A stretch of 64,000 bases of DNA. It comes from Polynucleobacter meluiroseus. Its GTDB lineage: Bacteria > Pseudomonadota > Gammaproteobacteria > Burkholderiales > Burkholderiaceae. Positions 1 to 64,000 of this stretch are shown piece after piece. Positions within the stretch are counted from its first letter, which is position 1. Every line of letters begins with the position of its first letter. The position numbers and the translations under genes are program-made. Where the stretch lies: contig CAMCVH010000002.1 in the NCBI GenBank assembly GCA_945881875.1, positions 62,001-126,000 of the forward strand, given 5' to 3'. Below the pieces are notes generated by a model, which saw only the letters and a program-made list of their open reading frames with translations, did not search any database and was not told the DNA's origin.

Positions 1-1123
1 CAGCTTGCTCAACATGAGGTTTGTGAAGTTTTGCAAAGCTACCAATTTGTTTTAGAACTGCATCTCCGAGCTTAAGACTATCTTTGATTTGAGCACTTGT
101 CGACATATCTAACAGTAATTGAGCAACTTGATGATCTTGTGTTTTGATATTGAGACCGCCAATCATATCGGCGCTATTCTCTTTATTGGCCAACCAGCGT
201 GCGGCAGTGCTTGAAGCACCTTGTTGCGATAGTGCAAATACAGAGGCGCCTTTTGCATTAGGCCTTACAAACGCATCAGCGTGAACAGATACAAATAGAT
301 CTGCTCTGACGCGTCTAGCTTTATTCACTCGAGTGTGAAGTGGAACAAAATAGTCCCCATCTCGCGTTAAGTAAGATCGCATATCTGGCTCTTGTTCAAT
401 TTTTGCTTTCAGTTTTCTAGATATTGATAAAACAATATCTTTTTCTCTGGATCCTCTTTTGCCAATTGCTCCCGGATCCTCGCCGCCATGGCCTGGATCA
501 ATGGCAATGGTTAAAAGTCGTCGACTCTGAGGTTTTTCTGAGGGAGTCGGCGCTTTTTGATTCGGGATTCGCTTATCTATTGGTATATCTTTATTAGCAA
601 AGGCAGCAATAGGATCCTCAGCTTCAAGCGCCGCAGATTTTTTTGCACTATTTTTAACTAACTCCATTAATGGATCATTCGCTACAGTTGGATACAAATC
701 AAATACCAAACGATTTTGATAATTACCAACAGGGTCAAGTGTGAAGAGTTGCGGCTGAACACTTTCTTTTAAATCAAAAACCAGTCGGACAACTTTAGGT
801 TGAAATTGCCCCACGCGAACTTGAGATACATAAGGATCATTACTTTTAACTTTAGCTACCAGCTCTTTAAGGGTATTAGTCAGTTCAATGCCTTCTACAT
901 CAACCACAAGGCGATTTGGTTGAGTCAGTAATTGATGGTTGACTTTTAATCTTTCGTCAGACTCCAGGGTAACTCTTGTGTAATCCTCAGCGGGCCACAT
1001 TCTTACGGCTAATAACTTACCACCCCAAGCAATTTGCGCAGGTCCCAAAAAAACAAGTGCACTGGTCTGTGCTATCCGTTTTAACAGATCTCTGCGTTTA
1101 TGGTTTCTGGGAAGTAATTTCAT
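1..1123 (-). CDS. amiC: N-acetylmuramoyl-L-alanine amidase, Tat-exported (3' end outside window)
   Basis: Zn-dependent periplasmic amidase that cuts the amide bond between MurNAc and the stem peptide during septum splitting. I translated the minus strand from the ATG at 1123. The protein starts MKLLPRNHKRRDLLKR, a twin-arginine signal, followed by an AMIN-like β-rich domain (about residues 35-140) and a linker rich in Lys and Pro. The Amidase_3 domain then opens with IAIDPGHGGEDPGA, which carries the first Zn-binding His, and continues with the SVHAD motif. The stop codon lies beyond base 1. The start overlaps the tsaE stop by 4 bases (ATGA), so the two are co-transcribed, as in the tsaE-amiB arrangement of enterobacteria. 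The choice between AmiA, AmiB and AmiC is by resemblance; the AMIN domain and Tat signal favour AmiC. Confidence 0.9.
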   Translation of the reverse strand, partial: MKLLPRNHKRRDLLKRIAQTSALVFLGPAQIAWGGKLLAVRMWPAEDYTRVTLESDERLKVNHQLLTQPNRLVVDVEGIELTNTLKELVAKVKSNDPYVSQVRVGQFQPKVVRLVFDLKESVQPQLFTLDPVGNYQNRLVFDLYPTVANDPLMELVKNSAKKSAALEAEDPIAAFANKDIPIDKRIPNQKAPTPSEKPQSRRLLTIAIDPGHGGEDPGAIGKRGSREKDIVLSISRKLKAKIEQEPDMRSYLTRDGDYFVPLHTRVNKARRVRADLFVSVHADAFVRPNAKGASVFALSQQGASSTAARWLANKENSADMIGGLNIKTQDHQVAQLLLDMSTSAQIKDSLKLGDAVLKQIGSFAKLHKPHVEQA

Positions 1124-1635
1124 GAAACTAAATTTTGCCCGACTTTAGTATGGCCTATCAACTTAACTAAACGTGTTTGATCATCGTTAGTTTCTAGATG
1201 GATGGTGAGGTCAAATGGCGGTAGCGTACCTTCAGCTTTTTCTGGCCACTCCACAATACAAATACCAGGATTAGTCAGAATTTCTTTAAATCCAGCATCA
1301 ATCCACTCATTTGCTTGGTTCATGCGATAAAGATCAAAGTGATGAATATGTAACTTTTGTTGAGCCGATTTATCGAGCTCATTGATTAAAGATAGTTCAA
1401 CCTCATAGGGCTCACAAAGAGCATAAGTGGGGCTTTTTACTTTGCCCTCATGGCCTAGAGACTTTAATAAATACCGTGTGAGAGTTGTTTTGCCTGAACC
1501 AAGATCACCAATTAATGCAATACGCAGGGAAAGGAGATCTTGCTTTAAAAATTGACCTTTAATTTTAAGGCCTAAATGAGAGGCTAATTGTTTTGTATCT
1601 ACTTCAGAATGAAGTACTTGTGATTTTTCTGTCAT
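1120..1635 (-). CDS. tsaE: tRNA threonylcarbamoyladenosine biosynthesis ATPase TsaE
   Basis: P-loop ATPase that works with TsaB and TsaD to place the t6A modification at position 37 of ANN-decoding tRNAs in the cytoplasm. The 171-residue protein carries Walker A (GDLGSGKTTL, about residues 43-52), a conserved SPTYALCEPY stretch, the family's HHFDLYRM motif and IVEWPEK. The length fits the family (about 150-170), with a short N-terminal extension. It leads a two-gene unit with the amidase (4-base overlap). It is divergent from queG, whose start lies 36 bases away, so two tRNA-modification genes share this promoter gap. Confidence 0.95.
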   Translation of the reverse strand: MTEKSQVLHSEVDTKQLASHLGLKIKGQFLKQDLLSLRIALIGDLGSGKTTLTRYLLKSLGHEGKVKSPTYALCEPYEVELSLINELDKSAQQKLHIHHFDLYRMNQANEWIDAGFKEILTNPGICIVEWPEKAEGTLPPFDLTIHLETNDDQTRLVKLIGHTKVGQNLVS

Positions 1636-1671
1636 GGCAACCTACAATCTCACCATGAAAGCAAAAACCTT

Positions 1672-2796
1672 ATGAACTCTCAACCGGCATCCAATGTGGA
1701 TTGGATCAATCAAATTGATTGGTTGAGGGAGGAGGCTCGTGCGCTTGATTTTGGCGATATTAGAGTTTCTGACACGGATTTGAGTCAGGCTGGACCAAAA
1801 TTGCGAGAGTGGTTGGATGCGGGTTGTCACGGTGATATGAATTATATGAGGGAGCACGCTCATTTGCGAGAAGATCCTGCAGAACTTTACGTAGGAACTA
1901 TCCGAGTGTTAACCGTCAGGATGGATTACTTGCCGGATAACCCGGCGATGCGAACAGCAGTCGATTGGCGGCAAAAAGAAATGCAAAAGTTAGATGATGG
2001 CACAAAAGCTGTTATTGCCACGTATGCCCGAGGGCGTGATTACCATAGGGTGCTTCGAAATCGTCTACAAACCCTAGCGGATCGTATCGAATCGAAGATT
2101 GGATCTTTTGGGTACCGAGTTTTTGTTGATTCTGGCCCTGTGATGGAAGTGGAGCTAGCTCAGAAATCAGGATTGGGTTGGCGAGGTAAGCACACTCTTT
2201 TACTTAACCGAGAGGCTGGCTCAATGTTTTTCCTGGGCGAGATTTTTGTGGATGTACCTTTTCCAGTTGATCCGCCAGTAACTACTCACTGTGGCGAATG
2301 CTCTGCATGTATTGACATCTGCCCCACCCAGGCTATTACTGGACCGTACCAGTTAGATGCAAGACGTTGTATTTCTTATTTGACAATTGAAAGTAAAGCG
2401 CCAATCCCTCTTGAATTAAGACCTTTAATGGGAAATCGAGTTTATGGTTGCGATGATTGTCAGTTGGCTTGTCCTTGGAATAAGTTCGCGCAACTGAGCC
2501 AGGTGCCTGATTTTTTGCCGCGCCACAATTTAGATCATGTTTCTTTATTAGATCTATGGTCTTGGTCTGAAGAGCAATTCTTGAGTCGGCATGAGGGAAG
2601 CCCCATCAGGCGAATAGGCTACGAAGCTTGGCAAAGGAATTTAGCTGTAGGCATGGGCAATGCTTTGCGCTCAAAATCTGTGAGTGATGAAGATAAGCAA
2701 CTAATTTCTGAGGCTTTGAATCGTAGACTCCAATCATCGCCCCTCTTAGTTCTTGAGCATATTGAATGGGCGCTTGAGTACAATTCAAGTCAATAA
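1672..2796 (+). CDS. queG: epoxyqueuosine reductase
   Basis: Last step of queuosine synthesis: cobalamin- and Fe-S-dependent reduction of epoxyqueuosine to queuosine in tRNA. The 374-residue protein has the N-terminal cobalamin-binding region, DSGPVMEVELAQKSGLGW around residue 160, and two 4Fe-4S motifs: HCGECSACIDICP at about residues 203-215 and CDDCQLACPW at about 261-270. The ATG at 1672 is preferred because the upstream ATG at 1654 is out of frame and runs straight into a stop. The enzyme needs B12, which fits the btu uptake locus at 38-43 kb. The gene gluQ at 6.5 kb acts on the queuosine this enzyme finishes. Confidence 0.95.
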   Translation: MNSQPASNVDWINQIDWLREEARALDFGDIRVSDTDLSQAGPKLREWLDAGCHGDMNYMREHAHLREDPAELYVGTIRVLTVRMDYLPDNPAMRTAVDWRQKEMQKLDDGTKAVIATYARGRDYHRVLRNRLQTLADRIESKIGSFGYRVFVDSGPVMEVELAQKSGLGWRGKHTLLLNREAGSMFFLGEIFVDVPFPVDPPVTTHCGECSACIDICPTQAITGPYQLDARRCISYLTIESKAPIPLELRPLMGNRVYGCDDCQLACPWNKFAQLSQVPDFLPRHNLDHVSLLDLWSWSEEQFLSRHEGSPIRRIGYEAWQRNLAVGMGNALRSKSVSDEDKQLISEALNRRLQSSPLLVLEHIEWALEYNSSQ

Positions 2797-2819
2797 ACAA
2801 AAAGAATAAAAATAAATAT

Positions 2820-3527
2820 ATGTATTTAGATAAACAAGTTTTACTAAAGGGCGCTAAAGATGCATTTGGCGCACCTGCGGCTGTCTTATTTGCTGGGATG
2901 GTAGGTTTTGGTGCGATGGGTCAAGCCAATAATTTAGATATTTGGTTAACCAGTGCCACCAGCTTTTTCATGTTTGCTCTACCAGGGCAAGTTGTTTTGA
3001 TTGAAATGATTGTTTTGGGATCATCTGGTGTTGCCATCGCTTTTGCGGTGACTTTGACAGCAACACGTTTTTTTACAATGTGTTTGACACTGTTCCCTCA
3101 GTTCCCTGAAAAACAACGCAGCCCCTTTTATTACTTATTAGTTCATTTCATGGCCATGACCTCATGGGCGATTGCCATGAAAGATTTTCCTAAAATGGAA
3201 ACTGATAAAAGATTAGCTTATTTCACAGGTTTTGCTTTGGTGTGTTGGGGAGTGTCTACGCCCGCAACAGCTTTGGGCTATTTGATTGCAGGGCAGGTTC
3301 CAACTTATTTAAGTTTGGGGATGGTTTTTATCAATCCTTTATTTTTTCTTTTAACCTTCACTGAGGTCAGAGCTAGAGCCAATCGCATCGCCATTCTTTT
3401 AGGTGCGGTCATAGGGCCCGTTTCTTATCTTTGGTATCCCGACTATTCTTTATTAATTGCAGGTTTGGTGGGTGGCACTATGGCATATTTTTTTGATCGC
3501 TATTTGAGAGGAAAGAAACTTGCCTGA
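2820..3527 (+). CDS. azlC: branched-chain amino acid exporter, large subunit (AzlC family)
   Basis: Polytopic inner-membrane protein of the AzlC/YgaZ family, which together with a small AzlD/YgaH partner exports branched-chain amino acids. The 235 residues are mostly hydrophobic, with the family's GFGAMGQA-like N-terminal region and repeated helices. It begins 23 bases after queG and overlaps azlD by 8 bases, so the pair is translationally coupled. No good ribosome-binding site is visible before the ATG; the leader is nearly all A and T. The exported substrate is not provable from sequence. Confidence 0.88.
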   Translation: MYLDKQVLLKGAKDAFGAPAAVLFAGMVGFGAMGQANNLDIWLTSATSFFMFALPGQVVLIEMIVLGSSGVAIAFAVTLTATRFFTMCLTLFPQFPEKQRSPFYYLLVHFMAMTSWAIAMKDFPKMETDKRLAYFTGFALVCWGVSTPATALGYLIAGQVPTYLSLGMVFINPLFFLLTFTEVRARANRIAILLGAVIGPVSYLWYPDYSLLIAGLVGGTMAYFFDRYLRGKKLA

Positions 3528-3888
3528 AACATCTGATCTCTCAACGATGTTCAATGATGCTGGCATGTGGGCTGCGCTCATTGCAGCTTGTATTGGTACG
3601 TATTTATGGCGTGGTTTGGGCGTTTTTTTATCTGGAAAAATTAGTCAAGATAGTGAATTGTTTAACTGGTTATCTGCAGTCACTTACGCAATGGTCGCAG
3701 CACTGACACTCAGAATCATTCTTCTGCCAGTAGGACTTTTAGCTACAGTACCAATACATGTTCGTATTGTTGTGACTGTTTTGGCAGTACTTGTGATGAT
3801 TTCCAAAAAGGAAAAAAGAATGGTGCCTGCTTTACTCACAGGCACCATCGGTCTGGTGCTATATGGTTTATGGATTAACTACTTTTGA
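3520..3888 (+). CDS. azlD: branched-chain amino acid exporter, small subunit (AzlD family)
   Basis: 122-residue membrane protein with about four hydrophobic segments and the family feature TYLWRGLGVFL near residue 30. It is the small partner of AzlC in the export complex. It reads TTG at its first codon (3520), inside the end of azlC, which fits coupled translation. A later ATG (codon 10) is possible. A hairpin follows the stop codon directly. Confidence 0.87.
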   Translation: MPETSDLSTMFNDAGMWAALIAACIGTYLWRGLGVFLSGKISQDSELFNWLSAVTYAMVAALTLRIILLPVGLLATVPIHVRIVVTVLAVLVMISKKEKRMVPALLTGTIGLVLYGLWINYF

Positions 3889-3906
3889 TTTTTAAAATCA
3901 AATTTA
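3884..3906. terminator. probable intrinsic terminator between azlD and the DUF2892 gene
   Basis: TTTGATTTT and AAAATCAAA form a 9-bp inverted repeat around one T, with A and T tracts on each side. It overlaps the azlD stop codon and lies between convergent genes, so it can serve both directions. The stem is A+T-rich and hence weak. Confidence 0.5.
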
Positions 3907-3927
3907 TTGATTAAACACGAAGAAAAA

Positions 3928-4116
3928 TTAATCCTTCTTACAAGTCTTAATCCCAAGGATCGGATAGGCTGGGCAAAAACGAAAAATACCTGTCGCCATT
4001 GGGATCAAACCCAGTAAGCCCCAAAGGCTAATAACATTTGTTAGGGCCAAGATAACTAACAATGCTCCAATAGAAACTCTCAGAATGCGGTCAAGACCGC
4101 CTACATTTACTTGCAT
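3928..4116 (-). CDS. small DUF2892 (YgaP-type transmembrane) protein
   Basis: 62-residue inner-membrane protein with the DUF2892 pattern: an MQVNVGGLDRILRVSIGA start, two hydrophobic helices with a glycine-rich turn, and an ending FCPAYPILGIKTCKKD that contains Cys. I chose the ATG at 4116 because AAGGA sits 7 bases before it; a longer reading from 4149 would overlap the upstream regulator gene. In E. coli YgaP this domain is fused to a rhodanese, and in BigR-type operons it accompanies sulfide detoxification genes. Here it follows an ArsR-family regulator, so a role linked to reactive sulfur is likely but inferred. Confidence 0.8.
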   Translation of the reverse strand: MQVNVGGLDRILRVSIGALLVILALTNVISLWGLLGLIPMATGIFRFCPAYPILGIKTCKKD

Positions 4117-4138
4117 AGTAATTCCTTTAAAAATTGAC

Positions 4139-4477
4139 CTACTTCCCACAGTAAGTGGCGTACAAGAGCTCCATCACCGAAATAGCAATGGGGCCAGAAA
4201 GTTTGTAATAAATTTGTTTACCACTGCGCCGCGTTGAGACCACATCTTCCTTACGCAAGATCGCAAGTTGTTGAGATAAGGTGGGCTGTTGGATTTCAGT
4301 TAACTCTTCTAGTTCACTGACGCATTTCTCACCTTGACTCAATTGACATAAGAGCATCAAACGATCTCGATTTGCTAATGTTTTCATCATGCGACATGCG
4401 TCATCTGCGTTTTGTCGCATCAGCGACATATCAATAGTAGGAAGCTCCATAATTTTTTTGTTGGTACTCGTATCCAT
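4139..4477 (-). CDS. ArsR/SmtB-family regulator, YgaV/BigR/SqrR-like
   Basis: 112-residue winged-helix repressor. The recognition region is PTLSQQLAILRKEDVV, followed by a wing with RRSGKQIYYKLS. Cysteines lie at residues 28, 44, 52 and 110. Those in LLCQL (44) and ATYC (110) match, by position, the pair that forms a polysulfide bridge in the sulfide and persulfide sensors SqrR, BigR and YgaV. No arsenic-type CVCD metal motif is visible. It is co-oriented with the DUF2892 gene, which matches YgaV-YgaP pairing. It probably represses its own operon through the A+T-rich inverted repeat upstream. Confidence 0.82.
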   Translation of the reverse strand: MDTSTNKKIMELPTIDMSLMRQNADDACRMMKTLANRDRLMLLCQLSQGEKCVSELEELTEIQQPTLSQQLAILRKEDVVSTRRSGKQIYYKLSGPIAISVMELLYATYCGK

Positions 4478-4508
4478 GATTAACAGACCTTTAATTAATA
4501 CATAAATG

Positions 4509-4532
4509 ACATTATATATTTAATTTAAATGT
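4509..4532. promoter_or_regulatory. candidate operator of the ArsR-family regulator
   Basis: ACATT and AATGT half-sites bound a 24-bp A+T-rich imperfect palindrome, 32 bases upstream of the regulator start and in the gap shared with the divergent GlcG-like gene. Position and symmetry suit an ArsR-family operator. In very A+T-rich DNA such repeats also arise by chance. Confidence 0.4.
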
Positions 4533-4649
4533 ATCATCTTTAACTAACACACCACCCCATAACCTCAAAGAGTTAATCGAGTGGCTTACTTCTGTAGAAT
4601 AGCCCTGTTAGCGTCATAAAAAAATATATAAATCATTGAGGAGTTAAGC

Positions 4650-5057
4650 ATGCCAGGTCAAAAACCTTATTTAAATCAAGCGGATGTTCAGAAAATCTTA
4701 GTTGCAGCTAATGCTCACGCAGAAAAAAATAACTGGGCAGTCAGTATTTCTGTTGTGGATGACGGTGCCCATTTATTAGGTTTTATTCGTCGTGATGGCT
4801 GCCCAACAATTTCTGCTTACATTTCTCAAGAAAAAGCTAAGGTTTCAGCATTGGGACGCCGTGAGAGCAAAATCTACGAAGACATCATTAACGGTGGTCG
4901 ACAATCGTTTATGAATGCAACTCCGATGTTGAGCGGCACTTTAGAAGGTGGCGTGAATATTGTTGTTGATGGTCATACCATCGGTGCAGTAGGTGTTTCT
5001 GGTGTTAAATCAACAGAAGATGCTGAGATTGCTAAAGCAGGTATTGCTGCACTTTAA
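4650..5057 (+). CDS. GlcG/HbpS-family (DUF336) protein
   Basis: 135-residue protein of the haem-degrading/GlcG/HbpS fold. Features include the N-terminal LNQADVQKILVAANAHAE helix, the core VSISVVDDGAHLLGFIRRDG, and the C-terminal glycine pattern GGVNIVVDGHTIGAVGVSG. A GAGG ribosome-binding site precedes the ATG. Family members bind haem or small organic acids, and many have no known role. It is monocistronic here and divergent from the ArsR-type regulator, so that regulator could control it too. Confidence 0.85.
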   Translation: MPGQKPYLNQADVQKILVAANAHAEKNNWAVSISVVDDGAHLLGFIRRDGCPTISAYISQEKAKVSALGRRESKIYEDIINGGRQSFMNATPMLSGTLEGGVNIVVDGHTIGAVGVSGVKSTEDAEIAKAGIAAL

Positions 5058-5064
5058 TCAACAA

Positions 5065-5104
5065 GGCGGTGTATCTGTGATCAGGCTAGTAGAGATACGC
5101 CACC
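5065..5104 (+). other. strong hairpin after the GlcG-like gene
   Basis: GGCGGTGTATCT (5065-5076) pairs with AGATACGCCACC (5093-5104): 12 positions with one mismatch and one G-T wobble, around a 16-base loop. It starts 8 bases after the stop codon. No T run follows, so it is not a classic intrinsic terminator; it may stabilise the mRNA end or assist Rho-dependent ending. Confidence 0.45.
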
Positions 5105-5147
5105 ACTCAGAAAAGCATGCATCTATGGCCATAGAACGGCATAATAG

Positions 5148-6527
5148 ATGCCTGTGAGTACATATCAAAACATATCCCCCCCAACAGCAGAAGAGCTAAC
5201 GTTTTCTAATTTTGGCTTTGCAGAACCTATTCTGCGTGCCATCCTTGAGCAGGGTTATACCAAGCCAACGCCAATTCAAGCACAAGCTATGCCGCATGTT
5301 ATGCAGAACCGCGATGTGATGGGGGCTGCACAAACAGGAACTGGTAAAACAGCAGCATTCGTTTTACCGATTCTCCAGAATATTTTGCCCTTAGCAAGCA
5401 GTAGTGCGTCGCCTGCTCGACACCCCATTCGTGCCTTGGTTTTAACGCCAACACGTGAGTTAGCAGATCAAGTTGCTGACAACGCATTTAAATACGCCAA
5501 ATACACCGACATTCGAACGGCTGTTGTGTTTGGTGGTGTTGATATGTCAGCACAGACTGCCTTATTAAGATCCGGCGTTGAACTACTGATTGCCACTCCG
5601 GGGCGATTGCTTGATCACATCACACAAAAAACTGCCAACTTGTCACAAGTACAGTTTTTAATTTTGGATGAAGCTGATCGCATGTTAGATATGGGCTTTT
5701 TGCCAGATCTTCAGCGCATCATCAGTTTAATTCCAGCTCAAAGACAAACATTATTGTTCTCTGCGACCTTCTCACCAGAGATTAAAAAATTAGCTCAAAG
5801 TTATTTGCGTGATCCAGTGACAATTGAAGTGGCGCGCCAAAATGCTGCTGCAGATACAGTTCAGCAAATTATTCATATGGTGCCTTCTGATCAAAAGAAG
5901 GATGCTGTTATCAAAGTTTTAAATGCGCGCATTCAAAAGGGCTTATCGCGTCAGGCAATCGTGTTTACAAATAGTCGTATTGGATGTAGTAAATTAGCAA
6001 GCGCATTAGAGCGTGGCGGCATCAAGGCTGGTGCTATCCACGGTGATAAGAGTCAAATTGAGCGCATGCAAATTTTAGAGTCTTTTAAAAAGGGCACGAT
6101 GGATGTATTAGTGGCAACTGATGTTGCTGCTAGAGGTCTTGATATTGCAGATATGCCTTGTGTGATTAATCACGAATTACCGTTTAGTGCTGAAGACTAT
6201 GTACACCGTATTGGCCGTACCGGTCGTGCGGGTGCCCAAGGTGATGCAATTGCCCTAGTAGATCCTTCAGAAGAGCGCTTGCTTGTTGATATTGAAAAAC
6301 TTATGAATCGTAAATTGGTTCGTATGCCTTTGCCTACTCTTGCTGGCGGTGTTGGTGCTGATCCATTCTTTTACATGCCTTATCGCGCTAAGGATCCTAA
6401 CGAAGTTTCTAAAGACGTACCGGCTCAAAGTTCGACTACTGTAATGCCTAAGCCAAATAACTCTTCTATCAAGCCAGCCACGAAATCCGTGGGTGCCTTA
6501 CTAGGTGCCTTTGCTAAGAAGTCCTAA
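5148..6527 (+). CDS. rhlE: DEAD-box ATP-dependent RNA helicase, RhlE-like
   Basis: RNA helicase acting in ribosome assembly or mRNA decay. All motifs are present in order: Q motif (GYTKPTPIQ), motif I AQTGTGKT, Ia PTRELADQ, GG, Ib TPGRLLD, II DEAD, III SAT, then the second RecA domain with IVFTNSR, TDVAARGLDI and motif VI HRIGRTGRAG. The core ends near residue 385. The remaining tail of about 75 residues is rich in Ser, Thr, Pro and Lys and probably disordered. The start has a poor ribosome-binding site, and a GTG two codons later is an alternative. RhlE is the best subfamily guess; SrmB or CsdA cannot be excluded. Confidence 0.88.
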   Translation: MPVSTYQNISPPTAEELTFSNFGFAEPILRAILEQGYTKPTPIQAQAMPHVMQNRDVMGAAQTGTGKTAAFVLPILQNILPLASSSASPARHPIRALVLTPTRELADQVADNAFKYAKYTDIRTAVVFGGVDMSAQTALLRSGVELLIATPGRLLDHITQKTANLSQVQFLILDEADRMLDMGFLPDLQRIISLIPAQRQTLLFSATFSPEIKKLAQSYLRDPVTIEVARQNAAADTVQQIIHMVPSDQKKDAVIKVLNARIQKGLSRQAIVFTNSRIGCSKLASALERGGIKAGAIHGDKSQIERMQILESFKKGTMDVLVATDVAARGLDIADMPCVINHELPFSAEDYVHRIGRTGRAGAQGDAIALVDPSEERLLVDIEKLMNRKLVRMPLPTLAGGVGADPFFYMPYRAKDPNEVSKDVPAQSSTTVMPKPNNSSIKPATKSVGALLGAFAKKS

Positions 6528-6537
6528 TTAATAAGCT

Positions 6538-7401
6538 TTAAACAAAAATCATCTCTTTGTAGTTCTGTGTAGCTCTCTCAAGCCATTGAGAGGCGCTCAG
6601 ATCATTTTGAATAAAAAGAGCTGAGTTTGTTAAGCCTAAATGCAGCCCAGCACCTCTGAGCGCCTTTAAAACGTTTTCTGAGCTATTGGTTTGTATTGCA
6701 AAAGCCAAAGTTTGTTTACTCAACTTTTCTTGGTTGTCATCCAGCACCAAAGGTAAATGTAAATACTGTAGAGTAGGGTACGCCAAACATTTTTGTAAAT
6801 AAATTTGTCTTGGTGTGTTATCCAGTAAATCAGCACCTCTGACTACATGGGTAATACCTTGTAGGGCATCATCAACTACGACAGCGAGTTGATAAGTAAA
6901 AACCCCGTCTGCACGTTTTAAAACAAAGTCACCAACACTTTCTTTCAGAGTTTCATCTTCAACGCGTAATCGCCAAGCGCATGGTGGAACCACATCTTTT
7001 CTGTCTCGGCAACTGCCGGGATAAATTAATTCTTGATGGCGCTGTTTCTTGATGCCTTTTGCTAGCCAGGTATCTTCAATTTGCTTACGAGTACAGCGAC
7101 AAGCATAAGCCTTGTAAGACTCAATCAGTTGATTGAGTGCAGTTTGATAAAAATGGCTTCTTTTCGATTGGTACTCAATTTCCCCATCCCAGCTTAAGCC
7201 ACAAGCTGATAGCTGTTGAGTGATTATTTTATCAACTCCAGGGATGCACCTTGGTAAATCAATGTCTTCGATCCTTAAAAGCCACTTTCCATCATGGGCT
7301 CGGGCGTGGAGCCAGCTACCTAGGGCGGTTGCGAGCGACCCTGCGTGTAGAGCGCCTGTGGGTGAAGGTGCGAAGCGACCAAGGTAATTGCAATTCAACA
7401 T
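6538..7401 (-). CDS. gluQ: glutamyl-Q tRNA(Asp) synthetase
   Basis: Paralogue of the glutamyl-tRNA synthetase catalytic domain that attaches Glu to the queuosine base at position 34 of tRNA-Asp. The 287 residues contain the HIGH-like signature ([15 protein letters not shown]), the Zn-site cysteines around [11 protein letters not shown] and SCRD, and the KMSKS-like KLSKQ near residue 233. There is no anticodon-binding domain, which separates it from true GluRS. It is convergent with the helicase gene and divergent from dnaE, with only 15 bases between the two start codons. Confidence 0.93.
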
Positions 7402-7416
7402 AGCTAAAATGATCTC

Positions 7417-10400
7417 ATGTCTTTAAATACTAACTTTGTACATCTGCGCCTCCATTCGGAATATTCCATTGTGGATGGGGCTGTACGGATAGATGATGCC
7501 ATTTCTGCAGCAGTGAAGGATGGAATGGGAGCTTTAGCTCTTACAGATTTGGGTAATGTCTTTGGTTTAGTGAAGTTTTATCAAGCGGCACGTAAAGAAG
7601 GGGTCAAGCCAATTGTGGGTAGTGATGTTTGGATTACCAATCCAGAAGACCGCGAAAAACCTTATCGTTTACAGCTCCTTGTGAAAAACCATCAGGGCTA
7701 CTTAAACCTCTGTGCATTACTCACTAAAGCATCATTAAGTAACCAATTTAGAGGGCGCGCTGAGGTTGACCCATTTTGGTTTGAAGAACATTCCGACGGC
7801 TTGATCGCATTATCAGGTGCGCGTTTTGGAGATATTGGTGTTGCATTATTAGCCGATCAATTACAGGAAGCCGAGTCGCGGGCTAAAGTTTGGGCTAAGT
7901 ATTTCCCTGAATCTTTTTACATCGAGATTCAAAGAGCAGGCCATCCACAGGATGAGCCGCATGTTCATGCAGCTGTCCAATTAGCTCATCAAATGAAGTT
8001 GCCCGTTGTGGCTACTCACTCAATTCAATTTATGAAGGGTAGTGACTACAACGCTCATGAAGCTAGAGTCTGTATTGCTGAGGGTGAGATTTTGGGTAAT
8101 CCTAAGCGGGTTCGTAAATTTTCAGCCGAGCAATATTTCAAAACTCAAGAAGAAATGCAGAAGCTTTTTTCTGATTTGCCTACGGCAATTACGCATAGTG
8201 TTGAGATCGCAAAACGTTGTAACTTAAGTCTTACCTTGGGTAAACCTCGATTGCCAGACTTTCCAGTGCCTGATGGTATGACTTTAGATGAATTCTTATT
8301 AGATAAAGCGATGGATGGTTTATCTAAACACTTATTGCATCTTTATCCGGATGAATCTATTCGTGAAGAGCAGCGACCTACTTATTTGGCGCGATTGAGG
8401 TTTGAGGTCAGCACGATTGCTCAAATGGGTTTCCCGGGGTACTTCTTAATCGTTGCAGATTTTATCAACTGGGCGAAAAATAATGGCGTGCCAGTAGGCC
8501 CAGGTCGTGGATCGGGTGCTGGTTCTTTGGTAGCCTATTCGTTAGGTATTACTGATCTCGATCCATTGCGCTATAACTTACTTTTTGAGCGTTTCTTAAA
8601 TCCAGAACGTGTTTCTATGCCTGACTTTGATATCGACTTTTGTCAGCATGGACGCGACCGCGTGATTGCCTACGTTAAAGACAAATATGGTAAGGATGCT
8701 GTTAGTCAAATTGCTACATTCGGAACAATGGCAGCGCGTGCAGCTATTCGAGATGTGGGTCGAGTACTAGAGCAACCTTATGGATTTGTTGATGGTATTT
8801 CAAAGCTGATTCCTAATAAGCCAGGTCAGCAAGTTACCATTGAGCAAGCTAAGAAGGATGAAAAATTATTAGCAGAGCGTGAATCTCGTGAAGAAGAAGT
8901 GAAGCAACTTCTAGGATTGGCTCAGCAGTTAGAGGGGATGACCCGTAACGTGGGTATGCATGCTGGAGGAGTTTTAATTGCGCCAGGTAAGTTAACTGAC
9001 TTCTGTCCCCTCTACACCCAAGGTAGTAAGGATGGTAAAGAGTCTAAAGATGGCAATGATACGGGCGTCATTAGCCAGTTTGACAAAGATGATGTTGAGG
9101 CAATTGGTCTTGTTAAGTTCGACTTTCTAGGTCTAACCACACTCACGATTTTGGATTGGGCCGAGCGTTATATCCATGAGCTTTACCCAGATAAAAAGGA
9201 TTGGCGAGTGGGGCAAGCCCCTCTTGATGACCCAATAGCTTTTGATATTTTAAAAACAGCTAATACGGTTGCTGTATTTCAGTTAGAAAGCCGCGGCATG
9301 CAAGGCATGTTGCGTGATGCTAAGCCAGATAGATTTGAAGACATCATCGCTCTAGTTGCTTTGTATCGACCGGGTCCGATGGATTTGATTCCCTCTTTTA
9401 TTGCTCGTAAGCATGGTAAAGAGCAGGTTCATTATCCAGATGTTCGAGTTGAGCCTGTTTTACAAGAAACCTACGGCATCATGGTGTATCAGGAGCAGGT
9501 GATGCAGATGGCTCAGATCATTGGAGGATATTCTCTCGGTGGTGCTGACTTGTTACGCCGTGCAATGGGTAAGAAAAAACCAGAAGAAATGGCGGAGCAC
9601 CGCCAGTTATTTAGGGATGGATCCGCTAAGAGCGGTATGAAAACCGATAAGGCCGACGAAATCTTTGACTTAATGGAAAAGTTTGCGGGCTATGGATTTA
9701 ATAAATCACACGCTGCAGCTTACGCATTATTGGCTTATCACACAGCATGGTTAAAGGCTCATTATCCCGCTGAATTTATGGCGGCAAACATGTCCTTGGC
9801 GATGGATGATACCGACAAGATCAAGATTCTTTATGAAGATTCAAAAGCTAACAATATCAAAATTTTGCCACCTGATGTGAACACCAGTGCCTATCATTTC
9901 ATGCCCTTGCGTGAAAATACTCAAGATTCAACTCAAGCTGCCACGATGATTCGTTATGGGTTGGGAGCTATTCGGGGAACTGGTGAGGCAGCGATCGAGC
10001 AAATCATTCAAGCACGGACAAATGAGCCCTTCAAAGATCTATTTGATTTTTGTTCAAGATTAGATCGTCGCGTTGTTAATCGTCGCACGATGGAAGCTCT
10101 GATTCGTTCTGGTGCTTTTGATTCGCTTTATGGGGGACATGATTCTCGCTCGACACTATTGGCATCCCTTCCAATTGCTATGGAGGCAGCTGATCAAGCA
10201 GAAGCTTCTGCTCAGCAAGTGAGCCTGTTCGATATGGCTGGTTCTGGTGATGAACATAAACCCGAATTAGTGAAAGAAGTCATATGGTTTGAAAAACGTC
10301 GTTTACAAGAAGAAAAAACAGCCTTAGGTCTTTATCTAACAGGTCATCTCTTTGATGCTTATAAAGATGAAGTTAGTCATTTTGTGAGAACGAACTTAAA

Positions 10401-10932
10401 CCAGTTAACTGAGGGTAAGGATCGTTTGATTGCGGGGATCATGACTTCAACGAGAAGCATGATGGGTCCACGCGGCAAGTTGATGATTGCTACGATTGAT
10501 GATGGCACGTCTCAAATTGAGGTGACTATATATAGTGAAATTTTTGAGCCTAATCGTCATTGGTTAAAAGAAGATGAGCTAATCATCGCAAAAGTGAGCG
10601 TGACACCAGATAAATTCTCAGGCGGCATGCGTGTGGTGGCAGATTCCATTATGGATGTCACCAGCGCTCGACTCAAGTTCGCTAGGAGTCTGCATGTGCA
10701 ATTACAACCTGGGATGGATATTCAGGGATTCAAAGAAAAAGTTGGCTCTTACATGGGCAAACAGGGTCAAGGTCTTTTAATGACAGCTGACGTGATTTCA
10801 AATGGGTCTGTATGTTTGGTGCAATTCCCAGATTCTTGGAAAATTTATCCAGATGATGACAACATCAGGGGTTTAAGTCAGGCTTTAAGCGGGGCGGGTG
10901 CACAGGGATCCATTGAAGTAAAGTACGCTTAG
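7417..10932 (+). CDS. dnaE: DNA polymerase III alpha subunit
   Basis: Replicative DNA polymerase of the chromosome. The 1171-residue protein has the family's usual length. It opens with a PHP domain ([15 protein letters not shown]), and the polymerase palm carries PDFDIDF around residues 402-408, which supplies two catalytic Asp. Further on are [10 protein letters not shown], the helix-hairpin-helix region ([15 protein letters not shown]), an OB-fold segment near residue 1000 and a QVSLFDMAG clamp-binding-like stretch near residue 930. The start matches other DnaE proteins. No Shine-Dalgarno sequence precedes it, and its promoter must lie inside gluQ. Confidence 0.98.
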
Positions 10933-10958
10933 CAAAGAAGTGTGGAAAGCATTTGCTA
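10930..10958. terminator. possible bidirectional terminator between dnaE and a glycosyltransferase gene
   Basis: TAGCAAA (beginning at the dnaE stop) and TTTGCTA form a 7-bp stem with a 15-base loop in the 27-base gap between convergent genes. The following tract is only partly T-rich, so this is a weak candidate. Confidence 0.35.
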
Positions 10959-10959
10959 C

Positions 10960-12048
10960 TTATTTAATCCCGTAAGAATGAACAGCATTTAATACTGAAT
11001 CAACAGATAAATTCACAAGACAATCACTACGACTATTGGGGTGATCATCACAGCCAGCTTTACGACAAGGAACACAATCCCCTGGCCCTTGAATAATCGT
11101 AACATTCCCTACCTTTTGGGTCAGTGATCTTAGTTGGTAAGGTTGTTTGCCAATAAATCCATTAGGCCAAGGACCAAAATTAGTAGGAGGTGTCGCGCCA
11201 AAGAGAACAATGGTTGGAGCATTACATGCTGTAGCTAAGTGTGTGACTGAAGTATCAACCCCGATATACAAATTAGTTTGTCGCAAAAGAGTGCCCAGTT
11301 GATCAAGTTTTAAGCGACCATCTAAATTTAGAATTTTTTCTTTGGCTGAGGGGCTTAATAAATCAATGATTGATTCATTGAGTTCCCTATCTTGAGCAAT
11401 AGGAGCTCCACTTAAAATAATCTGGTAGTTTTTACTAAGTATTTCAATCAACTTAACCCAATTAGCAAGTGGCCAACGTTTATAGGCTGTTAGGGGGGCT
11501 GGGTGTATCACGATAATCGGGTGACTTAACTGCTCTTGAATGTCCGCTGGAAGGTCAACAGCTTGGGGTGGCGTCACTGAAATACCAGTACCAAATAGAT
11601 CTTCATCATTTAGCCATATTTCCATTAGGCGCAGTTTTTCAGTAATGACATGTTGATGAAAATAATCAACCTCAACTGTATGAAGGCAAACTTTCTTTTT
11701 CCACCAATTTAACTTTGGTTCGCTTGGAATGACACCAACGCGATGTCTTGCTGCTACTAATCCATAGATATAAGCGCGATCACTTGGCTGAGTAATGAAA
11801 GCTAAATCATATCTTTGAAATAACTGAAAAAACTGCTTCAGGTAATCCATGAGCTTAGGACGAGGTTTCGTGGTAATCAGCTTATGAATATCTGAATTGC
11901 CCGTCAGCATATGCATGCTATTTTGGTAGCCTAAAAAATCAATTTGAGCACTAGGCCATTTTTTCTTGATGGCACTGACTAATGGTGTTGTGATGAGCGT
12001 GTCCCCAATTTGTCGGGTGGCAATAATTAATATTTTTTTTACGCGCAT
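10960..12048 (-). CDS. glycosyltransferase family 9 (lipopolysaccharide heptosyltransferase-like)
   Basis: GT9 enzyme, probably adding heptose to the lipopolysaccharide inner core at the cytoplasmic face. The 362 residues start with KKILIIATRQIGDTLITTPL, the family's N-terminal Rossmann signature. Later come HPAPLTAYKRWPLANWVKLI and the nucleotide-sugar segment YIGVDTSVTHLATACNAPTIVLFG. A Cys-rich stretch (GDCVPCRKAGCD) near the C-terminus resembles WaaQ-type heptosyltransferase III. It is last of three co-directional glycosyltransferase genes opposite msbA. Acceptor and donor are inferred from family and context. Confidence 0.85.
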   Translation of the reverse strand: MRVKKILIIATRQIGDTLITTPLVSAIKKKWPSAQIDFLGYQNSMHMLTGNSDIHKLITTKPRPKLMDYLKQFFQLFQRYDLAFITQPSDRAYIYGLVAARHRVGVIPSEPKLNWWKKKVCLHTVEVDYFHQHVITEKLRLMEIWLNDEDLFGTGISVTPPQAVDLPADIQEQLSHPIIVIHPAPLTAYKRWPLANWVKLIEILSKNYQIILSGAPIAQDRELNESIIDLLSPSAKEKILNLDGRLKLDQLGTLLRQTNLYIGVDTSVTHLATACNAPTIVLFGATPPTNFGPWPNGFIGKQPYQLRSLTQKVGNVTIIQGPGDCVPCRKAGCDDHPNSRSDCLVNLSVDSVLNAVHSYGIK

Positions 12049-12056
12049 AAGTTTAA

Positions 12057-12836
12057 TTAATTTGATTTAGCTAATATTTTGGCGCGAACAATTGCCGCAT
12101 TTCTTTCTGCGGTTTCTTTATTAGCTATCTTATGCCATAGATGAATGACCTCTGTTGCCCACGCGCCTGATTTACGGATCACTCCTTGACTTTGCAAGCG
12201 GTAAATAAAATCAGCATCTTCATGACCCCAACCTATAAGAGTTTCATCGAAACCTCCGATCTCAAGGGCATCAGATTTCCAACAAGCCATATTGCACCCT
12301 TTGATGCGCCGCCACTCAAACTCTTTATATAAGCGCATGGGGTGATTGGGTAGCTTGATGAACAATGCCAACCATTTATTAATGAGTCCCTTAAAACCCC
12401 AAATTAGAGCTGTTGCACCTAAAAGTTTTGAAGACCATTGGCCGGAATCGCAAAGTTTTTTCGTTAAAGATTCTGTGCTCAGAATTCTACTGCCGGTTAC
12501 TACATGGTTTTTTTCAGACAGTTTTCTATGCTGTGCGATAAAGTCAGGTTGCGGGATGCAGTCCCCATCCAAAAAAACCAAATAATCACCTTTCGCAGTA
12601 TGAATTCCTTTATTTAGTATTAGAGTTTTTCTGAATCCAAGGTCTTCTTGCCACAAGTGATAAATATTGACAGGGTAATTTAATTGAAATTTCTCGATTA
12701 ACTTTTTTGTATCTTCTTTAGAGCCATCATCACAGATAACAATCTCAAAGTCATTATCAGTTTGTTGCTTTAGTGCCTGGAGACACAATGACAGAGCTTG
12801 TGGCCAGTTATAGGTTGCTAATAAGACGCTAATCAA
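12057..12836 (-). CDS. family 2 glycosyltransferase with galactosyltransferase-type C-terminus
   Basis: 259-residue GT-A enzyme. MISVLLATYNWPQALSLC opens the nucleotide-sugar domain, VFLDGDCIPQPDF carries a DxD-like metal site (about residues 91-103), and GGFDETLIGWGHEDADFIYRL near residue 195 is the signature of the Glyco_transf_7C domain. No membrane helix is apparent. It sits between a WaaE-like and a GT9 gene, one base after the former's stop codon, so it probably extends the lipopolysaccharide core or a related surface glycan. The sugar is unknown. Confidence 0.82.
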   Translation of the reverse strand: MISVLLATYNWPQALSLCLQALKQQTDNDFEIVICDDGSKEDTKKLIEKFQLNYPVNIYHLWQEDLGFRKTLILNKGIHTAKGDYLVFLDGDCIPQPDFIAQHRKLSEKNHVVTGSRILSTESLTKKLCDSGQWSSKLLGATALIWGFKGLINKWLALFIKLPNHPMRLYKEFEWRRIKGCNMACWKSDALEIGGFDETLIGWGHEDADFIYRLQSQGVIRKSGAWATEVIHLWHKIANKETAERNAAIVRAKILAKSN

Positions 12837-12837
12837 T

Positions 12838-13593
12838 TTACTTTTCTATACCTTTTTGTAGTAACCAAATTTTAATATAGCGGTAATAAGTGCCCTCTGC
12901 ATTTGAGATAGCTAAAGCCAATCCCTGTGGACCATCTAAAAAACCTAGACGTAAAAAATAAGTTCTAAAAAATGCCCAAATAGAGTGACTTACTGCTTTG
13001 CCAACAGATGAGCGCTTTCCTTTTTTAAATGCTTCTTCCGCTGAAGCGGTCGAATAGACATCAATTTTCTTCAGTACTTGTGAGAAATCTCTATAGCTGT
13101 AATGCAAAAAATGATTTTTCAGTTGACCTACATCACTATTCGGTAAAAGTCTCTCATGCACCAAATGATCGGAAAATTTTGCTGTTCCTTTTTTAAAAAG
13201 TCGATCAACATAGTCTGGGTACCACCCAGAATGTTTCATAAAACGACCACAATACCAAGATGATCTAGGGATAGCGTAACAATCTTGACCAGAATTTGAT
13301 TGAATCACTTCTAAGATTTCATTTTTGAGCTCTGGAGTGACTCTTTCATCAGCATCAATTGATAGTACCCAGTCTTGAGTGGCTAGATTTAAGGCGCGGT
13401 TCTTTTGTGGACCAAAACCAGGCCAATCCGAGGTTATTTCAACTTTTGCGCCGAAAGATTGGGCAATTGAAATCGTTTGATCAGTACTCTGACTATCAAG
13501 GATAATGATCTCATTAGCGAAAGAAACACTCTCAAGACAGTCCTTGAGATTTGCTTCTTCATTTTTAGTAATTAAGATAACAGATAAGCCCAT
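12838..13593 (-). CDS. waaE: family 2 glycosyltransferase, WaaE/KdtX-like (LPS core)
   Basis: 251-residue GT2 enzyme closely patterned on WaaE (KdtX), the β-1,4-glucosyltransferase of the inner core in several Gram-negatives. Features: SVILITKNEEANLKDCLES at the start, IILDSQSTDQTI, the metal-binding LSIDADERVTPELK near residue 95, and WYPDYVDRLFKKG. It is the first gene of the three-gene glycosyltransferase run and is divergent from msbA, 39 bases away. That fits a shared surface-lipid function. Confidence 0.84.
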   Translation of the reverse strand: MGLSVILITKNEEANLKDCLESVSFANEIIILDSQSTDQTISIAQSFGAKVEITSDWPGFGPQKNRALNLATQDWVLSIDADERVTPELKNEILEVIQSNSGQDCYAIPRSSWYCGRFMKHSGWYPDYVDRLFKKGTAKFSDHLVHERLLPNSDVGQLKNHFLHYSYRDFSQVLKKIDVYSTASAEEAFKKGKRSSVGKAVSHSIWAFFRTYFLRLGFLDGPQGLALAISNAEGTYYRYIKIWLLQKGIEK

Positions 13594-13632
13594 GATGGGA
13601 TGTTAGCACCGGTGTAGGTTACGATTCAGGTT

Positions 13633-15435
13633 ATGGACTCAAATAGTATCAATATTAGTACTCAAACAGCTCTTAAGCGCATTTTAAGATATGCGATTCC
13701 TCATAAGGTGGCGGTAGCCCTTGCCTTGTTCGGTCTAACTATCGTGGCTGCGTCAGAGACAGCTATTCCAGCTCTTTTAAAGCCCTTATTAGACCGAGGC
13801 TTTACCGGTCAGTTGGATAACAAGTTATGGCATGTTCCTGCCTTTTTAGTGGGTTTGGCATTTATTCGTGGTTTAGCCCAATTTGGCTCAAATTACGCAC
13901 TTAGCCACATCACCAACTCTGTCTTGTTTAAATTGCGTGAGCAAATGTTTAATCGTTTGCTCCAAGCCCCAGCAGATCTATTTCAAAATCGCTCTGCAGC
14001 CTCGCTCATTAATGCAGTAGTGTTTGAGGTCAATGCAGTTTTACAAGTCATCACCAGTATTGCAATGAACTTGGTAAGAGATAGTTTGACCGTGATAGGT
14101 TTAATGGCTTATCTTTTTTATCTCAATTGGCGTTTGACTTTATTAATTTTGATCATTTTCCCAATCATTGGTTTTATGGTGAAGTTGATCAATACGCGTT
14201 TACGCAAACTCCATAAGGTCAGCCAAGATATGACCAATGAACTTTCTTATATTGTTGAAGAAAGTGTTGGCGGTTATAAGGTAGTCAAACTACATGGTGG
14301 TGAGACTTATGAAAAACAACGCTTCTCATTAATTGCTAATAAGTTACGTCGTTACTCAATGAAGATTGCAGTTGCAGGTGGCCTTAATCATCCTATCACT
14401 CAGTTTGTTGCTTCGATTGCTTTGTCTGGTGTTCTTTTGGCAGCTCTCTTTCAGTCATCGATGGCAGAAACAACTGTTGGTGGTTTTGTGGCTTTTGTTA
14501 CTGCTTTGATTTTGATTATTTCCCCACTTAAGCATTTAGCAGATCTTAATCAACCCCTTCAAAGAGGTATTGCAGCAGCAGACATGATTTTTAAATTGAT
14601 GGATCAGCCTATTGAGGAAGATCAGACTCGTCAATCAGGTGCTATTAGAATTAGTAAATCTAAGGGTGATCTTGAGTTTAAAAATGTACAGTTTTCTTAT
14701 CAGGGATTGGCGACCTTAAATCCAAGCGATGGCTTAGTTGCAAAAGACATACTGAAAAATATTGATTTAAAAATCCCAGCGGGCGAAGTGGTTGCTTTTG
14801 TTGGACCCTCAGGTAGCGGTAAATCTACCTTGGTTAATTTACTACCTCGATTCTTTATACCAACATCAGGCTCTATTAGTTTGGATGGGGTTGATATACA
14901 AAATATAGATCTTAAGGATTTGCGCCAGCAAATGGCTTTTGTGAGTCAAGATGTTGTCTTATTCAACGACACAATTGCAGCTAACGTCGCTTATGGTGTG
15001 AAAAGTCCTGAAGAGATAGATCGTGGATTAGTTCAAGAGGCTTTGCAAGCAGCTAATCTCACAGAATTTGTAAAAGAGTTGCCAGACGGTATTGATACAC
15101 AGGTGGGTGATAACGGTAATCGCCTATCAGGTGGTCAGCGTCAACGCTTAGCAATTGCTAGAGCTATTTATAAAGATGCGCCAATTTTGATCTTAGACGA
15201 GGCTACCTCTGCTCTAGATTCTGAATCTGAGCGTCAAGTACAAGAGGCTCTTGAAACCTTGATGCAAGGCCGAACCACCTTAATGATTGCCCACCGTTTA
15301 TCAACCATTGAGAATGCTAGCCGTATCGTTGTACTTGATCACGGCAAGATTGTTGAGAATGGCTCACATACAGAACTAATGGCTCTGAATGGGCTCTATG
15401 CCAGCTTGCATCGGCTACAGTTTTCGCAAGCTTAA
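13633..15435 (+). CDS. msbA: lipid A export ABC transporter (permease-ATPase)
   Basis: Flips lipid A-core from the inner to the outer leaflet of the inner membrane, driven by ATP. The 600 residues comprise an exporter-type six-helix domain (about 20-310) and an ATPase domain (about 340-600) with Walker [11 protein letters not shown] loop [11 protein letters not shown], signature [14 protein letters not shown], Walker [14 protein letters not shown] and H-loop IAHRLSTI. The length is standard for MsbA half-transporters. Divergence from the LPS glycosyltransferase genes supports lipid A as substrate. Confidence 0.92.
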
Positions 15436-15439
15436 CTAT

Positions 15440-16903
15440 TTAACTCAAAACAATATCGTATTGTTCTTGGTTAAAGCTTGACTCTGCTTGAAGCCGTATA
15501 GGCTTTGCAATGAAGTCAATTAATTGTGCGATATGACCGCTTTCCTCCTCCAGGAAGCGATCAATCACATCAGCGCTTGCAATGATTCGGAATTCTTTAG
15601 GGTTGAACTGTCGATGTTCTCTTAGGACTTCTCTTAAGATCTCATAACAAATACTTTGCGCTGTTTTAACTTGCCCCTTGCCTTGACAGATGTCACAAGG
15701 TTCGCATAACAAATGAGCCAAAGACTCTCTCGTCCGCTTACGAGTCATTTCAACCAAGCCTAAAGATGAAAAAGGATTGATTGAGGTTTTTGTTCTATCC
15801 CGGCTTAGATTTTTATTTAGCTCTTCTAAAACAGCCTGCTGGTGTTCTTGGCTGTGCATATCAACAAAATCGATAATGATGATGCCACCTAAATTACGTA
15901 ATCGGAGTTGGCGTGCAATATTTTGAGCAGCTTCTAGATTTGTTTTATAAATCGTGTCATCAAAAGTTTTTGCGCCCACATAGCTACCGGTGTTCACATC
16001 AATGGTTGTCATCGACTCTGTTTGATCAATCATCAAATAGCCGCCTGATTTGAGATCAACTCTGCGACCAAGTGCGCGATTAATTTCTGACTCGGTGTCA
16101 TACAAGTCAAATAAAGGTCTCTCGCCACGATATAAAACCAATTTATCTAATTGGTTAGGCATAAAGTTTTTAGCAAATTCTTTTAACTTTTCTAAGTTCT
16201 CTAAAGAATCAACTCTGATTTGGCCCGTGGCATCAGTTGCTAAATCTCTCAATACACGTTCAGATAAGCTGAGATCTTGGTGGAGTAGGCTAGGTGCCGG
16301 AAGGCGAGAGCTAAGGTCTTTGATTTTCTTCCAAGTGGCACCAAGGTACGTAAGGTCATTGGATAGCTCTTGATCTTCTGCATCTTCGGCGCTAGTTCTA
16401 AGGATGTAGCTGCCTTGCTCACCGGCTGGCATGAGTGCTTGAAAACGTTTTTTGAGAGCATCTCGATCCTCTTGGTTCTCAATTTTTTGTGAGATGCCAA
16501 TTTGATTGCCATTATCTTCTTGAGGTAAGTAAACTAAATTACGTCCAGCAATGCTTATATGAGTGCTCAAACGCGCACCCTTTGTTCCTAAGGGGTCTTT
16601 TAAAACTTGTACCAAAATTGTTTGGCCATCAAATACTAATTTTTCAATTGGAGCGTTGTCAGGCTTTGAATTTTTAGGCATCCATAGATCTGCCACATGC
16701 AAAAAAGCTGCTTTATCTAGACCGATATCCACAAATGCAGATTGCATACCAGGTAGTACACGAGTCACTTTACCTAAATAGACGTTACCAACCATACCTC
16801 GGCTTTGGCTACGCTCGATATGAAGTTCCTGAACCATCCCTTGCTGAATGAGCGCCACCCTTGTTTCTTGGGGAGTGATGTTAACTAGGATTTCTTCAGT
16901 CAT
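15440..16903 (-). CDS. rng: ribonuclease G
   Basis: Endoribonuclease that matures the 16S rRNA 5' end and helps mRNA decay. The 487 residues begin with an S1 RNA-binding domain (GNVYLGKVTRVLPGMQSAFVDI), followed by the catalytic DNase-I-like fold with TIDVNTGSYVG and IIIDFVDM, the two Asp-bearing motifs. The Zn-link CEPCDICQGKG follows. It lacks the long RNase E scaffold tail, so RNase G is preferred. It is the last gene of the leftward housekeeping run, next to maf as in E. coli (yhdE-rng). Confidence 0.95.
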   Translation of the reverse strand: MTEEILVNITPQETRVALIQQGMVQELHIERSQSRGMVGNVYLGKVTRVLPGMQSAFVDIGLDKAAFLHVADLWMPKNSKPDNAPIEKLVFDGQTILVQVLKDPLGTKGARLSTHISIAGRNLVYLPQEDNGNQIGISQKIENQEDRDALKKRFQALMPAGEQGSYILRTSAEDAEDQELSNDLTYLGATWKKIKDLSSRLPAPSLLHQDLSLSERVLRDLATDATGQIRVDSLENLEKLKEFAKNFMPNQLDKLVLYRGERPLFDLYDTESEINRALGRRVDLKSGGYLMIDQTESMTTIDVNTGSYVGAKTFDDTIYKTNLEAAQNIARQLRLRNLGGIIIIDFVDMHSQEHQQAVLEELNKNLSRDRTKTSINPFSSLGLVEMTRKRTRESLAHLLCEPCDICQGKGQVKTAQSICYEILREVLREHRQFNPKEFRIIASADVIDRFLEEESGHIAQLIDFIAKPIRLQAESSFNQEQYDIVLS

Positions 16904-16922
16904 GGTTCTACTTAATAGGTAA

Positions 16923-17612
16923 TTAACGAGAAGTATTTAAGTCAAACTGTACATCAGATGCTTGAAGTAATTGAGCTGTTTCAAATAAAGGTAAACCCAT
17001 AATACCGCTGAAGCTGCCTTGAATGTTTTCAATAAAACAAGCGGCTAAGCCTTGAATGCCATAAGCACCTGCTTTACCGAATGGCTCACTGCTAGCGACA
17101 TAACTAGAGATCAGTGACTCACTCAACATCTTAAAAGTTAGTTGAGAGCTAGATACTAATAAAAGGGGTGAGCTATCAACGCTTTCTCTATCACTAATTT
17201 CTCCCAATTCTGTGACAGACGTTTGATTCAGTAAAGCAACCGCCGTATGAACTTGATGAGTGCTACCACTTAATAGATGAAGAATGCGATGGGCATCTTC
17301 ATGATCTATGGGTTTACCTAAAATACTTTCTTTGCCATTGATGCTAACAGCTACAGTTGTATCAGCACATAAGATAGGTGCCCACACCAGCTTACGTCGC
17401 TTCAATCTCTGATGAGCTGCTTCAAGCTTAGCTAAAGTCACTCGCTTGACATAATTAAGAGGGCTCTCATCATCGATTTCTGCCTCAAGTGATTCTGCAT
17501 CCTCATCAGAGTCAGCAAGCAAAAGCTCAAACCGAACTCCGATTTGTTGCAGAAGTTCTTGGCGTCTAGGGCTTTGTGAAGCCAGGTAAATGTAGGGATG
17601 CATTTGCTCCAT
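16923..17612 (-). CDS. maf: Maf-family nucleoside triphosphate pyrophosphatase (YhdE type)
   Basis: Hydrolyses non-canonical nucleotides or dTTP/UTP to monophosphates. The 229 residues have the Maf start YLASQSPRRQELLQQIG with the conserved SPRR, then CADTTVAVSINGKESILGKP and a C-terminal GKAGAYGIQGLAACFI. It is longer than the usual 190-200, with additional residues at about 25-45 and 125-150. Adjacency to rng favours the YhdE subgroup. It may contribute to septum inhibition, as described for Maf. Confidence 0.9.
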   Translation of the reverse strand: MEQMHPYIYLASQSPRRQELLQQIGVRFELLLADSDEDAESLEAEIDDESPLNYVKRVTLAKLEAAHQRLKRRKLVWAPILCADTTVAVSINGKESILGKPIDHEDAHRILHLLSGSTHQVHTAVALLNQTSVTELGEISDRESVDSSPLLLVSSSQLTFKMLSESLISSYVASSEPFGKAGAYGIQGLAACFIENIQGSFSGIMGLPLFETAQLLQASDVQFDLNTSR

Positions 17613-17619
17613 TACTCAC

Positions 17620-18063
17620 TTAAACTCGGTGGTAGGGGTGGCCTTGGATTACCGTCCAAGCTCGATAGAGCTGCTCCACCAAAATGACTCGAGCCATGGC
17701 ATGTGGCAAAGTCATGCTAGAAAGACGCATCATCGACTGTGCTTCTTTCTTAAGTTCTGGATCAAGACCATCAGCTCCACCAATTAGTAAAACAATATCT
17801 TTACCGTTTTGGCGCCAATCATTCATTTGATTCGCTAGATCTTGCGTAGAGACATCCTTACCGCGCTCATCAAGCGCAATGATGTGACAACCCTTTGGGA
17901 TGGCTTCACGGATCTTCACAGCCTCTTTTGAAGGACTGAGATCTGGCTTAAGTTCTTTAATATAGATGGCGCAGTCAACAGGCATGCGCTTGACGTAATC
18001 TTGGGTTGCTGTTTCAGCCCAGGCAGGCATTTTATGACCGACAGCGATGACCCAGAATTTCAT
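17620..18063 (-). CDS. rlmH: 23S rRNA (pseudouridine-1915-N3)-methyltransferase
   Basis: SPOUT methyltransferase that methylates pseudouridine 1915 in helix 69 of 70S ribosomes. The 147 residues match the family: MKFWVIAVGHKMPAWAE at the start, HIIALDERGKDVSTQDLA, the knot segment VLLIGGADGLDPELK, and the end GHPYHRV. RsfS follows upstream in the same operon (24-base gap), the same pairing as in E. coli. Confidence 0.95.
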   Translation of the reverse strand: MKFWVIAVGHKMPAWAETATQDYVKRMPVDCAIYIKELKPDLSPSKEAVKIREAIPKGCHIIALDERGKDVSTQDLANQMNDWRQNGKDIVLLIGGADGLDPELKKEAQSMMRLSSMTLPHAMARVILVEQLYRAWTVIQGHPYHRV

Positions 18064-18087
18064 AAATTCAAAAAATAATGAAAACCA

Positions 18088-18486
18088 TTACTCTTCGTAA
18101 TCCTCAGTCTCACTTGCAAAACGCTTAGATGTCTTAGCGCCGCCATTGAGAGCTACACGCACAGGCTTGCTACCCCAAATACCTTCTAATTGGTAATAAG
18201 AGCGCAGCATAGGCTGAAGAATGTGAACTACGATGTCACCGCAGTCGACTAAAACCCATTCACCAGTCTCCATACCTTCAACAGAGATAACGTCACCGCC
18301 CTTTTCTTTAACAGATTCTCTAACAGACATCGCTAAAGATTTAGTTTGACGGTTACTGCTACCTGTTGCGATGATGACACGATCAAATAAATCACTTAAT
18401 TTAGTGGTGTCATAAACACGAATATCCTGAGCTTTAACATCCTCCAGGGCATCAACTATCGTGCGTTGTAATTTGCGAAGATCCAT
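18088..18486 (-). CDS. rsfS: ribosomal silencing factor RsfS
   Basis: Binds ribosomal protein uL14 and blocks subunit joining in stationary phase or starvation. The 132 residues have the RsfS core: VDALEDVKAQDIRVYDT, FDRVIIATGSSNRQTKSLA, GMETGEWVLVDCGDIVVHIL and YYQLEGIWG. Its ATG shares one base with the nadD stop codon (TAATG), which indicates translational coupling. A C-terminal extension of about 20 residues is acidic and poorly conserved in the family. Confidence 0.95.
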   Translation of the reverse strand: MDLRKLQRTIVDALEDVKAQDIRVYDTTKLSDLFDRVIIATGSSNRQTKSLAMSVRESVKEKGGDVISVEGMETGEWVLVDCGDIVVHILQPMLRSYYQLEGIWGSKPVRVALNGGAKTSKRFASETEDYEE

Positions 18487-19199
18487 TATTTATTTCTATA
18501 AAGACCTTTAGCTTCGATGTAGTCGAGCACTAAAGGGGGTATTGCATCTGCTAGTTCAGCCCATGAAGCATGGTTATAAAAACCATCACGCAGGGTGCTA
18601 GATGCAAGATTAATCTGCAGGTCTTGATCAAACAAAACATGTCCGTATGGGTTCAATTGTAACAATTGAGGCTCCCCTGTCCTTATATCTGCAAAAAGCC
18701 CCTCTTTTAGCCCGGCTGCATTCACTTCAAACGAGGATGGATCCTCAGGTGGACGGCTTGCTACAGCCAAATGAACATATTTGGGTAATTCCGACCATTG
18801 GTGCCAAGTTTTGAGACCAGTCCAGCTATCTTGCCCCATCAGCCAGGTGATCGATGCATCCGGACCATACAAAGCTCTGATTTCTTTTGCTGTATCAATC
18901 GAGTAACTAGGACCTTCTCGAGACATTTCTAGGGTGCTGATTTCAATTTTTGTATAAATATGATGATCAACAAATAAATCATGTAAGGTTTCAATGGCAT
19001 ATTCGCTCATGGCTAAACGATCTTTAGCAGGAGTGATATCCATTCCTTTTTGCCATGGTTGACCAGCGGGCATCCAGATGATGTGATCGAGTTGTAATAT
19101 GCGAGAGAAGTGCTCTGCTAAACGCAAGTGCCCCCAGTGAGGCGGATCAAATGTGCCACCTAAGATACCGATCGATTTCCGTTTTTTTATATCGCTCAC
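18486..19199 (-). CDS. nadD: nicotinate-nucleotide adenylyltransferase
   Basis: Makes nicotinic acid adenine dinucleotide from NaMN and ATP in NAD synthesis. The 237 residues have the nucleotidyltransferase motif [19 protein letters not shown] near the N-terminus, [13 protein letters not shown] and the late SSTLRDG motif. [12 protein letters not shown] corresponds to the family's SYTIDTL segment. It overlaps hemF by 4 bases and is coupled to rsfS. Confidence 0.95.
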
Positions 19200-20122
19200 G
19201 CATTGATCCAGTCTTTAGGTTTCAAGAAATCGCTATAAAGACTTGCTTCAGGACTACCAGCTTCAGGTTTCCAGTCATAACCCCAACGAACAATCGGTGG
19301 CATCGACATTAAGATCGATTCAGTTCGACCGCCTGATTGCAAGCCAAATAAAGTGCCGCGATCGAACACCAAATTAAATTCAACATAACGTCCACGGCGA
19401 TAAGCTTGGAACTCTCTTTGGGCCTCTGTAAAGGGGTCATTTTGATGCTTTTTCACAATAGGTAAGTATGCATCTAAAAGAGCGTCACCGACTGAGCGTG
19501 TCATCTCAAAACTCTTATCAAAGCCTAATTCACTAAAATCATCATAGAAAATACCGCCAATACCACGCGGCTCATCCCGATGTTTTAAGAAGAAATACTC
19601 ATCACACCACTTTTTAAATCGAGGGTGCAGTGAGGTATCAAATCGATCGAGAGAATTTTTGCAAGTTTGATGAAAATGTTGGCAATCAGCCGCATCACCG
19701 TAGTAAGGGGTTAGGTCCATACCGCCTCCAAACCACCAAACAGGATCTTGACCTTCTGCTTGTGCAATGAAGCAACGTACATTCATATGCACGGTTGGGA
19801 TATGAGGATTACGTGGGTGGAATACCAAAGACACACCCATCGCTTCAAATGAACGGCCGGCTAATTCTGGACGGTGAACAGTGGCTGAGGGCGGCATAGA
19901 GTCACCCAGCATATGAGAAAACCCAACGCCACCACGCTCCAATATTTTACCGTTCTCTAGGATGCGAGATCGACCATCACCTTTTAGTTTGGCAGCAGAA
20001 GGTTTGACCCAAGAGTCTTCAGTAAATGTCTTACCATCTAATTCACCCATCGCTGCTGTGATGCGATCCTGTAAATCAAGTAGGTAATCACGAACGACTT
20101 GAGTATTGATAGTTTTTGACAT
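19196..20122 (-). CDS. hemF: oxygen-dependent coproporphyrinogen III oxidase
   Basis: Converts coproporphyrinogen III to protoporphyrinogen IX using O2 in haem synthesis. I chose the ATG at 20122 ([14 protein letters not shown], 308 residues). It sits one base after the purD stop, and the length matches HemF; a reading from 20167 would add residues encoded inside purD. Conserved blocks include [39 protein letters not shown] and [17 protein letters not shown]. Its presence indicates haem synthesis in oxic conditions. Confidence 0.96.
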
Positions 20123-20123
20123 A

Positions 20124-21398
20124 TTAAAGTGCTCTATAGCCAATATCGCGACGGTATTGCGCGCCATCGAATTTAATTTGATCCACGATGGCGTAAGCTT
20201 TTTGTTGAGCTCCTCTGATCGTGTGATCTAAACCAACAACACAAAGAACGCGACCGCCAGAAGTTTTCAATTGATCACCATCCATAGAGGTACCTGCATG
20301 AAACGTGACATGATCAGAACCATCTGCTGGAATGCCAGAAATAACATCGCCCTTACGAGGCGTTTCTGGATAGTTGTGCGCAGCCATGACAACACCTAAT
20401 GCAATCCGTGGATCCCATTCTAGTTCGACCTCATTTAATTTGCCATCAACAGCAGCATCGAGAGCTACTAAAAAGTCACTGCGTAAACGTGACATGATTG
20501 GCTGAGTTTCTGGATCACCCATACGGCAATTAAATTCTAAAGTCTTGGCTTTACCGGACTCATCAATCATGAGACCAGCGTATAAGAAACCCGTGAACGG
20601 AATGCCGTCAGCTGCCATACCTTTAACAGTCGGCATGATAATTTCTCTTAAAGCCCGAGCATGTATTTCTGGTGTTACAACAGGGGTCGGGGAGTAAGCA
20701 CCCATACCGCCTGTATTGGGACCCAGGTCGGCATCGAGTAAGCGCTTATGATCCTGGCTAGTCGCTAGAGCTAAAACATTATGACCATCCACCATCACAA
20801 TAAAACTAGCTTCTTCCCCAACTAAAAACTCTTCAATCACCACACGGGCGCCTGCATCACCTAATTTGTTATCCGATAGCATCATGTCAATGGCGCCATG
20901 AGCCTCTTCTAAACTCATAGCAACAACCACACCTTTACCCGCGGCCAGCCCATCAGCCTTGATCACGATGGGCGCTCCTTTGAGATCAATATAAGCATGC
21001 GCTTTTTTAATATCTGAGAAAGTTTGATATTCCGCTGTTGGAATATGGTGGCGTTTCATAAAAGATTTAGCAAAATCTTTAGAAGACTCTAATTGAGCCG
21101 CTTTTTGTGTAGGACCAAAAATACGTAAATTTTTTGCTCTGAAGATATCAACGATACCGCCTGCTAGAGGAGTTTCTGGACCAACAACAGTCATATAAAT
21201 TTTTTGCTCTTCAGCAAACTGAGCCAATTCATGTAAGTCTGTAATTGGTAAGTTTTCAATACCCATATTTTTGGCCGCGGCAGAAGCTGTACCCCCATTA
21301 CCAGGCGCTAAAAATACTTTTTGTACTTTTGGTGATTGAGAGAGTTTCCATGCCATCGCATGTTCACGACCGCCTGAGCCAACAACTAGGATATTCAT
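20124..21398 (-). CDS. purD: phosphoribosylamine-glycine ligase
   Basis: Second step of purine synthesis: ATP-dependent joining of glycine to phosphoribosylamine. The 424 residues follow the family end to end: [20 protein letters not shown], an ATP-grasp core with [14 protein letters not shown] near residue 145, and [17 protein letters not shown] near residue 290. It lies between yebC and hemF in the same orientation, 40 bases after yebC. Confidence 0.97.
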
Positions 21399-21438
21399 AA
21401 ATTTTTCACTTGTTTAAATTAGGATTTATTTTTTTAAT

Positions 21439-22161
21439 TTATTCCATAGAGGCGTTCGTAAATACTTCTTGAACATCATCTAAGGACTCTAGTGCATCTA
21501 ATAGTTTTTGCATTTTCTCAGCATCATCGCCACTCAGCTCTGATTCAGCCTCTGGACGCATGGTGACCTCACCAAGTTCGGGCGTAAAACCTTTGGCAAT
21601 TAAAATATCTTTGATAGCAGTAAATTCATAAGCGGGAGTGATCACTTCAATCGATCCATCTTCCTGTGGGGCTACATCATCAGCACCCGCTTCAAGAGCT
21701 GCTTCCATGAGGGCATCTTCAGAAGTACCTGGTGCGAAGAACATACGACCACAGTGTTTGAATAAAAAAGCAACTGAACCGTCGGTACCAAGATTGCCCC
21801 CATATTTTGTAAATGCATGGCGAACTTCTGCAACAGTACGCGTTCGGTTATCGGTTAATGCATCCACAATCACAGCTGCACCATTTAAACCGTAACCTTC
21901 GTAGCGGATCTCTTCATAGTTCACATTCTCTAATGAACCGGTACCACGTTGAATAGCGCGCTGAACGTTATCGTTCGGCATATTTGAGTCCTTGGCTTTA
22001 TCAATGGCTAACCTTAGACGAGGGTTAGTCTGTATATCGCCACCACCTATCTTTGCAGCCACAGTAATTTCTCTGATCAACTTGGTCCAGATTTTCCCTC
22101 GCTTTTCGTCTTGACGACCCTTGCGATGTTGAATATTGGCCCATTTTGAATGACCAGCCAT
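21439..22161 (-). CDS. yebC: YebC/PmpR-family regulator or translation factor
   Basis: 240-residue TACO1/YebC protein. I start it at the ATG at 22161 ([18 protein letters not shown]), which has GGGAG just upstream and matches the near-invariant family start. A longer reading to 22230 would add an unrelated leader. Blocks seen: [41 protein letters not shown] and GSVAFLF. Members have been described as DNA-binding regulators and, more recently, as factors that help ribosomes through proline runs. Confidence 0.95.
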
Positions 22162-22323
22162 AAGTACTCCCGTGGATAACTTTTTTAAAAGAATTGCTAT
22201 ATATTCAGCTAAGTCCGTAATTTTAGGCAAAATGAAGCTGAAATACCTAAAATCACAAAAAAATTGAATAAATACTTGGGTAATGAGCCCTAATTAATAA
22301 GAATTAAAGCTAGAGGAGACAAA

Positions 22324-23313
22324 ATGAGTGTTATTAAAGCTAAAGCTATCAAAATGGTTGAGGTTGGTGGCCCAGAGGTCATGCATTGGGTTGATGTTGA
22401 AGTAGGTGAGCCAGGGCCACAAGAGGTTCGTATCAAACATCATGCTGTTGGCTTAAATTACATTGACGTTTACTTCCGTAAGGGTGTTTATCCACAACCA
22501 CTTCCTGGTCCTCTAGGTATGGAGGGCGCTGGTGTGATCGAAGCTGTGGGATCTGAAGTTAAACATGTCAAAGTAGGCGATCGCGTAGCTTACGCTGGCA
22601 AACCAGCTGGGGCCTATAGTCAAATACGAGTGATGCCTGCTGAAACGATTGTTAAGTTACCTGATGGTATTTCTTTTGAACAAGCTGCAGCCATGATGTT
22701 GCAAGGTTTAACGGTGCAATATCTAGTAACAGACAGCTACCAAGTTAAAGCAGGTGACACAGTTTTATTCCATGCAGCAGCTGGCGGTGTAGGTTTGATT
22801 GCATGCCAATGGCTCAAACTACTTGGAGCGACTGTGATTGGCACGGTTGGTTCAGAAGAAAAAGCAGCTTTAGCAAAAGCATATGGCTGTGATCACACCA
22901 TCCTTTACAAGACAGAAGATTTTGTTAAACGAACCCGCGAGCTAACGGGCGGCAAAGGCGTTCATGTTGTTTATGATTCTATTGGTCAAGACACTTTCAT
23001 GCAGTCATTAGATTGCTTGCGTCCTCGCGGCACGATGGTCACCTACGGTAACGCTTCAGGACCTGTCGCACCAGTGGATGTCGGCATCTTAGGCGGCAAA
23101 GGGTCTCTCAAATTAACAAGACCAACTGTGATGACTTATGTTCATGACAGGAGTTTGTTAGAGCCGATGGCAGCAGATCTATTTGAAAAAGTTCTTAGTG
23201 GAAAAATCAAGATTGAAGTCAATCAAACTTATCAACTAGAAAACGTTGCGCAAGCGCATCGTGATTTGGAAGCGCGTAAGACAACTGGCTCTACAGTTTT
23301 ATTACCTTGGTAA
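22324..23313 (+). CDS. qor: NADPH:quinone reductase (Zn-free MDR family)
   Basis: 329-residue medium-chain dehydrogenase without the structural Zn cysteines, typical of QOR. The substrate part has GLNYIDVYFRKGVYPQPLPG, and the Rossmann part has HAAAGGVGLIACQWLKLLG near residue 150. C-terminal ARKTTGSTVLLPW is the family ending. A clear AGAGGAG site precedes the ATG. It is transcribed with the dehydrogenase gene 19 bases downstream. The true substrate (quinones or other α,β-unsaturated carbonyls) is uncertain. Confidence 0.88.
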   Translation: MSVIKAKAIKMVEVGGPEVMHWVDVEVGEPGPQEVRIKHHAVGLNYIDVYFRKGVYPQPLPGPLGMEGAGVIEAVGSEVKHVKVGDRVAYAGKPAGAYSQIRVMPAETIVKLPDGISFEQAAAMMLQGLTVQYLVTDSYQVKAGDTVLFHAAAGGVGLIACQWLKLLGATVIGTVGSEEKAALAKAYGCDHTILYKTEDFVKRTRELTGGKGVHVVYDSIGQDTFMQSLDCLRPRGTMVTYGNASGPVAPVDVGILGGKGSLKLTRPTVMTYVHDRSLLEPMAADLFEKVLSGKIKIEVNQTYQLENVAQAHRDLEARKTTGSTVLLPW

Positions 23314-23332
23314 TGAAGAGCGGAGTTTTAAG

Positions 23333-24211
23333 ATGAGCACAATTGCGTTTATTGGCTTGGGTAATATGGGTCGCCCCATGGCTGGATTCTTATTGAAGGC
23401 CGGACATCAGTTGCGTATTTATGCAAGACGTCCAGAAGTTTTTCAACAGGAGGCTAAGTCGCTAGTTGATGCGGGTGCTGTTGCTTGCGCATCTCCTGCC
23501 GAAGCAGCGCAGGGTGCTGATTACATCATCACGAATGTCATGGGTCCGCATGATGTGGCGCAAGTGTTACATCTCACTCCTGAATCAGTGATCCATACAG
23601 CTAAGCCTGGCGCCATTTGTATTGATCACAGCACGATCGATCCACAAAGCACCAAAGATATTGCTGCTGTCATGGCAGGCAAAGGTATTAGCTTTGTTGA
23701 TGCACCTGTGAGTGGTGGTGTTAAAGCAGCCACTGAAGGTACGTTAGTCATGATGCTGGGTGGCGCTGATGCCGAAGTGGCAAAAGTAAAAGAAGTTGTA
23801 AAAAACTATGCCAAAACGATGACCCATATCGGTGGTGTTGGTCATGGTCAAGTAGCCAAGTTGTGCAATCAAATTGCTCAAGTGATTAATATCCAAGGCG
23901 TTGCTGAATCTTTAAGATTCGCAACAGTTAATGGTGCTGACTTGCAGAAAGTATTTGAGGCAATTTCTGGAGGTATGGCGGGTAGCCGAATGTTGGATTT
24001 AATGGGACCCAAGATGGTTGCCAGAGACTTCAAAGCGGGTATTGAGGCCCGTCTTCACGCTAAAGATTTTTTCTTAGTAAAAGATGTTGCTAAAGAATCA
24101 GGCATTGACATGCCAGCACTACAAACAGTGGCCTCTCAGTTAGAGATGTTGATGGAGTCTGGCTGGGGTCATGATGACACTTCTTCACTTCTAAGAGTAC
24201 TTGAGGCATAA
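23333..24211 (+). CDS. NAD(P)-dependent β-hydroxyacid dehydrogenase (HIBADH/GarR family)
   Basis: 292-residue member of the 3-hydroxyisobutyrate/tartronate semialdehyde dehydrogenase family. The ATG at 23333 gives the canonical start MSTIAFIGLGNMGRPMAGFL with the dinucleotide GxGxxG site; an in-frame extension upstream would run back into qor. The substrate motif FVDAPVSGGVKAA is at about residue 118, and the catalytic Lys region GHGQVAKLCNQ at about 165. Neighbours do not reveal the substrate. 3-hydroxyisobutyrate, tartronate semialdehyde and other short β-hydroxyacids are all possible. Confidence 0.85.
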   Translation: MSTIAFIGLGNMGRPMAGFLLKAGHQLRIYARRPEVFQQEAKSLVDAGAVACASPAEAAQGADYIITNVMGPHDVAQVLHLTPESVIHTAKPGAICIDHSTIDPQSTKDIAAVMAGKGISFVDAPVSGGVKAATEGTLVMMLGGADAEVAKVKEVVKNYAKTMTHIGGVGHGQVAKLCNQIAQVINIQGVAESLRFATVNGADLQKVFEAISGGMAGSRMLDLMGPKMVARDFKAGIEARLHAKDFFLVKDVAKESGIDMPALQTVASQLEMLMESGWGHDDTSSLLRVLEA

Positions 24212-24272
24212 TAGAAGGCTTGCTAAGTTTCTGATGAACTTTAATAAGTATTCATAAATTTATGCAAAGTGC

Positions 24273-24358
24273 GCCGTGGTGGTGAAATTGGTAGACACAG
24301 GAGACTCAAAATCTCCCGCCCAAAAGGTGTGACGGTTCGAGTCCGTCCCGCGGCACCA
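24273..24358 (+). tRNA. tRNA-Leu(CAA)
   Basis: 86 bases folded by eye. Acceptor stem GCCGTGG pairs with CCGCGGC (one G-T wobble), the discriminator is A, and CCA is encoded. The anticodon stem GGAGA/TCTCC encloses loop CTCAAAA, giving anticodon CAA for codon UUG. A long variable arm and GGTTCGAGTCC T-loop complete a class II tRNA. The D-loop has TGGTAGAC, standard for Leu. Confidence 0.97.
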
Positions 24359-24392
24359 AACAACTCTTAAAGACTAAAAGTCCACAAACTCC

Positions 24393-25226
24393 ATGCTTGC
24401 ATACCGCCACGCTTTTCATGCTGGCAATCACGCTGATGTTTTGAAGCATTGCGTTCTTCAGCAAGTGTTGACCTACATGAATCAAAAAGATAAACCGTAT
24501 TGGGTGATTGATACCCATGCGGGTGCAGGCATGTATTCATTAGCATCCGATTACGCTAATAAAAAAGCTGAGTACTTAGAAGGTATTGCACGCCTATGGG
24601 ATTGCCAGGATTTGCCAAAAGTTTTGCAAGACTACATTGATTTAGTTGAGCGCTGTAATGCCAAAGGTGATTGGAGTTTATATCCAGGTTCACCTGAAGT
24701 GATTCGTCGTTCGATTCGAGCTGATGATCGTATGCGTTTGTACGAATTACATCCAACTGATTTTGATATCTTAGAGGAGCACTTTTTAAGAGATCGCCAA
24801 GCTAAGGTGTTTAAAGGCGATGGCTTTGCTTCTCTAAAAGCTTTATTACCAACTCCTACAAGAAGAGCTTTGGTTTTTATGGATCCGCCTTACGAGATCA
24901 AGTCTGATTATTCGAAGGTGATTGAGGCTCTTAGTGAAGGCTTAAAGAAATTTGCTGAGGGCGTCTATATAGTTTGGTATCCCATACTCACGCGTGGTGA
25001 TCACGTCTACCTAGTTGATCAAATGCGTGAGCTATCTGATAAGACGCTTAATATTGAAATGGTGGTCCAAGAGCCAGATGCGCAGGGGTTCGGTATGTTG
25101 GGTAGCGGTTTATTCATCATTAATCCGCCTTGGACGCTTGCAGAGAAAATGCAAGAGGTGATGCCTTACCTCACAGAAAAATTAGCCCAATTTAATGGGG
25201 CTAGTTTTGAGATCAGTTCCAGTTAA
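24393..25226 (+). CDS. rlmJ: 23S rRNA (adenine-2030-N6)-methyltransferase
   Basis: Rossmann methyltransferase that makes m6A2030 in free 23S rRNA. The 277 residues begin with the diagnostic MLAYRHAFHAGNHADVLKH. They carry the SAM motif VIDTHAGAGMYSL (about residues 38-50) and the catalytic DPPYEIKSDY (about 164-173). It begins 34 bases after the tRNA-Leu 3' end. Its stop overlaps the convergent cysB stop by four bases. Confidence 0.94.
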   Translation: MLAYRHAFHAGNHADVLKHCVLQQVLTYMNQKDKPYWVIDTHAGAGMYSLASDYANKKAEYLEGIARLWDCQDLPKVLQDYIDLVERCNAKGDWSLYPGSPEVIRRSIRADDRMRLYELHPTDFDILEEHFLRDRQAKVFKGDGFASLKALLPTPTRRALVFMDPPYEIKSDYSKVIEALSEGLKKFAEGVYIVWYPILTRGDHVYLVDQMRELSDKTLNIEMVVQEPDAQGFGMLGSGLFIINPPWTLAEKMQEVMPYLTEKLAQFNGASFEISSS

Positions 25227-26164
25227 ATTTGGTAATCAACGTTTTCACCAGACATCGCTTGATCTACTAATTTGCGCGTTAATGTGGGTGAGAACAATTC
25301 AATAAAAGTGTAAACAAAAGAGCGTAAGTAAGCATTTTGTTTAACAGCTAATTTCGTTACATTATTTCCAAATAAGTGACCTGCTGGAATCACTCTTAAA
25401 TTACGATCACGATCAGCGTCATAAGCTACGCCTGCTACGATGCCAACTCCCATACCAGTTTCGACATAGGTTTTAATCACGTCAGCATCGATCGCCTCTA
25501 ATACAACATCAGGGCGAAGGTTTTTACTACTAAATGCCTTATCAATTTTGCTTCGACCAGCAAAAGCTGCATCATAAGTAATGATGGGGTACTCAGCCAA
25601 ATCTTCTAACGAGATATTTTTTTTTCTGAGCAATGGGTGGTCCGGTTGAACTGCAATGACATGTTGCCATTGATAACCTGGTAAGGCTAACAAGCCATCA
25701 ACCCCAGAGATGCCTTCGGTTGCTATAGCGATGTCGGCTCTGTCATGGATCAACATATCTGCAATTTGCTGGGGGCTACCCTGTTGAATGCTGACTCGCA
25801 CTTTGGGAAAAAGCTTGGTGAACTCCGTTAAAACTTTAGGCAAGGCGTAACGAGCTTGCGTGTGAGTGGTGGCAATGACAAAATTACCTTGGTCTTGTGC
25901 AGCAAAATCCTTACCAACGCGCTTCAAGGTCTCAACTTCAATTAATATTCTCTCGATTGAAGTTAGTATTCGCTTACCTGGCTCGGTCAAATTTCTGATT
26001 CTTTTTCCGTGACGTCGGAAAATATCAACACCTAGCTCATCTTCCAATTCTAGGATAGCCTTTGATACTCCTGGCTGAGAGGTAAAAAGTATTTTGGCAG
26101 CCTCAGTCAGATTGAAGTTCTGACGAACGGCCTCTCGAACAAATTTAAATTGGTGTAAGTTCAT
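25223..26164 (-). CDS. cysB: LysR-type sulfur regulator CysB
   Basis: Activator of sulfate assimilation genes in response to sulfur supply (N-acetylserine or O-acetylserine as inducer in known cases). The 313 residues have the CysB-type helix-turn-helix start MNLHQFKFVREAVRQNFNLT and TSQPGVSKAILELEDELG, followed by TTHTQARYALP and ADIAIATEG, which are typical of the CysB effector domain. The length is close to the usual 324. It is monocistronic; about 70 A+T-rich bases separate its start from the lptG stop codon. Confidence 0.92.
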   Translation of the reverse strand: MNLHQFKFVREAVRQNFNLTEAAKILFTSQPGVSKAILELEDELGVDIFRRHGKRIRNLTEPGKRILTSIERILIEVETLKRVGKDFAAQDQGNFVIATTHTQARYALPKVLTEFTKLFPKVRVSIQQGSPQQIADMLIHDRADIAIATEGISGVDGLLALPGYQWQHVIAVQPDHPLLRKKNISLEDLAEYPIITYDAAFAGRSKIDKAFSSKNLRPDVVLEAIDADVIKTYVETGMGVGIVAGVAYDADRDRNLRVIPAGHLFGNNVTKLAVKQNAYLRSFVYTFIELFSPTLTRKLVDQAMSGENVDYQI

Positions 26165-26237
26165 ATAAGCTCGATTCTATATATTGAAATTAATATAAAG
26201 AATTCATTCTATATGAGATTCTGAGATATATTTCTTA

Positions 26238-27407
26238 TTAAACTTTGGATACCCAACGTATCCCCAAAACTGCCAATATAAAATAAAGCAAGGCGGGTAG
26301 GGATGCGCTGAGAATCGCTAGCCATTCACCCAAGAGCCCTGCATGTGAAAACAAACTATTAAATAGCTGGAAGCTGATGCCTAGCATGATGCCACCAAAC
26401 ACTTTGTATCCGATGCCGCCTGATCTGGTTTGCAAATAGGCAAATGGTAAAGCCAAAGCTAACATCACCAAAATAGTAAATGGGTAGATCACTTTTTTCC
26501 AGAAAGAAATCGCATATCGTTGGAAATCTTGTTTGTTATTTCTTAAATGATTGATGTAACCAAACAAATCAATAATTGAAAGTCGTTCAGGTTTGATAAG
26601 AAGGGAGCCCAAAAGCTGTGGACTGACATCGGTTTCAATATCCAATTGATCTGATTTTTTAATTTGCGTGCTAAAGCTTGGATCGAGACGGTCGCCACTC
26701 ACAATCTCTGTGAATCTAGTTTCAGTGACTTTACTTAGTTGCCATTGACCATCGCCAATAAATTTAACTGTTTCGGCTGTTCTACTTAGGAGAAGTCGAT
26801 GATTGCTATCGAATTCATACATCCTAAAACCTTTAATAGTTTCATTCTTTTCCAATGAACCTATATTGATATAACGTATGCCATCTTTAACAGCGCCCTT
26901 ACCATCATTACCACGTAATTTATCTTTAATCCAAGCACCTGAACGGAACTCTAAAACTTCATTACCTTGATTGATAGCTGCAAGACGAAGATTCTTGGAG
27001 AGACTTTCTGTAAATGGACCTACAACTTCACTCATCAATAAAATGATAATAGCGATGGGAAAAGCTATTTTCATCAGAGTTACTAAAGCTTTTCTGGTGT
27101 TAAGGCCAGCAACTCGAAGAATTGTATATTCAGACTGAGCGGCCATGCTAGCCATAACGTAGATGCCGCCAATGAGACCTGCAATAGGCATGATTTCAAC
27201 CAAACGACTAGGAACTCTCAGTAAAACGGTCAGAAATGCCAAAAGCAGAGTGTAGCTATTACTTAGAGAGCTTATCTCCGCAATGAAGTCAAAGAAAACA
27301 AATAAGGACATCAATGCAAACAAAATAAATAAAAATGATTGATAGATTTGTTTTGCTAGGTAGCGTTCATAAACTAAAGGAAATAACTTATGCCACATCT
27401 GAAACAC
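26238..27407 (-). CDS. lptG: LPS transport permease LptG
   Basis: Inner-membrane half of the LptB2FG transporter that extracts lipopolysaccharide from the inner membrane. The 389 residues show the LptF/G pattern: N-terminal membrane helices (YERYLAKQIYQSFLFIL), a periplasmic jellyroll in the middle (about 130-270), and C-terminal helices. It overlaps lptF by 20 bases. An internal ATG three codons in (27398) is an equally plausible start. Confidence 0.92.
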   Translation of the reverse strand: MFQMWHKLFPLVYERYLAKQIYQSFLFILFALMSLFVFFDFIAEISSLSNSYTLLLAFLTVLLRVPSRLVEIMPIAGLIGGIYVMASMAAQSEYTILRVAGLNTRKALVTLMKIAFPIAIIILLMSEVVGPFTESLSKNLRLAAINQGNEVLEFRSGAWIKDKLRGNDGKGAVKDGIRYINIGSLEKNETIKGFRMYEFDSNHRLLLSRTAETVKFIGDGQWQLSKVTETRFTEIVSGDRLDPSFSTQIKKSDQLDIETDVSPQLLGSLLIKPERLSIIDLFGYINHLRNNKQDFQRYAISFWKKVIYPFTILVMLALALPFAYLQTRSGGIGYKVFGGIMLGISFQLFNSLFSHAGLLGEWLAILSASLPALLYFILAVLGIRWVSKV

Positions 27408-28515
27408 CTCTAGATGTTCGTCTATTCAAAAAGCGCTTGAATAGACCATAGATCGTGATGGATCTATTTTGGCGATAGAAAATAAAACTTAAGCCAATCA
27501 GTGCCCCAATGACATGTAATATCCAAGAGCCAATGATGAAGTCAATTTTTCCAGAGCTAACCCAAGCTTGCATGAGTTTAAGTAAGTTGGAGTAGGTGAA
27601 ATAAACCAGGACCGCCATGATTAAGGTTGTGTAACGACCTCGGCGAGGATCTATATAGGATAGGGGGACGGCAATGATGACGAATACCAGAGCCATGAGA
27701 GGTAAACCAAGGCGCCATAGTAGTTCACCTAAATGGATTTTATTGGGCTCAATAATTAAATCTGTGATTGGTAAAGTGCTAGGGCTTTTAATAATTGGAT
27801 CAATGACCTTGCTATCAAGTTTGACTGTGTAACGACTAAATTCAGTAATTCTAAAATTATTATTCCCAGGCGTTCCCTCGTATCTTCGGCCAGATTCAAG
27901 AATGAGGAACTTTTCACCGGAAGGATTGTTTTCTATATAACCTTCTTTGGACACAGCCACTAGCTGTCGATCTTTACCATAGTTAGTGACGAAAATATTC
28001 TGAAAAGTATTGTTTTCTAGATTCATGCTTTCAATAAAGAAAACGCGACTATTGCCAGAGGACTCTCTGAACTGTCCAGGTGCCAACATAGAAATATCAT
28101 CACGTTGCTGAAAGCGTTGTTTGATAGTGGATGTCTGTTCATTAGCCCATGGTGAGACAAAAGTCGACAAGATTCCGATGATGATACTTAATGGAATCGT
28201 ATATGAAATGATGGGTTTTAGAATGCTAAATAAGCTAATCCCGGCAGTTTGCCAAATGACCATTTCTGAGTCTTTGTACCAACGAGTGAGAACAATCAAA
28301 ACTGCCACAAAAATACTGGCGGTTAGCACAATAGGGAGGTTATTGATCATTCCCAGGCCTATCAGAACAATTACATCTTTAGGGTTAGCATTGCCGCTGG
28401 CGGCATTACCTAGCACTCTAATCATGAAAATTGTCAAAACAAGAGTGACCAAAACCATGAACACCACACCTATGGTGAAATTCAGTTCTTGTCGAAGTGC
28501 TCTTTTAAGGATCAT
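27388..28515 (-). CDS. lptF: LPS transport permease LptF
   Basis: Partner of LptG. The 375 residues have N-terminal [23 protein letters not shown], a β-rich periplasmic domain with [12 protein letters not shown], and three C-terminal membrane helices including [18 protein letters not shown]. It is divergent from pepA, 63 bases away, the same gene arrangement as in E. coli. Confidence 0.93.
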
Positions 28516-28578
28516 AAAAAGCTAAGCTGGGCGATAATCAAGGGTATTAATAACTTCCCTTGTGTAAAGGATAAGCAT

Positions 28579-30129
28579 ATGGAATGTAGCACGAAAGTAT
28601 TTGTTGAGGGCGCTTTAGGTGTGAAGGCTCATATGAGTCAAGCGGTTGGATGCCTAATCATCACTTTTCAAGCTGATAATATTAAGAACGCTAAAAAGCT
28701 AACGGGCCACCTAGGAGCATTGAATACCGCTACTTACGGTGCAATTGCCAAAGCTATTGAACAAGGTGATTTAGAGCCACAAGCTGGCAGTACACTCATG
28801 CTCAATGCCACTGATGCATGGGCCAAATTAGGTTTAAAAGCCGAGCGCTTGTTGTTGGTTTGCACCGATGCAGACTTGAAGACATTAGCCTCAGCAAAAT
28901 CAGGTCAGCAGTTTTCTAAATGGTTAACTGCCGGCTTAAAAGCACTTATTGCAAGCTCTGCAAAAGATGCACTATGGGTATTTACACAACTACCGACTAA
29001 AGATGGATTGTCACAGGCTCGCTTATTGGTTCAGTTAGCCAGAGAGCAGCTTTATAAATTTGGGGCAAGGCACCCCCAATTCAAAACTAAGCCAGCTGAA
29101 AAAGCACCAAAGTTCAAAAAGCTTTTTGTTGCTAGTAATGCCAAAAATAACAAAGATTTACAAAAAGCGCTCGCGGAAGGTCTAGCAATTGCCAATGGTA
29201 TGGATCTGACTAAAGATCTGGGTAACTTGCCTCCTAATATTTGCACACCTACTTACCTAGGACAAACGGCTAAAAAACTTGCTAAAGATTACGGTTTTAA
29301 AGTGCAAGTTCTGGGTCGTAAAGAAATTGAGTCTCTCAAAATGGGTGCTTTTTTAGCGGTCACTCAAGGCGCTACAACGCCTCCTCAATTTATTGTGATT
29401 CAACACCAGGGTGCCACAACAAAAGAAGCGCCAACTGTTTTAGTGGGTAAGGGTATTACTTTTGATACGGGTGGCATTTCATTAAAACCTGGCGAAGGTA
29501 TGGATGAGATGAAGTACGACATGTGTGGTGCGGCGTCGGTTATTGGTACGATGCGTGCCATTGGTGAATTAAAACTCAAGAAGAATGTGATTGCAGTTAT
29601 TCCAACTTGCGAAAACATGCCATCTGGAGAAGCAACTCGTCCTGGAGATATTGTTACCAGTATGTCAGGTCAAACCATTGAGATTCTTAATACAGATGCT
29701 GAGGGTCGTTTGATTCTTTGTGATGCGTTGACTTATGTGGAGCGCTTTAAACCTGCTGCTGTGATTGACGTAGCTACATTAACGGGCGCCTGTGTCATTG
29801 CTCTTGGTGGAGTCCATACCGGCTTATTCTCAGATAACGATGAGTTAGCCGAAAAATTATTAACTGCTGGCAAATATTCTTTGGACACAGTTTGGCGCAT
29901 GCCTTTAGATAGCGCTTATCAAGAGCAGTTGAAATCAAATTTTGCTGATATGGCTAACATTGGCGGACGTCCTGCTGGCAGTGTAACGGCAGCATGTTTC
30001 TTGGCGAGATATACCGAGAAATATACTTGGGCGCATTTAGATATTGCTGGAACTGCTTGGAAGAGTGGTGCTGCAAAAGGCGCTACAGGACGACCAGTTC
30101 CTTTGTTAGTTAATTACTTACTCGCTTAA
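28579..30129 (+). CDS. pepA: leucyl aminopeptidase (M17)
   Basis: Cytoplasmic hexameric metallo-aminopeptidase that removes N-terminal residues from peptides. I start it at the ATG at 28579 ([11 protein letters not shown], 516 residues), preceded by AAAGGA; an upstream reading to 28489 would overlap lptF and is not conserved in type. The catalytic domain holds [27 protein letters not shown] and the family signature [12 protein letters not shown] with its metal-binding Asp and Glu. Confidence 0.95.
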
Positions 30130-30176
30130 TGAGCTGAGCTCAGTAATTTTTAAAAAAGCAAAGGGTTCTAACGTAT

Positions 30177-30641
30177 ATGGCCAGAATTGATTTCCACAGC
30201 CAAGTGAACAATAAGCCACTTTATAGTTGCCGCTTGATCAGAAAAATCATGGCTAGCCATCGTGAAGATTTACCCATCAGAAATATCGTGGTGGTAGGCC
30301 CTAAAGATTTTCTCAAGCAACTAGATGAACAGTTATGGACTTTTACAGCTGTAGACTTTTTGCCTCACGCTTGGGGCGCTGATGATTTTGCATCTGAGAC
30401 GCCAGTCATCTTAGTTGAAAGCTTTGAAGCTAATGAATTGGATTACTTGCCACATGGCGACGTGCTGATCCATGTGGGTAGAGACTTACCGCAGTCAGTT
30501 GAAACTTTAGCGGCAAGATTTCCAAGGATTGTTGAAATTGTTTCAACAGATGAGGCGGATCGCCAAGCTGGACGAGATCGCTATAAAGCTTATCGAGAGC
30601 AAGGCCACGATTTACATAACTTTGATCAAACCGGTCAGTAA
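30177..30641 (+). CDS. holC: DNA polymerase III chi subunit
   Basis: Clamp-loader accessory subunit that links the polymerase to SSB. The 154 residues fit the family: MARIDFHSQVNNKPLYSCRLIRKI, a central TFTAVDFLPHAW, and a C-terminal FPRIVEIVSTDEADRQAGRDR. It follows pepA by 47 bases, the common pepA-holC order in proteobacteria. Confidence 0.92.
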   Translation: MARIDFHSQVNNKPLYSCRLIRKIMASHREDLPIRNIVVVGPKDFLKQLDEQLWTFTAVDFLPHAWGADDFASETPVILVESFEANELDYLPHGDVLIHVGRDLPQSVETLAARFPRIVEIVSTDEADRQAGRDRYKAYREQGHDLHNFDQTGQ

Positions 30642-30680
30642 TGAATAACAACTTACCAATTAAAAATAAAAGAACGATTA

Positions 30681-31466
30681 ATGGCTATTAACCATCCACA
30701 ATTTGATCCGATCGCAATTAGCTTAGGACCTTTAGATATCCATTGGTATGGTCTGATGTATTTGATGGCTTTCGGGCAATTTCTTTTATTGGGTCGCTTA
30801 CGCTTAAAGCAGGCATCAGTTCAACAAGCAGGATGGAGCTTTAAAGATATCGAGGATTTGTTATTTGCGGGTGTTCTTGGCGTCATACTGGGTGGTCGCT
30901 TAGGTTATATCGTTTTTTATATGCCAGGACATTACCTAGCTAACCCTCTTGATGTTTTAAGAGTATGGGAAGGTGGTATGTCTTTCCATGGTGGATTCAT
31001 CGGCGTTCTGGTAGCGATGTTTTGGTTCGGTAAAAAAAATAAAAGAAGTTTTTTTGAAGTCACTGACTTGATTGCTCCCTTAGTTCCATTTGGTTTGGCA
31101 TTGGGGCGTTTGGGTAACTTTATCAATGGTGAGTTATGGGGTCGCACGACGGATTTGCCGTGGGCTATGATTTTTCCTCAAGCTGGAGATTTGTTGGCAA
31201 GACATCCTTCACAGCTTTATCAACTTATGGGTGAGGGAGTTTGTTTGGGCATCATTCTTTGGTGGTATGCCTCTAAGAAAAGAAACTTAGGTCAAATCTC
31301 AGGTGTTTTCTTATTAGGCTATGGCTTATTTAGATTTTTAGCTGAGTTTGCTCGTGAGCCAGATAGTTTCTTGGGCTTATTGAGTCTTGGCTTGTCTATG
31401 GGTCAATGGTTATCTCTGCCCATGGTATTTCTGGGAATTTATCTCATTTTTAGAAGATCTAAGTAA
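30681..31466 (+). CDS. lgt: prolipoprotein diacylglyceryl transferase
   Basis: Transfers diacylglycerol from phosphatidylglycerol to the lipobox Cys of prolipoproteins in the inner membrane. The 261 residues contain about seven helices, the [11 protein letters not shown] start, [12 protein letters not shown], and the Lgt signature [14 protein letters not shown] at about residues 143-156. It would lipidate the small fdh lipoprotein encoded at 56.1 kb. Confidence 0.96.
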
Positions 31467-31547
31467 TACCTCTACGTAACCTTCGATAAACAATCCCAAT
31501 TAACACCCAGATTGCTAGGTACTTTCCCTTTTTAAGGGTTAGCACCT

Positions 31548-32252
31548 ATGTCATCGAAAATGTATACAAAATACATTGATGTCATGTCTTCAAAGACAGT
31601 CAAAACAGCCCTCTATGTAGAAGTTACTGAACGCTTGCGTTCGATGGTGGCTGGCGGGGTATTAAAGCCAGGTTCATGGATTGATGAACAAAAACTTTCT
31701 GAAAAGTTAGGTGTATCAAGAACACCTTTCAGGGAGGCGATTCGTATTTTGGCTTCAGAGGGAATTCTTAGAGTTGAGCCCCGCAAAGGATGTTATGTCA
31801 CTGAATTAACAGATCACGATCTCAATGATATTTTTCCTTTAATGGCTATCTTAGAGGGACGTTGTGCGTATGAGGCTGCTCAAAAAGCGAATGTGACAGA
31901 AATCAAGTCTCTTGAATCAATGCACGAGAAATTAAAAAAGCATGCTGATGAAAAAAATATTGATGACTACTTTATGACGAACCAAAAAATACACGAGGCC
32001 ATACAAACTTTAGCAAGTAATGAGTGGTTAACCAACATGGTCAATGATTTGCGAAGAATCTTGAATCTTTCAAGACATCGTAGCTTGCACCACAAAGGTC
32101 GTATTGAAGAGTCTTGTCAAGAGCATCTCTCTATTTTTGCAGCACTGAAGTCAGGAGATGCGGCTGAGGCGGAGAGATTAATGAAAACACATATATTAAG
32201 ACAACGTGAAGTATTGAAATTTCTTCAAACACCAGAAATGCTAGCAGTATGA
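31548..32252 (+). CDS. matR: GntR/FCD-family regulator of malonate genes (MatR-like)
   Basis: 234 residues from the ATG at 31548 or 222 from the ATG at 31584. The GntR winged helix (ERLRSMVAGGVLKPGSWIDEQKL, then KLGVSRTPFREAIRILASEG) is followed by an all-helical FCD effector domain (about 90-225). The first start has an AAGGG site, but its first codons contain the operator-like palindrome. The second start would leave that palindrome in the leader, as expected for an autoregulator, but has no clear ribosome-binding site. The stop overlaps matA by 4 bases (ATGA). Its location before matA and matB supports malonate or malonyl-CoA as effector. Confidence 0.85.
   Translation: MSSKMYTKYIDVMSSKTVKTALYVEVTERLRSMVAGGVLKPGSWIDEQKLSEKLGVSRTPFREAIRILASEGILRVEPRKGCYVTELTDHDLNDIFPLMAILEGRCAYEAAQKANVTEIKSLESMHEKLKKHADEKNIDDYFMTNQKIHEAIQTLASNEWLTNMVNDLRRILNLSRHRSLHHKGRIEESCQEHLSIFAALKSGDAAEAERLMKTHILRQREVLKFLQTPEMLAV
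31560..31576. promoter_or_regulatory. candidate MatR operator
   Basis: ATGTATACAAAATACAT contains two nested symmetries: the 8-bp palindrome TGTATACA and an ATGTAT/ATACAT inverted repeat with a 5-base spacer. From memory, the Rhizobium MatR site also has a TGTATACA core. It overlaps the 5' end of matR, so binding would block its transcription. The palindromes are seen directly; MatR binding is inferred. Confidence 0.6.
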
Positions 32253-33535
32253 TCTTAGATAAATTACTTAAGGCTAGGCACTTCACTAAAACGGTCAATT
32301 CAACTAAGCGCTTGCTTTCTGAGCGTGGTGAATCAAATGCCGCTAGTATGGCTAGTGATTTAATTGAGAACTTTAAGACACTTGAAGATGATCAAATAGC
32401 TGAGTACTTTCAGTACTTATCTGAAAAATTAAATCCCAGTGGGCCCGATGTACTGAGTGCCGCTCAAATCTATGCAGCAACGCCAAATGCTGATAATTTA
32501 ATTTGGTTAATGAAGGTTGCTGAATCACCGCGTCAAGAGTTATTACGTCGTTTGAATCGAGCGCCCAGCGGCACAAGCATGATTGTCAATATGCGCCAAC
32601 ATCTTCTGAAGCTTTTGCCCAAAAGACCCGAACTAAAAGCAGTAGATGCTGATATTCAGCATCTACTGACATCTTGGTTTAATCCAGGGTTCTTGAAAAT
32701 GCATCAAGTTGATTGGAAGTCACCTGCTCTTATTTTAGAAAAAATTATCCATCATGAGGCCGTCCATGAGATTGATGGATGGGATGATTTGCGCCGTCGC
32801 TTGCAACCAGATCGTCGCTGTTTTTCTTTCTTTCATCCTCAACTCTCTGATGAGCCACTGATCTTTGTGGAAGTTGCTTTACTTCCAGAGATACCAGAAG
32901 CAATAGCACCATTAGTGGATAAAAAATCTGTTGTGATTGAGCCAAGCCAATACAAATGCGCTATCTTTTATTCCATCAGTAACTGCCAGCCTGGTCTTCG
33001 TGGTGTTTCGATGGGTAACTTCTTGATCAAACGTGTTGCGGAGAGTCTAAAAAAAGAATTTCCATCATTAAAAACATTTTGTACTCTTTCTCCAGTGCCT
33101 GGATTTGTAGAGTGGTTAGCAAATAATCAGGACCTCAGTTCTGACGATATCAAGCCAGGTATGTTTGAAAAATATCAAGAGTCAATTAAAGTATTTAATT
33201 TGCAAGAAAAGTCATGGAACGAACGATTACAAGCTGGGTGGCATCCTTATACTGCCTCGCTGAAAGAAAAAGAAGCACTTATGAGTTTATGTGCTTTTTA
33301 TTTGATGACGCAGTCATCAAAAAGAGGAGGTAATTCTGTTGCTAAATTCCATTTAGGTAATGGCGCTAAGTTACACAGAATTAACTGGGCAGGTGACTTG
33401 TCAAAAAAAGGTATCAAACAATCAGCAGGTTTGATGGTGAATTACCAATATGACTTAGATAACGTGGAGGATAACCACGAACGTTTTGTGAATGGAGAAG
33501 TTATTCATTCAAGATCAGTTTCTCAAATGATGTAG
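32249..33535 (+). CDS. matA: malonyl-CoA decarboxylase
   Basis: Decarboxylates malonyl-CoA to acetyl-CoA and CO2 without biotin. The 428 residues match the MCD fold: an α-helical N-terminal domain (about 1-130), then a GNAT-like catalytic domain with IHHEAVHEIDGWDDLRRRL, PDRRCFSFFHPQL, FYSISNCQPGLRGVSMGNFL, TLSPVPGFVEWL and a late VAKFHLGNGAKLHRINW carrying the likely catalytic His. It is coupled to matR by a 4-base overlap. With MatB it turns malonate into acetyl-CoA. Confidence 0.92.
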   Translation: MILDKLLKARHFTKTVNSTKRLLSERGESNAASMASDLIENFKTLEDDQIAEYFQYLSEKLNPSGPDVLSAAQIYAATPNADNLIWLMKVAESPRQELLRRLNRAPSGTSMIVNMRQHLLKLLPKRPELKAVDADIQHLLTSWFNPGFLKMHQVDWKSPALILEKIIHHEAVHEIDGWDDLRRRLQPDRRCFSFFHPQLSDEPLIFVEVALLPEIPEAIAPLVDKKSVVIEPSQYKCAIFYSISNCQPGLRGVSMGNFLIKRVAESLKKEFPSLKTFCTLSPVPGFVEWLANNQDLSSDDIKPGMFEKYQESIKVFNLQEKSWNERLQAGWHPYTASLKEKEALMSLCAFYLMTQSSKRGGNSVAKFHLGNGAKLHRINWAGDLSKKGIKQSAGLMVNYQYDLDNVEDNHERFVNGEVIHSRSVSQMM

Positions 33536-33582
33536 AGAATAATTTTATAAAGTAATTTAACTGGAGTATGAGGAGATAACAA

Positions 33583-34575
33583 ATGAAAAAACCAGTCAAT
33601 GTAATGAGTATGATCAGTGCAGTAACTATGACTTTAGGTCTAGCTGCTCACTCAGGTGCAACTCTAGCAGATCCTAATTGGCCAAGTAAGCCGATTACGC
33701 TAATCGTGCCTTTCCCTGCGGGTGGTGGAACGGATGCTTTTGCAAGACCGCTATCAGCACACATGACAAAGCAGTTGGGTAAGCAAATTATTATTGATAA
33801 CCGTGGTGGAGCAGGCGGAACATTAGGTGCTGGTGTGGCATCTAAAGCAGCACCTGATGGTTATACATTTTTGATGGGTGGTGCGCACCATGCAATTGCT
33901 CCAACAATGTATCCAAAACTTGACTACGATATTGAGAAAAGTTTTGAGCCAGTGATGTTGGTGGCATCGCCACCCCAAGTAATCGTTATTAACCCTCAAA
34001 AAGTACCTGTAACTGATTTAAAGGGTTTGATCGATTATGCAAAAAAGAATCCAGCAAAATTGAACTACGGTAGTGCTGGTAATGGAAGTTCTCATCACTT
34101 AGCTGGTGAACTTTTCAAGATGCAAACTAAAACATTTATTACACATATTCCGTACCGTGGTGCTGGTCCAGCTTTGTCTGACTTGATCGCTGGTCAAGTG
34201 GACTTAATGTTTGATGGCTTGGGTTCATCAGCGCAACATATCAAAGGCGGACGTATTAAAGCCTTGGCTGTAGCGTCAAACAAACGTTCTGCTGCATTCC
34301 CTGACGTACCAACAGCTGCTGAAGCTGGTGTACCAGGATATAACGTCAGTACTTGGTACGGTTTATGGGCTCCTAAAGGAACCCCTAAACCAGTGGTTGA
34401 CAAGATGATTGCAGAAGTAACTAAGGCATTGAATAGTCCAGAATTAAGACAGACATGGACAAACAATGGCTCTGAGACGCCAAACTTAACAGGTGATGCA
34501 TACGGTAAGTTTGTGACTTCTGAGATCAAGCGTTGGGCAGATGTAGCAAAAGCTTCCGGCGCAAAGATGGATTAA
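33583..34575 (+). CDS. tripartite tricarboxylate transporter substrate-binding protein (Bug/TctC family)
   Basis: 330-residue periplasmic binding protein. A signal peptide ends near residue 29. The mature start WPSKPITLIVPFPAGGGTDAFAR is diagnostic of the Bug family, as are NPAKLNYGSAGNGSSHHLAGELF and THIPYRGAGPALSDLIAGQVDLMFD. A strong AGGAG site precedes it. It lies between matA and matB, so malonate is the likely ligand. No TctA or TctB membrane partner is present in the window. Confidence 0.93.
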   Translation: MKKPVNVMSMISAVTMTLGLAAHSGATLADPNWPSKPITLIVPFPAGGGTDAFARPLSAHMTKQLGKQIIIDNRGGAGGTLGAGVASKAAPDGYTFLMGGAHHAIAPTMYPKLDYDIEKSFEPVMLVASPPQVIVINPQKVPVTDLKGLIDYAKKNPAKLNYGSAGNGSSHHLAGELFKMQTKTFITHIPYRGAGPALSDLIAGQVDLMFDGLGSSAQHIKGGRIKALAVASNKRSAAFPDVPTAAEAGVPGYNVSTWYGLWAPKGTPKPVVDKMIAEVTKALNSPELRQTWTNNGSETPNLTGDAYGKFVTSEIKRWADVAKASGAKMD

Positions 34576-34597
34576 TGAGGCAAAATCTTATTAATCG

Positions 34598-34624
34598 ACC
34601 TGTTAAGTAATTTAATAGGTTTTT
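34598..34624 (+). terminator. weak terminator-like hairpin after the binding-protein gene
   Basis: ACCT-G-TTAA and TTAA-T-AGGT form an interrupted stem around GTAA and end in TTTT. It lies 23 bases after the Bug stop codon and could lower read-through into matB. The stem is A+T-rich. Confidence 0.4.
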
Positions 34625-34634
34625 AAATGTGTAA

Positions 34635-34662
34635 GTTAACTAGGGGTGCGCCCCTAGTTAAC
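34635..34662 (+). repeat. perfect 12-bp inverted repeat before matB
   Basis: GTTAACTAGGGG, loop TGCG, CCCCTAGTTAAC: a perfect 12-bp stem with a tetraloop, ending 4 bases before the matB ribosome-binding site (GAGG at 34667-34670). No T run follows, so it is not a standard terminator. It may be an mRNA-stability element, a translation control hairpin or a protein-binding palindrome. Confidence 0.8.
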
Positions 34663-34675
34663 ATTTGAGGGTGAT

Positions 34676-36199
34676 ATGAATTTATATGCATTATTAGAAA
34701 GTGGCTTTCCAAAAGATAAGTCCGCCTGTGCCATCGAAACTCATGATGGTTTGTACTACAGCTGGAAGGATTTAGAAGCAGCTACTTCTAAAATAGCTAA
34801 CTTATTGTTAGCGCTTGATTTACCTCAGGGATCAAGAGTTGCAGTTCAGGTTGAAAAGTCTCCAGAAGCCCTGTTTTTATATTTAGCAACGCTTAAAGCA
34901 GGTTTGGTATATCTACCTCTCAATACAGCTTATCAATCAGCTGAAATGGAATATTTTGTTGGCAATGCTGAGCCTGCAGTTGTTATTTGCAGCCCTAAAA
35001 ATTACTATTGGGTATCTCAGGTTGCTAAAAAGGCAGGAACAAAACATGTTTACACCTTAGGTGAGGACAGATCTGGTACTTTGCTTGAAAAAGCAGCTTC
35101 TTGCCCTAGCACAGGAAAAACAGTCAAGCGTTCAGATGATGACTTGGCTGCCATCCTCTATACATCTGGCACTACTGGCCGTAGCAAAGGTGCGATGTTG
35201 AGTCACGCTAACTTAGGCAGTAATGCAAAAGTTTTACAAAAATTCTGGGCCTGGAAAAAGGGCGATGTTCTTTTACATGCGCTACCTATTTTCCATGTGC
35301 ATGGTTTATTCGTTGCTTCACACGGCGCGCTTCTTAACGGCAGTAAGATGATTTGGTTACCGCGTTTAGAAACTAAAGAGCTGATCAAGCATATGCCGCG
35401 CTCAACCATCATGATGGGTGTTCCTACGTTTTATGTACGCTTATTGTTGGATCCGAGTTTTACAAAAAATACAGTTAAGAATATGCGTTTATTTGTCTCA
35501 GGATCTGCGCCACTTCTTACAGAAACATTCAATTCATTCCAAGAGCGTACTGGCCACACAATTCTAGAGCGCTATGGCATGAGTGAGACTGCTATGTTGA
35601 CATCCAACCCTTATAAGGGTCATCGTATTGGAGGATCAGTCGGTTTGCCACTTCCAAAAACAAAGATCCGTGTCACTACAGATAATGGAAAACTCTGTGG
35701 TGTTAACGAAATAGGTAACGTTGAAGTTAAAGGACCTAATATTTTTCAAGGTTACTGGCGCATGCCGGAGAAGACCAAAGAAGAATTTACCAAAGATGGT
35801 TGGTTTAAGACGGGTGATGTGGGTCGTTGGGGTGGCGAGACAAGCGGTGGTAAGGTGCCAAAAGAGTACCTATGCATCGTTGGAAGAAGTAAAGATTTGA
35901 TTATTTCTGGTGGATATAACGTTTATCCAAAAGAAATTGAAAGTTTTATTGATGATATGCCTGGAGTTGATGAGAGTGCTGTTGTTGGTATTCCTCATCC
36001 TGACTTTGGTGAAGCAGTATTAGCGGTTGTGGTTGCCAAATCAGGGCAGTCACTCAATGCTGATTCAATGATCGCTGACTTAAAAGGCAAGATCGCTAAC
36101 TTCAAAGTACCTAAGCGTATTGTGATTGTTTCTGAGCTACCAAGAAATGCTATGGGTAAGGTACAAAAGAATATTTTGCGTCAAACCTATTGCAACTAG
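34676..36199 (+). CDS. matB: malonyl-CoA synthetase
   Basis: Activates malonate to malonyl-CoA with ATP and CoA. The 507-residue protein is an acyl-adenylating enzyme: ILYTSGTTGRSKGAMLSH (P-loop, about residues 160-177), HALPIFHVHGLF, ERYGMSETAM, GWFKTGDVGRW, and the C-terminal Lys region PRNAMGKVQKN. The size and the HVHGLF segment fit MatB better than medium- or long-chain acyl-CoA synthetases, and the partner matA confirms it. Confidence 0.92.
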   Translation: MNLYALLESGFPKDKSACAIETHDGLYYSWKDLEAATSKIANLLLALDLPQGSRVAVQVEKSPEALFLYLATLKAGLVYLPLNTAYQSAEMEYFVGNAEPAVVICSPKNYYWVSQVAKKAGTKHVYTLGEDRSGTLLEKAASCPSTGKTVKRSDDDLAAILYTSGTTGRSKGAMLSHANLGSNAKVLQKFWAWKKGDVLLHALPIFHVHGLFVASHGALLNGSKMIWLPRLETKELIKHMPRSTIMMGVPTFYVRLLLDPSFTKNTVKNMRLFVSGSAPLLTETFNSFQERTGHTILERYGMSETAMLTSNPYKGHRIGGSVGLPLPKTKIRVTTDNGKLCGVNEIGNVEVKGPNIFQGYWRMPEKTKEEFTKDGWFKTGDVGRWGGETSGGKVPKEYLCIVGRSKDLIISGGYNVYPKEIESFIDDMPGVDESAVVGIPHPDFGEAVLAVVVAKSGQSLNADSMIADLKGKIANFKVPKRIVIVSELPRNAMGKVQKNILRQTYCN

Positions 36200-36240
36200 T
36201 ATTCAAGTTATTGGTAGTGCGTGATTCATTGAGTCATACA

Positions 36241-36276
36241 AAAAAGCCCTATGTTTCTACATAGGGCTTTTTTCTC
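36241..36276. terminator. intrinsic terminator, probably bidirectional
   Basis: AAAAAAGCCCTATG, loop TTTCTA, CATAGGGCTTTTTT: a perfect 14-bp stem flanked by A and T tracts. It ends the rightward malonate operon and can also end the leftward transporter gene that stops at 36295. Confidence 0.93.
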
Positions 36277-36294
36277 TTCTCAACCACCACTTAA

Positions 36295-37104
36295 TTAACT
36301 AGCCAAGCCTTTGTAAAGCATGTAAGTTGCCAAGCAAAGTAAAACGCAAGCAAAGACTTTCTTAAGTTGCGCGACATTCAGTTGGTGAGCCACTTTTGCA
36401 CCTAATGGCGCTGTTACTACGCTAGCAAGAGCAATGCAAGCTAAGGCTGGCAGGTATATATAGCCTACTGAACCTGTTGGTAAGTTCGGATTACCATAAC
36501 CACTGATGATGTAACCAATGGCGCTTGCAAGAGCTATCGGAAAACCAAGAGCTGCTGAAGTTGCAACGGCATTGTGCATGGCCACATTGCACCAAGTCAT
36601 AAAAGGTACAGATACAAAACCACCACCTGCTCCAACTAAGCTAGACAGAAATCCAATGAAGCCACCAATACCAAACATCCCTAATTTCCCCGGAAGTGTT
36701 CTACTTGGTAAAGGCTTTTTATTGAGTAGCATTTGGTAAGCCGAGAAGCCGACAAATCCAGCAAATATAAATGAAAGCCAGGAAGTCTTAAGTAACGCAA
36801 ATAGCTGACCACCACCTAAAATGCCGCCCAGAAGAATGCCTGGGGCAAGGGTGATCACGATATCCCAGCGAACAGCCCCACGTTTGTGGTGAGCCCTGAC
36901 AGATGAAAGTGAAGTAAATAAGATAGTGGCCATCGATGTTGCAATCGCGATGTGCACAATGACTTCTGGTGGGAAGCCGTATATTGAAAATAGAAATGTC
37001 AAAAATGGTACTAAGATCATGCCACCACCAATACCCAATAATCCTGCGGCAAAACCGGTAAAACCGCCCAGTATGACTAAGGCGGTAATTTGAATATATG
37101 TCAT
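36295..37104 (-). CDS. TauE/SafE (TSUP) family transporter, probable sulfite or sulfonate exporter
   Basis: 269-residue inner-membrane protein with about eight helices in two similar halves. Each half begins with a glycine-rich motif: GFAAGLLGIGGGMILVPFL at about residues 16-34 and GFLSSLVGAGGGFVSVPFM at about 152-170, which is characteristic of the family. It follows a small cytochrome c gene by 10 bases, so the two are co-transcribed. A sulfur oxyanion substrate is suggested by family only. Confidence 0.88.
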   Translation of the reverse strand: MTYIQITALVILGGFTGFAAGLLGIGGGMILVPFLTFLFSIYGFPPEVIVHIAIATSMATILFTSLSSVRAHHKRGAVRWDIVITLAPGILLGGILGGGQLFALLKTSWLSFIFAGFVGFSAYQMLLNKKPLPSRTLPGKLGMFGIGGFIGFLSSLVGAGGGFVSVPFMTWCNVAMHNAVATSAALGFPIALASAIGYIISGYGNPNLPTGSVGYIYLPALACIALASVVTAPLGAKVAHQLNVAQLKKVFACVLLCLATYMLYKGLAS

Positions 37105-37114
37105 AAATTAGTTT

Positions 37115-37429
37115 CTATTTTTTGTACTTATAAAACTGTTCATTGATGTAAGCAACTAAATCTACTTCATCCTCCGGAAATAAATCTAAGCGTAATTCAG
37201 TATTGCACATCGACACCATTCTTTTTACCCCTGGTAAATCTTTAGCTTTTCGGTCTAGGCGCGTGTAAATAACATCACCGTTACCAAGCCCTGATTTTTC
37301 AGCATGACACTGATAGCATTTTGCTTGATGCAATGTTTTTCCATTGAGTAAATCCGCAGAATTTGCTGTTGAGCTGATTAAAAGCCAGGCGAGAACTATT
37401 TGAGTTTTAAAAAAATATTTGACGAGCAT
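37115..37429 (-). CDS. small periplasmic cytochrome c
   Basis: 104 residues from the ATG at 37429, which has AAGGAG at proper spacing; a GTG reading upstream is less likely. A signal peptide (MLVKYFFKTQIVLAWLLISS, then cleavage near TANSA) leaves a mature protein of about 82 residues with one haem motif, CYQCH. The C-terminal part, MVSMCNTELRLDLFPEDEVD, has Met residues that could be the sixth ligand plus an unusual extra Cys. It sits directly upstream of the TSUP transporter, perhaps linked to sulfite handling, but the redox partner is unknown. Confidence 0.85.
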   Translation of the reverse strand: MLVKYFFKTQIVLAWLLISSTANSADLLNGKTLHQAKCYQCHAEKSGLGNGDVIYTRLDRKAKDLPGVKRMVSMCNTELRLDLFPEDEVDLVAYINEQFYKYKK

Positions 37430-37444
37430 GGGATCTCCTTGGAT

Positions 37445-37640
37445 TATTGGATTCCCCACCTTGGCCGCTAGGCCGTCATCCTGAACCCAAAAGATTCAAG
37501 GCGGTATGGCAATAGTGCTTCGGGTGCACCAAGTTTTTCAGGGAGAACATAACCCGAAGTCATGCTCTATGAATTACGAGGCGCTCACGCCCACACTATA
37601 TGGCCCACACCAGATGCTTGCGCATCGGTTCAAGGAACTA
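37445..37640 (-). ncRNA. ssrS: 6S RNA
   Basis: Binds the σ70 RNA polymerase holoenzyme as an open-promoter mimic in stationary phase. On the minus strand, right after zapA, the 3' half reads CGCCTTGAATC, GGGTTCAGGATGACGGCC, then CTAGCGGCC and GGGGAATCC. This parallels the E. coli 6S 3' half (CCTTGAACC, GGGTTCAAGG, CTGCGGCGGC). The 5' part has GATGCGCAAGCATC and GGGCC. Gene order zapA-ssrS is conserved in proteobacteria. The exact ends are estimates, and the 5' end may overlap the last zapA codons. Confidence 0.8.
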
Positions 37641-37980
37641 TTGGCCTTAGCGCACCAGGCAGGGAAAGAAGTTTCAGGGCAGAATCGACAGTTGCTTCGA
37701 TCTCATCAACTTTATTTTGTAAATCAGTGATTTGATCAACACTTGCACCTGGATTTTCTGTATGACTGAGATTCATTTTGGCAGCTTGAAGATCACCAGC
37801 CAATTTAATAGCTGTCATGATGGCTGCTCGTTCAATGCTTCGGTTACCAGCCGCCAAAGCAGCTTCTAGCTGTTCATCAACAATAGCAGCCGCAGCTCTG
37901 AGACTTGTTTCATGTTCTTGAGTAGTAGCAAACGCAAACTTTTGACCTGCTAAGGTTATTTCTATACGGTGTTGGCTCAT
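37630..37980 (-). CDS. zapA: cell division protein ZapA
   Basis: Z-ring-associated protein that cross-links FtsZ filaments. The 116 residues have the family start HRIEITLAGQKFAFATTQEHE, then LRAAAAIVDEQL and a C-terminal coiled coil (about 60-105, ADLQNK-like heptads around DLQNKVDEIEATVDSAL). The start overlaps the zapB-like stop by 4 bases, and 6S RNA follows. Confidence 0.92.
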   Translation of the reverse strand: MSQHRIEITLAGQKFAFATTQEHETSLRAAAAIVDEQLEAALAAGNRSIERAAIMTAIKLAGDLQAAKMNLSHTENPGASVDQITDLQNKVDEIEATVDSALKLLSLPGALRPIVP

Positions 37981-38213
37981 TGCTGACCCTCTGAAGAGGG
38001 GGCTAATAGATCAAGCTGACCGGTGTCGCTTGGACTGGGTAGTTTATTTAAAATATTTTGAATGCGATCTTGAGCATCTTCAATTTTATCCTCTAAAGCC
38101 AGACGCTCTTTGTGAGTTTGATCCACAGCAGAAAGTAGCGCCCTAGATTTGCTATCTAAGCGGACCAAACTCTCTTGCAGACGAGTATGAGAATAATTAG
38201 TAAGTTCTGACAT
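37977..38213 (-). CDS. short coiled-coil protein, ZapB-like
   Basis: 78-residue protein, predicted almost wholly coiled coil from about residue 10 to 58 (LVRLDSKSRALLSAVDQTHK, EDKIEDAQDRIQNILNKL), with a disordered end. Its overlap with zapA and the coiled-coil form match the small ZapB/TIGR02449-type gene often found before zapA in betaproteobacteria. It is probably a divisome accessory protein. Sequence similarity to E. coli ZapB is not obvious by eye. Confidence 0.75.
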   Translation of the reverse strand: MSELTNYSHTRLQESLVRLDSKSRALLSAVDQTHKERLALEDKIEDAQDRIQNILNKLPSPSDTGQLDLLAPSSEGQQ

Positions 38214-38239
38214 AGCTATATTGTATATACTACACGTGT

Positions 38240-38440
38240 TCTTAGGTGCTCTTGGTAGGAAAATCTACCAAAGTTAAACGGGAAACAGAAGTCTATTTTA
38301 ATCAACAGATTAGGGAAGACAACCTGTGCTGCCCCCGCAACGGTAAGCGAACGCACGAAAGTGCAAGCTCAATCGAATACCACTGGCGAAAGCTGGGAAG
38401 GTCATTGAGTTGGTTTCGTTAGCCCGGATACCGGCCTAGA
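38240..38440 (+). promoter_or_regulatory. cobalamin (adenosylcobalamin) riboswitch
   Basis: All hallmarks are in order: GGTGCTCTTGGTAGG, AGTTAAACGGGAA, the B12-box region CTGTGCTGCCCCCGCAACGGT followed by AAGC, CACTGG, GCTGGGAAGG, and the closing AGCCCGGATACCGGCC. It lies upstream of btuB and should switch the B12 receptor off when cobalamin is plentiful. Confidence 0.97.
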
Positions 38441-38537
38441 ATTGTTAATTGAGCTACGGGGACGTGGCACGATTATTAAGGTTCCGTGCTTGCGGGGGAA
38501 CAAGCCAGAGACCGTGTTGTTTTTTGAAAGTCCATCC
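38441..38537 (+). promoter_or_regulatory. expression platform of the cobalamin riboswitch
   Basis: The 97 bases between aptamer and btuB contain competing stems: GCACG (38467-38471) with CGTGC (38485-38489), GTTCC (38481-38485) with GGAAC (38497-38501), and GCTTG (38488-38492) with CAAGC (38501-38505). They cannot all form together. The last part, GTTGTTTTTTG, is U-rich. The arrangement suits an on/off fold, either terminating transcription or hiding the weak btuB ribosome-binding site; which is not clear. Confidence 0.55.
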
Positions 38538-40430
38538 ATGTTTACTAGATATACAAGTATTGCGCTAGCTTGCGCAGGTATTTTTACAACCATCTCAACA
38601 GCACAAGCACAACCGAACTCTGAATTTAGTCCAGTGGTGGTTACAGCCCAAAGGCAGGAGCAAAAAGAGCTTGAACTTGTTGCAAATAATTTAACTATCA
38701 TTTCTGCAGAGGAAATTGCCAAATCAGGCGCATCGACCATTGGTGAACTTCTTAACCAGCAAGTTGGCGTTCAATTTGATAGAGCTGGCGGGCCAGGATC
38801 TGCTGAAAGTATTTTTATAAGAGGAGGAAATTCCTCACACACTTTACTTTTAATTGATGGTGTAAAAATCAATTCTGCTACTACGGGAGCTGGAAGTTTT
38901 GAAAGTATTCCCTTATCTCTTGTTGAGAAAATAGAAATCTTACGAGGAGGCGCATCAGCTCTTTATGGCTCTGATGCTCTTTCAGGCGTTGTGCAGATTT
39001 TTACAAAAAGTAATTTAGGAAATTTTTCAAAAGTAGATGTTTCATTTGGAAATTTAGATTCAAGGGATATCAGTTTGAGTCTTGGTAGAAAAATCAACGA
39101 CTTAAATATTTCATTTGGTGTGAGTGAAAAATCATCAAAGGGAATTAATTTGTATTCAAGAAATACAAATGCTTACAATTCAGATTTGGATGGATATCTT
39201 TTGAGATCATTTAATCTTAGAGCTGATCATAAAATTAATAATGGTCGCTTGGGGTTTTCTCATATGACAAGTCAGCTGACTTCACAGTTTGATTCTTATG
39301 CGTCAGATTCAAGTTATAACCAGTACTTATCGAGTGCAGATTGGAAAAATAAACATGAAATTAGAATTTCAAGCATATGGCATGAATATTTAATTGATTC
39401 CAATTGGTTGTCAAAAGTTACTTTTTCTGATGGTATCGACAGTGTCATCACAACCCCTTCATCTACATATTTACAATCAAATGATGTATTTAAAACAAAA
39501 AATCAGCAAATAAATTGGCAAAATAATTTCTCAACAGAATATGGGAAATTTATTGCGGGCATTGAATATTTAGAGCAAAAGTTAGAAACAACTGGTTCTT
39601 ATGAGAAAAAAAATAGAATTATTAGTTCTCAGTATGTCGGGTTGATAAAGGATTTTAGTAAGAATCAAATCCAATTGAATCTAAGAAGAGATGATAACGA
39701 TCAGTTTGGTGAAAAATTAACCAATTTAATGGGGTATTCTTTTAAACCTAGTCAAAGTTTTAAGTTTTATATATCAAGAAGTAGTGCCTTTAAGGCTCCA
39801 TCGTTTAATGATTTATATTTTCCGGTAACTCCTGGGGTCGGCGGCGGAAATCCAAATGTTAGACCTGAAACTTCAATTAATCATGAAGTTGGGGTTCAGT
39901 ATACAAAATCTGATAGAAGCATTTCTCTAACTCGCTTTGTAAGCGAAATAAGCAACTTAATTAGCTGGACAGAGTCACCAGCCGGATCTTATGAGTATTA
40001 TCCTAATAATGTCGGGGAGGCTAAGATTAGCGGTTACGAATTCAAAGCATCAAGAAACTTTGACAATATCGGAGTTGGCTTAAATTACACAAACCAATCT
40101 CCAAAAGATTTGTCAACTGGTCTTCAACTGGTTAGAAGGTCTGAGCAACATGGCTTGGCTTTTATTTCGTATAAATTAAATTCTTATATATTAAGAAGTG
40201 AATTGACTTTTCAAGATCAAAAATTCGATGATGCAGAAAATACTCGAAAAATTTCTGGTTATGGGTTATTGAATGCATATGCAGAAAAAAAGATTGATAA
40301 AGAAGTGACTATATTTGCTAGAGTAAGTAATCTTTTTGATAAGAATTATGTAGCATCTTTAACATCCTCATCTTTAGCTCCAGGTATGCCGATGACATTT
40401 TTTATTGGAATGAGATACTCAACTAAGTAA
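38538..40430 (+). CDS. btuB: TonB-dependent vitamin B12 receptor
   Basis: Outer-membrane β-barrel that imports cobalamin with TonB energy. I start at the ATG at 38538 (MFTRYTSIALACAGIFTT, 630 residues), giving a signal peptide ending at AQA, a TonB box-like PVVVTA, a plug domain (about 45-155, with FIRGGNSSHTLLLIDGVKIN) and a 22-strand-type barrel. The reading frame is open back to 38442, but that part is riboswitch leader. The barrel section is visibly more A+T-rich than the neighbours. The C-terminus ends YSTK rather than in the usual aromatic residue. Confidence 0.92.
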   Translation: MFTRYTSIALACAGIFTTISTAQAQPNSEFSPVVVTAQRQEQKELELVANNLTIISAEEIAKSGASTIGELLNQQVGVQFDRAGGPGSAESIFIRGGNSSHTLLLIDGVKINSATTGAGSFESIPLSLVEKIEILRGGASALYGSDALSGVVQIFTKSNLGNFSKVDVSFGNLDSRDISLSLGRKINDLNISFGVSEKSSKGINLYSRNTNAYNSDLDGYLLRSFNLRADHKINNGRLGFSHMTSQLTSQFDSYASDSSYNQYLSSADWKNKHEIRISSIWHEYLIDSNWLSKVTFSDGIDSVITTPSSTYLQSNDVFKTKNQQINWQNNFSTEYGKFIAGIEYLEQKLETTGSYEKKNRIISSQYVGLIKDFSKNQIQLNLRRDDNDQFGEKLTNLMGYSFKPSQSFKFYISRSSAFKAPSFNDLYFPVTPGVGGGNPNVRPETSINHEVGVQYTKSDRSISLTRFVSEISNLISWTESPAGSYEYYPNNVGEAKISGYEFKASRNFDNIGVGLNYTNQSPKDLSTGLQLVRRSEQHGLAFISYKLNSYILRSELTFQDQKFDDAENTRKISGYGLLNAYAEKKIDKEVTIFARVSNLFDKNYVASLTSSSLAPGMPMTFFIGMRYSTK

Positions 40431-40433
40431 TTA

Positions 40434-41393
40434 ATGAAACTATCTAAACCTACCATTTTTCTTTTGCTAGTGACTCTGTCACTAGCATCGGTAGCTTTAG
40501 CTTTATCGATCGGTAGCGTCTCCAACGCCGACTCTGCCATCATTTACCAATTGCGCTTACCTCGTGTTTTAGCAGCATTTGCTGTTGGTGGTTTATTGGC
40601 TATGTCAGGAAGTCTTCTTCAAGTTTTAACTCGCAACCCACTTGCTGAGCCATCTGTAATTGGTGTCTCTGGCGGGGCTTCAGTAGGCGCCTTGGCTGTA
40701 TTGATGATGGGTGGTGCGGGAACAATATGGGTTGCTGGTGGGGCATGGATTGGTGCTGTCGTGGTGATGTTATTGCTATGGACATTGGTTGGTGGTTATG
40801 CCACTCACCCCTCCAGACTTTTATTAGCGGGAGTCATGATTGCGACGGGCTGTGGTGCAATTAGTACTCTCATGATCACCTTTGCTTCGAATGTAGCAAT
40901 GCCTGGAATGATTCATTGGCTCATGGGAGATCTGGATTCTATTCTGAGTTTAGAAGCAGTAGGCGCTATCTTGAGCCTTTGGCTCATAGTTCTTGTGGTC
41001 ATTTGGAGGCTAGCACCCAAAATTCACCTTTTGCAATTAGGCACTGATAAAGCTGTCACTCTAGGTGTAGATGTCACTTCTCTTCAATGGATAATAGTTC
41101 TATTGGCAGCACTTTCAGCTGCTGCGGCAGTATCAGTAGCTGGATCGATTGGTTTTGTCGGCTTACTAGTGCCACACATCCTAAGAGCATTCATTATCAA
41201 GCAACATGGACCTGATCAAAAGTTCTTACTGCCTGTATCGGCCTTTTTGGGAGGATCATTTTTAGTGCTTTCAGATATGGTTGCAAGAACTGTTATTGCG
41301 CCATCTCAATTACCTGTGGGTGTCATTACAGCTTTAATCGGAGTTCCAAGTTTCTTATGGCTTTTATCTAGATTGAGAAATTGGAATTCTTGA
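40434..41393 (+). CDS. btuC: vitamin B12 ABC transporter permease
   Basis: FecCD-family inner-membrane permease, 319 residues, about ten helices. Signatures are YQLRLPRVLAAFAVGGLLAMSG, RNPLAEPSVIGVSGGASVGA and SIGFVGLLVPHILRAF. It follows btuB by three bases and overlaps btuD, so the locus is one operon under the riboswitch. The context identifies cobalamin as substrate rather than ferric siderophores. Confidence 0.93.
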   Translation: MKLSKPTIFLLLVTLSLASVALALSIGSVSNADSAIIYQLRLPRVLAAFAVGGLLAMSGSLLQVLTRNPLAEPSVIGVSGGASVGALAVLMMGGAGTIWVAGGAWIGAVVVMLLLWTLVGGYATHPSRLLLAGVMIATGCGAISTLMITFASNVAMPGMIHWLMGDLDSILSLEAVGAILSLWLIVLVVIWRLAPKIHLLQLGTDKAVTLGVDVTSLQWIIVLLAALSAAAAVSVAGSIGFVGLLVPHILRAFIIKQHGPDQKFLLPVSAFLGGSFLVLSDMVARTVIAPSQLPVGVITALIGVPSFLWLLSRLRNWNS

Positions 41394-42172
41394 TGAATCA
41401 GTCTTCACAACCCATTATTTTAGAAACTAAGAATTTAGATATTCAAGTTCCTGGAAGAACTTTGATTAAAAATTTAAATTGGACTGTCAAGCAGGGTGAG
41501 CGCTGGTGTTTGATCGGCCGTAATGGCGCTGGTAAGTCAACATTACTTAGAATCATTGCAGGAGTTCAAGCCAACTCTTCTGCTGGCCAAATAAATTGGT
41601 TAGGTCAGACTCTCGCTAGTTACCAGCCCGAAGCATTTGCAAAAATACGGGCCTATGCAGAACAGTCCCCTATTGGTGGAATTGGCTTGAGGGCTATTGA
41701 TGCTGTATTAGCCTCTCAATGGCCTTGGCATGAAGAACAATCAGATGACTTACAGATTGCTATAGATGCTTTAGCCTTATGTGATGTTCAGCATTTAGCA
41801 TTATCCCAATGGCAAAATTTATCAGGTGGCGAGCGTCAAAGAGTTGCATTAGCGGCTTGTTTTGCACAAAATACTCAAGCATTAATTTTGGATGAACCAA
41901 CATCGCACTTGGATGTTGGGCACCAAATATCTCTTTTAAATACTTTGGTCAAACAAAGTGAATCTTATCATCAGACCATCATTGCTAGTTTGCATGAGAT
42001 CGGGCTTATTGGACGTGGCTTTAGCCATGCTTTGTTACTGCTTGAAGATGGTTCTTATATGTCAGGCACTGTTGAGGAGATTATTAATACTAATAACTTG
42101 GAGAAATCATTAGGTCATCTAATTGTTGAGGCAAGAACTTCTAATGGTCAAATTATTTACGTAGCAGCCTAA
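41393..42172 (+). CDS. btuD: vitamin B12 ABC transporter ATPase
   Basis: 259 residues from the ATG at 41393, which shares its A with the btuC stop (TGATG). It has Walker A LIGRNGAGKSTLLR, signature LSGGERQRVALAACFAQ, Walker B LILDEPTSHLDVG and an H-loop His in SLHEIGLI. It powers BtuC. It ends 19 bases before the convergent btuF stop codon. Confidence 0.92.
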   Translation: MNQSSQPIILETKNLDIQVPGRTLIKNLNWTVKQGERWCLIGRNGAGKSTLLRIIAGVQANSSAGQINWLGQTLASYQPEAFAKIRAYAEQSPIGGIGLRAIDAVLASQWPWHEEQSDDLQIAIDALALCDVQHLALSQWQNLSGGERQRVALAACFAQNTQALILDEPTSHLDVGHQISLLNTLVKQSESYHQTIIASLHEIGLIGRGFSHALLLLEDGSYMSGTVEEIINTNNLEKSLGHLIVEARTSNGQIIYVAA

Positions 42173-42191
42173 ATTTGTTGAGATTGGCTTG

Positions 42192-43076
42192 TTATCTAAT
42201 TTTATCGATTTCTGAACAAATCTTGTTGGCCCCTTGAATAATTCTGGGTGATGGTCTGCTGATCGTATCCCCATCTAGGGCAATAAAAGCTTTTTTCTTA
42301 GTTGCGGCAAGTTGTGGAATAGATGTCCACATTGACCAATCAACTTTCATACTTGAGCTATCAGTAGCAGTGAAAATAATTTCTGGATTGGCTTCAACAA
42401 CTGCTTCGCGACTCACGATTGGCACTAATAATTTTTCTTTAGCAAATAGTTGCTCACCACCGCAGATTCGAATAATGTCAGCAATCAAATGATCTTGATT
42501 AAGTGTCATCAAGGGTTGAGACCAAACTTGATAGAAAACTCTCACTTTTCTTTTGTTCGATGCTTGGTATTTGCTCTTTAGTGCGGCGATTTGTGAGTTG
42601 AACTCTTTCGCATTTTTAATGGCAATAGATTGAGTACCTAAAACTTGTCCAATGGTCTCAATATCTTGAGAGATATCACTTAATTTCTTAGGCTCTACAG
42701 AAATGATTTGAGTTTCAGCGTGATTGCTAGAGCCAGATGGATTGAATATTTTTTTAATCGACTCAATATGGGTTTCAGGCATTCCACCACGCCAGTAAAT
42801 TATGAGATCTGGCTTTAATTGCTTCATTCTCTCCAGATCAATTGATCTGGCATCACTGGTAATAGGAAGGTTTTTGACTGATTCGGGATAGTTACTGTAG
42901 GCGCTCACACTGATCAAGCTATTAAGGCCGCCCGCTGCATCAACAATTTCAGTCAGGTGGGGAGCAACTGTAATGATGCGTTTTGGATAGCTTTCTTTGG
43001 CTGGCTCTGAGTAAGCTGAAGGAGTGCTAAGGAAGCAGGCCGTGATCAATGCTATTGAAAAGACCTTAGAGTGCAT
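42192..43076 (-). CDS. btuF: periplasmic vitamin B12-binding protein
   Basis: 294-residue helical-backbone binding protein. A signal peptide (MHSKVFSIALITACFLSTPS) is followed by KRIITVAPHLTEIVDAAGG, DLERMKQLKPDLIIYWRGG and PLMTLNQDHLIADIIRICGG, all typical of BtuF. It delivers cobalamin to BtuCD. It is convergent with btuD rather than in the riboswitch operon, and lies upstream of panC, 6 bases away from the panC stop. Confidence 0.9.
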   Translation of the reverse strand: MHSKVFSIALITACFLSTPSAYSEPAKESYPKRIITVAPHLTEIVDAAGGLNSLISVSAYSNYPESVKNLPITSDARSIDLERMKQLKPDLIIYWRGGMPETHIESIKKIFNPSGSSNHAETQIISVEPKKLSDISQDIETIGQVLGTQSIAIKNAKEFNSQIAALKSKYQASNKRKVRVFYQVWSQPLMTLNQDHLIADIIRICGGEQLFAKEKLLVPIVSREAVVEANPEIIFTATDSSSMKVDWSMWTSIPQLAATKKKAFIALDGDTISRPSPRIIQGANKICSEIDKIR

Positions 43077-43082
43077 GATGAT

Positions 43083-43934
<852 letters not shown>

Positions 43935-44771
43935 TTAATTAGGAGAGTAGGCGAGACGCACATAAATAGGTGCGTATGGCTCTGCTTGGGTAATTTCAAT
44001 TAAAGATTCTCTAGATAGCTCTAGCATGGCTATGAAATTAACAACCACCATAGGCGCGCCTTTACCGGTGGCAATGGCATCTTCAAATAAATCAGTAAAT
44101 TCAATAAATCGTTCGCCTTGAAGACGGCGCAAGATGCGTGTCATAAAGTCACGAACTGATAATTGTTCACGAGTGATCGTATGGTGTTGGTTGAGCTTAG
44201 CTCTATGCAGAACATCTTTCCAAGCAGCTTGGATATCGTGCGGGTTAATGTCCGGCCATGTAATAGCAGTTGTAGTATCAACGTGCCCGTTTGCTTTGTA
44301 AAAGTCACGACCTAGCACCGGCATTTTATCTAAATCTTGAGCGGCTAACTTCATGCGTTCGTATTCTAATAAGCGGCGTACTAACTCTGCGCGTGGATCT
44401 TCAACCTCTTCATCGCTATCTGCCTTCTTCATTGGTAAGAGCATGCGAGATTTGATTTCTATCAACATAGCTGCCATCAAGAGATACTCTGCGGCAAGTT
44501 CTAAGTTGGTACGACGAATTTGTTCAATATAGCCAAGATATTGTTTTGTTACCTCAGCCATCGGAATATCTAAAACGTTGAAGTTTTGTTTGCGGATCAG
44601 GTAAAGCAATAAATCAAGCGGACCTTCAAATGCTTCCAAGAAAACCTCTAAAGCATCCGGCGGAATGTACAAGTCAGTAGGGAGCTGAAACAAAGGCTCG
44701 CCATATAACCTGGCGAAAGACTCTGACATACCATCAGTGACTTCTGGAGCAGTGGTTAACAAATCACTCAT
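43935..44771 (-). CDS. scpA: segregation and condensation protein A
   Basis: Kleisin subunit of the SMC-ScpAB chromosome condensin. The 278 residues contain the kleisin start FEGPLDLLLYLIRKQNFNVLDIPMA at about residues 48-72 and AAEYLLMAAMLIEIKSRMLLP, with a winged helix at the C-terminus. A partner scpB is not in the window. The start overlaps the DUF3460 gene by 4 bases. Confidence 0.93.
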   Translation of the reverse strand: MSDLLTTAPEVTDGMSESFARLYGEPLFQLPTDLYIPPDALEVFLEAFEGPLDLLLYLIRKQNFNVLDIPMAEVTKQYLGYIEQIRRTNLELAAEYLLMAAMLIEIKSRMLLPMKKADSDEEVEDPRAELVRRLLEYERMKLAAQDLDKMPVLGRDFYKANGHVDTTTAITWPDINPHDIQAAWKDVLHRAKLNQHHTITREQLSVRDFMTRILRRLQGERFIEFTDLFEDAIATGKGAPMVVVNFIAMLELSRESLIEITQAEPYAPIYVRLAYSPN

Positions 44772-44950
44772 TGATAAACGTAAGGTTTTTGTTTAACACG
44801 TGCTGCTTCAGCACGCTTTTGATCTTCAGGGGAAGTAGGCGCTTTGTCCCACAGAAGCGCACGACCATCCTGCTGGGCTTGTTCTAGCTCAGGCTTTTTG
44901 GCTTTGAGCTCTTCCAAAAAGAGAGAAATGTTTGATTTGTATTGGGCCAT
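44768..44950 (-). CDS. DUF3460 family protein
   Basis: 60-residue soluble protein (MAQYKSNISLFLEELKAKKP at the start, then QQDGRALLWDKAP and KQKPYVYQ at the end), matching the DUF3460 family found in betaproteobacteria. Its function is unknown. It leads the scpA-panC unit and overlaps scpA by 4 bases. About 95 bases separate it from the metG stop. Confidence 0.88.
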   Translation of the reverse strand: MAQYKSNISLFLEELKAKKPELEQAQQDGRALLWDKAPTSPEDQKRAEAARVKQKPYVYQ

Positions 44951-45044
44951 AGTTTGTCAATTGTAGCGATTTAAGAGAATCAGCTTCCTACAATTACCTT
45001 ACATGAGTTATTAGGGTGTTTAGAAGAGATATTTAGCAATTGGA

Positions 45045-46706
45045 TTATTGTTGATTAGCTGCGATTAACTGATCAATCATGACGGGATCAATTCTGGTCA
45101 TCAGATGCTGGTATGGCTGAACAGCTTGCCCACTATTTAACGGTTGATTAATGTCACCCCATGTCATAGCAGGTATGCCAAAGAATTTCTCAACACCTGC
45201 TGCCACCTCTGGCACAACAGGTTTTAAATAAAGTGTTAAGCGTCTAAATGCTTCTAAAGTGACACTACAAATAGTTTGGAGTTCTTGTTCTCGAGCAGGA
45301 TCTTTAGCAATTTCCCATGGCTTGTTTGTATCTACGAAACCGTTTACCAAATCTGCCAATTCCATCACGCGACGAAGTGCTTTAGCAAATTCACGAGTTT
45401 CATAAAGATCAGCAATTTCATCACTAGCTTCTGCTAGCTGGGCAAGAAGCGGATGATTCATGGCTGCATCATCAACAATGCCGCCAAAACGCTTGACTAA
45501 GAAGCCTGCGCTACGACTAGCGATATTGATATATTTGCCCAATAGATCACTGTTAACACGTGCAGTGAAGTCTTGGAGATTTAAATCAAGATCTTCCATG
45601 CTGGCATTTAGTTTGGCAGCAAAGTAATACCTCAACCATTCTGGATTCAAGCCGCACTCAATCACGCTGTTAGCAGTAATAAAAGTGCCGCGAGACTTAC
45701 TCATCTTTTCGCCATCAACGGTTAAGAAGCCGTGTGCAAAGACGTTGGTTGGTGTGCGATAACCAGAGAACTCAAGGGTGGCTGGCCAGAATAAAGTATG
45801 GAAATACAAAATGTCTTTGCCAATGAAATGGTACTGCTCTGTCTTAGAGCCAGCTTTGGTCCACTCATCAAAATTCAGACCCTTTTGTTTGCATAGATTT
45901 AAAAAGCTTGCGTAGTAGCCAATCGGGGCATCTAGCCAAACATAAAAGAACTTGCCTGGGGCATCAGGTATTTCAAAGCCGAAATAAGGAGCATCTCTAG
46001 AAATATCCCAATCACCTAATTTACTTTCGCCAGGTTCACCCACCCACTCTTTCATTTTGTTACGAGCCTCAGGCTGTAAGGGCGTTTTAACTTGAGTCCA
46101 ATCGCGTAAAAAGTTTTCACAACGAGGATCGGATAATTTAAAAAAGTAGTGATCAGAGATCTTACGAATAGGTGTTGCACCGCTAACAACTGAGAATGGA
46201 TTCTTTAAATCAGTAGGAACATAGGTAGCGCCACATTTCTCGCAAGAATCGCCATACTGATCTTTGGCGCTGCATTTAGGACACTCGCCCTTAATGAAGC
46301 GATCCGGCAAGAACATTTCCTTGACTGGATCGTAAGCCTGCTCAATGGCACGCTTTTCTATGAGGCCGGCATCACGCAACTTGAGGTAAATCTCTTCTGA
46401 TAAAACTTTATTTTCTTCACTATCAGTAGAGTAGTAGTTATCAAAAGAAATTAAAAAGTCATCAAAATCACGTTTATGTTCTTTCCAAACATTGGCAATG
46501 AGCTCTTTAGGAGAAATACCTTCTTTTTCAGCTCGGAGCATGATCGGAGTACCATGCGTGTCATCAGCGCCAACATAATGAACTTCGTGCCCCCGCATTC
46601 TTTGAAAGCGGACCCAGATGTCAGTTTGGATGTATTCAACCAAATGACCGATGTGTATCTGGCCATTGGCATAGGGTAGGGCGGAGGTGACTAAAATTCG
46701 ACGCAT
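45045..46706 (-). CDS. metG: methionyl-tRNA synthetase (short form)
   Basis: Charges tRNA-Met. From the ATG at 46706 the protein has 553 residues, with [22 protein letters not shown] (HIGH), a Zn-binding insert [18 protein letters not shown] near residue 140, and [11 protein letters not shown] (KMSKS). The anticodon-binding helical domain ends the protein. The C-terminal EMAP-like dimerisation and tRNA-binding domain of E. coli MetG (677 residues) is absent. It is divergent from apbC, 68 bases apart. Confidence 0.95.
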
Positions 46707-46774
46707 AGACAATGATTTTAGTCTGCAGATATAGTTAGTGGCTTAATTTATAAAAATAGCTTTAGGAGATAGAT

Positions 46775-47863
46775 GTGTCGGTAACTGTTGAAATTGTCCA
46801 AAATGCGCTTAAGAGCGTTATAGATCCTAATACTGGTAAAGATTTAATATCTACTAGATCTGTCAAAAACGTGAAAGTTGATGATGGTCAGGTGACTTTG
46901 GATGTTGTTTTGGCTTACCCGGCGAAGAGCCAAATTGACCTTATGCGTAGGTTGGTTATTGCTTGCTTGCGCGAGCTTCCAGGCGTTAAGAATGTCAGCG
47001 CCAATGTCACTATGAATATTGTTGCTCACACTGTACAAAGAGGTGTCAATCTCCTTCCAAACATTAAAAATGTCATTGCGATCTCCAGTGGCAAAGGTGG
47101 TGTTGGTAAATCAACTACGGCTGTTAATTTAGCCCTAGCCTTAGCTGCTGAAGGCGCCACAGTGGGTATGTTGGATGCCGATATTTACGGTCCAAGCCAG
47201 CCGATGATGCTGGGTATCACTGGCAGACCAGAGTCCATTAAAGAAAACACCATTGAACCCATGGAAGGCCATGGTATTCAGGCGATCTCAATTGGGTTTT
47301 TGATTGATCCAGATAGTCCGATGGTATGGCGCGGTCCTATGGTGACTTCCGCTCTAGAGCAGTTATTGCGCCAGACCAACTGGAGAGATTTGGACTATTT
47401 GATTGTGGATATGCCCCCAGGTACAGGCGATATTCAGTTAACACTGTCACAAAAAGTACCAGTCACGGGCGCTGTGATTGTTACAACCCCACAAGATATC
47501 GCATTGTTAGATGCTCGCAAGGGTCTAAAAATGTTTGAAAAAGTGGGTATTCCAATTTTGGGAATTGTTGAGAACATGAGTACCTATATTTGTCCGAAAT
47601 GTAATCATGAAGAGCACATATTTGGACAGGACGGCGGCAAGAAGATGTGCGAAGAATATGGCGTTGATTTCTTAGGTAGCTTGCCATTGAACTTATCGAT
47701 CCGTCTTCATGCTGACTCAGGTCGACCAACAGTTGTTGAAGATCCCGATGGTGCTATTAGTGTTATTTACAAAGCAATTGCCCGAAAGATCGCTATTCAG
47801 GTTGCAGAGATGTCTAAAGATATGAGTAGCAAATTCCCAACGATCGTCGTTCAAAACACCTAA
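46775..47863 (+). CDS. apbC: Fe-S cluster carrier ATPase (ApbC/Mrp)
   Basis: P-loop protein that carries 4Fe-4S clusters to apoproteins. The GTG start at 46775 has AGGAG six bases upstream. The 362 residues include an N-terminal MIP18/DUF59 domain (about 1-90), deviant Walker A ISSGKGGVGKSTTAVNLA near residue 108, VDMPPGTGDIQLTL, and the cluster-binding YICPKCNHEEH. It stands at the head of the Fe-S-rich formate dehydrogenase region, 9 bases before the DUF3305 gene, so it may help load those proteins. Confidence 0.93.
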   Translation: MSVTVEIVQNALKSVIDPNTGKDLISTRSVKNVKVDDGQVTLDVVLAYPAKSQIDLMRRLVIACLRELPGVKNVSANVTMNIVAHTVQRGVNLLPNIKNVIAISSGKGGVGKSTTAVNLALALAAEGATVGMLDADIYGPSQPMMLGITGRPESIKENTIEPMEGHGIQAISIGFLIDPDSPMVWRGPMVTSALEQLLRQTNWRDLDYLIVDMPPGTGDIQLTLSQKVPVTGAVIVTTPQDIALLDARKGLKMFEKVGIPILGIVENMSTYICPKCNHEEHIFGQDGGKKMCEEYGVDFLGSLPLNLSIRLHADSGRPTVVEDPDGAISVIYKAIARKIAIQVAEMSKDMSSKFPTIVVQNT

Positions 47864-47872
47864 GCGAATTTT

Positions 47873-48394
47873 ATGAAACTGAAGCTGGCTATTGTCATGC
47901 GCAAGGAGTTTATTGATAACCCTTGGATTTCTTATCGCTGGGCACTCGATGAAGTCATATTTGATATTGGTCAATTTGCCCATAAACAACCAGATTTTGA
48001 AGTAGCTAATAAGCCAGCTGTTTGTATGCGAAAAGATGAACAAGCCGAAAGATGGCTTTACACAGGGTTTGAATTACAACTTTTCCAAGATGAGTCTGAG
48101 GGATACTTTTTAAACGCTACAGCCACTTATCCGGCATGGTTTGTCATGTGGCGAATGGAAGATCACCCTCATGGAGGAGATCAAATTGCAGTACCGCACT
48201 TCTTAAGTGTTAGTTATAACGAGGCTGGAAGACTTTTGGATGGTGGTGAAACGGTTGATAACGTACCGCTTGATTCTGAAACCACTTCTTGGTTAAATGA
48301 TTTTGTGAACCAGCACTACAAGCCTGAGCCAAAAAAGCGTGCGCGTCCTGCTTCATTTAAAGGCCCCAATCGCCCTGGGAATGAGGGTTCATAA
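47873..48394 (+). CDS. DUF3305 protein, formate dehydrogenase accessory
   Basis: 173-residue soluble protein matching DUF3305: LAIVMRKEFIDNPWISYRWALDEV near the start, WLYTGFELQLFQDESEGYFLN, PAWFVMWRMEDHP and VSYNEAGRLLDGGETVD. The C-terminal 30 residues are basic and Pro-rich. It is nearly always found with DUF3306 next to fdh genes in proteobacteria. The biochemical role is unknown. It reads straight on from apbC and into the DUF3306 gene (2-base gap). Confidence 0.87.
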   Translation: MKLKLAIVMRKEFIDNPWISYRWALDEVIFDIGQFAHKQPDFEVANKPAVCMRKDEQAERWLYTGFELQLFQDESEGYFLNATATYPAWFVMWRMEDHPHGGDQIAVPHFLSVSYNEAGRLLDGGETVDNVPLDSETTSWLNDFVNQHYKPEPKKRARPASFKGPNRPGNEGS

Positions 48395-48396
48395 AA

Positions 48397-49200
48397 ATGC
48401 CAGACTTTTTAAATCGCTGGTCAAAACGTAAGGCTGGACTTGAGTCTGACGAGCCCGTCACCAAAGAAAAATCAAAATTAGAGAAGTCGACTCTTGCCAA
48501 AGGTTCTCAATCCTCACCAGTTACTTTAGCAAAAGACTCAACTGCAAAGTCTGATGAAGCTACAGCTACTGTTGGTGCTCTTAAAGACGCCGATCAGCCT
48601 GTAACTCCTGGGCAAGCAACTATTCCAACTTTAAAAGATGTTTTGAAGTTGACAAAAGATTCAGATTTTTCGGCTTATGTGCAATCTGGTATTGACCCAA
48701 ACGTACAGCAAGCTGCATTGAATAAATTATTTTCTGATCCGCATTACAACATCATGGATGGCTTAGATATTTATATCGGGGACTACAACACGCCCGATCC
48801 AATGCCTCTTGAAATGCTTAAGCAACTTAACCAGTCAAAGATGCTTGGTATGTTTAAAACTCCAGAAGAGATAGAAGCTGATTTGCAAGCGGAGTTAATT
48901 GAAAGAAAAGAGTACAAAGAGCGTCTTGCAAAAATAGATGCAGATGAAGCTGAAGTTGAAGCAACGGCTGCGCACAAAGCTGAAGAAGAAGCTAAAGCTG
49001 AAGAAGAAGCTAAAGAACTAAAAGAAGCTAAAGCTAAAGAGAATAAGGATTTATCTGAGCAATCTGTGGCGCTTGAAGACTCAACAGTTTTACCTGATGA
49101 AAACGCTAATGGTATAACTGTTGCAAATTCAGCAGAATTAAACAATTCGCAAGAAATAATAAAAATTACTAAGCTTAAATCAGTAGTGAACAAAACTTAG
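48397..49200 (+). CDS. DUF3306 protein, formate dehydrogenase accessory
   Basis: 267 residues. The conserved DUF3306 core is at about residues 65-150: TIPTLKDVLKLTKDSDFSAY, LNKLFSDPHYNIMDGLDIYI and a conserved DYNTPDPM, preceded by the FLNRWSKRKAG start. After residue 160 the protein is low-complexity, rich in Ala, Glu and Lys, and likely a long coiled or charged helix; it includes a duplicated AEEEAK. The role is unknown. It is co-transcribed with DUF3305. Confidence 0.87.
   Translation: MPDFLNRWSKRKAGLESDEPVTKEKSKLEKSTLAKGSQSSPVTLAKDSTAKSDEATATVGALKDADQPVTPGQATIPTLKDVLKLTKDSDFSAYVQSGIDPNVQQAALNKLFSDPHYNIMDGLDIYIGDYNTPDPMPLEMLKQLNQSKMLGMFKTPEEIEADLQAELIERKEYKERLAKIDADEAEVEATAAHKAEEEAKAEEEAKELKEAKAKENKDLSEQSVALEDSTVLPDENANGITVANSAELNNSQEIIKITKLKSVVNKT
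48979..49014 (+). repeat. tandem 18-bp duplication inside the DUF3306 gene
   Basis: Two exact, adjacent copies of GCTGAAGAAGAAGCTAAA, each coding AEEEAK, lie in the charged C-terminal segment. Being in-frame and in a low-complexity part, it probably arose by slippage and may vary between strains. Confidence 0.9.
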
Positions 49201-49261
49201 TATTGAATTTAAGAATATATAAGCCGATAAAGCAGATTGCCCAAATGGCTGAAGGTACAGA

Positions 49262-51373
49262 ATGACAAAGAAAACGCTCGTTTGTAGTTGTAACCAAACC
49301 ATGCCCTTAGATATTGCTCAAATAGCTAAGGGTCTAGATGTTGAAACGAAATCTATTCGTTTGAATACCGCCTTGTGCCGTCAAGAGATAGGAACATTCA
49401 TTGAAGCTTGCCAAGGATCCGATGAGATCATATTGGCATGTACTCAAGAGAAGCGTTTATTCGATGAGGTTGCTGGTGAGCAGGAAAAGGCTCTGGTTGC
49501 CCCAATTAAATTTGTCAATATTCGTGAGACCGGTGGTTGGTCTGCAGATGCAAAACAAGCGATGCCTAAGATTTCTGCTTTGCTCGCCAAGGCAGCGTTA
49601 CCCAATCCAGACCCCGTTAACACGGTCAATTATCAAAGTGGTGGGCGTTTACTAATCATTGGTCCAGGCGATGTTTCGATTGATTGGGCTAAACGCCTTT
49701 CAAAAGATTTGAGCGTTGGTGTACTTTGTACAACTCCTGGCATTCTTCCTGAGGCAAGAGACTTTCCTATTTACAGTGGCGAAGTGAAGATACTTGATGG
49801 TTATTTAGGAGCATTCAATGTTGAATGGCTACAAAAAAATCCAATTGACTTAGAGCTCTGTACTCGTTGTGGTGCTTGCGTTGAAAGTTGTCCCGAGGGC
49901 GCCATTGATTTAAGTTACCAAATTGATTTGGATAAATGTAAGAGTCATCGCTCTTGCGTTAAGTCATGCTCAGCGATTGGTGCTATTAACTTTGATCGAA
50001 CTGAACAGAGTCGTACAGAAGGTTGGGATTTGATTTTGGATCTTTCCAAAGATCCTATTTTCAAAATGAGTCAGCCACCCCAAGGTTATTTCGCCCCTAA
50101 ATCAGACCCTCTTGAGCAGGCGATTGCGGTAACTAAAATCATGGGTATGGTTGGCGAGTTTGAAAAACCAAAATTCTTTGCATATAGCGAAAAGATTTGT
50201 GCTCATGGTCGTAACGGACAAATAGGTTGTTCTGCTTGCGTCGATGTTTGTTCTACTGCCGCGATTACATCTTTGTTCAAGGATGGTAAAGGTAGTGTGA
50301 GTGTTAATCCAAACCTTTGTATGGGTTGTGGTGCTTGTGCCACAGTTTGCCCTTCTGGAGCTATGCGATACAACTATCCAAGCGTTACTTATTTGGGTCA
50401 GCAGGTTCGAGTCATGGCCAAAGCATATCGTGCTGCTGGTCCTAAGGTGGCACCAAGCCTTCTTTTACACAGTGATACCAAAGGGCAAGAATTAATTCAA
50501 GAGTTGGGTCGTTTGGCTTCAACACAAAAAGCTAAATTTAAAGGCGTGCCTGCCCATTTAATTCCGATGGGTTTACACCATAGTGCATCAACAGGCGTTG
50601 AATTTTGGTTGGCATCACTAGCTCACGGTTTTGGACAGGTGGCGGTTTTACTTAGTGGCGAAGAAGCTCCAGAGTATCAAAAAGCTTTGAGTGATCAGGT
50701 TGAGTTAGCTTGTTCATTGATGGAGGGCTTGGGCTACGCTAAAGACCGCGTTGTTTTGTTGCAAGCAGATTCTACTGCTGCGCTTGAGAAAAGCTTGAGC
50801 ACTGTTATTGCAATTGACACTCTGTGCCCACCCGCAACCTTTGCTTTCTCAAACGAAAAGCGTGAAACACTTGAGGCTGCACTTGAGCATTTAATGGCAC
50901 ACGCTAGTAAGAAAGTGACTGAGAGCGCTCCTTTAATTCTTGGTGCTGGCTCTCCAATTGGCGGCATTGCCATTAATCAAGATACCTGTACCTTGTGCAT
51001 GTCTTGTGTTGGCGCATGCCCTGAGAGTGCCTTACGTGACAATGCAGACGCACCTCAATTATCATTTATTGAGCGCAATTGTGTTCAATGTGGTTTGTGC
51101 GTCAAGACCTGCCCAGAGGACTCATTGAGCTTATTGCCTCGTTTGCAAACAACTGAGGTCAGGAAGAAGATCATTGTTCTTAACGAAACAAAACCTTTTC
51201 ACTGCATCGTTTGTGCCAAGCCATTTGGCACTCTAAAAATGGTTGAGTTGATGGTTGGCAAATTATCTTTACATGCGGCATTTTCAGGAGCAGCAACAGA
51301 TAGATTAAAAATGTGTAGCGACTGTCGTGTAGTCGATATGATCAATAAACCAAATGATGATGATGTGGTCTGA
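49262..51373 (+). CDS. large multi-cluster 4Fe-4S ferredoxin-type protein of the fdh locus
   Basis: 703-residue cytoplasmic-looking Fe-S protein with no signal peptide. Two paired motifs: residues 200-210 (CTRCGACVESC) with 226-236 (CKSHRSCVKSC), and residues 323-330 (CSACVDVC) with 353-363 (CMGCGACATVC). A third pair lies near 576-588 (CTLCMSCVGAC) and 605-617 (NCVQCGLCVKTCP). CSCNQTMP at the N-terminus and HCIVCAKPFG with MCSDCR at the C-terminus add more Cys. A Rossmann-like stretch, GGRLLIIGPGDVSIDWAKRL, is near residue 128. Such proteins accompany DUF3305/3306 fdh clusters; whether it matures the enzyme or carries electrons is unknown. It is coupled to the chaperone gene by overlap. Confidence 0.87.
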   Translation: MTKKTLVCSCNQTMPLDIAQIAKGLDVETKSIRLNTALCRQEIGTFIEACQGSDEIILACTQEKRLFDEVAGEQEKALVAPIKFVNIRETGGWSADAKQAMPKISALLAKAALPNPDPVNTVNYQSGGRLLIIGPGDVSIDWAKRLSKDLSVGVLCTTPGILPEARDFPIYSGEVKILDGYLGAFNVEWLQKNPIDLELCTRCGACVESCPEGAIDLSYQIDLDKCKSHRSCVKSCSAIGAINFDRTEQSRTEGWDLILDLSKDPIFKMSQPPQGYFAPKSDPLEQAIAVTKIMGMVGEFEKPKFFAYSEKICAHGRNGQIGCSACVDVCSTAAITSLFKDGKGSVSVNPNLCMGCGACATVCPSGAMRYNYPSVTYLGQQVRVMAKAYRAAGPKVAPSLLLHSDTKGQELIQELGRLASTQKAKFKGVPAHLIPMGLHHSASTGVEFWLASLAHGFGQVAVLLSGEEAPEYQKALSDQVELACSLMEGLGYAKDRVVLLQADSTAALEKSLSTVIAIDTLCPPATFAFSNEKRETLEAALEHLMAHASKKVTESAPLILGAGSPIGGIAINQDTCTLCMSCVGACPESALRDNADAPQLSFIERNCVQCGLCVKTCPEDSLSLLPRLQTTEVRKKIIVLNETKPFHCIVCAKPFGTLKMVELMVGKLSLHAAFSGAATDRLKMCSDCRVVDMINKPNDDDVV

Positions 51374-52029
51374 TGAGTGATATAGAAAAAAAATTAGATG
51401 ATGTAGAAACTTCTTTAAGTACAGATGGTCTTGAAGAAGATATAGCGCGTGCCGACTTATATGGCTTATTAGCAAGTTTGTTCTACAGCGCTCCTGATGA
51501 TGATTTATTACACAGGATTGCTGCATCAGCTGCCTACGGCTCAGGCTCAGGAGCGCCAGCAGATGCTGCTATGACTCAAGCTTGGGGAGAGTTGGTTAGA
51601 GTTGCCTCAATTTCCAGCGCTAAGGAATGGGCGGACGAATATCAAGATATGTTTATTGGTATTGGTAAGCAAGACATTTTCTTATACGGCTCCTTTTACC
51701 AAACAGGATTTTTAAACGAGAAGCCGCTAGTCAGACTTCGAGATTCTCTCAGAGAGTTAGGTCTTGAATCTGTCGAAGAAGTAACCGAAAGTGAAGATCA
51801 CATTGCTGCCCTCTGTGAAGTGATGAGATATTTGATAGCAGGCGATGATTTAAGTGTGGCCAATTTGACACAGCAGAAAAAGTTCTTTAATGAGCACATG
51901 CGCTCATGGCTACCTGATTTGTGCGCTGCAATAGAAAATCATCCGGACATAGTGCACTACAAGTCAGTTGCTGGCTTGGCAAAAGCATTTTTTGAGGTAG
52001 AGAGTTACGCTATGGATATGGTGGAGTAG
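51373..52029 (+). CDS. TorD/DmsD-family molybdoenzyme chaperone
   Basis: 218-residue all-helical protein. The family pattern ADLYGLLASLFYSAPDDDLL (about residues 25-44), YGSFYQTGFLNEKPLVRLRDSL and EDHIAALCEVMRYL is clear. These proteins bind the Tat signal and apo-form of an Mo enzyme so that it is exported only when loaded. The target here should be FdhA, 464 bases downstream. Its start overlaps the stop of the Fe-S protein (TGATG). Confidence 0.9.
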   Translation: MSDIEKKLDDVETSLSTDGLEEDIARADLYGLLASLFYSAPDDDLLHRIAASAAYGSGSGAPADAAMTQAWGELVRVASISSAKEWADEYQDMFIGIGKQDIFLYGSFYQTGFLNEKPLVRLRDSLRELGLESVEEVTESEDHIAALCEVMRYLIAGDDLSVANLTQQKKFFNEHMRSWLPDLCAAIENHPDIVHYKSVAGLAKAFFEVESYAMDMVE

Positions 52030-52139
52030 GGCCAAAGAGGTGATCAATTGAGAGCAGATCGTTATGTTATTTGTAAGAAAACGCCTTATTAATAAAAACT
52101 ATGAGCTTGATAGTTAGGGAAAGCACTAAGGCTTTTTTG

Positions 52140-52157
52140 TTTACACATTGATGTAAA
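52140..52157. promoter_or_regulatory. inverted repeat in the 217-base gap before the fdh structural genes
   Basis: TTTACA, six bases, TGTAAA: a perfect 6-bp dyad 90 bases before the Tat-peptide gene. The gap (52030-52246) has no other gene. Downstream of the dyad, A+T-rich sequence such as TTTATAGTT could hold a -10 box. It may be an operator giving fdhXABC its own promoter; the regulator is unknown. Confidence 0.45.
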
Positions 52158-52246
52158 AACAAGGGATTAAGTTTATAGTTAGATCATAAATGTAAGTATT
52201 ATTTTTATTGAATTAAGAAGATGTATCAAATTATTAGGAGATTGAA

Positions 52247-52447
52247 ATGAGCGAAAAAAACAATCATAAAGAGTCACGTAGGAAGTTTTTTGTTACAACT
52301 GGTTTGGCAGCTGGTGCTGTTGCAGCTGTGTCACAAACTTCTATCGGCACAGCAATTGCTGAGCAAGCTGCATCATTGGTTGAGGATTCTAAAGGCTATA
52401 AAGTCTCCGACCACGTTCTTAAATATTACAAAACAACGCTTGTTTAA
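52247..52447 (+). CDS. small Tat-signal protein of the formate dehydrogenase cluster
   Basis: 66 residues with a twin-arginine signal (SRRKFFVTTGLAAGAVAAVS) and a short remainder ending DHVLKYYKTTLV. It matches the tiny 'formate dehydrogenase region Tat target' (FdhX-like) that precedes fdhA in many proteobacteria. AGGAG precedes the ATG. It carries no cofactor motif. It may assist export or act as a small periplasmic subunit; the function is unproven. The terminator-like palindrome downstream overlaps its last codons. Confidence 0.85.
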   Translation: MSEKNNHKESRRKFFVTTGLAAGAVAAVSQTSIGTAIAEQAASLVEDSKGYKVSDHVLKYYKTTLV

Positions 52448-52464
52448 TTAAACAAGCGTTTTTT
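52435..52464 (+). terminator. intra-operon terminator or attenuator before fdhA
   Basis: AACGCTTGTTTAA and TTAAACAAGCGTT form a perfect 26-bp palindrome followed by TTTT, overlapping the last codons and stop of the Tat-peptide gene. It ends 30 bases before fdhA. It should stop part of the transcripts, so the small upstream gene could be expressed more than fdhABC. Confidence 0.8.
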
Positions 52465-52493
52465 ATTTCTCTTGAATCTTTGAGGGTTTAACC

Positions 52494-55475
52494 ATGAGTC
52501 TGATTCGTAAATCATCGCAACAAGTAACAGCTGTTAAGAACCATTCAACCCAAATGATGGGTAGTTTGGCTCGCAGCCTCCAATCTGCAATTCCTATGAT
52601 GGATCGCAGAACATTCCTCAAGCGCTCTGGCGTAGGTGTTGGTGTAGGTCTAGCCGCATCGCAGCTAACTCTTGTACAAAAAGCCAAAGCATCTAACGTT
52701 GCTAAAGGTGATGGCAAGGGAACGATTGAAGTTAAGAGAACTATTTGTTCACACTGTTCAGTTGGCTGTGCCATTGATGCAGTTGTTGAAAACGGGGTTT
52801 GGACTCGTCAAGAACCAGTTTTTGATTCACCGATCAACCTAGGCGCTCACTGCGCTAAAGGCGCCGCTCTTCGTGAACACGGTCATGGCGAATTCCGTTT
52901 GAAATATCCAATGAAATTAGTCAACGGTAAATACGAAAAAATCAGCTGGGATCAAGCTTTAGAAGAGATCACGGCCAAAATGAAGGGGTTGAAGAAGCAG
53001 CACGGTCCAGACTCTCTTTTCTTCGTGGGATCTTCAAAGTACAACAATGAACAAGCTTATTTACTTCGTAAATTTGTTTCGTTCTTTGGTACTAACAACA
53101 CAGATCACCAAGCTCGTATCTGTCACTCAACAACTGTAGCCGGTGTTGCAAACACCTGGGGTTACGGCGCGATGACAAACAGCTACAACGATATGCAAAA
53201 CTCAAAAGCAGCTATTTATATTGGTTCAAACGCTGCTGAAGCCCACCCAGTTTCAATGTTGCACATGTTGCATGCTAAAGAAGCTGGTTGCAAAATGATT
53301 GTTGTTGATCCACGTTACACACGTACTGCAGCTAAATCTGATCAGTACGTTCGTATTCGTTCAGGTTCAGACATTCCTTTCTTGTTTGGTGTGCTTCATC
53401 ACATCTTCAAAAATGGTTGGGAAGATAAGAAGTACATCAACGACCGTGTCTACGGTATGGAAGATGTTAAGAAAGATGTTCTTGAGAAATGGACGCCAGC
53501 CAAAGTTGAAGAAGCTTGTGGTGTTCCAGAAGCTGAGGTTTATAAAGTTGCCAAAACGCTTAATGAAAACCGTCCAGGAACAATCGTTTGGTGTATGGGT
53601 CAAACTCAACACACAATCGGTAACGCGATGGTTCGTGCCTCATGTATTTTGCAGTTAGCACTCGGTAACGTTGGTAAGACAGGTGGCGGAACAAACATTT
53701 TCCGCGGTCACTGTAATGTTCAAGGCGCAACTGACGTTGGTCCTAATCCAGATTCATTGCCTGGCTACTACGGTTTAGCGGCTGGTTCATGGAAACACTT
53801 CGCAGATGCTTGGGGTGTTGACTATGAGTGGATCAAAGCACAGTTTGCTCCAAACATGATGGAGAAATCAGGTACAACAGTGTCACGTTGGGTAGATGCG
53901 GTGCTTGAGAAGAATGAATTGATTGACCAAGACAGTAACGTTAAGGGTGTTTTCTTTTGGGGTCATGCACCGAACTCACAAACTCGTGGCACGGATATGA
54001 AGAAGGCCATGGATAAATTGGATCTATTAGTTGTAGTTGATCCATATCCAACAGCAACAGCTGCTATGGCGGCGATGCAGGTTGAGGGTGCTCAAGTTAA
54101 TAAAGATCGTGCTGTTTACTTATTACCTTCAACTACACAGTTTGAGACAAGCGGTTCAGTCACCGCTTCAAACCGTTCTATCCAGTGGCGTGAGAAAGTT
54201 ATCAACCCACTATGGGAGTCAGTACCTGACCACGTGATCATGCAAGCGTTGGCCGATAAGCTTGGATTTGGTAAAGAATTGACCAAAAACTACAAGATGT
54301 TGACAACTAAGTTTGCAGGTAAAGACTGGAAAGAGCCTGAGCAAGAATCTGGTCTACGTGAAATCAACCGTTCAGTATGGACAATTGGTTACACAGGCCA
54401 CTCACCAGAGCGTTTAAAAGCTCACATGCGCATGATGCACGTGTTTGACGTCAAAACATTAAGATCAAAAGGCGGTAAAGATCCGGTAACTGGATACGAT
54501 ACAACTGGCGACTATTTCGGATTGCCATGGCCTTGTTACGGTACTCCAGAAATGAAGCACCCAGGTAGCCCGAACCTCTATGACACCAGCAAGCACGTTA
54601 TGGACGGCGGCGGTAACTTCCGTGCCAACTTCGGTATTGAAAAAGATGGTAAGAGCTTACTTGCTGAGAATGGTTCGTTCTCTAAGGGCGCTGACATCAA
54701 GACTGGTTACCCAGAGTTTGATCACGTTTTAGTTAAGAAATTGGGTTGGTGGGATGAATTAACAGATGCCGAGAAGAAATTGGCAGAAGGTAAAAACTGG
54801 AAGACCGACTCTTCAGGTGGCATGATCCGTGTAATTATGAAAAATCACGGTTGTCATCCATTTGGTAACGCTAAAGCGCGTGCAGTTGTTTGGAACTTCC
54901 CTGATCCAGTTCCTCAACACCGTGAACCGTTGTACGGCACACGTCCTGACTTGGTCGCTAAGTACCCGACGCATGATGATAAAAAAGCTTTCTGGCGTTT
55001 ACCAACTCTCTACAAGTCACTTCAGCAGAAGAACATTGAAGACAAGTTGTATGAGAAGTTCCCAATCATTCTCACCTCAGGTCGTTTGGTTGAGTACGAG
55101 GGTGGTGGTGAAGAGACTCGTTCAAACCCATGGTTAGCTGAATTACAACAAGATAACTTTGTTGAGATCAATCCAGCTGCGGCTAATAAGCGTGGTATCC
55201 GTAACGGTGAGTATGTTTGGGTTAAATCTCCAACAGGCGCGAAGATTAAGGTGAAGGCCTTGGTTACAGAGCGTGTTGCAGCTGACACAGCATTTATTCC
55301 ATTCCACTTCTCAGGCTGGTGGCAGGGTAAAGACATTCTTGATGCATATCCAAAAGGTGCGGCGCCGATTGTTCGTGGTGAGGCTGTGAATACAGCTACA
55401 ACCTACGGCTACGACAGCGTAACCAATATGCAAGAGAGTAAAACAACAATTTGTCAAATCGAAAGATTCGCTTAA
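52494..55475 (+). CDS. fdhA: formate dehydrogenase catalytic subunit (Cys-type, Tat-exported)
   Basis: Oxidises formate to CO2 at a bis-MGD Mo or W site. The 993 residues begin with an unusually long leader; the Tat motif DRRTFLKRSG is at residues 37-46. A 4Fe-4S cluster is bound by Cys85, 88, 92 and 120. Catalytic DHQARICHSTT has Cys210-His211 where E. coli FdhN has selenocysteine, so no selenium is needed. NHGCHPFGNAKAR and the late ILTSGRLVEYEGG belong to the MGD-binding domain. An internal Met36 is an alternative start, but GAGGG sits before the first ATG. It forms an operon with fdhB and fdhC. Confidence 0.95.
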   Translation: MSLIRKSSQQVTAVKNHSTQMMGSLARSLQSAIPMMDRRTFLKRSGVGVGVGLAASQLTLVQKAKASNVAKGDGKGTIEVKRTICSHCSVGCAIDAVVENGVWTRQEPVFDSPINLGAHCAKGAALREHGHGEFRLKYPMKLVNGKYEKISWDQALEEITAKMKGLKKQHGPDSLFFVGSSKYNNEQAYLLRKFVSFFGTNNTDHQARICHSTTVAGVANTWGYGAMTNSYNDMQNSKAAIYIGSNAAEAHPVSMLHMLHAKEAGCKMIVVDPRYTRTAAKSDQYVRIRSGSDIPFLFGVLHHIFKNGWEDKKYINDRVYGMEDVKKDVLEKWTPAKVEEACGVPEAEVYKVAKTLNENRPGTIVWCMGQTQHTIGNAMVRASCILQLALGNVGKTGGGTNIFRGHCNVQGATDVGPNPDSLPGYYGLAAGSWKHFADAWGVDYEWIKAQFAPNMMEKSGTTVSRWVDAVLEKNELIDQDSNVKGVFFWGHAPNSQTRGTDMKKAMDKLDLLVVVDPYPTATAAMAAMQVEGAQVNKDRAVYLLPSTTQFETSGSVTASNRSIQWREKVINPLWESVPDHVIMQALADKLGFGKELTKNYKMLTTKFAGKDWKEPEQESGLREINRSVWTIGYTGHSPERLKAHMRMMHVFDVKTLRSKGGKDPVTGYDTTGDYFGLPWPCYGTPEMKHPGSPNLYDTSKHVMDGGGNFRANFGIEKDGKSLLAENGSFSKGADIKTGYPEFDHVLVKKLGWWDELTDAEKKLAEGKNWKTDSSGGMIRVIMKNHGCHPFGNAKARAVVWNFPDPVPQHREPLYGTRPDLVAKYPTHDDKKAFWRLPTLYKSLQQKNIEDKLYEKFPIILTSGRLVEYEGGGEETRSNPWLAELQQDNFVEINPAAANKRGIRNGEYVWVKSPTGAKIKVKALVTERVAADTAFIPFHFSGWWQGKDILDAYPKGAAPIVRGEAVNTATTYGYDSVTNMQESKTTICQIERFA

Positions 55476-55501
55476 TCAGCGGCAGAATTTAGGAGAAAAT
55501 A

Positions 55502-56128
55502 ATGGCACGAATGAAATTTATCTGCGATTCAGAGCGCTGCATTGAATGTAACGGCTGTGTAACCGCTTGTAAGAATGAGCACGAAGTACCTTGGGGTGTT
55601 AATCGTCGCCGAGTTGTGACAATTAATGACGGCGTCATTGGTGCTGAGAAGTCAATCTCTGTTGCATGTATGCATTGTTCAGATGCACCATGCATGGCAG
55701 TTTGCCCAGTGGATTGCTTCTATAGAACTGATGAGGGTGTTGTTCTTCATGACAAAGACATTTGTATCGGTTGTGGCTATTGCTCATATGCATGCCCATT
55801 CGGTGCACCTCAGTTCCCAAGCTCTGGAACATTTGGTTTACGCGGCAAAATGGACAAGTGCACATTCTGTGCTGGCGGTCCTGAGAAAAACGGAACATTG
55901 GCTGAGTTTGAAAAGTATGGCCGTAACCGTTTATCTGAAGGTAAGCTACCAGCTTGCGCTGAGATGTGTTCAACCAAAGCTTTGATTGGTGGTGATGGCG
56001 ATGTTGTTGCGGATATCTTCCGTAACCGTGTTGTTAAGCGTCAATCAAATGGTAAAGCTGCTGGTGCCAACGTGTTTGGTTGGGGTACTGCTTACGGTAA
56101 GCCACAAGCTCCAGGAAAGAAATCATGA
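55502..56128 (+). CDS. fdhB: formate dehydrogenase iron-sulfur subunit
   Basis: 208-residue ferredoxin-type subunit that passes electrons from FdhA to the cytochrome b. Four cysteine groups are visible: CIECNGCVTACKNEHE (about 17-32), CMHCSDAPCMAVCP (about 58-71), CIGCGYCSYACP (about 88-99), and CTFC with CAEMC (about 120-160). It has no signal peptide, so it probably crosses the membrane with FdhA through Tat. It lacks the C-terminal membrane helix of E. coli FdnH. AGGAG precedes its ATG. Confidence 0.94.
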   Translation: MARMKFICDSERCIECNGCVTACKNEHEVPWGVNRRRVVTINDGVIGAEKSISVACMHCSDAPCMAVCPVDCFYRTDEGVVLHDKDICIGCGYCSYACPFGAPQFPSSGTFGLRGKMDKCTFCAGGPEKNGTLAEFEKYGRNRLSEGKLPACAEMCSTKALIGGDGDVVADIFRNRVVKRQSNGKAAGANVFGWGTAYGKPQAPGKKS

Positions 56129-56355
56129 TCAAAAAAATACTAACACTTAGTGTTGTTGCTTCTGCTTTCACATTAAGCGCTTGCTCTGAGGTACCACAAG
56201 GTGTTGTGGGTGGCAAAAAACCTGACGAAAAAGCCTATGTTGCAGCTGACAATAAGTTCGTGGTGACTGGCTGGAAATCAGGTGATCCTGTCACTTGGGA
56301 AAACCAGCTAAAGGTGCGTAGTCAAGGTCAAGACGACTACACCAAAGCTAAGTAA
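56125..56355 (+). CDS. small lipoprotein of the fdh operon, unknown function
   Basis: 76 residues. A signal ends in lipobox LSAC with the lipidated Cys at residue 20. The mature part of about 57 residues holds VPQGVVGGKKPDEKAY, VVTGWKSGDPVTWENQLKVR and a charged end. No known domain. Its ATG overlaps the fdhB stop by 4 bases and fdhC follows by 26, so it is firmly inside the enzyme operon. A structural or assembly role at the periplasmic membrane face is likely but inferred. Confidence 0.85.
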   Translation: MIKKILTLSVVASAFTLSACSEVPQGVVGGKKPDEKAYVAADNKFVVTGWKSGDPVTWENQLKVRSQGQDDYTKAK

Positions 56356-56381
56356 GCATTTAGAGTAATCTAGGAGAAGGT

Positions 56382-57407
56382 ATGAGAATTACAATAAAAA
56401 ACTTGCTTGCTTGCGTGGTCTTGTCTTTGTCAGCATCGTTTGCGATCGCTCAAGGTGCAGCTCCTCAAGTTGAATCAGTCAATATCCTTGAAGTAAGTAA
56501 AGACGTTCAAGCGCAACGCGAAGCTGGGGAAAGTAAGCCAGGCAGCAATCAACCTATTTGGAAGAATGCTAATTCTGATGTAGCTCACAGTGTTAATTTC
56601 CCGAATAAGGAAATGGGTGTTTTGATTCAAAAATCAGGGCAGCAGTGGCGCTTGATTCGTAACGGTGTTATCACTGTATTTGGCGGTTGGTTGTTAATGA
56701 TCGCTGCTGGTGCAATTTTGGCAGTGTTCGTTCTCAAAGGAACTATCAAGCTTAAAGAGCCGATTTCAGGCAAGTTGATGCAGCGATTTAGCAGTGTTGA
56801 GAGATTTTCACACTGGTTGATGGCTATCAGCTTCGTTGCTTTGGCAATTACTGGTATTTTCATTCTCTGGGGCAAGTTCTTTATGTTGCCGATCATTGGT
56901 GGTACTGCTTACGGTGCCCTTTTATTGGTAATGAAGAACATCCACAACTTTGCTGGCCCGCTGTTTACGGCGTCCACGGTTCTTTTCTTTGTTATTTATG
57001 TTAAAGATAACCTTCCAACAAAAGACGATTTTGTTTGGTTAATGTCTTTCGGTGGCATGCTATCAGGTAAGCACATCCCTTCACATCGTTTTAACGCTGG
57101 TGAGAAGTTCTGGTTTTGGGGTGGTGTAACAGCTCTTGGTCTTTTAGTTTCTGCATCAGGTTGGATTTTAGACATGATCGTGCCAGGACTTGATTACTGG
57201 CGTGGAACTATGCAGTTGGCCCATATTGTTCACAGCGCCTCAGCTATCTTGATGACAGTCATGGCTATGGGTCACATTTATATCGGTTCGATTGGTATGC
57301 AAGGTGCTTACCAAGGTATGAGTACTGGTTATGTTGACGAATCATGGGGCAAAGAGCACCATGAACTTTGGTATGACGATGTCAAATCTGGAAAAATTCA
57401 GAAGTAA
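56382..57407 (+). CDS. fdhC: formate dehydrogenase cytochrome b subunit
   Basis: 341-residue membrane subunit that takes electrons from FdhB to quinone. A cleavable signal (MRITIKNLLACVVLSLSASF, ending near AIAQ) is followed by a periplasmic segment to about residue 95, then about five membrane helices. Likely haem-ligand His lie in SSVERFSHWLMAISF (about 140), MKNIHNFAGPLF (about 190) and the LAHIVHSASAILMTVMAMGHIYIG helix (about 282). It is longer at the N-terminus than E. coli FdnI. The signal sequence and soluble N-terminal part are features of the FdoI/gamma family in this cluster type. Confidence 0.92.
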   Translation: MRITIKNLLACVVLSLSASFAIAQGAAPQVESVNILEVSKDVQAQREAGESKPGSNQPIWKNANSDVAHSVNFPNKEMGVLIQKSGQQWRLIRNGVITVFGGWLLMIAAGAILAVFVLKGTIKLKEPISGKLMQRFSSVERFSHWLMAISFVALAITGIFILWGKFFMLPIIGGTAYGALLLVMKNIHNFAGPLFTASTVLFFVIYVKDNLPTKDDFVWLMSFGGMLSGKHIPSHRFNAGEKFWFWGGVTALGLLVSASGWILDMIVPGLDYWRGTMQLAHIVHSASAILMTVMAMGHIYIGSIGMQGAYQGMSTGYVDESWGKEHHELWYDDVKSGKIQK

Positions 57408-57423
57408 TTAAAGGATATAAATC

Positions 57424-57675
57424 ATGAAAAAAATAACATTAATATTGATGACTCTTTTATCAAGCGTTGCCTTTGCAAAGTTACCAGCACCAACACCAGA
57501 AGCAGCTGCCGCTGCTGATTTAGCGAAAGCTAGAACCGACCATGCTGGTAAGGTTGGTGGTTATCAACTTTGTTTATCTCAAAATGATGTAGCTGGAAAG
57601 TATAAGAAAGCTGGCGCTCCTGCTCCAGCCGCATGTACAAATCCTGGTCCTTTTGTAGCTCCTGCAGCTAAGTAA
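57424..57675 (+). CDS. small secreted protein after fdhC, unknown function
   Basis: 83 residues. A Sec signal (MKKITLILMTLLSSVAFA) leaves a mature protein of about 65 residues rich in Ala, Pro and Lys, with two Cys (in GYQLCLSQNDVAG and APAACTNPG) that could form a disulfide. AAAGGA precedes the ATG, 16 bases after fdhC, and a strong terminator follows. It closes the fdh structural operon. I do not recognise a family. Confidence 0.8.
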   Translation: MKKITLILMTLLSSVAFAKLPAPTPEAAAAADLAKARTDHAGKVGGYQLCLSQNDVAGKYKKAGAPAPAACTNPGPFVAPAAK

Positions 57676-57685
57676 TTAGTTCTAT

Positions 57686-57727
57686 ATCAGTCACTAAGAC
57701 AAGCTCTTAGTGACTGATTTTTTTTAC
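57686..57727 (+). terminator. intrinsic terminator of the fdh structural operon
   Basis: ATCAGTCACTAAGA, loop CAAGC, TCTTAGTGACTGAT: a perfect 14-bp stem followed by a run of T. It separates the fdh structural genes from fdhD. Confidence 0.95.
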
Positions 57728-57746
57728 CCTTTTTTTAGAGCTTCCT

Positions 57747-58580
57747 TTGGTTAAACTCACTCAAGCCGTTGCTCCCCTAACTCACGAAGTTGAAGTGATT
57801 GATGAAAAGGGTCGCAAGAAAACCAGCCATATCCCCGGTGAGCGACCACTCACTATCTATCTTGATAAAAAAGAATTAGTGACCCTTATGACTATGGGGG
57901 GTGCACCTGAGGCTTTGGTTTTAGGCTACTTGCGCAATCAGCGATTGGTGCCATCTATCGAGATGATTGAAAGTATTCAGGTAGATTGGGAAACTGAATC
58001 TGTTGCTGTTAAAACAAATGGTAATACTGTCAATATTGAAGAAAAAACAAGTCGTCGTGTCGTCACGACTGGTTGTGGCCAAGGTACCGTCTTTGGTGGC
58101 CTGCTAGACGATATTGATAAGATCAGACTATCTGATACAGCAAAGATCGAACAGTCAGCTATTTATCAAATTGTTGACCATATCAGAACAAGAGACTCTA
58201 TCTATAAACAAGCTGGTTCGGTTCATGCCTGCGCTGTTTTTAAAAACTGCGGTGATCATGCTGAATTAATGCACTTTATAGAGGATGTAGGTCGTCATAA
58301 TGCTGTAGATTCAATTGCGGGATTAATGTGGTTGAATCAACAGGCCGGGGAAGATCTTATTTTTTATACAACGGGCCGACTCACATCTGAGATGGTTATC
58401 AAAGGTGCTCAGATGGGGATACCGTTTTTATTGTCACGTTCTGGTGTTACTGCTATGGGTTTAGATATGGCCAATCAAGTGAAGTTAACTTTATTAGGCC
58501 GTTGTAGTGGTGAACATTATTTAGTTTACAGCGGTGTTGATCGCATAATTCAAGGGTCTACAAATGTCCATACCGCGTGA
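57747..58580 (+). CDS. fdhD: formate dehydrogenase sulfurtransferase FdhD
   Basis: Passes sulfur from a cysteine desulfurase to the Mo cofactor of formate dehydrogenase. The 277 residues have the FdhD pattern: GERPLTIYLDKKELVTLMT, TTGCGQGTVFGG near residue 110, SVHACAVF, EDVGRHNAVDSIAG and YTTGRLTSEMVIKGAQMGIP. The start is TTG at 57747. Only Cys110 remains of the CxxC loop known from E. coli FdhD; the second position is Gly. It overlaps mobA by 17 bases. Confidence 0.93.
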   Translation: MVKLTQAVAPLTHEVEVIDEKGRKKTSHIPGERPLTIYLDKKELVTLMTMGGAPEALVLGYLRNQRLVPSIEMIESIQVDWETESVAVKTNGNTVNIEEKTSRRVVTTGCGQGTVFGGLLDDIDKIRLSDTAKIEQSAIYQIVDHIRTRDSIYKQAGSVHACAVFKNCGDHAELMHFIEDVGRHNAVDSIAGLMWLNQQAGEDLIFYTTGRLTSEMVIKGAQMGIPFLLSRSGVTAMGLDMANQVKLTLLGRCSGEHYLVYSGVDRIIQGSTNVHTA

Positions 58581-59160
58581 GTTAATTGCTGGGCTAGTTC
58601 TATCAGGTGGTCGTGGCCAAAGAATGGGTGGAGCTGACAAGGGTTTGCAGCCTTTTCAAGGTGCACCTATGGTTATGCATACGCTGATGCGTTTAGAACC
58701 CCAAGTTGACGTCTTAAGTGTCAACGCTAATAGAAATTTAGCGGCATATGAGTCATTGGGTTCTACGGTAATACCAGATTCCATTGGCGACTTTGCTGGC
58801 CCTCTTGCTGGATTCCAGGCGGGATTAGAGATGTGTGAACACGTCTATATGGTGACTGTTCCATGTGACTCACCAAGGTTCCCTTCGAATTTAGTTGAGA
58901 AGTTATCTGAAGCCCTTTTGATACAAGATCTTGATATTGCTTATGCAGCGACGATGGAAGACGGAAAAGTCATGACTCATCCTGTCTTTTGTCTGATGAA
59001 ATCAACTACCATTACTTCATTGACAACTTTTTTGGGTGGCGGCGGCCGCAAGATTGACGAATGGTTCAAATTTAATAAAACAGCATCTGTCATTTTTGAT
59101 GATGCAGCTGCTTTTGCAAATATTAATACTCATGAAGAGTTACGTAAATTACAAAAATAA
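58564..59160 (+). CDS. mobA: molybdenum cofactor guanylyltransferase
   Basis: Adds GMP to Mo-molybdopterin to make the MGD cofactor that FdhA needs. The 198 residues start with LIAGLVLSGGRGQRMGGADKGL, the nucleotide-binding motif, then PDSIGDFAGPLAGFQAGLE and VPCDSPRFPSNLVEKL. Its translation is coupled to fdhD by overlap, which ties cofactor supply to enzyme maturation. Confidence 0.94.
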   Translation: MSIPRELIAGLVLSGGRGQRMGGADKGLQPFQGAPMVMHTLMRLEPQVDVLSVNANRNLAAYESLGSTVIPDSIGDFAGPLAGFQAGLEMCEHVYMVTVPCDSPRFPSNLVEKLSEALLIQDLDIAYAATMEDGKVMTHPVFCLMKSTTITSLTTFLGGGGRKIDEWFKFNKTASVIFDDAAAFANINTHEELRKLQK

Positions 59161-59243
59161 ATCTAAGCACTGACCATCTGTCAATCCATCCGCGACTTTC
59201 AAAATCTATCAAGTGCTAGCATGGTTATGTCAAAATACAGGTT

Positions 59244-59813
59244 ATGACTATTAAATCTGACCGTTGGATCCGTGAGATGTGCCAGAAGCACGAAATGATT
59301 GCGCCGTATGATCCTGGCCAAGTTCGACAGGATAAAGCCGGCAATAGAATTGTGAGCTACGGTACATCAAGCTATGGCTATGACATCCGTTGTGCGGATG
59401 AATTTAAGATTTTCACCAATATCAACAGTACTATCGTTGATCCTAAGAATTTTGATGAAAAATCTTTTGTTGATTTTAAGGGGGATGTTTGCATCATCCC
59501 TCCTAATTCTTTTGCTTTAGCTCGTACGGTTGAATATTTTAAGATTCCAAGAAGCGTTCTGACTGTTTGTTTAGGCAAGAGCACCTATGCTCGTTGCGGC
59601 ATTATTGTGAACGTCACTCCTTTTGAGCCAGAGTGGGAAGGTTATGTCACATTGGAATTCTCAAACACGACCCCACTTCCAGCCAAGATCTATGCCAATG
59701 AAGGTTGTGCCCAGGTTTTGTTCTTTGAGAGTGATGAGATTTGTGAAACTTCTTATAAAGACCGTGGTGGTAAATATCAGGGGCAGGTTGGCGTAACCCT
59801 TCCTAAAACCTAA
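59244..59813 (+). CDS. dcd: dCTP deaminase
   Basis: Makes dUTP from dCTP on the route to dTTP. The 189 residues match Dcd throughout: [57 protein letters not shown] and the active-site [20 protein letters not shown]. It stands alone, 83 bases after mobA. Confidence 0.96.
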
Positions 59814-59823
59814 ACTGAGCTTT

Positions 59824-59846
59824 AAGGGCCTAAATAGACCCTTTTT
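59824..59846 (+). terminator. probable terminator after dcd
   Basis: AAGGG and CCCTT form a short stem with a 10-base loop, followed by a T run. It lies 10 bases after the dcd stop. Short stem, so moderate confidence. Confidence 0.45.
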
Positions 59847-59937
59847 GTCCTATTTCCTAAGTAATATGTAAAAGTGCTGGCCCTTAAAGAGTCAGCTGTT
59901 GCTATTGAGCCAAGATTAAGTAAAGAATTTGTGCCCA

Positions 59938-59957
59938 ATATCTATTTTTATAGATAT
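59938..59957. promoter_or_regulatory. perfect inverted repeat upstream of the decarboxylase gene
   Basis: ATATCTAT, TTTT, ATAGATAT: a perfect 8-bp dyad 60 bases before the decarboxylase start. The 204-base gap (59814-60017) contains no gene. It may be an operator, or part of the promoter given its A+T content. Confidence 0.45.
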
Positions 59958-59977
59958 AGTCACGTTTTTAAGAGAAA

Positions 59978-59999
59978 GCCCCATACTCAATGGAGGGGC
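59978..59999 (+). other. 5' leader hairpin of the decarboxylase mRNA
   Basis: GCCCC and GGGGC form a G+C-rich stem with a 12-base loop just before the ribosome-binding site (GGGAGTT). Within the loop an alternative CCAT/ATGG pairing is possible. It could modulate translation or mRNA stability. Confidence 0.45.
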
Positions 60000-60017
60000 G
60001 TCAGCTAGGGAGTTGTT

Positions 60018-62267
60018 ATGAAGTTTCGTTTTCCTGTAGTCATTATTGACGAGGATTTTCGTACTGAGAATATCTCAGGTTCAGGTGCGCGCGCCCTGGC
60101 TGAAGCGATTGAAAAAGAAGGTATGGAAGTTTTAGGTCTAACCAGTTATGGCGACCTGACTTCATTCGCTCAACAAGCGGCTAGAGCTTCCTGCTTCATT
60201 CTATCGATTGACGACGAAGAGTTCGGGGCCGGATCGCCTGCTGAAGTTGATACGGCGCTATACGGCCTAAGAGCTTTTGTAGCAGAGGTACGTAAACGTA
60301 ACGAAGAAATTCCAATTTTCTTGTACGGTGAGACAAGAACATCTCGCCACATTCCGAATGATGTGTTGCGTCAACTTCACGGTTTCATTCATATGAATGA
60401 AGATACGCCAGAATTCGTAGCTCGTACGATTATTCGTGAGTCAAAAGTTTATTTAGATTCCTTGGCGCCTCCATTTTTTAAAGCATTAACTCATTACGCA
60501 TCAGACGGGTCGTATTCTTGGCATTGCCCAGGCCACTCTGGCGGCGTTGCATTTTTAAAGAGTCCAGTTGGGCAAATGTTCCATCAGTTCTTTGGCGAAA
60601 ACATGTTGCGCGCAGACGTATGTAACGCGGTTGACGAACTAGGTCAGTTGTTAGACCACACCGGCCCCGTTGCTGCCAGTGAGCGCAATGCAGCGCGTAT
60701 TTTTAATGCCGATCATTTGTTCTTTGTAACCAACGGAACATCTACTTCAAACAAGATCGTTTGGCATTCAACAGTTGCGCCAGGAGACATTGTTGTTGTT
60801 GACCGTAACTGTCATAAATCGATTTTGCATGCCATCATGATGACAGGCGCTATTCCTGTTTTCTTAATGCCGACTCGTAATCATTACGGCATTATTGGTC
60901 CGATTCCAAAAGAAGAGTTTGATTGGAAAACCATTCAGAAAAAGATTGATAACAATCCTTTCATTTTGGATAAAAAGGCCAAGCCCCGCGTTTTAACAAT
61001 TACACAAAGTACCTACGATGGTGTTTTGTATAACGTCGAAACAATCAAAGAAATGTTAGATGGCAAAGTTGACACTTTGCATTTCGACGAAGCTTGGTTG
61101 CCGCACGCGACTTTCCATGATTTCTACAAAGATATGCACGCCATTGGTAAGGATCGTCCGCGCTCAAAAGAAAGCATGGTCTTTTCAACTCAGTCAACAC
61201 ATAAGCTATTAGCTGGCTTATCTCAAGCATCTCAAATTTTGGTGCAAGATTCAGAATCTAATAAGTTAGATAACGATTGCTTTAATGAAGCCTATTTGAT
61301 GCATACATCAACTAGCCCGCAGTACGCCATCATTGCATCACTCGACGTAGCAGCTGCAATGATGGAGCCTCCTGGTGGTACAGCCCTGGTTCACGAATCA
61401 ATCGCTGAATCATTAGACTTCCGCCGTGCTATGCGTAAGGTGGATGAAGAGTGGGGAGCCGATTGGTGGTTCAAGGTTTGGGGTCCAGAGTACCTTTCAG
61501 ATGAAGGTATCGGTGAGCGCGAAGATTGGGTATTAAAAGCAGGTGAGCGTTGGCATGACTTTGGTCAACTGGCTGACGGATTTAATATGCTTGACCCAAT
61601 CAAGGCAACGATCATCACCCCTGGCTTAGAGATGGATGGCGATATTGCTGATGCGGGTATCCCAGCAAGTATTGTCACTAAATACTTAGCAGAGCACGGT
61701 GTCATTGTTGAGAAGACTGGTTTGTATTCATTCTTCATCATGTTCACTATCGGTATTACTAAAGGTCGTTGGAACACTTTAGTAACAACCTTGCAACAAT
61801 TTAAAGATGACTACGATAAGAATCAGCCTTTATGGCGTGTTCTTCCAGAGTTCATTATTAAGTATCCACGTTATGAGCGGGTTGGCTTGCGTGATTTATG
61901 CCAACAGATTCATCAAGTCTACAAAAAGTATGATGTTGCTCGCATGACAACTGAAATGTATTTGTCAGACATGATTCCTGCTATGAAGCCATCTGATGCT
62001 TGGGCCAAAATGGCGCATCGTGATATTGAACGTGTTCAGATTGACAGCTTAGAAGGTCGTGTCACAGCCATGTTGGTAACGCCTTACCCTCCAGGTATTC
62101 CGTTATTGATTCCTGGTGAGCGATTCAATAAACGAATTGTTGATTACCTAAAATTTACTCGCGACTTTAATGAACAGTTCCCTGGATTTGAGACTGATGT
62201 TCATGGTCTTGTTAAAGGTGAGCTCAACGGTCGTAAAGAGTATTACGTTGATTGCGTCAAAAGCTAA
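60018..62267 (+). CDS. PLP-dependent ornithine/lysine/arginine decarboxylase (group III)
   Basis: 749-residue enzyme of the Orn/Lys/Arg decarboxylase major family that makes putrescine, cadaverine or agmatine. It has an N-terminal response-regulator-like wing domain (about 1-150), a PLP domain with SWHCPGHSGGVAFLKSPVG and FFVTNGTSTSNKIVWHST, and the Schiff-base Lys in FSTQSTHKLLAGLSQASQ (Lys about residue 397). The C-terminal domain is complete. Similarity to AdiA, LdcC and SpeC types leaves the substrate open. No amino acid/amine antiporter gene is adjacent, so a biosynthetic rather than acid-resistance role is more likely. Confidence 0.9.
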   Translation: MKFRFPVVIIDEDFRTENISGSGARALAEAIEKEGMEVLGLTSYGDLTSFAQQAARASCFILSIDDEEFGAGSPAEVDTALYGLRAFVAEVRKRNEEIPIFLYGETRTSRHIPNDVLRQLHGFIHMNEDTPEFVARTIIRESKVYLDSLAPPFFKALTHYASDGSYSWHCPGHSGGVAFLKSPVGQMFHQFFGENMLRADVCNAVDELGQLLDHTGPVAASERNAARIFNADHLFFVTNGTSTSNKIVWHSTVAPGDIVVVDRNCHKSILHAIMMTGAIPVFLMPTRNHYGIIGPIPKEEFDWKTIQKKIDNNPFILDKKAKPRVLTITQSTYDGVLYNVETIKEMLDGKVDTLHFDEAWLPHATFHDFYKDMHAIGKDRPRSKESMVFSTQSTHKLLAGLSQASQILVQDSESNKLDNDCFNEAYLMHTSTSPQYAIIASLDVAAAMMEPPGGTALVHESIAESLDFRRAMRKVDEEWGADWWFKVWGPEYLSDEGIGEREDWVLKAGERWHDFGQLADGFNMLDPIKATIITPGLEMDGDIADAGIPASIVTKYLAEHGVIVEKTGLYSFFIMFTIGITKGRWNTLVTTLQQFKDDYDKNQPLWRVLPEFIIKYPRYERVGLRDLCQQIHQVYKKYDVARMTTEMYLSDMIPAMKPSDAWAKMAHRDIERVQIDSLEGRVTAMLVTPYPPGIPLLIPGERFNKRIVDYLKFTRDFNEQFPGFETDVHGLVKGELNGRKEYYVDCVKS

Positions 62268-62292
62268 TTTATTCAATGCAAGCAACTTAAAT

Positions 62293-62325
62293 AAAAAGGC
62301 TCACTGATGTGAGCCTTTTTATTTT
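62293..62325. terminator. intrinsic terminator, probably bidirectional
   Basis: AAAAAGGCTCAC, loop TGAT, GTGAGCCTTTTT: a perfect 12-bp stem flanked by A and T tracts, between the convergent decarboxylase and argH genes. Confidence 0.95.
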
Positions 62326-62342
62326 GTTGATCTAAAAAATCA

Positions 62343-63779
62343 TTAACCCAAAGTTTTTCTATAAGCAGCAATAGCTTTTTTGACTTGCTCGGGTGCAGTG
62401 CCACCAATGTGATTTCGGCTATTAACAGAACCTTCGAGCGTTAAAAATTCAAATGCATCTTGTTCAATTAAATGAGCGTTACTGCCAAGACCGCATGCTA
62501 TACGCAAATCTTCTAAAGATAGATCTGATAGATCACAGCCTTTGTTAGAGCAAGCTTTAACTGCGTGCGCCACAGCTTCATGGGCATCACGGAATGGTAG
62601 TCCTTTTTTAACTAGGTAATCAGCCAGATCAGTAGCCGTTGCAAAACCTTGAAGAGCGGCAGCCCTCATAGCCTCTGCTTTGACTTGAATGTGGGGCACC
62701 ATATCTGCAAAGATACGTAAGGTGTCACGTAAGGTATCCGCAGAATCAAACAAAGGCTCTTTATCTTCTTGATTATCTTTGTTGTAGGCCAGAGGCTGAC
62801 CTTTCATCAAAGTTAACAATGCAATGAGATTGCCATTGACGCGACCAGTTTTGCCACGAGCTAATTCTGGAACATCAGGGTTCTTTTTCTGAGGCATGAT
62901 GGAGCTACCAGTACAGAAGCGATCAGGTAAATCAATAAATCCGACACGTGGGTTCATCCAAAGAATTAACTCTTCAGATAAACGTGATATGTGAGTCATG
63001 GCTAAAGAGGCTGCAGCGCAAAACTCTATGGCGAAGTCTCTGTCAGAGACCGCATCTAAAGAGTTATGACAAACGCCATCAAAACCTAATGTCTTAGCAA
63101 CGCGTTCACGATCGATGGGGTAGCTGGTTCCTGCTAATGCTGCTGAACCAAGGGGTAAACGATTAACCCGTTTACGGCAATCCGTTAAACGTTCAGCATC
63201 ACGAGCAAACATCTCCGCATAAGCCATCATGTGGTGACCGAAGGTGATAGGTTGAGCTACTTGAAGATGAGTAAAGCCTGGCATGATTGTTTCAGCATGC
63301 TTTTCAGCTAAGTTAACCATTCCTGATCTAAGTGCAGTCAGTTCAGTTTGGATGTCATCAATCGCGCCACGTAACCATAAACGAATATCAGTAGCAACTT
63401 GGTCGTTACGTGAGCGACCTGTGTGTAGACGTTTACCGGCATCGCCAACCAGTTTAGTTAAGCGTGCTTCAATATTTAAATGGACGTCTTCAAGGGCAAG
63501 CTCCCACGTAAAGGTGCCATCTTTCATTTCAGAAAGTATCTGAGACATGCCTTTTTGGATCTGCGCATAATCTTCCGCACTGATAATCTTTTGTGCAGCA
63601 AGCATTTCAGCGTGAGCTAATGAGCCTTGTATATCCACTAGAGCCATGCGTTTGTCGAAACCAACAGAGGCGGTATATCTTTGCACGAGCTCCGCAACAG
63701 GCTCAGCAAAACGCGCTGACCATGCCTGATCTTTATTGTCTAAAGAGTTTTTATTTTTATCTAAATCTGCCATAAACAT
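62343..63779 (-). CDS. argH: argininosuccinate lyase
   Basis: Last step of arginine synthesis: splits argininosuccinate into arginine and fumarate. The 478 residues contain [36 protein letters not shown] and the superfamily signature [16 protein letters not shown]. The ATG at 63779 has GAGG upstream; an internal ATG at 63773 is possible. It is divergent from hemC, as is usual in Burkholderiales. Confidence 0.96.
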
Positions 63780-63808
63780 TAGTATATTGCCTCAAAGGCT
63801 TTATTCTT

Positions 63809-64000
63809 ATGGTTATGACACAAATTTCTTATCCTAAAAAATTAGTTATTGCCTCACGGGAGAGCCGTTTGGCTATGTGGCAGGCTGAATATGTTCGCGA
63901 TTGCTTGAAAAAGCTCTACCCAGACTGTGATGTCAGCATTTTAGGAATGACGACCCGCGGGGACCAAATTTTGGACCAAACACTATCAAAAGTGGGAGGT
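63809..64000 (+). CDS. hemC: hydroxymethylbilane synthase (5' part only)
   Basis: Porphobilinogen deaminase of haem synthesis; the gene runs past the window end. I translated 64 codons: [20 protein letters not shown], then [13 protein letters not shown] and [20 protein letters not shown], which match the HemC N-terminus including the conserved Arg in ASRESRLA and TTRGD. The start may be 63809 or the ATG at 63815. Confidence 0.95.

Follow-up and report, generated by a model that had tools for sequence, protein, structure and literature searches.

What does a small lipoprotein do inside a formate dehydrogenase operon, where its gene lies between those of the beta and gamma subunits? The question is raised by a locus in Polynucleobacter meluiroseus (GenBank assembly GCA_945881875.1, contig CAMCVH010000002.1, positions 62,001 to 126,000 of the forward strand; this whole stretch of 64,000 nucleotides is referred to here as the window), for which a preliminary description had suggested a fourth subunit that anchors the periplasmic enzyme. 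Our analysis suggests, with a probability of roughly 0.6, that the protein is a dedicated envelope partner of the FDH3-type enzyme and most likely remains stably bound to it as an accessory subunit, a role in which it is probably so far undescribed.

The operon and its lipoprotein gene

The gene neighborhood encodes, in order, DUF3305 and DUF3306 proteins, a polyferredoxin, a TorD-like chaperone, a small TIGR02811-like protein, FdhA, FdhB, the lipoprotein, FdhC and a secreted protein of 83 amino acids. FdhB (55502..56128, plus strand) is an FDH3 beta subunit, scoring 331.8 bits against NF038355 (FDH3_beta, cut-off 240), and FdhC (56382..57407, plus strand) is a cytochrome b gamma subunit, scoring 162.8 bits against TIGR01583 (cut-off 115.85); the placement of the lipoprotein gene between fdhB and fdhC in the preliminary description was thus upheld. 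The catalytic molybdopterin subunit FdhA (52494..55475, plus strand) contains Pfam molybdopterin domains and, despite scores under the NCBIfam alpha equivalog cut-offs (TIGR01591, 486.7 against 666.25 bits; TIGR01553, 358.9 against 814.2 bits), aligned with PDB chain 9vap_A over residues 36-991. Judged by sequence, the open reading frames at 57747 and 58564 are candidates for fdhD and mobA. Upstream of fdhA, a 66-residue protein (52247-52447, plus strand) reached 42 bits against TIGR02811 ("formate_TAT", formate dehydrogenase region TAT target; cut-off 48.45); it is a third small protein of this operon with no assigned role.

Among solved enzymes the closest is SoFdhAB of Shewanella oneidensis (PDB 9VAP), which a review on CO2 conversion (PMC13397495) describes as an oxygen-tolerant formate dehydrogenase of two subunits. 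The window's FdhA and FdhB aligned with 9vap_A and 9vap_B over almost their full length. The 9VAP matches covered these two subunits only; the FdhC search matched only 1kqf_C, which aligned with FdhC residues 130-339, and for the lipoprotein no PDB chain was found beyond weak matches (best E 0.092 and 0.077 with lipoprotein profiles A2 and A4, respectively, and no convincing relative). E. coli Fdh-N (FdnGHI, PDB 1KQF) likewise faces the periplasm and includes a cytochrome b subunit. Its beta subunit, FdnH, has a C-terminal membrane helix (PF09163), which makes a contact within Fdh-N, whereas PF09163, present in E. coli, had no match in this genome and a hydropathy scan of FdhB detected no membrane segment. 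The Fdh-N operon is not known to encode a lipoprotein. Membrane helices are predicted in FdhC, and from where the alignment starts there is one in addition to those of the E. coli relative. In the AlphaFold model of FdhC, a low-confidence, presumably flexible segment of ~60 residues follows the signal helix, and after it come an extra helix (84-119) and the confidently modelled cytochrome b core.

The lipoprotein gene (56125..56355, plus strand, 76 codons) starts with an ATG at 56125 that is preceded by an AGGAAAG stretch, and its stop codon ends at 56355, 26 bases upstream of the fdhC start at 56382. Its start and the fdhB stop share the four bases ATGA (56125..56128, plus strand), suggesting translational coupling. 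Residues 1-19 (56125..56181, plus strand) form a signal peptide, with a hydrophobic segment at 5-23, that ends in the lipobox L17-S18-A19-C20; the codon of C20, the predicted lipidated N-terminal Cys, lies at 56182..56184 (plus strand) and leaves a mature part of 57 residues. The product therefore has the signal peptide, lipobox and Cys of a bacterial lipoprotein, lipidation being predicted from the sequence, and the earlier account of a 76-residue lipoprotein that overlaps fdhB by four bases proved accurate in each of these respects. Among 123 matches to the lipoprotein profile, two of which received no start under the rule used, the exact 4-base overlap with fdhB occurred in 95 of the 121 loci with an assigned start. 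This open reading frame is a real gene.

Database searches placed the protein in no described family. We found no Pfam match at E 1, and NCBIfam and PHROGs matches were sub-threshold; the best NCBIfam match was Slp (14.8 bits against a cut-off of 88.45) and the best of the weak PHROGs matches was phrog_2320 (unknown function; E 0.0032, residues 2-67). None of the known small lipoprotein families compared (Slp, EexN, LptM, YgdI/YgdR, Ag473 and others) was exceeded at its curated cut-off, and ten relatives of the lipoprotein likewise fell far under family cut-offs. A phage or defence origin was considered and set aside, PADLOC having returned no match for the window protein and PHROGs only the weak ones just given. 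The protein is annotated "hypothetical protein" in both Variovorax plasmids examined, and a search of the open-access PMC literature, largely at the level of article listings, turned up no account of a lipoprotein encoded among formate dehydrogenase genes; the formate dehydrogenase genes listed in PMC5023235 are annotated mostly as NAD-dependent. In one Variovorax paradoxus plasmid (CP063167.1; L170:4118-4369) the lipoprotein gene is tagged "CAE beta-lactamase, identity 100%" in the PLSDB resistance track. Its product has 83 amino acids and lacks S-x-x-K, and the CAE-1 enzyme has 302 amino acids (PMC9984417); the label looks like a false resistance call.

Occurrence beside fdhB in other genomes

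The preliminary description had pointed to the space between fdhB and fdhC in other genomes as the place to look for homologues, whose absence would have told against it; the outcome was the reverse. FDH3_beta exceeded its cut-off in 59 of 101 related genomes, the remaining ones having only matches below it, from other 4Fe-4S proteins. A plain protein search detected the lipoprotein in 58 of the 101; 57 of these matches lie 81-183 bases downstream of the FdhB profile match, and the 58th is on a contig that starts within the lipoprotein gene and continues into fdhC. In the two FDH3 genomes that gave no plain match (G070 and G086), reading of open reading frames and a profile search revealed a divergent copy in the slot, so that a homologue adjoins fdhB in all 59 FDH3-bearing relatives. 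The order fdhB, lipoprotein, fdhC was seen in 29 of 30 loci inspected among the relatives, the 30th being a cut contig.

Across 250 genomes of the order, FDH3_beta was over its cut-off in 52, and lipoprotein profile A4 gave 60 matches in 59 genomes. Fifty-two of these matches lie 63-147 bases downstream of the FdhB match, in genomes identical to the 52 with FDH3, a 52/52 agreement to be read with the reservation that some of these genomes contributed rows to A4 and that genomes of the same genus are not independent. The other eight matches are weak (E 1.6e-4 to 9.9e-4); seven stop before model position 53 and the eighth (G807) at 63. One genome has a second FDH3 beta copy (G741:C6:53337-53864), perhaps a pseudogene, which contains a single in-frame TAG and has no adjacent lipoprotein match.

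Among named genomes, the lipoprotein was found by profile in 79 of the best 80 of 595 confirmed loci from an FdhB scan. The contig of the 80th ends 104 bases past fdhB, and the opening of the same protein is present there. The titles of these best 80 loci are betaproteobacterial where a class or genus is given, a few being only Pseudomonadota or uncultured bacterium, and include Variovorax, Acidovorax, Ramlibacter, Rhodoferax, Polaromonas, Limnohabitans, Limnobacter, Herminiimonas, Caldimonas, Roseateles and Pigmentiphaga.

The position and co-occurrence expected of an FDH3 subunit were found in 59/59 relatives and 52/52 genomes of the order, and these sequence comparisons support a dedicated partner of FDH3. 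They also bear on the explanation that an unrelated lipoprotein gene rides in the operon by chance. In favour of such a passenger, weak matches to many families are usual for lipoprotein signal peptides, which are widespread; however, the set of genomes with FDH3 and the set with the adjacent lipoprotein are the same 52 of 250, the eight other matches there are weak and mostly cut short, and the slot is common to beta- and alphaproteobacteria (see below). A chance passenger is therefore disfavoured, and we regard it as highly improbable.

Beyond the order, FDH3_beta was over its cut-off in 41 of 299 genomes of a phylum sample, in which 30 of 44 listed FDH3 places were examined. Seven of the 30 loci have a lipoprotein in the slot, four of them from the order and three, divergent, from other classes; the other 23 have none. 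A profile of the three divergent proteins matched in 20 of 289 genomes from the class to which they belong (assumed to be Alphaproteobacteria), a share of all class genomes rather than of FDH3-bearing ones. All 20 matches are in the slot: 18 between fdhB and fdhC, one on a contig cut before fdhC and one on a contig cut before fdhB.

The alphaproteobacterial form is shorter (mature part of 42-45 residues; 18 sequences used), with a pattern like CREEEQ.R....KG.Y.G..D........L..RA..Q, to be compared with C.E......YKQGKYQGKPD......W......R...QNEY.R in a betaproteobacterial subgroup. Comparison of mature profiles gave a probability of 93% (E 3.5e-7, 21 columns) between the alphaproteobacterial form and this subgroup, whose 14 sequences were picked after their YKQGKYQGK-like motif had been noticed; the comparison with all betaproteobacterial sequences gave 10.5%, and that with only three alphaproteobacterial sequences 1.2%. 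Single scores of the 14 against the alphaproteobacterial profile overlap the shuffled range, as they run from 5.7 to 23.9 bits and the shuffled maxima in 5,000 were 14.0 and 13.3. Taken together, the two lipoproteins are likely homologous. One alphaproteobacterial locus (L166) has a longer lipoprotein open reading frame in which the C-terminal R-x-x-x-Q helix is seemingly repeated after a Gly/Pro/Ala-rich stretch.

A quick tree of FdhB plus FdhC was built from 73 rows (31 of the 32 chosen lipoprotein-bearing betaproteobacterial rows, 19 alphaproteobacterial rows with the lipoprotein and 23 rows without it). Only 3 changes of the "none" label were needed, against a shuffled mean of 19.7. The betaproteobacterial rows fall on one side of a branch with support 98, six lipoprotein-free rows form a separate group, and the other 17 lipoprotein-free rows fall into two groups within the alpha clade. 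The topology fits a gain or a loss of the lipoprotein alike. Because many FDH3 loci are without the gene, the lipoprotein is dispensable for the reaction itself. The idea that in some of these loci its helix is fused to FdhC (nine lipoprotein-free loci with a long FdhC N-terminus and a TLEDILARQ helix, families f85 and f55) was rejected, with hhalign giving a probability of 0.2%. By eye, a WGWxTAY-like motif (~56080-56128 in the window) ends most betaproteobacterial and alpha-clade FdhB sequences and is lacking in the six gamma-group rows.

The second small secreted protein (57424..57675, plus strand, 83 amino acids) is Ala/Pro/Lys-rich, without a Pfam match and with only a sub-threshold NCBIfam match. 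Its homologues lie downstream of fdhC in 102 of 111 betaproteobacterial loci whose sequence extends 350 bases or more past that gene, and also in one further locus (L014), and were found in none of 12 alphaproteobacterial lipoprotein-bearing loci and none of 10 loci without lipoprotein. This protein is possibly a further FDH3 component in betaproteobacteria.

Conserved residues, predicted shape and membrane location

The lipoprotein is under purifying selection. Values of dN/dS were 0.04-0.11 in 12 of 15 close pairs with a computable dS, several dS values being near saturation, and in a second group pN was lower than pS in 55 of 55 pairs. Neither R65 nor the anchor Cys is ever replaced in 118 distinct betaproteobacterial sequences, and W58 (99%), G53 (97%), D34 (95%), D54 (92%), Q69 (92%) and Y72 (91%) are highly conserved. 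By a rough rule, 107 of 120 betaproteobacterial members have no extra Cys and 13 have one. Since the mature part of these members has no His, Met or second Cys conserved in 60% or more, a role as a haem or Fe-S carrier is unlikely on sequence grounds.

The AlphaFold model of the lipoprotein (52 sequences; mean pLDDT 78, pTM 0.40) consists of a signal helix (2-18), an extended chain and helices at 55-66 and 71-74, with no compact domain. The first of these C-terminal helices (56287..56322, plus strand) carries the conserved W58 and R65. As modelled, the shape is that of a strap predicted to fold on a partner.

Asp at position +2 is the canonical signal for retention of lipoproteins in the inner membrane. 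It is known as the LolCDE avoidance signal (PMC5727369). At +2 the 120 betaproteobacterial members have Gly (67), Ser (33), Thr (10), Asn (4), Ala (2) or other residues (4), and Asp in none, so that by the classical rule sorting to the outer membrane is possible. This opens the explanation that the lipoprotein sits in the outer membrane and from there contacts the periplasmic enzyme, tethering or positioning it in the envelope; the Gly, Ser or Thr found in 110 of 120 members and the extended chain predicted for the mature part would both suit it. However, a bound partner could hold the lipoprotein in the inner membrane, the classical +2 rule may not be the rule in Burkholderiales, and a mature chain of 57 residues is short for spanning the periplasm. 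We consider this location improbable, and give equally little credence to its consequence, namely that in betaproteobacteria and some alphaproteobacteria the C-terminal helix would grip the enzyme and so physically link the outer membrane to an inner-membrane quinone-reducing complex.

An accessory subunit or an assembly factor

The suggestion of a fourth subunit anchoring the enzyme thus divides in two. A dedicated FDH3 partner, and with it a further subunit, is plausible from the co-occurrence described above, but anchoring found no support: FdhC has predicted membrane helices and would span the membrane itself, 23 of the 30 phylum-sample loci do without the lipoprotein, and Asp is absent at +2. 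Anchoring by the lipoprotein is accordingly not required.

The explanation to be weighed most carefully is a periplasmic assembly or maturation factor, which would meet FdhAB after Tat export, aid its docking on FdhC or the maturation of FdhC, and then leave. Conservation and co-occurrence with FDH3, including the conserved position, fit such a factor equally well, and the operon has other accessory genes, e.g., those for the TorD-like chaperone and the small TIGR02811-like protein. On the other hand, the gene lies among the structural subunit genes, mostly with the exact overlap with fdhB, and a lipid anchor suits a resident protein somewhat better; neither point is decisive, and we view an assembly factor as a serious but rather unlikely alternative. 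It is for these reasons (the position among structural genes, the 4-base overlap in 95 of 121 loci and the lipid anchor) that we prefer a stably bound accessory subunit.

As an accessory subunit, the lipoprotein would act after export and lipidation, when its C-terminal helix (W58, R65, Q69, Y72) would fold onto the periplasmic face of FdhABC, docking perhaps on the flexible N-terminal segment of FdhC. Lipid and linker could then serve as a strap that keeps FdhAB, the soluble arm, aligned with the cytochrome b subunit, replacing part of the contact made by the FdnH C-terminal membrane helix, which is absent from FdhB here, while coupling to fdhB translation would maintain stoichiometry. A docking site in FdhC is weakly hinted at by G79, just before the extra helix 84-119, and N94, at its start. 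These are the only ones of all FdhB and FdhC columns that track the lipoprotein at the thresholds used, i.e., that are conserved in lipoprotein-bearing alpha- and betaproteobacterial rows without being conserved in the alpha clade's 17 rows that have no lipoprotein. Two such columns are few, label and phylogeny are confounded, and one column tracks in the opposite direction.

A lipid-anchored subunit of a respiratory complex has a precedent in CyoA of cytochrome bo3. CyoA is likewise a lipid-anchored, periplasm-side part of an inner-membrane redox complex, and the likeness is one of analogy only, with no sequence relation shown. If a large branch of FDH3 enzymes carries an unrecognised lipoprotein subunit, then it would have to be included when the beta- and alphaproteobacterial FDH3 enzymes are expressed or studied structurally. 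The finding would also bear on how formate dehydrogenases whose beta subunit has no membrane helix are held to their membrane subunit.
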